This document shows positions 1-35,953 of a DNA stretch of 35,953 nucleotides, one piece after another; within the stretch, counting starts at the first letter, position 1, and every line of letters starts with the position of its first letter. Origin of the DNA: Saccharomonospora azurea NA-128 (lineage in GTDB: Bacteria > Actinomycetota > Actinomycetes > Mycobacteriales > Pseudonocardiaceae). The notes beneath the pieces were generated by a model. The model saw only the letters and a list, made by a program, of their open reading frames with translations. It had not been told where the DNA came from and made no database searches. The translations under genes were made by a program, and so were the position numbers. The DNA lies in assembly GCF_000231055.2 (NCBI RefSeq), contig NZ_CM001466.1, positions 4,950 through 40,902 of the forward strand, given 5' to 3'.

Positions 1-1683
1 GAGCGGCCCCCGCGGCGTGCGGCGCCGGATCCCGACCGTCCTCCGCGGCGCGCGCTGCCGGATCCCGACCGCGCACCGCGCCATGCGACGGGCGAACACG
101 AAGTTCCGCCGCGTCACCGACGCGAGCACGGGGACCTGCTCGACGACAGGCCGATGACGCCTCCACCACCGGCGCCACCGGCGGCACAGCCGCCGCCTCC
201 GCCGCAGGCCGCACGGGCCCAGGGCAGGCCGCCGATGCGTCGACGCAGGCCGTCGCCCAACGACGGTGTCCCGCCGGACGACAATCCGACTCAGATCTTC
301 GAGCTCGAGGAGCCCTACGACGATCTCTACGACGAGGAGATCGAGGGCGACTACGGCGATGACGACGATTACGGCTACGACGAGTACGACGGCTACGACG
401 ACGAGGCCGGTGACGGCGAGCGGGACGACGCCGCCCGCCGCGACCGCGACCGTGGTGGTCTCGACGAGGAGTTCGACGAGGACGGCTTCGCCTCCGACGA
501 CGACCGCGCGGAACCGGCATACCTCCCGGACGAGCGGGACGACGAGGAGGACGACACCCGGCGCGGAGGCCGCGGGCGGCGGATGCTGAAGTGGCTCGCC
601 GCGCTCCTTCTGCTGGCGGTGCTGGGCGCGGGTGCGTTTTTCGGCGCGCGGGAGCTTCTGGGCTTCGGCTACGAGGATTACGAGGGCTCCGGTGAGCAAG
701 ACGTGCTCCTCCACGTGGAGCAGGGTGACGTCACCGGCGCCATCGCAGCCAAACTCGCCGAGCTCGACGTGGTGGCCAGCGCGGAGGCGTTCGTCAAGGC
801 CGGCGAGGACGACAAGCGCGTCCTCGGTATCCAGCCGGGCTACTACCAGGTCAAGACCAAGATGTCGGGCGAGGCCGCCGTGCAGGCGCTCGTCGACGAG
901 AAGTCGAGGGTCGGTCACGTCCAGATCAGGGCGGGCACCAAGCTCTTCGACGTCACGCAGCCCGACGACTCGGTGACGCCCGGTATCTTCACGCTGCTGG
1001 AGCAGGCGTCGTGTGTGCGGCTCAACGGCGAGGAGAAGTGCGTGTCGGCGGACGAACTGCGCGAGACCGCCGACACCGAGGACCTCGGCGAGCTCGGCGT
1101 GCCGGAGTGGGCGGTCGAGAAGGCGGAGCAGGCTCCGAAGGGCCGCAAACTCGAAGGTCTCATCGCCCCGGGCGTCTACGACGTGAAGCCCGGCGGCGAG
1201 GCCAAGGACCTGTTGTCGCAGGTGCTCACGGCCTCGGCGACGCGGATGGAGGCGGCGGGCCTGCCGGACAGCGCGGAGGCCTACGATCCGTACGAGACGC
1301 TGGTCATTGCCTCGATCATCGAGCTGGAGAGCGTCAAGACCGACTTCGAGAAGGTGTCGAGCGTCATCCACAACCGGCTCGAGATCGACATGCCGTTGCA
1401 GATGGACTCCACGGTGAACTACCCCTTGAAACGGCCGACCTTGACCACCAAGAGCAAGGAGCGGGACAAGACCACGCCGTGGAACACCTACGCGATGACC
1501 GGGCTGCCCGAGACACCCATCGGGTCACCGAGTCTGGAGGCCATCGAGGCGGCGTTGAAGCCGGCGGACACCGACTACGTGTACTTCGTGAAGTGCGAGG
1601 AGAACGGCCTGTCGTGCTTCAACGTGGACTACCAGGAGCACACGGCCGCCCGGGACGACGCGAGGGAACGTGGTGTCTACTGA
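1..1683 (+). CDS. mltG: Endolytic murein transglycosylase MltG (5' end outside window)
   Basis: MltG is a membrane-anchored enzyme that cleaves nascent peptidoglycan glycan strands, and it carries the YceG-like fold. The reading frame is open from base 1, so the true start is probably upstream; the first in-window ATG is at 154. Counting from that ATG: a Pro/Arg-rich then very acidic cytoplasmic region (residues about 45-135), one membrane segment (about 145-165), then the extracellular domain. The motif ASIIELES carries the expected catalytic Glu (residue 390), followed by NRLEIDMPLQMDSTV and NTYAMTGLPETPIGSPS, typical of the family. Bases 4-69 encode two adjacent 11-residue repeats (RPPRRAAPDPD and RPPRRALPDPD). 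The 3' end overlaps aroE by 14 nt, as in many actinobacteria. Family assignment is firm; the start is unknown. Confidence 0.93.
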   Translation, partial: ERPPRRAAPDPDRPPRRALPDPDRAPRHATGEHEVPPRHRREHGDLLDDRPMTPPPPAPPAAQPPPPPQAARAQGRPPMRRRRPSPNDGVPPDDNPTQIFELEEPYDDLYDEEIEGDYGDDDDYGYDEYDGYDDEAGDGERDDAARRDRDRGGLDEEFDEDGFASDDDRAEPAYLPDERDDEEDDTRRGGRGRRMLKWLAALLLLAVLGAGAFFGARELLGFGYEDYEGSGEQDVLLHVEQGDVTGAIAAKLAELDVVASAEAFVKAGEDDKRVLGIQPGYYQVKTKMSGEAAVQALVDEKSRVGHVQIRAGTKLFDVTQPDDSVTPGIFTLLEQASCVRLNGEEKCVSADELRETADTEDLGELGVPEWAVEKAEQAPKGRKLEGLIAPGVYDVKPGGEAKDLLSQVLTASATRMEAAGLPDSAEAYDPYETLVIASIIELESVKTDFEKVSSVIHNRLEIDMPLQMDSTVNYPLKRPTLTTKSKERDKTTPWNTYAMTGLPETPIGSPSLEAIEAALKPADTDYVYFVKCEENGLSCFNVDYQEHTAARDDARERGVY

Positions 1684-2554
1684 GGCGCAGAGGTCCACTG
1701 TGGGCGGTCGTCGGGCGGGTGTCCTCGGTTCGCCGGTGCGGCACTCGCTCTCGCCGGTGCTGCACAACGCCGCGTACGCCGCACTCGGTCTCGACGACTG
1801 GAGCTACGACACGCACGAGGTCGACGAGGAGTCGTTGCCGGCATTCGTGCAGGCGCTCGGTGCCGAGTGGGTGGGGCTGTCGGTGACCATGCCCGGCAAG
1901 CGCGCGGCGTTGGCGGTGGCCGAGTCGGCGACACCGCGCGCGGTGGCCGTGGGAGCGGCGAACACGTTGGCGCGGCTTCCCTCGGGCGGGTGGAAGGCCG
2001 ACTGCACCGATGTGGACGGTGTGGCGGGCGCGTTGCGTGCCGCGGGAGGATTCCGGGGCGGAGCCGGGCGTCCCGCGGCGATCCTGGGTGCCGGCGGCAC
2101 GGCGGCGGCCGCCGTGGCGGCTCTCGAATCGCTCGGGCTCACGGAGGTCCGGCTCGTGGTGCGCGAGCCGGCTCGCGCCCAGGCCACGGTGGAGGCCGCG
2201 CGGCGCGTGGGAATCGACGTCGTCGTGCTGCGGTGGGCGGACACGGACTTCGCGGCACTCGCCGCGGAGGTGGAGGTGCTCGTCAACACCGTGCCGCCGG
2301 AGGCGGTGGCGCCGCACGCCGCCACCCTGGCCGCCGTGCCCTCCGTCCTCGACGTGATCTACCACCCGTGGCCGACGCCGCTGGCCGAGGCCGTGGCCGC
2401 GCGGGGCGGCCGGGTGGCGACCGGGCTGGACATGCTGCTGCACCAGGCCTTCGGGCAGGTCGAGCAGTTCACCGGACGTCCCGCTCCCCGCACGGTGATG
2501 CGGGACGCGCTCCGCGACGCGACCGAGCACGTCCTCCCGCTGCCACTGGACTGA
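1670..2554 (+). CDS. aroE: Shikimate dehydrogenase
   Basis: AroE reduces 3-dehydroshikimate to shikimate with NADPH in the cytoplasmic shikimate pathway. The product is 294 aa, a normal length. The shikimate site GSPVRHSLSPVLHN is at residues 20-33. The catalytic Lys is K77 in SVTMPGK, with N98 in AANTL and D114 in DCTDVDG, where the family usually has NTD. The NADP-binding glycine loop is GAGGTAAAA (140-148). The start is GTG at 1670 inside the end of mltG; the next codon, 1673, is also GTG and cannot be excluded. The overlap implies translational coupling with mltG. The remaining aro genes begin only at 12103, so the pathway cluster is split. Confidence 0.95.
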   Translation: MVSTEAQRSTVGGRRAGVLGSPVRHSLSPVLHNAAYAALGLDDWSYDTHEVDEESLPAFVQALGAEWVGLSVTMPGKRAALAVAESATPRAVAVGAANTLARLPSGGWKADCTDVDGVAGALRAAGGFRGGAGRPAAILGAGGTAAAAVAALESLGLTEVRLVVREPARAQATVEAARRVGIDVVVLRWADTDFAALAAEVEVLVNTVPPEAVAPHAATLAAVPSVLDVIYHPWPTPLAEAVAARGGRVATGLDMLLHQAFGQVEQFTGRPAPRTVMRDALRDATEHVLPLPLD

Positions 2555-2634
2555 ACCGATCACCTCGGGTCCGGGACTCCTGCTGTTCACCCGCAGCCGA
2601 TAGGGTGCCCGCAGCGAGTGGCCCTGGAGGTGCG

Positions 2635-3822
2635 ATGCGAGGGAAGGTCGCGGTACTGGCAGCCGCGTTGGTGCTGTCGGGAACCGCCGGAGTGGCGTCG
2701 GCGACGCCGGACGTCCGGGAACCGGTCCGTGTCGCTACGTTCAACGCCTCGCTCAACCGCGCCGCCGAGGGCGAGTTGCTGGCCGATCTGTCCACAGGCG
2801 ACGACGAGCAGGCCAGGGCCGTCGCCGAGGTGATCCAGCGCAGCAGGCCGGACGTGCTGCTGGTCAACGAGTTCGACTACGTGGAGGGCGGCGCGGCTGC
2901 CGACGCGTTCCGGCGGAACTACCTGGACGTCCCGCAGAACGGGGCTCGGCCCGTCCACTACCCGTACGCTTACACGGCGCCGGTCAACACGGGTGTGCCG
3001 ACCGGACACGACCTCAACCGCGACGGCACGGTCGACGGCCCCGACGACGCCCACGGGTTCGGGCACTTCCCCGGCCAGTACGGGATGCTCGTCCTGTCGC
3101 GCTATCCGATCGACACCGAGCAGGTCCGGACGTTCCAGACGTTCCGCTGGAAGGACATGCCCGGCGCGCTGCTGCCGGACGACCCGGAGACGCCCGAGCC
3201 GGGTGACTGGTACTCGGCGGAGGTGCTCCGGACACTACGGCTGTCGTCGAAGTCGCACTGGGACGTGCCCGTCCAAGTGGGTCGGCGCACCGTCCACGTG
3301 CTGGCGGCGCACCCGACGCCGCCCTCGTTCGACGGGCCGGAGGATCGCAACGGCACACGTAACCACGACGAGATCCGGTTCTGGGCCGACTACGTCACGC
3401 CCGGCAAGGGGCGCTACATCTACGACGACGACGGTCGCCGGGGCGGGCTGCCCGCGGGGGAGCGTTTCGTCGTCGTGGGCGACTACAACGCCGACCCGTT
3501 CGACGGGGACAGCACCGACGACGCCGCGCGCACGCTGCTCGACGCCCCGCGGGTCCACGACACCCGGCCCGCCAGCGCGGGCGCCGTGGCTGCGAGCCTG
3601 CTGCAGGGCGGCGCCAACGGAGACCACCGCGGTCCCGCCCGGCTCGACACGGCGGACTTCTCCGACGACCAGCCGGGCAATCTCCGCGTCGACTACGTGC
3701 TGCCCTCGCGAGGTATGCGGGTGACCGGTGACGGGGTCTTCTGGCCGGTGCCGGGCAGCCGGCTCGACCACCTCAACGCCGCGTCCGACCACCACCTGGT
3801 GTGGGTGGACGTCCGACCCTGA
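2635..3822 (+). CDS. Secreted endonuclease/exonuclease/phosphatase-family protein
   Basis: A 395-aa exported protein of the EEP (DNase I/exonuclease III-like) metal-dependent phosphodiesterase superfamily. The substrate could be nucleic acid, phosphoester or lipid headgroup and cannot be told from sequence. A signal peptide covers residues 1-23 (hydrophobic core AVLAAALVLSG, cleavage near ASA-TP). Superfamily motifs are VATFNASL (N37), LLVNEFDY (E79), HVLAAHP (H226), VVVGDYNADPF (D283, N285) and a C-terminal SDHH. Residues 126-137 (DLNRDGTVDGPD) look like an EF-hand/dockerin-type calcium loop inserted in the fold. The ATG at 2635 follows GGAGG at 2626-2630. A -10-like TAGGGT lies at 2601-2606, so the gene may have its own promoter although it follows aroE by 80 nt. 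Confidence 0.85.
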   Translation: MRGKVAVLAAALVLSGTAGVASATPDVREPVRVATFNASLNRAAEGELLADLSTGDDEQARAVAEVIQRSRPDVLLVNEFDYVEGGAAADAFRRNYLDVPQNGARPVHYPYAYTAPVNTGVPTGHDLNRDGTVDGPDDAHGFGHFPGQYGMLVLSRYPIDTEQVRTFQTFRWKDMPGALLPDDPETPEPGDWYSAEVLRTLRLSSKSHWDVPVQVGRRTVHVLAAHPTPPSFDGPEDRNGTRNHDEIRFWADYVTPGKGRYIYDDDGRRGGLPAGERFVVVGDYNADPFDGDSTDDAARTLLDAPRVHDTRPASAGAVAASLLQGGANGDHRGPARLDTADFSDDQPGNLRVDYVLPSRGMRVTGDGVFWPVPGSRLDHLNAASDHHLVWVDVRP

Positions 3823-3858
3823 CGTCGGGCCCGGCCGATCCCCGCCGCCTCCGCGGGT

Positions 3859-3864
3859 TAGCGT
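3859..3864 (+). promoter_or_regulatory. Candidate -10 hexamer for a leaderless transcript
   Basis: TAGCGT fits the actinobacterial -10 pattern TANNNT. It ends 6 nt before the ATG at 3871, and no clear Shine-Dalgarno sits in a workable position. This spacing would place the transcription start at or next to the start codon. No convincing -35 was seen. Confidence 0.4.
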
Positions 3865-3870
3865 GAGGGC

Positions 3871-4815
3871 ATGCGGATCGCGATCCTCGACGACTATCAG
3901 AACGTCGCGTTGACCCTGGCCGACTGGGACTCCCTCGACGCCGAGGTCCGGGTGTTCACCGAACACATCGCCGACCAGGACGAACTGGTTCGCGCGCTGG
4001 CGGGTTTCGACGTCGTCGTGGCGATGCGGGAGCGCACACCGTTTCCCGCCGCCCTGCTGTCGAGGCTTCCCGACCTGCGGCTGCTCGTCACCACGGGGCA
4101 GCGCAACGCGTCCATCGACGTCGAGGCCGCGCGCAGGCAGGGGATCGTCGTCTGCGGCACCGGCTACCTGCCGCATCCGACCGTCGAACTGACGTGGGCG
4201 CTGATCCTCGCCGCCGCCCGGCACCTGCCCACCGAAGTGCAGGCGATGCGCGAGGGAGGCTGGCAGACCACGCTCGGCACCGGCTTGCGAGGCCGCACGC
4301 TGGGCTTGCTCGGTCTCGGCAGGTTGGGGTCGCAGGTCGCCCGGGTCGGGCAGGCCTTCGGCATGCGCACGATCGCGTGGAGCCAGAACCTGACCGCCGA
4401 CCGCGCCGCCGAACACGACGTCACGGCCGTCTCGAAGAACGAGCTGTTCGCGAGCTCCGACGTCCTGTCCGTGCATCTCGTGCTCAGCAAGCGCACGCGG
4501 GGACTGGTCGGCGCGAAGGAACTCGCGGCGATGAAGTCCACCGCGCTGCTGGTGAACACCTCGCGGGCGCCGATCGTCGACACCGACGCCCTGCTGGAGG
4601 CGCTGCGGCAGGACACGATCGGCGGCGCCGCCCTGGACGTCTACGACGTCGAGCCGCTGCCTGCCGACCATCCCCTTCGCTCGATGCCGAACGTGGTGCT
4701 CACCCCGCACATCGGCTTCGTGACCCGCGAAACCTACGAGGTGTTCTACCGGGACGCCGTCGAGGACATCGCCGCGTTCCGACGCGGTGAACCGGTACGG
4801 GTGCTGGCGGGCTGA
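3871..4815 (+). CDS. D-2-hydroxyacid dehydrogenase family protein
   Basis: A 314-aa NAD-dependent dehydrogenase of the D-isomer-specific 2-hydroxyacid family (phosphoglycerate dehydrogenase/formate dehydrogenase-like). The Rossmann motif GLGRLG is at residues 148-153. The catalytic trio is R232 (NTSRAP), E261 (DVYDVEPLP) and H280 (TPHIGF). There is no C-terminal ACT or regulatory domain, so it is unlikely to be the main serine-pathway SerA. The substrate is unknown. It appears to be a single-gene unit, with a candidate -10 6 nt before the ATG and a convergent neighbour whose stop lies only 6 nt away. Confidence 0.87.
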   Translation: MRIAILDDYQNVALTLADWDSLDAEVRVFTEHIADQDELVRALAGFDVVVAMRERTPFPAALLSRLPDLRLLVTTGQRNASIDVEAARRQGIVVCGTGYLPHPTVELTWALILAAARHLPTEVQAMREGGWQTTLGTGLRGRTLGLLGLGRLGSQVARVGQAFGMRTIAWSQNLTADRAAEHDVTAVSKNELFASSDVLSVHLVLSKRTRGLVGAKELAAMKSTALLVNTSRAPIVDTDALLEALRQDTIGGAALDVYDVEPLPADHPLRSMPNVVLTPHIGFVTRETYEVFYRDAVEDIAAFRRGEPVRVLAG

Positions 4816-4821
4816 CCGGGC

Positions 4822-5634
4822 TCAGTCGAGCTCGGCGAGGACGGCGTCGGCGAACTCGGGCCACACCTCGGCCGCCCACGGGCCGAACGGGCGGTCGGTG
4901 AGTGCGACACAGGCCACGCCGGCGTCGGGGTCGACCCAGAGGAACGTTCCGGCCTGTCCGAAGTGCCCGAAGGTCTTCGGTGAGTTGCGCCGACCGGTCC
5001 AGTGCGGGCTCTTGCCGGCGCGCAGCTCGAAACCGAGGCCCCAGTCGTTGGGCTTCTGGTGGCCGAACCCGGGCAGCACGCCGTTGAGCCCGGGGAAGGC
5101 GACCTGGGTCGCCATGTCGAGAGTGGACCGGTCGACGAGGCTCGGCGTCTGCAGTTCGGTGGCGAACCGGACGAGATCGTCGACCGACGATTCCGCGCCC
5201 GCGCCGGGGGAGCCCTTCAACACGGTGTCGCGCATTCCCAGCGGCTGGAACAGCGCCTCGTCCTGGTAGGTCTCGAACGCGATGCCGGTACGGTCGGTGA
5301 GCGCGTCGGCGAGCTGCTCGTACCCGGCACTGGAGTACAGGCGGCGCTGCCCGGGAGGGGCGAGCACCTTGTGTTCGTTGAACCCGAGCCCCGCCGTGTG
5401 GGCCAGCAGGTGGCGGATCGTGGACCCTTCCGGCCCCGCGGGCTCGTCGAGCTCCACGGCACCCTCCTCGATGGCGATGAGGGTGGTGTAGGCGGTGAAG
5501 AGCTTGGTCACCGACGCGAGAGCGAAAATGCGCGCGGTGTCGCCGTGGGTGCCGAGCAGGGTCCCGTCGGACCGGACGACTGCCACGGCCGCGTTGTCGA
5601 CGGGCCACTGCTCGATCAACCGCACGCTGTCCAT
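4822..5634 (-). CDS. Serine hydrolase, beta-lactamase/penicillin-binding-protein fold
   Basis: A 270-aa member of the class C beta-lactamase/DD-peptidase-like serine hydrolase family. The nucleophile motif SVTK is at residues 41-44. The Tyr motif reads YSSAGY (Y100) in place of the usual YxN, and the third motif is HFGQAGT (H224-F-G). No signal peptide or membrane segment is visible, so a cytoplasmic esterase or peptidase role is more likely than antibiotic resistance. It converges with the preceding dehydrogenase. The ATG has no Shine-Dalgarno but has TAGAGT 6 nt upstream, suggesting a leaderless message. The substrate cannot be assigned. Confidence 0.83.
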   Translation of the reverse strand: MDSVRLIEQWPVDNAAVAVVRSDGTLLGTHGDTARIFALASVTKLFTAYTTLIAIEEGAVELDEPAGPEGSTIRHLLAHTAGLGFNEHKVLAPPGQRRLYSSAGYEQLADALTDRTGIAFETYQDEALFQPLGMRDTVLKGSPGAGAESSVDDLVRFATELQTPSLVDRSTLDMATQVAFPGLNGVLPGFGHQKPNDWGLGFELRAGKSPHWTGRRNSPKTFGHFGQAGTFLWVDPDAGVACVALTDRPFGPWAAEVWPEFADAVLAELD

Positions 5635-5640
5635 GGCACC

Positions 5641-5646
5641 ACTCTA
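5641..5646 (-). promoter_or_regulatory. Candidate -10 hexamer for leaderless serine hydrolase gene
   Basis: On the minus strand this reads TAGAGT (TANNNT), separated by GGTGCC (6 nt) from the ATG at 5634. The arrangement is the same as that before the genes starting at 3871 and 17553. Confidence 0.4.
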
Positions 5647-5703
5647 ACGGGGACGTTCGCGCGCACCCGCGGACCCGCGTGCGCTGGAGACGGGCCCGGC
5701 ACG

Positions 5704-6348
5704 TCACGCGGCCAGGTGCTGGGTGAACCACGTCCCGGCCAGGTCGGCGACCTGTTCCAACGCGCCGGGCTCCTCGAAGAGGTGGCCCGCCCCCGGCACG
5801 ACCTCCAGTCGATGCGGTCCGGTCAGGCGGTGCGCGGCCTGCTGGTTGAGTCGCAGCACCTGCGTGTCGGCACCACCGACGATCAGCAGGGTGGGTGCGT
5901 CGACGTCGCCGAGCGCGTGACCGGCGAGGTCGGGCCGTCCGCCGCGCGACACGACCGCGCGGACGAGCTCCGGCCTGCGGGAGGCTGCGACCAGTGCCGC
6001 CGCCGCGCCGGTACTGGCCCCGAACAGTCCGATCGGCAGCGCACGGGTCGTGGCGTCGGCACTCAACCGGTCCACGGCCGTCACGAGGCGGTCGGCGAGC
6101 AGCCCGATGTCGAACCGGAGGGATCCGGTGGCGGCGTCGTGGCGCGCCTCGTCCTCGGAGAGCAGGTCGAAGAGCAGCGTGGCCAGGCGGCGGTCCTGGA
6201 AGCTGCGAGCCACCGCGACGTTGCGCGGGCTCCGGCGAGAACTGCCGGAGCCGTGGGCGAAGGCCACCACACCGATCGCGTCGGCGGGCGCGGTGAGGTC
6301 GCCCGACAGGGCCGTCGCGCCGGTCGCCACACCGAACGGGACCGTCAT
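5704..6348 (-). CDS. Alpha/beta hydrolase (dienelactone-hydrolase-like)
   Basis: A 214-aa alpha/beta hydrolase. The nucleophile elbow GLFGASTGA gives S112, LIVGGADTQV gives D161, and GAGHLFEEP gives H189, a complete Ser-Asp-His triad. AFAHGSGSS (29-37) fits the oxyanion region. The ATG at 6348 overlaps the stop of the upstream phosphoribosyltransferase (ATGA), so the two are translationally coupled. From general knowledge, a phosphoribosyltransferase domain and a hydrolase of this type are adjacent or fused in several bacteria, which suggests a shared but unassigned function. A cytoplasmic location is expected, as no signal was seen. Confidence 0.85.
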   Translation of the reverse strand: MTVPFGVATGATALSGDLTAPADAIGVVAFAHGSGSSRRSPRNVAVARSFQDRRLATLLFDLLSEDEARHDAATGSLRFDIGLLADRLVTAVDRLSADATTRALPIGLFGASTGAAAALVAASRRPELVRAVVSRGGRPDLAGHALGDVDAPTLLIVGGADTQVLRLNQQAAHRLTGPHRLEVVPGAGHLFEEPGALEQVADLAGTWFTQHLAA

Positions 6349-7046
6349 CCAGCACCCCGGGAGTACTCGTCGAGCAGCGCGACCACCTCGTCGTCGCTGG
6401 TCTGGGAGAAGTCGCCGTACCACTGGCCGACCGCCTGGAAGTGCGGCGGTTCCGACACGCACAACACCAGGTCGGCCTCGTCGCGGAGCGCGGAGGCCGC
6501 CTGCGGCGCACACACGGGGGAGGCGAACGCGAGTCTGCGCGGCCCTTCCCGCCGCAGCGCGCGGAGGGCGGCCGTGGCCGTCACGCCCGTGGCCAAGCCG
6601 TCGTCGATCACGATGACGTCCCGGCCCTCCAACCGTTCGGGCTCGCGCCCACCCTGGTAGACGTCGAGGCGGCGCAGCACCTCCTTGCGTTCGCGGGCGG
6701 CCGCGGCGTCGAGATCGGCTCCGTTCATGCCGAGGATGCGAACGCTCTGGTCGTCCACGACCACGGGGCCGTGGGCGGTCACCGCACCGATGCCGAACTC
6801 GGGTCGCCCGGGCGCACCGATCTTGCGGGCGACGAACACGTCCAGCGGCGCGCCGAGCTCCGCGGCGACCTCGGCGGCGACCGGCACCCCTCCTCGGGCG
6901 AGTCCCAGCACGACGGGGTCGACCCAGTCGTGCTCCCGCAACGCCGCGGCGAGAGCCCGGCCGGCCGCGCTGCGATCGGCGTACACGCGTGCGGCCGTGG
7001 TCCCGGTCGGCCGTGCCGTCGACGGCCCCTGGCGCCGGTGCCTCAC
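6345..7046 (-). CDS. Phosphoribosyltransferase-domain protein
   Basis: A 233-aa type I phosphoribosyltransferase-fold protein. The PRPP-binding loop is at residues 143-157 (DVIVIDDGLATGVTA), with an upstream GLARGGVPVAAEVA that often follows the first strand. A base substrate is not predictable; it does not resemble PyrE, Hpt or Apt closely. The GTG at 7046 overlaps the stop of the upstream membrane protein (GTGA), and its stop overlaps the hydrolase start (ATGA). The three genes therefore form a tightly coupled unit. An ATG-free start agrees with its neighbours; a shorter start inside the first 20 residues is possible. Confidence 0.83.
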   Translation of the reverse strand: MRHRRQGPSTARPTGTTAARVYADRSAAGRALAAALREHDWVDPVVLGLARGGVPVAAEVAAELGAPLDVFVARKIGAPGRPEFGIGAVTAHGPVVVDDQSVRILGMNGADLDAAAARERKEVLRRLDVYQGGREPERLEGRDVIVIDDGLATGVTATAALRALRREGPRRLAFASPVCAPQAASALRDEADLVLCVSEPPHFQAVGQWYGDFSQTSDDEVVALLDEYSRGAG

Positions 7047-7336
7047 CCCGGTTCACCCCGCCGCTTGCGGTGGATGACCCAGCCGAGGTCGATGAGGCTG
7101 CCGAACGCGATGAGACCCAACACGATCGTGCCCCACCAGGCGTCGTTGTACGCGAACAGGATCGCGCCGCCGACCGAGAGCACCACGGCCAGGGACGCGA
7201 GCACGATGCGCAGGGTCAGCGCGCTGTACGCCGGTGCCGCGCCGCCGAATCCGGCGGTCGGATCGTGGTAGTCGGGAAGGCCCCGCTCGTACTCCTCCCG
7301 GCTGCGGGGTTGGTGGCGGTGTGCTCGTGCCTGCAT
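7043..7336 (-). CDS. Small two-TM membrane protein
   Basis: A 97-aa protein I do not recognise with certainty; it loosely resembles small actinobacterial membrane proteins of the DUF6343 type. A charged N-terminus (ARAHRHQPRSREEYERG) precedes two hydrophobic helices, about residues 45-67 (LTLRIVLASLAVVLSV) and 70-90 (WWGTIVLGLIAFGSLIDLG), then a basic tail RKRRGEPG. I chose the ATG at 7336. Longer in-frame starts as far as 7411 exist but run through the terminator hairpin at 7369-7403. It is the first gene of the coupled unit with the phosphoribosyltransferase and hydrolase. Confidence 0.65.
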   Translation of the reverse strand: MQARAHRHQPRSREEYERGLPDYHDPTAGFGGAAPAYSALTLRIVLASLAVVLSVGGAILFAYNDAWWGTIVLGLIAFGSLIDLGWVIHRKRRGEPG

Positions 7337-7368
7337 ACGGATCGGGTACCCCGATCGGGCGGCACGCA

Positions 7369-7403
7369 CACGTGGCCCGGACCCCGCCGAGCCGGGCCAC
7401 GTG
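7369..7403 (-). terminator. Strong hairpin after ptsH
   Basis: A perfect 12-bp inverted repeat (CACGTGGCCCGG at 7369-7380, CCGGGCCACGTG at 7392-7403) with an 11-nt loop. It lies 13 nt beyond the HPr stop on the minus strand. There is no U-tract, which is common for actinobacterial terminators. It separates the PTS operon from the membrane protein-phosphoribosyltransferase-hydrolase operon. Confidence 0.65.
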
Positions 7404-7416
7404 CGTGACACGGTGG

Positions 7417-7683
7417 TCAGCCGTCGAGATCGCTCGCGATGAGCTCGGCGATCGCGTCGACGGCCGCCTCGGCGCCCTCACCGTCGGCGGCGACGACGAC
7501 CGTGTCACCGTGTGCCGCGCCGAGGGTCATCAGGTTGAGCACGCTCGAGGCCGCCACCGGAGTGCCGCCGTTCTTCGCGATGGTGACCGCCACCGGCTGT
7601 GCCGCCGCGGCCTTGGCGACCTGGGCGGCGGGCCTGGCGTGCAGCCCCACCTTGCTCGCCACCGTCACTGTGCGTTCGGGCAC
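7417..7683 (-). CDS. ptsH: Phosphocarrier protein HPr
   Basis: HPr relays phosphate from PEP-charged Enzyme I to the sugar-specific EIIA proteins. It is 88 aa, the standard length. The phosphorylation site is H15 in KVGLHARPAAQ; residue 46 is Ser (PVAASSVLNLMTL), the position of the regulatory site in Gram-positive HPr. Whether that Ser is used here is unknown. The GTG at 7683 lies 4 nt after the EIIC stop, with AGGGATG upstream as a weak Shine-Dalgarno, so it is cotranscribed with the GntR regulator and EIIC. It is followed by a strong hairpin. Enzyme I is not in the window. Confidence 0.95.
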   Translation of the reverse strand: MPERTVTVASKVGLHARPAAQVAKAAAAQPVAVTIAKNGGTPVAASSVLNLMTLGAAHGDTVVVAADGEGAEAAVDAIAELIASDLDG

Positions 7684-7687
7684 GTCG

Positions 7688-9004
7688 TCATCCCTTCGTC
7701 GAGTCGGTCGAATCGTCGGTCGTGGAGTTCGGTCGGTCGTCGTCCGCGCCCGTGGACGCGGTGGCGGGTTCGGCGGGCGTGCCCGACTCGGAGTCCGAAC
7801 CGCTTTCGTCCTCCTCACGCCCGGGTGTGCGGAGGTTCCACTTGGTGATCACCCACCGGAACAGCAGGTAGTAGATCGCCGCGTAGACGAGGCCGATCGG
7901 GATGAGCAACCACGCCTTGCTGGCGGCCTCGGCCCCCGAGTTGAGGAGGAAGTCGATCCCACCCGCGGAGAACATGAACCCGAGGTGGATGTCGAGCGCG
8001 TTCACCAGCGCGAGCGAGATACCGGTGAGCACGGCGTGGATGAGGTACAGCGGCCACGCGACGTACATGAACGAGAACTCGATGGGCTCCGTGATGCCGG
8101 TGAGGAACGCCGTGAGCGCAGCGGTGATCATGATGCCGCCCACGACCTTCTTCTGGCTCGGGCGCGCGGTCTGCCAGATCGCCAGCGCGGCCGCGGGCAA
8201 CGCGAACATGAAGATCGGGAAGAACCCGGTCATGAACGCACCGGCCTCGGGGTCGCCGGCGAAGAAGTTGTTGATGTCGCCGCCGTCGAAGATGAACCAG
8301 ACCGGCACGTTGAGCAGCTGGTGCAGGCCGATGGGGATGAGCAACCGGTTCAGCACCCCGTAGACACCACCGCCGACGACGGCGTCACCGGTGGCCAGCT
8401 CGCCCAGGTTGTTGATCCCCGCGTCGATCACCGGGAACACGAGGCCGAACACCACACCCAGCACCACCAGGATGAGCGAGTTGATGATCGGCACGAAGCG
8501 GCGCCCACCGAAGAACGCCAGGTACGGCGGCAGCTTGATGCGGTAGAACCGCTGCCACACGACCGCGGTCACCAGACCGACCACCACACCGGACAGCACG
8601 CTGTACGGCCACTTGATCGGTGCGAGGTACCAGCCCGCCGTGGGTTCGAAGCCCTCCAGTTCCTCGATCGGCGCGAAGACCTGCACGACCTTGCTGAAGA
8701 CGACGAAGCCGACCACGGCGGCCACGCCGGTGGAGCCGTCTCCCTTGCGCGCGAAGCCGACCGCGATGCCGACGGCGAACAGCAGCGGCAAGAAGTCGAA
8801 CAGCCCGCCACCGGCGGCGGCGAAAACCTTCGCCACGTCGGCCGTGGCGTCCCAGCGGCCCAGCATGTCGTCCTGGCCGAGCCGCAGCAGCAGGCCCGCG
8901 GCGGGCAGGGTCGCGATGGGCAGCATGAGGCTGCGGCCGAAGCGTTGCAGCCCCGCGAGCTTCTTCCCCTTGCGTTTCTTCTTCGTGTCCGTGGTGGTGC
9001 TCAC
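7688..9004 (-). CDS. PTS transporter EIIC, glucose/N-acetylglucosamine family
   Basis: The membrane permease of a sugar phosphotransferase system, 438 aa with about ten hydrophobic segments. It carries EIIC only; the B domain is a separate gene across the divergent promoter. Family motifs are LMLPIATLPAAGLLLRLG near the N-terminus, HQLLNVPVWFIFDGGDINNFF and GITEPIEFSFMY, the conserved substrate-loop region. It resembles Streptomyces NagE2-type GlcNAc permeases, and the DasR-like regulator next door supports an amino-sugar substrate; glucose remains possible. The GTG at 9004 follows AAAGGA and overlaps the regulator's stop (GTGA). The acidic Ser/Thr-rich C-terminal tail (about residues 390-438) is not part of the transport domain. 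Confidence 0.92.
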   Translation of the reverse strand: MSTTTDTKKKRKGKKLAGLQRFGRSLMLPIATLPAAGLLLRLGQDDMLGRWDATADVAKVFAAAGGGLFDFLPLLFAVGIAVGFARKGDGSTGVAAVVGFVVFSKVVQVFAPIEELEGFEPTAGWYLAPIKWPYSVLSGVVVGLVTAVVWQRFYRIKLPPYLAFFGGRRFVPIINSLILVVLGVVFGLVFPVIDAGINNLGELATGDAVVGGGVYGVLNRLLIPIGLHQLLNVPVWFIFDGGDINNFFAGDPEAGAFMTGFFPIFMFALPAAALAIWQTARPSQKKVVGGIMITAALTAFLTGITEPIEFSFMYVAWPLYLIHAVLTGISLALVNALDIHLGFMFSAGGIDFLLNSGAEAASKAWLLIPIGLVYAAIYYLLFRWVITKWNLRTPGREEDESGSDSESGTPAEPATASTGADDDRPNSTTDDSTDSTKG

Positions 9005-9831
9005 TGGTGTCCTTTCTGCGCATCTGTCGTGGTGTGGCAGCGCCGGAGAGTGTCGTTCGGACGGTGCTTGCCGTCGGTGCCGTCGGCGTTCAGGGCCACC
9101 GTGATCCGGTATCGGTCGCCCCGGTACCACGAGGTCGAGTCCTCGGCCGTCAGCCCGCCCGAGCCCGAGATCCGGTGGAGGACGAGCAGCGGTGCGCCGG
9201 GCCGCAGACTCAGCAGCCGGGCCTGTCCCGCGCGGGCGATCCCCGCCGTCACGGTCTGCCGGGCGGTGTCGAAGCGCACGCCGCGGTGGTGCGCGAGCTG
9301 GGCGTACAGCGACCCGGTCAGGTCGAGGTCGAGCAGCCCCGGCACGAGGTCCGGGTGGAACCAGCCGTCCTCGACGGCCAACGGGACGTCGTCGGCCAGC
9401 CGCAGGCGCCGGACGTGGGCGGCGGGTCGGCCGGGCGCGAGGTCGAGCACCCGTCGGGTGGCTTCCGGCGGTATCGCCGTCGAGGCGGACAGCACCCGGC
9501 TGCTCGCGCGAAACCCGCGCCGGCGCATGTCCGTGGTGAACGACAGGAGGTGGAGCGAGAGGTCGAGGCGCCGTGCGGTGGTGAACGTGCCTTTGCCGCG
9601 GACGCGGTGCAGCAGCCCTTCCGCCACGAGACCACCGACCGCGGTGCGGACGGTGAGCCGGGACACGCCGTAGCGATCGGCGAGCTCGCGTTCCGAGGGG
9701 ATCGCCGCGCCCGGCGAGAGTTCGTGCTCCACCAGGTGGCGCAGGATGTTCCGGAGTTGCGTGTGCTTCGGCGTCGGCCCGTCGAGGATGCGGTCGGACC
9801 AGCCCCGCGGGATGCCGCGATCCCGGCCCAT
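9001..9831 (-). CDS. GntR/HutC-family regulator, DasR-like
   Basis: A 276-aa transcription factor with an N-terminal winged helix-turn-helix (residues about 20-85; IPSERELADRYGVSRLTVRTAV) and a C-terminal UTRA ligand domain of the HutC subfamily. DasR-type proteins bind phosphorylated amino sugars and repress GlcNAc uptake and catabolism. The first gene of the gntR-EIIC-ptsH operon, it overlaps EIIC by 4 nt. I chose the ATG at 9831 because the longer start at 9942 would put the DasR-type operator (9884-9899) inside the coding region. It is probably autoregulated through that site and also controls the divergent EIIB-EIIA genes. Orthology to DasR itself is inferred. Confidence 0.88.
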   Translation of the reverse strand: MGRDRGIPRGWSDRILDGPTPKHTQLRNILRHLVEHELSPGAAIPSERELADRYGVSRLTVRTAVGGLVAEGLLHRVRGKGTFTTARRLDLSLHLLSFTTDMRRRGFRASSRVLSASTAIPPEATRRVLDLAPGRPAAHVRRLRLADDVPLAVEDGWFHPDLVPGLLDLDLTGSLYAQLAHHRGVRFDTARQTVTAGIARAGQARLLSLRPGAPLLVLHRISGSGGLTAEDSTSWYRGDRYRITVALNADGTDGKHRPNDTLRRCHTTTDAQKGHQ

Positions 9832-9883
9832 TCGCACCCCCGTACCTCGTCGTACTCGCCCCGGCGGTCCGGAATTGGTACGT

Positions 9884-9899
9884 TCCGGTCTAGACCACT
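9884..9899. promoter_or_regulatory. DasR-responsive element (dre-like operator)
   Basis: The site contains the perfect 10-bp palindrome GGTCTAGACC (9887-9896). Over 16 positions it matches 14 of the Streptomyces dre consensus ACTGGTCTAGACCACT. It lies in the divergent gap between the DasR-like regulator/EIIC/HPr operon and EIIB-EIIA, 52 nt upstream of the regulator's ATG. A CAGAAT -10-like hexamer for EIIB is at 9912-9917, so the operator would cover its -35 region. An adjoining inverted repeat CCGGAA-8-TTCCGG (9869-9888) overlaps its left edge. Confidence 0.8.
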
Positions 9900-9984
9900 G
9901 GGGCGATGGGGCAGAATGCTCCGCAGCCCACCCGGGTGTCAACCACCGTTACGCGTTTGTGGCTGGACAACGAAGGAGACCGCC

Positions 9985-10221
9985 ATGGCCGACGACAGGC
10001 CCGAGAAGATCCTGGCTGCGCTCGGCGGCGCCGACAACGTCGTCGAGATCGAGGGATGCATCACCCGGCTGCGCTGTGAGCTGGAGGACGGCTCCGTCGT
10101 CGACGAGGCGGCGCTCAAGCAGCTCGGGGCGCACGGAGTGACGCGGATGGGCGACGTCGTGCAGGTCGTCGTGGGTCCCGAGGCCGACGCCATCGCCGAG
10201 GACATCCAGGACCTGTTGTGA
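9985..10221 (+). CDS. PTS EIIB component (glucose/GlcNAc family)
   Basis: A 78-aa stand-alone EIIB protein that passes phosphate from EIIA to the sugar as it enters through EIIC. The phosphocysteine is C25 in EGCITRLRCEL, the CxTRLR signature of the glucose/GlcNAc family. The ATG at 9985 follows an ideal AAGGAG at 9973-9978. The stop overlaps the EIIA start (GTGA). It is transcribed divergently from EIIC under the shared dre-like site. Separate B and C proteins match the NagF/NagE2 arrangement known in Streptomyces. Confidence 0.94.
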   Translation: MADDRPEKILAALGGADNVVEIEGCITRLRCELEDGSVVDEAALKQLGAHGVTRMGDVVQVVVGPEADAIAEDIQDLL

Positions 10222-10673
10222 GCCTGAGCGTGCAGAGCCCGGTGGCGGGCACGACGATTCCCCTCACCGACGTACCGGACCCGGTGTTCGCGCAGGCGAT
10301 GGTGGGCCCCGGCGTCGCGGTGCGGCCGGACGGAGGGCAGGCGGACGCCGTGTCCCCGATCGACGGCACCGTGGCGACCCTGCACCCGCACGCGTTCGTC
10401 GTGGCCGCCGACGACGGCCGCGCCGTGCTCGTGCACCTCGGCATCGACACCGTGCAGCAGAAGGGCGAGGGCTTCACCCTGCACGTCGTCAAGGGCGAGG
10501 CGGTCCGTGCCGGTCAGCCCGTGATCGGCTGGAACCCCGACGCCGTGCAGGCCGCCGGGTACTCACCGGTGGTGCCCGTGGTGGCCCTGGACGCCGCCGC
10601 CGAGGCGCTCACGGGCATCCCCGGCGAGCGGACGGTCGCGGCGGGCGACCCGCTGTTCACCTGGGACGGCTGA
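10218..10673 (+). CDS. crr: PTS EIIA component (Crr/glucose-type)
   Basis: A 151-aa glucose-type EIIA that receives phosphate from HPr and donates it to EIIB. The active His is H73 in AVLVHLGIDTVQQKG, and H58 (TLHPHAFVV) corresponds to the second conserved His. The GTG at 10218 overlaps the EIIB stop (GTGA). A regulatory role in catabolite control, as in enterobacteria, is not established for actinobacteria. It converges on the Rieske gene with an 8-nt gap and no visible terminator. Confidence 0.93.
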   Translation: MSLSVQSPVAGTTIPLTDVPDPVFAQAMVGPGVAVRPDGGQADAVSPIDGTVATLHPHAFVVAADDGRAVLVHLGIDTVQQKGEGFTLHVVKGEAVRAGQPVIGWNPDAVQAAGYSPVVPVVALDAAAEALTGIPGERTVAAGDPLFTWDG

Positions 10674-10681
10674 GTCGCCGA

Positions 10682-11119
10682 TCAGGCGGTGACGATGTCG
10701 TTGCCCTTGATCGCGACGCCGATCTCGGGCAGCGGCGCGTCGGCGGGGCCTCCCTTCACCGCGCCGGTGGCCGGGTCGAACGTCGAGTTGTGGCACGGAC
10801 AGCGCAGCACAGGGGAGTCCTCCGGGACCACGGTGCAGCCCTGGTGCGTGCACACCGCGCTGAAGGCGGTCACCTCGTCCTTCGCCGTGCGCGTGACGAT
10901 CGCCTTGCGGCCGTCGGGGGTGGTCACGGACATGCTCGACCCGACGCCCAGGTCGTCCAGGGAGGCGATCCGGGTGCCCTTCGGGACGCTGGTCTGCGGG
11001 GACTTCTCGCCGCCCGGCCCGCCCGAACAGGCTGCGAGTGCGGCTGTCCCCAGCGCTGCTCCGGCCACAGTGGCCCCGGTGGTGAGCACGGTGCGGCGAG
11101 AATGCGCCTGACCGGTCAT
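10682..11119 (-). CDS. Tat-exported Rieske 2Fe-2S lipoprotein
   Basis: A 145-aa small Rieske protein. The N-terminus has a twin-arginine signal (SRRTVL, residues 7-12) and a lipobox ending at C31 (LAAC), so a folded, cofactor-loaded protein anchored outside the membrane is expected. Cluster ligands are C90 and H92 (CTHQGC) and C107 and H110 (CPCHNSTFD), with C95 and C109 placed for the usual disulfide. It lacks the membrane helices of the cytochrome bc1 Rieske subunit, and no partner oxidoreductase gene is adjacent, so the redox partner is unknown. The start follows GGGAGG. Confidence 0.9.
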   Translation of the reverse strand: MTGQAHSRRTVLTTGATVAGAALGTAALAACSGGPGGEKSPQTSVPKGTRIASLDDLGVGSSMSVTTPDGRKAIVTRTAKDEVTAFSAVCTHQGCTVVPEDSPVLRCPCHNSTFDPATGAVKGGPADAPLPEIGVAIKGNDIVTA

Positions 11120-11179
11120 GTGTCCTCCCGTTGTCGGGTCCGTTGCCGTCGGCTCCTCCGATGACGGTGTGAGGTCCCG

Positions 11180-11185
11180 ATTATG
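11180..11185 (-). promoter_or_regulatory. Candidate -10 of the Rieske gene
   Basis: CATAAT on the minus strand matches 5 of 6 positions of TATAAT and would give a leader of roughly 50 nt before the ATG at 11119. No good -35 was found. Confidence 0.3.
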
Positions 11186-11357
11186 CGCTGGTCGCCCGGC
11201 CTCTGGAGTCGGGGTTGTGCGAGCGAGACCGGGGCCACCGGGGACACGGACGTCCGAGAGAGCCCGCGGGGGACGCTCCGGACGCCCCAGCCGCTGCCTC
11301 GACGCCTCGCCTGACCGAGTGAAAACCGGGGCCTGCGGGAACCGAAGGGTCCCGTTC

Positions 11358-11389
11358 GCTCACCGCTGTGCTTGTCGGTGGGGGTGAGC
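11358..11389 (+). other. Hairpin in the gap before the prepilin peptidase
   Basis: The 289-nt gap 11120-11408 holds no recognisable gene. Near its right end GCTCACC (11358-11364) can pair with GGTGAGC (11383-11389), with a nested alternative CACCG/CGGTG. It may be a 5' leader structure of the next gene. No known riboswitch was recognised. Confidence 0.25.
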
Positions 11390-11408
11390 CCGGACCACGC
11401 TGGCGGGC

Positions 11409-12068
11409 ATGGACTGGGGGTTGCTCTCGATCGTCGTGGTGGGTGCCGGACTGGTGGTGGGGTGGGCGGCGAGTCGGCTGCTCGCGGCGGCCGCCGGCCC
11501 CGCGCCCGTACCGGCCGGACCGTGCGCCGTGGGAACCGGCGTGCTGTGGGGTGTGGGGTGCGTACTGGCCCAGCGTGGCGCTCTTCCGCCGTGGTGGGTG
11601 CCCGTGCCCCTGGCCGCGACGGCCTTCGCCGTTCCGCTCGCACTCGCCGACCTGCGTCACCGACGGCTTCCGGACGTGTTGACGCTGCCGTCGTACGTCC
11701 TCGGCGCCGTGGCCGTGGGTGCCGCCGCGCTCGGTGGTCCGGGGCCGCCGCTCGTGGCCACCGCCGTCGTCGGTGGCCTCGCGACGCTGGGGGCGCACGT
11801 GCTGCTCCACCGGCTGGCGCCCGCGTCCCTCGGCGCGGGTGACGTCAAGCTGTCGGGCAGTCTGGGTCTGCTCGCCGGCGCGGCGGGGTGGCCGACGCTC
11901 GTTGTGGTGATGGTGCTCGCCTCGGCGGTGACCGCGGTCCTCGCGGGGGCCGCGATCGTGCGGCGCGGTCTCAGGTGGCGGGACGGCGTTCCCCACGGGC
12001 CGGGGTTGCTCGCCGCCACATGTGTGGGAGTGCTCTTCCCCGGCGGGCTCCCGTCGGTGGGCAGCTGA
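11409..12068 (+). CDS. Prepilin peptidase, A24 family (short form)
   Basis: A 219-aa polytopic membrane aspartyl peptidase that cleaves type IV pilin or Flp/Tad prepilin leader peptides. The two catalytic aspartates are D81 ([17 protein letters not shown]) and D145 (GAGDVKLSG, the GxGD motif). The N-terminal methyltransferase domain with its CxxC pairs is absent, as is usual in short actinobacterial forms. No pilin or secretion genes lie nearby; in other actinobacteria a gene of this type also sits between aroE and aroC, so its position is probably inherited. The Shine-Dalgarno is weak, so the start is moderately certain. Confidence 0.87.
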
Positions 12069-12102
12069 CGCGGCATTTTCGGCGCGTGACAACATGGGCA
12101 CT

Positions 12103-13298
12103 GTGTTGCGTTGGATAACCGCTGGTGAATCGCACGGTCCGGCCCTCACCGCCATCCTCGAGGGCATGGTGGCGGGCGTGGAGATCACGACCGACGAGCT
12201 GAGCACCCAGCTCGCTCGACGTCGCCTCGGCTTCGGCCGCAGCCCTCGCATGGGATTCGAGGCCGACCGCGTGGAGTTCCTCGGCGGTGTCCGGCACGGG
12301 CTCACTCAGGGCGGACCGATCGCGGTGAAGATCGACAACACCGAGTGGCCCAAGTGGGAGAAGGTCATGGCGGCCGACCCGGTCGACGCCGCGGAGCTGG
12401 AGGGGCTGGCTCGTAACGAGCCGCTCACGCGGCCCCGGCCCGGCCACGCCGACCTGCCCGGCATGCTCAAGTACGGCTTCGACGAGGCACGTCCCGTCCT
12501 GGAACGGGCGAGCGCGCGGGAGACCGCGTCGCGGACGGCGCTCGGCACCGTCGCGCGGGCGTTCCTGCGGCAGCTCCTGGAGGTCGAGATCGTGAGCCAC
12601 GTCGTGTCGATCGGCCGCGCGGAGGCCCCCGAGGGGCCGCTGCCCGGACCTGCCGACCTCGCCGCGATCGACGAGAGCCCGGTGCGCGCGTTCGGGCAGG
12701 AGGCCACCGACGCGATGATCGACGAGGTGGACCAGGTCAAGAAGGCGGGCGACACCGTGGGCGGGGTCGTCGAGGTCATCGCCTACGGACTGCCTCCCGG
12801 CCTCGGCTCGCACGTGCACTGGGACCGTCGCCTCGACGCCCGGCTCGCCGGTGCGCTGATGGGCGTGCAGGCCATGAAGGGAGTCGAGGTCGGCGACGGC
12901 TTCACCACGGCGCGGCGGTGGGGCAGCGCGGCGCACGACGAGATCGACGCGGGCGGCGCCTACGGCGTCAGCCGCCGGAGCAACCGGGCAGGCGGGCTCG
13001 AAGGCGGCATGACCAACGGCGAGCCCCTGCGCGTGCGGGTGGCGATGAAGCCCATCTCGACCGTCCCACGTGCACTGTCCACAGTCGATGTGACCACGGG
13101 AGAGGCGGCCGTCGCCATCCACCAGCGCTCGGACGTGTGTGCCGTGCCCAGGGCGGGCGTGGTGCTGGAGTCGATGGTCGCGCTCGTGCTCGCCGACGCG
13201 GCGCTCGAGAAGTTCGGTGGCGACTCGCTGTCCGAGTCGAAGCGGAACGTCGCCTCGTACCAGGAGAGCATCCGCGAGTTCTGGGAGCAGCCGCAGCG

Positions 13299-13302
<4 letters not shown>
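12103..13302 (+). CDS. aroC: Chorismate synthase
   Basis: AroC converts EPSP to chorismate using reduced FMN, the last step of the shikimate pathway. The product is 399 aa. Signatures are GESHGPAL near the N-terminus, [29 protein letters not shown] and [18 protein letters not shown]. The GTG at 12103 gives [11 protein letters not shown] directly after the initiator, the usual family N-terminus; an ATG at 12094 would add three residues. It heads aroC-aroK-aroB-aroQ, with overlaps or short gaps throughout. The Shine-Dalgarno is poor. Confidence 0.96.
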
Positions 13303-15373
<2,071 letters not shown>

Positions 15374-15377
<4 letters not shown>

Positions 15378-15401
15378 CGCGTCGATCACGATCTCTAGAC
15401 T
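15374..15401 (+). promoter_or_regulatory. Candidate promoter of the beta-propeller lipoprotein gene
   Basis: TAGACT (15396-15401) fits the TANNNT -10. CTGACG (15374-15379), overlapping the aroQ stop, matches 4 of 6 positions of TTGACA with a 16-bp spacer. This would give the lipoprotein gene its own promoter with a leader of about 50 nt. Confidence 0.4.
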
Positions 15402-15457
15402 GGGGGCACGCCGCCGGTCCGCGGTGCAGGGGGAAATGGGAGGTTCGGCGGTTCACC

Positions 15458-16987
15458 ATGCGCACTCGCCGTCATCGGAGGACTGTTCGCCGGTCCGGAC
15501 GGGCCGCGGCACTCGCGCTCGTCGCGGCGTTCGTCGCGTCCTGCACGGCGGGTGAGGCGGCTCCCCGCGGGGATCACGCGGCGACGGCACCCGGCCGCGA
15601 CGGCCCGCAGGGACAGGGGGCTCCCGCCCCGCCACCCGAGCCGGTCGCCCTGGCCGTCGACGGTCAGCGCGGCGGCGAACACGTGGTGGCGAGCGGCGGA
15701 GCCGACGCCGTGTACAACTACGGCCCCACCCTGCTCGTCGACGGTGGCACCGTGCGGATGTGGTGGTGCAGCCAGTACGGCAGCGCCCCGCCCGCGGGCG
15801 ACGACATCCTCTACGCGGAAGCGGACTCGCCCTCGGGGCCGTTCGCCGGTCCGGGCGGTGGGAGCGTCCCGGCGGTGTTCTCCGGGAACCCGGGCGCCTT
15901 CGACGCGATGCACACCTGCGACCCGTCGGTCCTGCGGGTGGGCGGGACGTACTACATGTACTACACGGGAGCCGCCGGCGACCACGCTCACCGCAACGCC
16001 ATCGGCGTCGCCACCAGCCAGGACGGGATGCACTGGAAGCGCGTGACGGACGGCCCGATCGTCACGCAGGCCGGGGACACGATCCGCGACAACACCTACG
16101 GCGCGGGCCAACCCGCGGCGGTGTTCCTCGACGGCTGGTTCTACCTGATGTTCACCGACACGACGGGGCAGGCCGCGGGCTGGAACGGGGCCGGGCAGTT
16201 CGTCCTGCGGTCGCGTGATCCGCTGTTCTCGGCGGGTGTCGAGGCGCTGGGACCGGACGGCTTCACCGCGGTGGAGTCGACCGCCGCACCACGGACGCGT
16301 TCCGTCGTGGACGCCTTCAGCGCCGACCTCATGTGGGTCGACGCGTTGGACGCCTTCGCCATCGCCCATCAGACGGGCGACGGCACCAGGCTGACCTTCT
16401 GGAACCGGGACTTCACCGCCCAGCCCTATCACCCGGTGGTCATCCCGACGCAGTGGGAGGAAGGGCCCGGCCTGGTGCGGCAGCCCGACGGCCACGCGCC
16501 GACCTCGACGAAGGACGTGTGCGGGCGGGTGCCGTTCGACGTCGTGCACGCCACGGTGATCGGTGGAGCCGACGCTCCGACGGATCTGCGGCATTACGGG
16601 ATCGACGTCCACGGCGTCGACGGCTGCGGCAGCCCGGGACGTGCGCTGGCGGTGCTCGACGGCGTCGCCCTGCCGTCGCCGGTCCGCACGATGGACCTGG
16701 TGGTGGGTGGTCACGTCGTTCGCGTCGACCGGCGTTCGGTGGCCACCACGCTCGCCCGGCACGTGCTCGACGAGCGGGTTCCCGCGCTGGACGCGGTGCC
16801 CGTGGCCGCGCGGCTGGAGGCCGGGGCGACCGCGGTGAGCGCGGAAGGCCGGGGTACCGGGTTCGTGCTGGACGGCACGGTGTGGCCGGTGTCGTCGGCC
16901 GAGGCGCTGGAGGCCAACGACTCGCCGGTCGAGTCCATCGGTGCCGAGCAGTGGGACGCCTACCCGAAGGGGCCGGCGCTGGGCTAG
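15458..16987 (+). CDS. Lipoprotein with GH43-like five-bladed beta-propeller
   Basis: A 509-aa exported lipoprotein. A basic n-region (RTRRHRRTVRR), a hydrophobic core (AAALALVAAFVA) and lipobox VASC with C29 precede a Pro/Gly-rich linker. The body has repeats typical of glycoside-hydrolase propellers of the GH43/GH32/GH130 type: NYGPTLLVDGGTVRMWW, CDPSVLRVGGTYYMYYTG, GVATSQDGMHWKRV, GQPAAVFLDGWFYLMFTD. These suggest carbohydrate binding or cleavage outside the cell, but I cannot identify the full acid/base set and do not assign a substrate. The ATG at 15458 has only a distant GGGAGG (15439-15443). The stop shares CTAG with the convergent downstream gene. Confidence 0.75.
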   Translation: MRTRRHRRTVRRSGRAAALALVAAFVASCTAGEAAPRGDHAATAPGRDGPQGQGAPAPPPEPVALAVDGQRGGEHVVASGGADAVYNYGPTLLVDGGTVRMWWCSQYGSAPPAGDDILYAEADSPSGPFAGPGGGSVPAVFSGNPGAFDAMHTCDPSVLRVGGTYYMYYTGAAGDHAHRNAIGVATSQDGMHWKRVTDGPIVTQAGDTIRDNTYGAGQPAAVFLDGWFYLMFTDTTGQAAGWNGAGQFVLRSRDPLFSAGVEALGPDGFTAVESTAAPRTRSVVDAFSADLMWVDALDAFAIAHQTGDGTRLTFWNRDFTAQPYHPVVIPTQWEEGPGLVRQPDGHAPTSTKDVCGRVPFDVVHATVIGGADAPTDLRHYGIDVHGVDGCGSPGRALAVLDGVALPSPVRTMDLVVGGHVVRVDRRSVATTLARHVLDERVPALDAVPVAARLEAGATAVSAEGRGTGFVLDGTVWPVSSAEALEANDSPVESIGAEQWDAYPKGPALG

Positions 16988-17466
16988 TGCGCGGGCTCGG
17001 CCTCGCGGCGGGGACGCGGAGACGGCTTGCGTGGCGTGTCCTCGGTGTCCTCGGTGTCGTCGCTGGTGCCGCGGTAGCGGGTCCCGAGCCTCCCGCCCAC
17101 CAGCAGACCGAGTCCGGCAGGAACGAGGACGAGCAACGCGGTGAAGGCCGCGCCTCCCGTCAGCGCGGACGCGAGCGCGCTCACCCCCGTGCGGTCGACG
17201 AGGACGGCTCTGCCGACGACGGTGAGCACACCCGCGCCCACTCCCGCCACCAGGGCGGCGATGAACCAGGTGCGACCCGCGTCGGCGAGGCCCGTCCAGG
17301 CGTCGATGGCGCTCCACAACGCCACGGTGCCCACGAGCAACGCCAGGGCGATCACGGTGACGAAGGTGCGGTCGGTCGGCTGGAACACGGCGAACTTCGC
17401 GGTGGCGACGGCGGCAGCGGCATGCAGGAGGGCCATGCCGAGTCCGCGGGGAATCCAGGACGGCAT
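16984..17466 (-). CDS. Four-TM membrane protein (Rv2536 / B-4DMT type)
   Basis: A 160-aa integral membrane protein starting MPSWIPRGLGMALLHAAA, with four hydrophobic helices and a charged, Pro-rich cytoplasmic tail (SDDTEDTEDTPRKPSPRPRR). Sequence style and position between aroQ and pepP on the opposite strand match the mycobacterial Rv2536 gene. Function is unknown; a transporter-like role has been proposed for the family name. I chose the ATG at 17466: it starts at the conserved N-terminus and has TACAGT 7 nt upstream. A longer ORF to 17541 would run into the divergent pepP promoter. Confidence 0.78.
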   Translation of the reverse strand: MPSWIPRGLGMALLHAAAAVATAKFAVFQPTDRTFVTVIALALLVGTVALWSAIDAWTGLADAGRTWFIAALVAGVGAGVLTVVGRAVLVDRTGVSALASALTGGAAFTALLVLVPAGLGLLVGGRLGTRYRGTSDDTEDTEDTPRKPSPRPRREAEPAH

Positions 17467-17473
17467 CTGCGTC

Positions 17474-17479
17474 ACTGTA
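17474..17479 (-). promoter_or_regulatory. Candidate -10 for the four-TM protein gene
   Basis: The minus strand reads TACAGT (TANNNT), followed by 7 nt and the ATG at 17466, consistent with a leaderless transcript. The start site has no Shine-Dalgarno. Confidence 0.4.
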
Positions 17480-17540
17480 CTGATCAGGTGTCGTCCCGGG
17501 AACGCTTCCGCCCGTGATCGTGACGGGTTCTCGTCCGGCA

Positions 17541-17546
17541 TAGACT
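17541..17546 (+). promoter_or_regulatory. Candidate -10 for leaderless pepP transcript
   Basis: TAGACT is followed by 6 nt (GGCTCG) and the GTG start at 17553, with no Shine-Dalgarno. It lies divergent to the four-TM protein promoter 61 nt away. Confidence 0.45.
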
Positions 17547-17552
17547 GGCTCG

Positions 17553-18650
17553 GTGCCCGAGATCCACGCCATGCGACGCCAGGCTCTGCGGCAGCGTTTC
17601 GCCGACGCCGAGCTCGACGCTCTGCTCGTCACCGACCTGCGCAACATCCGCTATCTGACCGGCTTCACGGGGTCGAACGCGGCCCTGCTCGTGCACGGCG
17701 ACGGCGACGAGCGCTCCGTGTTCTGCACCGACGGCCGGTACACCACCCAGGCCGAGGCCCAGGTGCCCGATCTGCGCCGGGTCATCGCGCGGCCGAGCGC
17801 GGTGGCGCTGGTCGAGAACGCGGCCGAGGGGCTGTCCCGGGGCGCGGTGCTCGGCTTCGAGAGCCAGCACGTGAGCGTGGAGCAGCACGCCACGTTCGTG
17901 GACGCGGGGCAGAACCTGGTCCTGTCCCGGGCGCCCGGGCTGGTGGAGCAGCTGCGCGCGGTGAAGGACGACACCGAGATCGCGGCGTTGCGGGCGGCGT
18001 GCGCCGCGGCCGATCGGGCGCTGGCGGACCTGCTGGAGCACGGTGGGTTGCGCGCGGGCCGCACCGAACGCGAGGTGGCCCGCGACCTGGAGAACCGCAT
18101 GGCCGACCATGGCGCGGAGGCCGTGGCCTTCCCGTCCATCGTCGCCGCGGGCGCCAACTCGGCCATCCCGCACCACCGGCCCACCGACGCGGTGCTGACG
18201 GTGGGCGACTTCGTGAAGCTCGACTTCGGTGCGGTGGTCGACGGGTACCACTCCGACATGACCCGCACGCTCGTGCTCGGTGAGCCGGCGCAGTGGCAGC
18301 GCGACCTCTACGCACTCGTCGCCGCGGCGCAGGCCGCGGGCACGGCCGCCGTCCTTCCCGGGCGGGAGGTGTCCGACGTGGACGCGGCGGCCCGGAGTGT
18401 CATCGCCGACGCGGGCCACGGCGAGCGGTTCACCCATGGTCTCGGTCACGGCGTGGGGCTGGATGTGCACGAGGCACCGAGCCTGGCCAAGACGGGCGTC
18501 GGTACACTGTCGGCCTGCATGGCGGTCACCGTGGAGCCGGGGGTGTACCTGGCGGGGCGCGGTGGCGTCCGCATCGAGGACACGCTCGTCGTGCGGGAGG
18601 GCACTCCAGAGCTCCTCACCATGAGCACCAAGGAACTCGTGGTCGCCTAG
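17553..18650 (+). CDS. pepP: Xaa-Pro aminopeptidase (M24B)
   Basis: A 365-aa cytoplasmic metallopeptidase releasing N-terminal residues next to proline; the mycobacterial equivalent is annotated pepQ. An N-terminal creatinase-like domain (residues 1-130) precedes the pita-bread catalytic domain. The five metal ligands are present: D224, D235, H299, E328 and E342 ([47 protein letters not shown]). The GTG at 17553 appears leaderless. It heads pepP-efp-nusB, an order conserved with mycobacteria. Dipeptidase versus aminopeptidase specificity is uncertain. Confidence 0.92.
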
Positions 18651-18685
18651 TGGCGGCCCCACCCGACACAGGAGAACGCACACTC

Positions 18686-19243
18686 GTGGCCACCACCAAC
18701 GACCTCAAGAACGGCATGGTCCTCGTCCTGGACGGCCAGTTGTGGTCTGTCGTCAACTTCCAGCACGTGAAGCCCGGCAAGGGCGGCGCCTTCGTCCGCA
18801 CGACGTTGAAGCACGTCGTCAGCGGCAAGGTGGTGGACAGGACGTTCAACGCGGGCACGAAGGTGGAGACCGCGACGGTCGACCGCCGGGACATGACCTA
18901 CCTGTACAACGACGGCACGGACTACGTGTTCATGGACGCGGAGACGTACGAGCAGCTGGAGCTTCCGGCCGACCTCGTGGGCGACTCCGCCGCCTTCCTG
19001 CTGGAGAACACCGAGGTCCAGGTGGGCGTGCACGAGGGCACTCCGCTGTACGTCGAGCTGCCGACGTCGGTCGAGCTGACGATCGAGCACACCGACCCGG
19101 GCCTCCAGGGCGACCGCTCCACCGGCGGCACGAAGCCCGCGAGGCTGGAGACCGGCGCCGAGATCCAGGTGCCGTTGTTCCTCAGCACCGGCGAGAAGGT
19201 CAAGGTCGACACCCGCGACGGCCGTTACCTCGGCCGCGCCTGA
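18686..19243 (+). CDS. efp: Elongation factor P
   Basis: EF-P rescues ribosomes stalled at polyproline stretches by stimulating peptide bond formation. The product is 185 aa with three beta-barrel domains. The tip loop KPGKGGAF carries K32, the residue modified in some bacteria; no EF-P modification gene is present here. C-terminal signature motifs are present ([26 protein letters not shown] region). The GTG at 18686 follows GGAGA (18671-18675), 35 nt after pepP. Confidence 0.97.
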
Positions 19244-19265
19244 GCTGCGGACGGCGACGACCACG

Positions 19266-19727
19266 GTGAACGACGAGTCCACACCCACCCGCCCCGCTCG
19301 GCGAGGGGGCATCTCCCGCCGGGCCTCCCGGCGACGCGCGGTGGAGCTGCTGTACGAAGCGGCCCAGCGCGACGCCGACCCGGTGACGCTGCTGTCGGAA
19401 CGCGTCGGGTCGGTCCACGCCGATCCCGTCAGCGACTACACGATCACACTGGTCGAGGGCGTCGCCGAGCACCGTGAGCGCATCGACGAGGTGCTCGCGG
19501 AACACGCGCAGGGTTGGTCGTTGAAGCGCATGCCGCCCGTCGACCTCGCCGTGCTGAGGGTCGGCCTGTACGAGCTGCTGTGGCGCGAGGACGTTCCCGA
19601 CCCGGTGGCGATCGACGAGGCCGTGGGTATCGCCAAGGAGTTGTCGACCGACGACTCCCCGCGGTTCGTCAACGGTGTGCTGGGGCGGATCGGCACGATC
19701 GCCGATCGTCTGCGCGCGGTCCTCTGA
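19266..19727 (+). CDS. nusB: Transcription antitermination factor NusB
   Basis: NusB pairs with NusE (S10) to bind boxA RNA and promote antitermination of rRNA operons. The product is 153 aa and all-helical, with the family segments RRRAVELLYEA, LAVLRVGLYELLW and PRFVNGVLGRI. The GTG at 19266 follows efp by 22 nt, with only a weak purine tract upstream, so translation may rely on coupling. A hairpin follows directly after the stop. Confidence 0.94.
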   Translation: MNDESTPTRPARRGGISRRASRRRAVELLYEAAQRDADPVTLLSERVGSVHADPVSDYTITLVEGVAEHRERIDEVLAEHAQGWSLKRMPPVDLAVLRVGLYELLWREDVPDPVAIDEAVGIAKELSTDDSPRFVNGVLGRIGTIADRLRAVL

Positions 19728-19732
19728 CGTCC

Positions 19733-19754
19733 GTCTCCCGCGCACCCGGGAGAC
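19733..19754 (+). terminator. Hairpin after nusB
   Basis: GTCTCCCG (19733-19740) and CGGGAGAC (19747-19754) form a perfect 8-bp stem with a 6-nt loop, starting 5 nt past the nusB stop. No U-tract. A second hairpin, GCGACGG/CCGTCGC, is at 19807-19828. Confidence 0.55.
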
Positions 19755-19846
19755 CGGGCACGGTTGTGGGACGGGACGCCGAGGACCGCGCGAAACGAAG
19801 TCGGAAGCGACGGGTCGCGGTCCGTCGCGGGGAAACGTGCGGAATT

Positions 19847-19942
19847 CCTCGCGACGGCCGAGCCGTCACTCCTCGCGACGGCTGAGCCGTCACTCCTCGC
19901 GACGGCTGAGCCGTCACTCCTCGCGACGGCTGAGCCGTCACT
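19847..19942. repeat. Four tandem 24-bp repeats over the bldD stop codon
   Basis: Four head-to-tail 24-bp units (19847-19870, 19871-19894, 19895-19918, 19919-19942). The last three are identical and the first has one C for T change. Each contains the hairpin GACGGC-TGA-GCCGTC. Copy 4 includes the bldD stop codon. Read on the minus strand, each unit repeats the end of bldD (GAG GAG TGA), so four in-frame stops occur in series. It lies between the convergent nusB and bldD and could act as a terminator array for bldD. Confidence 0.9.
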
Positions 19943-20426
19943 CCTCGGTCGACGGCCGGGCTTCCGGGGGCAGCACACCCCAGTCGATGAGCTGCTCGGT
20001 CAGCTCGCCCGGGGTCATGTCGTAGATGATCGCCAGCGACCGCAGGTCCTCGGTGCGGATCGAGAGCACCTTGCCGTTGTAGTCGCCGCGCTGGCTCTGG
20101 ATGGTCGCGGCGTAGCGCGCGAGCGGCCCGACTTTCTCCGCTGGAAGCTGCTGCAGCCTCTCCAGATTGATCACGATCTTGGTGGCGGGTTCGGCGCCGG
20201 ACGGCACCCTGCCCTCGGGCAGCAACTCGACCACCGGAACCCCGTAGAAGTCGGCGAGCTCGGCCAGCTTCTGCACGGTCACCGCGCGGTCGCCTCGCTC
20301 GTAGGAGCCGACGACGACCGCCTTCCAGCGGCCACCCGACTTCTGCTCGACCCCGTGCAGGGACAGACCCTGTTGCTGGCGGATACCGCGGAGCTTGGCC
20401 CCGAGCGCCTTGGCGTAATCGCCCAT
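19938..20426 (-). CDS. bldD: Developmental regulator BldD
   Basis: A 162-aa DNA-binding protein closely resembling Streptomyces BldD, the c-di-GMP-dependent repressor of sporulation genes. The N-terminal helix-turn-helix (residues 5-70) carries LSLHGVEQKSGGRWKAVVVG and SYERGDRAVTVQKLAELADF. The C-terminal domain contains both halves of the c-di-GMP signature RxD-X8-RxxD: R113-G-D115 and R124-T-E-D127. I chose the ATG at 20426 by homology, with GGAG about 10 nt upstream. A BldD-box-like palindrome 67 nt upstream suggests autoregulation. It is divergent from the pyr operon; its 3' end is in a tandem repeat. Confidence 0.95.
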   Translation of the reverse strand: MGDYAKALGAKLRGIRQQQGLSLHGVEQKSGGRWKAVVVGSYERGDRAVTVQKLAELADFYGVPVVELLPEGRVPSGAEPATKIVINLERLQQLPAEKVGPLARYAATIQSQRGDYNGKVLSIRTEDLRSLAIIYDMTPGELTEQLIDWGVLPPEARPSTEE

Positions 20427-20492
20427 GTGGTGGTTCTCCGTTTCCTCGCCCCGATGCGGCCACCGCTGACCGACAGGGAACACTTCTCCCGA

Positions 20493-20505
20493 ATACTCAG
20501 AGTAA
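20493..20505. promoter_or_regulatory. BldD-box-like operator
   Basis: ACTCAGAGT (20495-20503) matches the core of the Streptomyces BldD palindrome (ACnCWGnGT) exactly. Of the outer positions, one matches and one does not. It lies upstream of bldD near the predicted transcription start, as expected for autorepression. Confidence 0.55.
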
Positions 20506-22194
<1,689 letters not shown>

Positions 22195-22202
<8 letters not shown>

Positions 22203-22272
22203 GGATTCTGGCCAGTTGCGGGCGCCGACCGGGTGCGGGTGTCCCGCAGGGAACGGAGGCGACCGTGACTGA
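22195..22272 (+). CDS. Micro-ORF 1 between pyrB and pyrC (25 aa)
   Basis: A GTG-initiated 25-codon frame overlapping the pyrB stop by 8 nt, with GGAGG 5 nt upstream. The peptide begins [13 protein letters not shown], like the PyrC N-terminus (MTED), and ends [10 protein letters not shown], like the PyrB C-terminus (GGDRD). It arose from the junction duplication. It is translatable on sequence grounds; no function is known, and it could simply be a by-product that passes ribosomes onward. Confidence 0.4.
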
Positions 22273-22381
22273 GGATTCTGGCCAGTTGCGGGCGCCGACC
22301 GGGTTGGGCCCCCGCTGCGGCACGCTGTGCGGCCGCAGTAGGGGAGGGTGTCCCGCAGGGAACGGAGGCGACCGTGACTGA
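22265..22381 (+). CDS. Micro-ORF 2 between pyrB and pyrC (38 aa)
   Basis: A GTG-initiated 38-codon frame starting inside the end of micro-ORF 1 and ending inside the pyrC start, with 8-nt overlaps at both ends and the same GGAGG. The peptide shares its first 13 and last 10 residues with micro-ORF 1. A 13-codon insertion brings additional Cys and Arg residues ([12 protein letters not shown]). The insertion keeps the frame. No family was recognised. Confidence 0.4.
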
Positions 22382-23678
22382 GGATCGGGCCGGCAGCGTG
22401 CTGCTGCGGCAGGTGCGGCTGTATGGCGAGGGCGAGCCGGTCGACGTCCTCGTCGCGGATGGCGTCATCGCCGAGATCGGGCGGATCGACCCGCCGTCCG
22501 GCGCCGAGGTGATCGAGGGTGAGGGGCAGGTTCTGCTGCCCGGCTTCGTCGACCTGCACACGCACTTGCGTGAACCGGGCCGCGAGGACACCGAGACGAT
22601 CGACACCGGTTCCGCCGCGGCGGCGTTGGGTGGTTACACGGCCGTGTTCGCCATGGCCAACACCGACCCGGTGGCCGACAACGCGGTGGTGACCGACCAC
22701 GTGTGGCGCCGGGGCCGGGAGGTCGGTCTCGTGGACGTGCATCCCGTGGGTGCGGTCACCGTGGGACTGGCGGGCGAGCGCCTCGCCGAGATGGGCACCA
22801 TGGCGAACTCCGCCGCGGGGGTGCGGATGTTCTCCGACGACGGGCACTGCGTCGCGGACCCGCTGCTGATGCGGAGGGCGTTGGAGTACTCGACGGCGCT
22901 CGGTGTGGTGGTGGCCCAGCACGCCGAGGAGCCGCGGCTCACGGTCGGCGCGCAGGCGCACGAGGGTGAGCGGGCCGCGCGCCTCGGGTACGCGGGCTGG
23001 CCGGCGTCGGCGGAGGAGTCGATCGTTGCCAGGGACTGCGTGCTGGCTCGGCACGCGCGGGCCCGGCTGCACGTGTGCCACGTGTCGGCGGCGGGCACCG
23101 TGGACGTGCTGCGGTGGGCGAAGGAGCAGGGGACCGAGGTGTCGGCCGAGGTCACGCCCCACCACCTGTTCCTGACCGACGAGCGGCTCGCGACGTTCGA
23201 CCCGGTGAACAAGGTCAACCCGCCGCTGCGCGCCGAGGCCGACGCGGAGCGGATGCGGCAGGCTCTCGCCGACGGGGTGATCGACTGCGTCGCCACCGAC
23301 CACGCGCCACACGCCCCGCAGGACAAGGACACCGAGTGGTCGGCCGCGCGGCCGGGCATGTTGGGCCTGCAGACCGCGCTGTCGGTGGTCGTGGAGACGA
23401 TGGTTCGTCCCGGCCTGCTCGACTGGCGCGGGGTGGCGCGCGTGATGAGCGAGCGGCCCGCCGAGATCGTCGGCCTGCCGGATCAGGGCAGGCCGCTGGC
23501 CGTGGGCGAACCCGCCAACGTGGTCCTGGTGGACGAGAAGGCGGAGTGGACGGTTCGCGGAGCCGAACTGGCGAGCCGGGCGACCAACACGCCGTACGAA
23601 GGGCTGCGGCTGCCTGCCGTGGTGAGCGCCACGCTGCTGCGCGGGCGTGTGACGTCGCGCGAAGGGAAGATTGTGTAA
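22374..23678 (+). CDS. pyrC: Dihydroorotase
   Basis: PyrC closes carbamoyl aspartate to dihydroorotate. A 434-aa amidohydrolase-fold enzyme of the class I type. Zinc ligands H62 and H64 are in [13 protein letters not shown]; other signatures are [32 protein letters not shown] and TDHAPHAPQ. The GTG at 22374 has GGAGG 5 nt upstream. It overlaps the end of micro-ORF 2, not pyrB, which ends 171 nt earlier. The stop TAA shares a base with the next ATG (TAATG). Confidence 0.95.
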
Positions 23679-24169
23679 TGGACCGGCTCTTGCTGACACT
23701 GCTGTGCTTCGCGTTCTTCGCTCTCTGCCTCTACGGCATGTGGCGCGGGTGGCGACGAAAGGCTCGCGCCCAGAGCGTGCTGGTCCCGCCGTTCCCCGCC
23801 GTGCCCGCCGATCCGGGCGAGGTGCTGTTGGAGACACGGGGGCAGTACGTCAGCACGACGGTGTCGGGGCACTGGCAGGAACGCATCGTCACCCGGGGCG
23901 CGGGTATGCGCGGCCCGGCGGTGCTGCGCCTGTACGACGACGGGGTCGAGGTGGACCGCGCCGGTGCTCCGAGCTTCTGGATCCCGCGTGACAGCGTCGT
24001 CCGCGTCGGTACGGCCAAAGGAATGGCGGGCAAGGTCATGGGCACGGAGAGCCTGTTGGTGGTCACGTGGCGCCTTGGGGACGTCGAGCTCGACACCGGA
24101 CTGCGCGGTGACGACCTTTCCGTCTACCCGCAGTGGATCGAGCAGGTCAAGGGAGGTGCCCAGGTATGA
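23678..24169 (+). CDS. Conserved membrane protein of the pyr operon (Rv1382 type)
   Basis: A 163-aa protein with one N-terminal membrane helix (LLLTLLCFAFFALCLYGMW, residues about 4-22), a basic stop-transfer (RGWRRKAR) and a soluble, beta-rich domain. An unnamed gene of this kind lies between pyrC and carA in mycobacteria (Rv1382). The soluble part could be PH-domain-like, but that is a guess. It overlaps pyrC (TAATG) and carA (ATGA), so it is made in step with the pathway enzymes. Function is unknown. Confidence 0.82.
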   Translation: MDRLLLTLLCFAFFALCLYGMWRGWRRKARAQSVLVPPFPAVPADPGEVLLETRGQYVSTTVSGHWQERIVTRGAGMRGPAVLRLYDDGVEVDRAGAPSFWIPRDSVVRVGTAKGMAGKVMGTESLLVVTWRLGDVELDTGLRGDDLSVYPQWIEQVKGGAQV

Positions 24170-25285
24170 CCGGCACGCACAACGCCGCCGCACTCGTGCT
24201 GGAGGACGGGCGGATTTTCAGAGGGACTGCCTACGGCGCGCGCGGGCGCACGCTGGGTGAGGCGGTCTTCTGCACCGGGATGACCGGGTACCAGGAGACG
24301 CTCACCGACCCCTCGTACCACCGGCAGATCGTCGTGCAGACGGCACCGCACATCGGCAACACCGGCTGGAACGACGAGGACGACGAGTCGCAGCGCATCT
24401 GGGTCGCCGGGTACGTCGTGCGCGACCCGGCGCGTGTGCCGTCGAGCTGGCGGGCGACGCGTTCGCTGGACAGCGTCCTCGTCGAGCAGGGCGTGGTGGG
24501 TATCGCCGAGATCGACACCCGCACCCTGACCCGGCACCTGCGGGAGCACGGCTCCATGCGGGCGGGCGTGTTCTCCGGCGATGCGCTGGTCGGCGACGAC
24601 GACATGGTGGCGCAGGTGCTCGCGAGCCCGAAGATGAAGGGCGCGGACCTCGCCCGCGAGGTGACCACCTCGAAGCCCTACGTGGTGCCCGCCATCGGCG
24701 AGACCCGGTTCCGGGTCGCGGCGCTGGACCTCGGCATCAAGGCGAACACGCCGCGGCAGCTCGTGCGGCGCGGTGTCGAACTGCACGTGCTGCCCGCGGG
24801 CAGCGGCATCGACGACGTCCTCGCGACCGAGCCGGACGGCGTGTTCCTGTCGAACGGCCCCGGCGACCCGGAGACGCAGGGCGACGCGATCGAACTCACC
24901 CGCCGGGTGCTGGAGCGTGGTCTGCCGCTGTTCGGGATCTGCTTCGGCAACCAGATCCTGGGCCGGGCGCTGGGCCTGTCGACCTACAAGATGCGGTTCG
25001 GGCACCGCGGCATCAACGTTCCCGTGATCGACGCGGCGACGGGCCGTGTGGCCATCACCTCGCAGAACCACGGCTTCGCGCTGGAGGGCGAGCCGGGGCA
25101 GCGGTTCGACTCGCCGTTCGGTAAGGCGCACGTGAGCCACTACTGCGCCAACGACGGCACCGTCGAGGGGCTGCGGTGCGAGGAGGTCCCGGCGTTCTCC
25201 GTGCAGTACCACCCCGAGGCCGCCGCGGGCCCGCACGACGCGGCGCCGCTGTTCGACGACTTCGTGACCATGATGGAGGCCCGCC

Positions 25286-25302
<17 letters not shown>
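24166..25302 (+). CDS. carA: Carbamoyl-phosphate synthase small chain
   Basis: CarA is the glutaminase subunit feeding ammonia to CarB; the product serves both pyrimidine and arginine synthesis. It is 378 aa. The class I amidotransferase triad is C259 ([10 protein letters not shown]), H349 and E351 ([10 protein letters not shown]). The loop reads FGNQ where many homologues have LGHQ, a form I also associate with mycobacteria. The ATG at 24166 follows GGGAGG and overlaps the upstream stop (ATGA). It overlaps carB by 17 nt. Confidence 0.96.
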
Positions 25303-28617
<3,315 letters not shown>

Positions 28618-28621
<4 letters not shown>

Positions 28622-29463
28622 GCGGGCACCCGGAAGGCTCGTTCGGTGCGCGGCTGACCGAGGCGGTGGCCGCTCGCGGCCCGCTGTGCGTGGGCGTGGA
28701 CCCGCATCCGGCGTTGCTGGAGGCCTGGGGGCTGCCCACGGACGCGGGCGGGCTCGAACGCTTCGCTCTGACGGCCACGGAGGCCCTCGCGGGCTCCGTG
28801 GCCGTGCTGAAGCCCCAGTCGGCGTTCTTCGAGGCGTACGGGTCGGCGGGGATCGCGGTACTCGAACGCGTCCTCGCCACCGCCCGGGAGGGCGGAGCAC
28901 TCGTGTTGCTGGACGTCAAACGCGGGGACATCGGGTCGACGATGGCGGCCTACACGGCCGCCTACCTCGCCGACGGAGCGCCGTTGGCGGCCGACGCCGT
29001 CACGGTGTCGCCTTACCTCGGTTTCGGTTCGTTGGACGCCGCGGTGGAGCAGGCACGGCTCACCGGGAGAGGGGTGTTCGTGCTCGCACGGACGTCCAAT
29101 CCGGAGGGCCACGCCGTCCAGCGGGCGAGAGACGCCCACGGCGCCACCGTCGCGCAGTCCATTGTGGATGAAGCGGCGAAGTGCAACGAGGGTGCGGACC
29201 CGCTCGGTCACGTGGGCGTGGTCGTGGGTGCCACCGTGGGGCCGGACGAGGTGTCCCTGGAGCGCCTCAACGGGCCCGTGCTGGCCCCGGGATTCGGCGC
29301 TCAGGGTGCCACCGCCGAGGATTTGCGCCGGGTTTTCGGAGGGGAACAGAGAGGCCTGCTCCCGACGTCGTCGCGGGACATTCTGCGGCACGGTCCCGAC
29401 CCGGACGCGTTACGCGCCGCGGTGGAGCGAACGCGGGATACTCTCGCGTCCATCCTGCCGTAA
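28618..29463 (+). CDS. pyrF: Orotidine-5'-phosphate decarboxylase
   Basis: PyrF decarboxylates OMP to UMP. A 281-aa type 2 enzyme, the longer form found in actinobacteria. The catalytic Asp-Lys-Asp network is in [12 protein letters not shown] (D99, K101, D104). Other motifs are [20 protein letters not shown] and [10 protein letters not shown]. The GTG at 28618 overlaps the carB stop. It is the last gene of the operon; pyrD and pyrE are absent from the window. Confidence 0.95.
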
Positions 29464-29472
29464 ACGCATGCG

Positions 29473-29555
29473 GCGCCGGAACAAGCCCTGGTCCGACCAT
29501 ATTTTGATCTTGCACTACGCTACGCGTCGTGGCGTCAGGCGGGGTGTTCCGGCGC
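29473..29555. repeat. Long-range 11-bp inverted repeat between pyrF and mihF
   Basis: GCGCCGGAACA (29473-29483) and TGTTCCGGCGC (29545-29555) are exact inverted copies 61 nt apart. They flank an unusually AT-rich patch (ATATTTTGATCT) and a TACGCT -10-like hexamer. The rest of the 271-nt gap has no gene. It may hold the pyrF terminator and the mihF promoter. Confidence 0.45.
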
Positions 29556-29734
29556 AACAGGAAATGCTTCGGATTCCGACCTTGCGACCCATGTCTGGGA
29601 GCGTTTCCGTGAGTAGGGTCGGCTCTGGCCGTGTCCTGGCGCGGTCGGCATCACCCCCGCATTGAGAGACCAGGTCGAGGGTGGGTACGGTCGCCACACC
29701 CACCCAGAATTTTTGAGTAACACCGGAGGAAAAC

Positions 29735-30052
29735 GTGGCACTTCCCCAGCTCACCGAGGAACAGCGTGCTGCGGCGCTGGAGAAGGCCGCCGCCGCCCGT
29801 CGCGCTCGCGCGGAGCTCAAGGAAAGGCTCAAGCGCGGCGGTACGACCCTCGCCGACGTGCTGAAGCAGGCCGACGAGGACGAGGTCCTCGGCAAGATGA
29901 AGGTCTCCGCTCTGCTGGAGGCTCTGCCGGGCGTGGGCAAGGTGCGTGCGCAGCAGACGATGGAGCGGCTGGAGATCGCCACCAGCCGTCGTCTGCGTGG
30001 TCTCGGCGACCGGCAGCGCAAGGCGCTGCTGGCCGAGTTCAGCGGCGAGTGA
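29735..30052 (+). CDS. mihF: Integration host factor MihF
   Basis: A 105-aa actinobacterial integration host factor, unrelated in fold to E. coli IHF, that binds and bends DNA and organises the nucleoid; it is essential in mycobacteria. A helical Ala/Arg/Lys-rich N-terminus ([20 protein letters not shown]) precedes the helix-two-turn-helix region (LLEALPGVGKVRAQQTMERL). The GTG at 29735 follows CGGAGGAAAAC. It begins mihF-gmk-rpoZ-coaBC-metK, an order conserved with mycobacteria. Confidence 0.95.
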   Translation: MALPQLTEEQRAAALEKAAAARRARAELKERLKRGGTTLADVLKQADEDEVLGKMKVSALLEALPGVGKVRAQQTMERLEIATSRRLRGLGDRQRKALLAEFSGE

Positions 30053-30717
30053 GTGAGCAGGTTCACGGCTCGAACGCGGCAGGCTTTCCGGCCGGTCGCG
30101 CGATGAACGGTGAGTCGGTGTCGGGCGCGAGCCCCAGGCACCGGCTCACCGTCGTGTCGGGCCCGTCCGGCGTCGGTAAGTCGAGTGTCGTGGCCGAGTT
30201 GCGACGACTGTGTCCCGACATCTACTTCAGCGTGTCGGTGACCACCCGGCCACCGCGCGCCGGCGAAGTGAACGGTGAGCACTACCACTTCGTCGACCGG
30301 GAGACCTTCGAGGCGATGGAGCGCGGCGGCGAGCTGCTCGAACACGCCGAGTTCGCGGGCAACCGCTATGGAACGCCCCGAGCTCCCGTGGAACGCGTGC
30401 TGGACGCCGGTCGCCCGGCCGTCCTGGAGATCGAGCTCCAGGGTGCCCGGCAGGTGCGTCGGGCGATGCCGGAGGCGCAGCTGGTCATGCTGCTGCCGCC
30501 CTCGTGGGACGAACTGGTCGGCAGGCTCACGGGACGGGGCACGGAGCACGACGACGCCGTCCGTGCGCGTCTCCGCGAAGCCGAACGAGAACTCGCGGCG
30601 GCCGACGAGTTCGACGAGCGCATCGTCAACGCCGACGTGCGAGCCGCCGCACGCCAGTTGCTAAGCTTGGTGACTGGCCGAACCACCGCATGCGACGAGA
30701 CGGAGCACAGTCAGTGA
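30049..30717 (+). CDS. gmk: Guanylate kinase
   Basis: Gmk phosphorylates GMP to GDP. From the GTG at 30049 it is 222 aa. The P-loop GPSGVGKSS is at residues 38-46, then [20 protein letters not shown] for GMP binding and the lid motif RLTGRGTE. The start is uncertain. GTG 30049 overlaps the mihF stop (GTGA), giving an 18-residue extension; ATG 30103 is also possible and neither has a Shine-Dalgarno. I favour 30049 for its coupling. The stop overlaps rpoZ. Confidence 0.94.
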
Positions 30718-30989
30718 CCGCGATTACGCTGGGTCCGCAGGGTGAGCAGCTTGAAGGCATCACCAACCCGCCCATCGACGACCTGCTCGACAAGGTCAGC
30801 TCGAAGTACGCCCTCGTGATCTACGCGGCGAAGCGCGCCCGTCAGATCAACGACTACTACGCCCAGCTCGGCGAGGGTCTGCTGGAGTACGTGGGGCCGC
30901 TCGTGGAGCCGGGCCCCCGCGAGAAGCCGCTGTCGATCGCTCTGCGCGAGATCCACTCGGGTCTGCTGGAGCACACCGAGGGCGAGTAG
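30714..30989 (+). CDS. rpoZ: RNA polymerase omega subunit
   Basis: Omega aids assembly and stability of RNA polymerase by holding the beta' subunit. The product is 91 aa. The signature segments are [20 protein letters not shown] and [19 protein letters not shown], followed by the actinobacterial C-terminus [22 protein letters not shown], nearly as in mycobacteria. The GTG at 30714 overlaps the gmk stop and has ACGGAG upstream. Confidence 0.95.
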
Positions 30990-30996
30990 TCCTCCG

Positions 30997-32235
30997 GTGG
31001 GAACGCGACCTCGAGTCGTTCTCGGTGTCGGGGGCGGCATCGCCGCCTACAAGGCGTGCGAGGTGCTGCGCGGACTCACCGAGACCGGGCACGACGTCCG
31101 TGTCGTCCCCACCGCCGCCGCCCTGAACTTCGTCGGGGCCGCCACCTTCGAGGCGTTGTCGGGGCATCCCGTGCACACCGGGGTGTTCTCCCAGGTTCCC
31201 GAGGTGCAGCACGTGCGGGTCGGCCAGGAGGCCGACCTGGTGCTGGTGGTGCCCGCGACGGCGGACCTGCTGGCGAAGGCGGCGCACGGGCTCGCCGACG
31301 ACCTGCTCACCAACACGCTGCTGACCGCACGGTGTCCGGTGGCGTTCTTCCCCGCCATGCACACCGAGATGTGGGAGCACCCGGCGACGCAGGACAACGT
31401 GGCGTTGCTGAGGTCACGCGGCGCCGTGGTCACCGAGCCGGACTCGGGTCGGCTGACCGGCAAGGACACCGGCAAGGGCCGCCTCGCCGATCCGCGGGAG
31501 ATCGTCGACCTGGCCCGTCTGCTGCTCGCGCGTCCCGACGCGCTGCCCCGCGACCTCGACGGGGTCCGGATCGTGGTGTCGGCGGGCGGGACCCGGGAAC
31601 AGCTGGACCCGGTGCGCTTCCTCGGCAACCGATCGTCCGGCAAGCAGGGCTACGCGCTCGCCCGGGTCGCCGCGCAGCGAGGGGCCGAGGTGACGCTCGT
31701 CGCCGCGCACACGGTGGCGCTGCCCGACCCGGCCGGAGTGCGCGTGGCGCGCGTGTCGACGGCCGCCGAGCTGGAGAGCGCCGTGAACGCGGCCTCGCTG
31801 GACGCCGACGTCGTCGTGATGGCCGCGGCGGTCGCGGACTTCCGTCCCGCCGCCCGAGCCGAGCACAAGATCAAGAAAAAGGACGACGGATCGGCTCCGA
31901 CCGTGGTGTTGGAGCGCAACCCGGACATCCTCGCCGGCCTCGTGGCACGCAGGCGGCCCGGCCAGCTGCTGGTGGGGTTCGCGGCGGAGACCGGCGACGA
32001 GCACGGCAGTGTCCTCGACCACGCCCACAAGAAGTTGAAGCGCAAGGGCGTCGACCTGCTCGTCGTGAACGCCGTCGGCGAGGGCCGCGCGTTCGAGGTC
32101 GACGAGAACACCGGGTGGCTGCTGTCGGCCGACGGTGCCGAGCAGCGCATCCCGTTGGGCGCCAAGACCGAGCTCGCGACCACCGTGTGGGACGCCGTGT
32201 CGGAGCTGCTGCGGGAGAGTGGGCGGCCCCAGTAG
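30997..32235 (+). CDS. coaBC: Bifunctional CoaBC (phosphopantothenoylcysteine synthetase/decarboxylase)
   Basis: CoaBC joins cysteine to phosphopantothenate and decarboxylates the product during coenzyme A synthesis. It is 412 aa. The N-terminal flavin-dependent CoaC part (1-180) has GGGIAAYKA, H72 in VQHVRVG, VVPATADLLAK and PAMHTEMW. The C-terminal CoaB part has SAGGTREQLDPVRFLGNRSSGKQ (N211, K216) and AAAVADFRP. In the CoaC substrate loop, where E. coli has ACGD, the sequence reads LTGKDTGKGR, so the usual Cys is missing; mycobacterial CoaBC reads similarly. GTG start 7 nt after rpoZ. Confidence 0.95.
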   Translation: MGTRPRVVLGVGGGIAAYKACEVLRGLTETGHDVRVVPTAAALNFVGAATFEALSGHPVHTGVFSQVPEVQHVRVGQEADLVLVVPATADLLAKAAHGLADDLLTNTLLTARCPVAFFPAMHTEMWEHPATQDNVALLRSRGAVVTEPDSGRLTGKDTGKGRLADPREIVDLARLLLARPDALPRDLDGVRIVVSAGGTREQLDPVRFLGNRSSGKQGYALARVAAQRGAEVTLVAAHTVALPDPAGVRVARVSTAAELESAVNAASLDADVVVMAAAVADFRPAARAEHKIKKKDDGSAPTVVLERNPDILAGLVARRRPGQLLVGFAAETGDEHGSVLDHAHKKLKRKGVDLLVVNAVGEGRAFEVDENTGWLLSADGAEQRIPLGAKTELATTVWDAVSELLRESGRPQ

Positions 32236-32281
32236 GCTTCAGTCGCATCGACACGTCGAGTGAGGATGGGGCGAAGGTCCG

Positions 32282-33496
32282 GTGTGTGCGTCGAACCGCA
32301 GGTTGTTCACGTCGGAGTCGGTGACCGAGGGGCATCCCGACAAGGTCTGTGACTCGATCAGCGACTCGATTCTGGACGCGTTGCTGAGCAAGGACGCGAA
32401 CAGCCGCGTCGCGGTCGAGACCCTGATCACGACCGGGCAGGTCCAGGTCGCCGGTGAGGTGACCACCGAGGCCTACGCCGACATCCCGACGATCGTGCGC
32501 GATCGCGTCCTGGAGATCGGCTACGACTCGTCGGCGAAGGGCTTCGACGGTGCGTCGTGCGGGGTCAACGTGGCCATCGGTTCGCAGTCGCCCGACATTG
32601 CCCAGGGTGTGGACGCCGCGTACGAGACCCGGGTCGGCGAACACGATCCCGGCCACGTCGACGAGTTGGACCGCCAGGGCGCGGGCGATCAGGGTCTGAT
32701 GTTCGGCTACGCGTGCTCGGACACCCCGGAGCTGATGCCGCTGCCCATCGCGTTGGCCCACCGGCTCGCCCGGCAGTTGACGGCCGTCAGGAAGGACGGC
32801 GTGCTGCCGTACCTGCGGCCGGACGGCAAGACGCAGGTGACCATCGAGTACGAGGGCGACCGCCCGGTGCGGCTGGACACCGTGGTCATCTCCAGCCAGC
32901 ACGCCGAGGGCATCGACCTCGACAAGCTCCTCGCCGTGGACGTCGCGGAGCACGTGGTGGGTCCGGTGCTGCGGGAGATGGACTGGGAGCAGGAGGACAC
33001 CCGCCTCCTCGTGAACCCGACGGGGCGGTTCGTGGTGGGTGGTCCGATGGGTGACGCGGGCCTGACCGGGCGCAAGATCATCGTGGACACCTACGGCGGT
33101 ATGGCGCGCCACGGTGGTGGTGCGTTCTCGGGCAAGGACCCGTCGAAGGTGGACCGCTCGGCGGCGTACGCGATGCGCTGGGTCGCCAAGAACATCGTCG
33201 CCGCAGAACTCGCGGGCCGGGTCGAGGTGCAGGTGGCGTACGCGATCGGGAAGGCGGCGCCGGTGGGGTTGTTCGTCGAGACGTTCGGCACCGAGAAGGT
33301 GGATCCGGCCAAGATCCAGGCCGCGATCACGGAGGTGTTCGACCTGCGTCCGGCGGCCATCATCCGGGATCTGGACCTGTTGCGTCCGATCTACGCGCCG
33401 ACGGCCGCCTACGGTCACTTCGGCCGGACCGACGTCGACCTGCCGTGGGAACGCACCGACCGCGTCGACGAGCTTCGCGCCGCTGTCGGAGCGTGA
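32282..33496 (+). CDS. metK: S-adenosylmethionine synthase
   Basis: MetK makes SAM from methionine and ATP. It is 404 aa, the normal length. Signatures are [16 protein letters not shown] at the N-terminus, [12 protein letters not shown] and [19 protein letters not shown]. The GTG at 32282 is chosen because the family motif follows directly; a short AAGG is upstream. The 46-nt gap after coaBC is too short for a SAM riboswitch. TAGGCT (32233-32238) overlaps the coaBC stop and could be a -10. Confidence 0.96.
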
Positions 33497-33506
33497 CGGT
33501 GCGCCA

Positions 33507-33518
33507 CCCCTTCGGGGG
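33507..33518 (+). terminator. Small UUCG hairpin after metK
   Basis: CCCC-TTCG-GGGG forms a 4-bp stem closed by a stable UUCG tetraloop, 10 nt past the metK stop, with no U-tract. The stem is short, so termination is only a possibility. Confidence 0.3.
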
Positions 33519-33537
33519 CCGAGTGGGTGGAGTGGCT

Positions 33538-33543
33538 TAAACT
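33538..33543 (+). promoter_or_regulatory. Candidate -10 of the acyltransferase gene
   Basis: TAAACT (TANNNT) ends 9 nt before the ATG at 33553, and no Shine-Dalgarno is visible, so the transcript would have almost no leader. Confidence 0.35.
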
Positions 33544-33552
33544 CCCGAACTC

Positions 33553-34695
33553 ATGGTGCAGGCGCAGGAGGTCGTGGCGAGCCCGGTGGCGGCGGCCGAG
33601 ACCGAGAAGGCCAAACCCCGCAAACCGCGCTACATCAGCTGGGATGCGGTGCGCGTGGTCGGCATCTTCGCGGTGCTGGCCTTCCACGCGACGCTGCTGG
33701 CGCCGTTGAACCTGCCGGGCCTCGATCTGCCGCCCGAGCCGCTGCGAATGGACTTCCCGTTCGGAGCCTCGGTCCTCATCACCGTGTCGGGCTACTTCGC
33801 GGCGATGACGATCGGCAAGCACCCCTCGCTGAGGTGGTGGCTGCGCAGGCTCGCGCGCCTGTTGCCCGCGTTCTGGGTCGCCGTGGTGGTCATCTTCGTG
33901 ACGACCCAGCTGCTGGCGCCCGAGGGGCTGCCCCGGCACACCTACGGCGACCTGCTCGGCAACCTCGCGCTGGTGCACCTGCTGGTGCCCGACGTCGCCT
34001 ACATCGACCTGGCGCACTGGACCGTGCCGGTGCAGGTGGCGGGCTTCACCGCCATCGCCCTCTTCGCGGCGAGCAAGCGGGTGCGCGGCACCGTGGCGTC
34101 CGCGGTGATGTGGGCGGTGCTGCTCGTGCCGCTCGCGATCCGGTACCTGTTCATGGGACCGGGCGACGTCGTGCCGATGTGGCTCTCCATCGCGATGGAC
34201 GGCACCGGACTCAACCGGGCGCACCTGCTGATCGCGGGTTTCGCCATCTACCGCTGGTCGAAGAAGCGCATGAGCTTCACGCAGCTCTACCTGATGCTCA
34301 TCGCGGTGTTGATGGCCCACAGCATGCATCCGCCCGCCAACGACGCCGTCCTGCCCTACGCGGTGGCCATGGTGCTCATCTGCGTGGCGGCCTACGCGCC
34401 GGCGTGGAACGGCCGGGTCTTCACGGCGCTGGAGCGGCCGATCCGCTGGCTCGCCGGCATCTCCTACGGCGTGTACCTCATGCACTACGTGATGGGCACC
34501 ATCGTCGCCCGGCATCTCGCCGACCTGGGTGTGCCGTGGTGGGGCTGGGTGCCCGCGTGGTTCGCGGCGGCCATCCTGCTCGGGTGGGCGTTGACGAGGC
34601 TCGTGGAACAGCCCGCGTTCGACCTCCTGAACAAGTGGATCACCCCGAAGCGGCAGCCCGTTCCGTCGACGGAACCCGCCCGCCCCTCCGTGTGA
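33553..34695 (+). CDS. Membrane acyltransferase, family 3
   Basis: A 380-aa polytopic protein of the acyltransferase-3 family, which O-acylates surface sugars, lipids or antibiotics. A cytoplasmic N-terminus rich in Ala, Lys and Arg (1-30) precedes the first helix, WDAVRVVGIFAVLAFHATLL, with the family's catalytic-type His. About ten membrane helices follow. SYGVYLMHYVMG (about 305-316) is the typical late motif. The acceptor is unknown, and the neighbours (metK, priA) give no clue. The start matches a near-leaderless promoter. Confidence 0.86.
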   Translation: MVQAQEVVASPVAAAETEKAKPRKPRYISWDAVRVVGIFAVLAFHATLLAPLNLPGLDLPPEPLRMDFPFGASVLITVSGYFAAMTIGKHPSLRWWLRRLARLLPAFWVAVVVIFVTTQLLAPEGLPRHTYGDLLGNLALVHLLVPDVAYIDLAHWTVPVQVAGFTAIALFAASKRVRGTVASAVMWAVLLVPLAIRYLFMGPGDVVPMWLSIAMDGTGLNRAHLLIAGFAIYRWSKKRMSFTQLYLMLIAVLMAHSMHPPANDAVLPYAVAMVLICVAAYAPAWNGRVFTALERPIRWLAGISYGVYLMHYVMGTIVARHLADLGVPWWGWVPAWFAAAILLGWALTRLVEQPAFDLLNKWITPKRQPVPSTEPARPSV

Positions 34696-34732
34696 GGCGG
34701 GCACACCCACCGGGTCTGGTAAAGAAGGACGG

Positions 34733-35953
34733 ATGAGCCGTTCGGACACCGACCCGCTGTGGGAGTTGCCGCAGCCGCCGTCGGCGGAGTCGCGGGCGCG
34801 GTCGGATCGTCCGGCGGCGTCACCGGGGAGAGCGGCGAGGGCCGCGAAGAGCGCGAAGGGTTCGCGGTCCTCGCGCGGCGCCAAGGGCAAGCGGCAGCCC
34901 GCCGACACCGACCCGATCGCGCGCGTGCTCGTCGACGTTCCGCTGGCACACCTCGACCGGACCTTCGACTACCAGGTGCCGCGGGAGCTCGCCGAGACCG
35001 CGGTGCCGGGATGCCGCGTGCGGGTGCGGTTCGCGGGTCAGCTCGTGGACGGCTACCTGCTGGAGCGGGCGGCGACCAGCGACTACACGCGCAGGCTCGC
35101 GTTCCTGGAGCGCGTCGTCTCGCCCGAGCGCGTCCTGCCTCCCGCGCTGCTGCGCGTGTGCCAGGCGGTCGCCCGCCGGTACGGGGGCACGCTCGCCGAC
35201 GTGGTGCGCCTGGCGGTGCCCCCTCGGCATGCGCGGGTGGAAGCAGAGCCGCCGCGTCCACCCGCCGCGGTGGCCTCGGCACCCGACCCCTCCGGTTGGC
35301 GTGCCTACCCGCGTGGACCGGCGTTCTTCTCGGCCGTGCGCGACGGGAAGGCGGCGCGCGCGGTGTGGCAGGCGCGTCCCGGGGAGGACTGGCCCCGTAG
35401 ATTGGCCGAGCTCGCCACCGCGGTCGCCGCCGGAGGGCGCGGCGCGGTGCTCGTCGTGCCCGATCACCGTGACGTCGCTCGCGTGCACGCCGCGTGCGCG
35501 GCACTCGCCGGGGACGACAGTGTCGTGGCGTTGTCGGCCGGACTGGGGCCCGCGGAGCGGTACCGCCGATGGCTGGCCGTGGTGCGCGGTGCGGTGCGCA
35601 TCGTGGTGGGGACGCGCGCGGCGATGTTCGCGCCGGTCGCCGACCCCGGGCTCTACGTCGTGTGGGACGACGGCGACGACCTGCACGTCGACCCGCACGC
35701 GCCGTACCCGCAGGTGCGCGACGTGCTGCTGCTGCGCGCCCACACCGACGCCGCGTCGGTGCTGGTGGCCGGTCATTCGCGCACGGCCGAAGCGCAGCTG
35801 CTGGTGGAGACCGGGTGGGCGCACTCGATCGTCGCCCCGCGCGAGGAGCTGCGCGCGCACGCGCCGCGGGTGACCCCGACGGGGGAGGACTTCGACGTGG
35901 CCCGCGACGAGGCGGCGCGCGCCGCCCGGCTGCCCGCGGTCGCGTTTGAAGCC
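34733..35953 (+). CDS. priA: Replication restart protein PriA, degenerate (3' end outside window)
   Basis: PriA recognises abandoned replication forks and reloads the replisome. The frame stays open from the ATG at 34733 (GAAGGA upstream) to the window edge, 407 codons. A basic low-complexity leader (residues 20-58) precedes the 3'-DNA-end-binding domain (ARVLVDVPLAHLDRTFDYQVP, VRVRFAGQLVDGYLL). Where helicases have GxTGSGKT the sequence reads GGRGAVLVVPDHRD, and the DEEH position reads VVWDDGDDLH, so ATPase motifs are degenerate. This is known for actinobacterial PriA, which is thought not to be an active helicase. Confidence 0.9.
   Translation, partial: MSRSDTDPLWELPQPPSAESRARSDRPAASPGRAARAAKSAKGSRSSRGAKGKRQPADTDPIARVLVDVPLAHLDRTFDYQVPRELAETAVPGCRVRVRFAGQLVDGYLLERAATSDYTRRLAFLERVVSPERVLPPALLRVCQAVARRYGGTLADVVRLAVPPRHARVEAEPPRPPAAVASAPDPSGWRAYPRGPAFFSAVRDGKAARAVWQARPGEDWPRRLAELATAVAAGGRGAVLVVPDHRDVARVHAACAALAGDDSVVALSAGLGPAERYRRWLAVVRGAVRIVVGTRAAMFAPVADPGLYVVWDDGDDLHVDPHAPYPQVRDVLLLRAHTDAASVLVAGHSRTAEAQLLVETGWAHSIVAPREELRAHAPRVTPTGEDFDVARDEAARAARLPAVAFEA

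Follow-up and report, generated by a model that had tools for sequence, protein, structure and literature searches.

The junction between pyrB and pyrC of Saccharomonospora azurea NA-128 most probably carries two tandem copies, a short and a long one, of a MIRU-like, translation-transparent insertion element that is dispersed (probability about 0.8). We call 'the window' the whole stretch of DNA analysed, 35,953 nucleotides of contig NZ_CM001466.1. Judged by its sequence, the repeat is mobile-looking and scattered through many actinobacterial genomes. It lies mostly at putative Shine-Dalgarno/stop-start sites, and from the upstream stop onwards the predicted frame is as a rule stop-free and in most cases terminates within the following start.

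The pyrB/pyrC junction

On the + strand of the window, GTGACTGA occurs only at 22195, 22265 and 22374, each time within an exact 24-mer, ACGGAGGCGACCGTGACTGAGGAT, located at 22183, 22253 and 22362 (Table 1). The first-pass annotation had described a stop-start overlap present three times with GGAGG at the same spacing, and the exact 24-mers bear this out. The micro-ORFs of 25 and 38 codons that it had seen chained from pyrB to pyrC were found as frames 22195-22272 and 22265-22381. Each starts inside the preceding stop and ends inside the following start, and the third start opens PyrC. The units measure 70 and 109 nt, so that the reported difference of 39 nt, a multiple of three, also holds; both lengths are 1 mod 3, as a chain of 8-nt overlaps needs. 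NCBIfam assigned PyrB to NF002032 (395.8 bits) and PyrC to NF006836 (741.3 bits), both over the cut-off, and also named PyrR among the neighbours, again over the cut-off.

Table 1. Coordinates of features at the pyrB/pyrC junction (positions of the window).
Feature	Positions	Strand	Remarks
pyrB, aspartate carbamoyltransferase, upstream gene	21261..22202	+	stop TGA 22200-22202; NCBIfam match
24-nt repeat, copy one	22183..22206	+	GGAGG, start GTG 22195, stop TGA 22200
Element copy 1, short form	22185..22254	+	70-nt unit
Predicted hairpin H1 of element copy 1	22188..22226	+	holds start codon GTG 22195-22197; fold, covariation from relatives
Micro-ORF 1	22195..22272	+	25 codons
Core GACCGGGTGCGGGTGTCCCGCA of element copy 1	22227..22248	+	predicted hairpin H2 at 22234-22248
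24-nt repeat, copy two	22253..22276	+	start GTG 22265
Element copy 2, long form	22255..22363	+	109-nt unit, core enlarged by 39 nt
Micro-ORF 2	22265..22381	+	38 codons
Long core	22297..22357	+	61 nt; extra predicted hairpin 22309-22344
24-nt repeat, copy three, at pyrC start	22362..22385	+	start GTG 22374
pyrC, dihydroorotase, downstream gene	22374..23678	+	NCBIfam match

Elsewhere in the window, a 24-bp tandem repeat that itself contains an inverted repeat, TCCTCGCGACGGCTGAGCCGTCAC, is present in 4.5 copies next to a regulator-like gene (19846-19956); it is unrelated to the pyrB/pyrC finding.

The first-pass annotation had proposed comparing the junction in related genomes. It is readable in nine of the 12 genus genomes (the S. 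azurea genome, G000, included): five are filled with one or two copies (G000, G001, G002, G008, G011) and four are empty (G005, G006, G007, G010), G003, G004 and G009 being unreadable at this place. Copy number varies between species. An assembly artefact is unlikely, since relatives also carry copies at pyrB/pyrC.

Six filled junctions were followed, the five of Saccharomonospora and that of G123, from another genus, and the stop-start path is unbroken in all six, while frames and peptides differ. The overlaps are -8/-8/-8 in G000 and G123, -8/-4/-4 in G008 and -8/-8 in G002; G011 has a merged 48-codon frame and then -4, and G001 a single fused frame. In the latter (L197), the units are 72 nt long, so that the first start shares the frame of PyrC and the protein gains a repeated extension at its N-terminus. 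G123 (L390, 850-1250) shows the short-then-long order of the window, with units of 76 and 115 nt that are again 39 nt apart. Since frames and peptides change while the path holds, the peptide is not what is kept. The suggestion that the micro-ORFs make two short functional peptides is accordingly unlikely: the repeat is read in different frames across species (G000 versus G008) and is fused to PyrC in G001.

Dispersal and continuity of reading frames

A search of the S. azurea genome, also proposed at first pass, revealed dispersed copies: with the 206-nt region as query, DNA matches were obtained in 11 places, the window being one. The core GACCGGGTGCGGGTGTCCCGCAGG, allowing at most three mismatches, was found in nine places of this genome and its reversed control in none. 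With a covariance model, 12 places scored at E<=1e-3, and the weaker matches include the two long-form copies at 27204 and 1633377. The genome has about eight sites of the repeat: pyrB/pyrC, gltB/gltD, nuoE/nuoF, nuoG (inside the gene), pheS/pheT, zwf/opcA, ~726 kb (three copies) and 4260780; gene names other than the pyr names and nuoF were assigned by reading protein sequences. The stop-start chain noticed at pyrB/pyrC is thus real and recurs at other operon junctions. Its supposed origin as a lone local duplication did not hold, the units being tandem members of a dispersed repeat family whose 22-nt core is conserved.

Matches were found in 12 of 12 genus genomes and in 50 of 150 sampled family genomes (the S. 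azurea genome included in both), covering 24 of the 46 genera of the family sample, and controls gave 0 in either set. At the level of the order, covariance-model matches at E<=1e-3 were present in 24 of 249 genomes, though a few of these matches (L250, L251, L252) resemble chance hits within coding sequence. The named collection comprises at least 120 stretches in at least 17 genera among the matches listed, including Nocardia, Amycolatopsis, Saccharopolyspora and Myceligenerans (Micrococcales, another order). Tandem copies are spaced start to start by 67-77 nt in 54 of 62 cases; the long unit of the window has 109 nt. Against Rfam, positions 21000-23500 of the window had no hit at any E up to 1, and six loci yielded a single sub-threshold match, lying outside the element. 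Of four 13-mers taken from the core and its edge, none occurs in the literature searched, which covers few subscription papers. A description of this repeat was not found in that literature either, most subscription papers lying outside it.

To describe position at gene junctions, we used a path test demanding an upstream ORF of at least 100 codons, a stop-start overlap, one or more micro-ORFs through the repeat, another overlap and an ORF of at least 100 codons. It replaced an earlier, looser overlap test that 24% of random positions passed. The full path is present in 100 of 153 arrays, a figure that includes 64 of the 94 arrays from the named collection, among the matches listed; random positions drawn from the same loci passed in 117 of 5000 cases (2.3%). 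In a second set, selected on model score, the path is complete in 57 of 84 arrays and at 129 of 3000 random positions (4.3%). This set covers 84 of 88 loci, 80 fetched and 8 from the S. azurea genome, since four had no anchor and were left out; the loci belong to 13 of the 24 model-matched genomes. Among its 27 failing arrays, ten have the left overlap only, five lie in frame inside coding sequence and 12 are other or unclassified. The test makes errors in both directions: the in-frame nuoG copy counts as a pass, and nuoE/nuoF and pheS/pheT of S. azurea count as failures although both are connected when followed.

Five S. azurea sites besides pyrB/pyrC were followed by script and all are connected. 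The succession is -8, a merged 85-codon frame and -8 at gltB/gltD; -4, 38 codons and -4 at nuoE/nuoF; a start right after the stop, 23 codons and then an overlap at pheS/pheT; -4, a merged 64-codon frame and -4 at zwf/opcA; and -4, 19 codons and -4 at 4260780 (L218, 1510-1570). The copy at 4260780 keeps its -4/-4 chain with the core hairpin absent, so this hairpin is not needed for the layout. At a borderline match, 2402140 in the same genome, the start overlaps the upstream stop and directly opens a 285-codon ORF.

Start-to-start length at single-copy sites with 4-nt overlaps is 2 mod 3 in 38 cases, 0 in 10 and 1 in 4 (n=52, a count that leaves out 31 arrays without a recognisable right-hand start). 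The classes that keep the path (2, restart; 0, fusion) hence make up 48 of 52, versus 2/3 expected (p=1.4e-5). The micro-ORF frame is open in 164 of 170 cases, and the other two frames in 123 and 135. The length expected for two restarts was observed in 14 of 23 two-copy arrays, and that expected for restarts in one of five three-copy arrays. Tandem spacings at 4-nt-overlap arrays (n=39) are 2 mod 3 in 18, 0 in 17 and 1 in 4; as 0 occurs about as often as 2, merged frames are as common as restarts. GTGACTGA aids the chain because each arriving frame either stops over the start, with a 4- or 8-nt overlap, or continues in the frame of that start. As all three frames are caught in this way, continuity at pyrB/pyrC needs only freedom from stops, which weakens the frame argument there, not at plain ATGA/GTGA sites.

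Hairpins and insertion sites

The 5' side of H1 contains the micro-ORF start codon and nucleotides before it. Its first six nt can all pair with the inner arm, G-U being accepted, in 123 of 176 instances, compared to 22% after swapping arms between sites, and the arm holds an exact reverse complement in 44 of 176 instances versus 296 of 17290 swapped ones. Considering only instances with at least 5/6 neighbouring pairs (n=155), the four nt upstream of the start pair with the arm extension at a mean of 2.84/4, against 1.79 (sd 0.07) when shuffled. When arms were swapped within genomes, 11/13 pairs were reached by 42 of 83 own arms and by 77 of 524 swapped arms, 8 of which scored zero, probably because of unknown bases. 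The instances in these tests (176, 155 and 83) were not hand-picked; tandem copies or related genomes are among them, so they cannot count as independent.

In a 40-row alignment (A1), the covariation score is 0.295, against 0.128 (sd 0.011) for shuffles and at most 0.079 for slid controls. The rows were hand-picked from 60 listed, with plain arms favoured, which inflates the 97.7% of paired cells. Pairs changed on both sides, one of five measures, number 4 versus 3.0, and 50 of 500 shuffles did as well. Among the non-Watson-Crick cells of H1 in A1 there are 27 G-U, 18 of them at one pair, versus 1 A-C, an excess that points to RNA of the coding strand. Ungapped conservation between copies of one genome is 0.41 in the arm and 0.40 in the loop, values compatible with copying of the target as well as with compensatory change. 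The fold energy of the window's units stands out modestly from shuffles (z -1.3 to -2.2; 6 to 17 of 200 shuffles fold equally well); around the pyrC start the predicted folding is unremarkable, being equalled by 181 of 200 shuffles. The core hairpin H2 is almost invariant and so shows little covariation; in the 726 kb copies both its sides are changed (TGTGGG...CCCACA). In the long form a larger hairpin takes the place of H2; all 19 distinct sequences found are longer by 39 or 33 nt, both multiples of three.

The H1 arms therefore co-vary and fit the local site: the 3' arm pairs with the start codon and the few preceding nucleotides, which vary from site to site. An ordinary explanation for this fit is compensatory change after insertion. 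We consider it unlikely that base pairing with the target guides the choice of insertion site, or that the arm is copied from the target during insertion. If either were true, a short sequence, perhaps moving via an RNA form, would find ribosome start sites by pairing and rebuild coupling on landing.

Filled and empty forms of one site are found at nuoE/nuoF, filled in nine of the 12 genus genomes and empty in three (G001, G002, G006); the empty sequence in G001 reads GGAGGTGGAGGCGAAATGACAGCGGAT. In G000, the insert stands directly after ATGA and is flanked by an 18-nt target repeat, GAGGTGGAGGCGAAATGA, which is single in the empty G001 and G002. The repeated target takes in the Shine-Dalgarno sequence together with the stop/start; among the other filled genomes, some share a shorter flanking stretch. 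At pyrB/pyrC, the empty congener sites differ in sequence from the filled site, so that an exact target repeat cannot be delimited. The nuoG insert (L303, L313) is in frame, adds about 24 residues at the same place in G000 and G005, and is absent in the other 9 of 11 genomes read; a clear target repeat was looked for at this insert and not seen. Of the seven arrays in G044, five (L351, L352, L353, L370, L371) are in frame within genes whose sequence reads GTNAHVILEEAP or a close variant, which we take to be a polyketide synthase motif. The inserts in L351, L352 and L353 follow GAGGAGGC, a Shine-Dalgarno-like stretch within coding sequence.

Proposed mechanism, alternatives and known repeats

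We propose that a ribosome would end pyrB at 22200, restart at once at 22195 and translate 25 codons, then restart at 22265, translate 38 codons and restart at 22374 for pyrC. With such a chain of restarts, insertion would not cut pyrC off from pyrB, and the element would be tolerated because it is translation-transparent. H1, folding around the micro-ORF start, would keep free ribosomes off and leave the micro-ORF to ribosomes coming from upstream; the start of pyrC itself is predicted not to be strongly folded. The micro-ORF peptides would be by-products. pyrC may also be initiated independently, its start looking open in the predicted fold, and a tuning of PyrC by the units is possible. How the element affects PyrC and how it spreads are both inferred. 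Junctions that occur naturally in an empty and a filled state, for example within Saccharomonospora, could gauge how far chained micro-ORFs carry ribosomes, and the co-varying start-codon hairpin has a testable role in coupling or target choice. Short ORFs and odd N-terminal extensions annotated at such junctions call for caution, as they may be element sequence.

Three exact 24-mers in tandem might simply reflect duplication in place of the pyrB/pyrC overlap, with no dispersed element involved, and the copy number differing between species implies that local duplication of units does occur. However, the same core is found at gltB/gltD, nuoE/nuoF, pheS/pheT, zwf/opcA, other S. azurea sites and in many genera, which makes this explanation very improbable; in its strict form, local duplication only, it is refuted by the dispersed copies with the same core in the S. 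azurea genome. Another possibility, which we hold to be rather doubtful, is that the element is kept for regulation, its hairpin and micro-ORFs setting the ratio of the flanking proteins or responding to ribosome state. The strong covariation of the start-codon hairpin speaks for such a role, as does the presence of the element, as read, at nuoE/nuoF, gltB/gltD, zwf/opcA and pyrB/pyrC in more than one genus. Yet it is patchy within one genus (empty at 3/12 nuoE/nuoF and 4/9 readable pyrB/pyrC junctions), the flanking operons have no obvious common function and some copies lie in frame inside genes.

These in-frame insertions, in nuoG and in putative polyketide synthase genes of one genome, would rather suit a miniature transposon of MITE or Rickettsia-palindromic-element (RPE) type, moved by a host transposase and fitting into open frames by chance. 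So would the target repeat at nuoE/nuoF, of a kind described for RPEs and MITEs (available part of PMC10969869). The ends of the element are, by eye, a direct GGAGG-type repeat and not inverted repeats, and most arrays lie at stop/start overlaps, not in gene interiors; we regard this origin as possible but somewhat unlikely. Descent from the mycobacterial MIRU family is quite improbable. Both share a layout in which short units lie at stop/start overlaps and carry a chained micro-ORF, and the mycobacterial 53-bp units examined are also 2 mod 3. Against this, the covariance model, run with filters off, finds no significant match at 10 of the 12 senX3-regX3 loci, including those with 53-bp arrays (best E=0.027, in L294, off any array), and a scan of 40 mycobacterial genomes turned up nothing beyond weak and scattered matches, 21 at E<=0.1 spread over 16 genomes, which by eye lie in coding sequence. 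Our preferred reading remains that of two copies, in tandem, of a MIRU-like, translation-transparent dispersed element.

MIRUs are, in the available parts of the sources, dispersed units of 40-100 bp (PMC2734929) that appear mobile and insert at start codons, with an internal ORF coupled to the next gene at -4 nt and probably little effect on its expression (PMC12548453, a 2025 review). Three 77-bp units are described in M. tuberculosis H37Rv, and two of 77 bp plus one of 53 bp in CDC1551 (available part of PMC4213456); both lengths are 2 mod 3. In the 12 mycobacterial loci that we fetched, 53-bp units form a -4 chain at senX3-regX3 in two (L291, L297). The present element resembles MIRUs as a dispersed short unit, often in tandem, that stands at start codons with a micro-ORF overlapping both neighbours (57 of 84 and 100 of 153 arrays). 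It differs from them by the absence of a detectable sequence relation to the fetched 53-bp units, by its conserved 22-nt core, its long form bearing a second hairpin, its overlaps of 8 nt and the in-frame position of some copies within genes, and by a start-codon hairpin fitted to the site, the MIRU side being judged by one fold. The element thus appears to work like a MIRU, descent from MIRUs being without sequence support.

RPEs are described, in the available part of PMC10969869, as short repeats of about 150 bp with a conserved peptide, able to insert in frame in protein-coding genes. Some copies of the element likewise lie in frame inside genes, whereas its spacings are mostly 67-77 nt, its arrays are mainly at stop/start junctions and its reading frame is not conserved, frames and peptides differing at pyrB/pyrC where RPEs have one conserved peptide and frame. 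With MITE/REP-type repeats it shares small size, dispersal, hairpins and a target site duplication, found at nuoE/nuoF. It differs in that terminal inverted repeats were not seen by eye in the aligned units, and strand and position are tied to translation. Together, these comparisons suggest that MIRU-style insertion at gene junctions, with a rebuilt stop-start link, extends beyond mycobacteria, to at least 17 genera among the matches listed.
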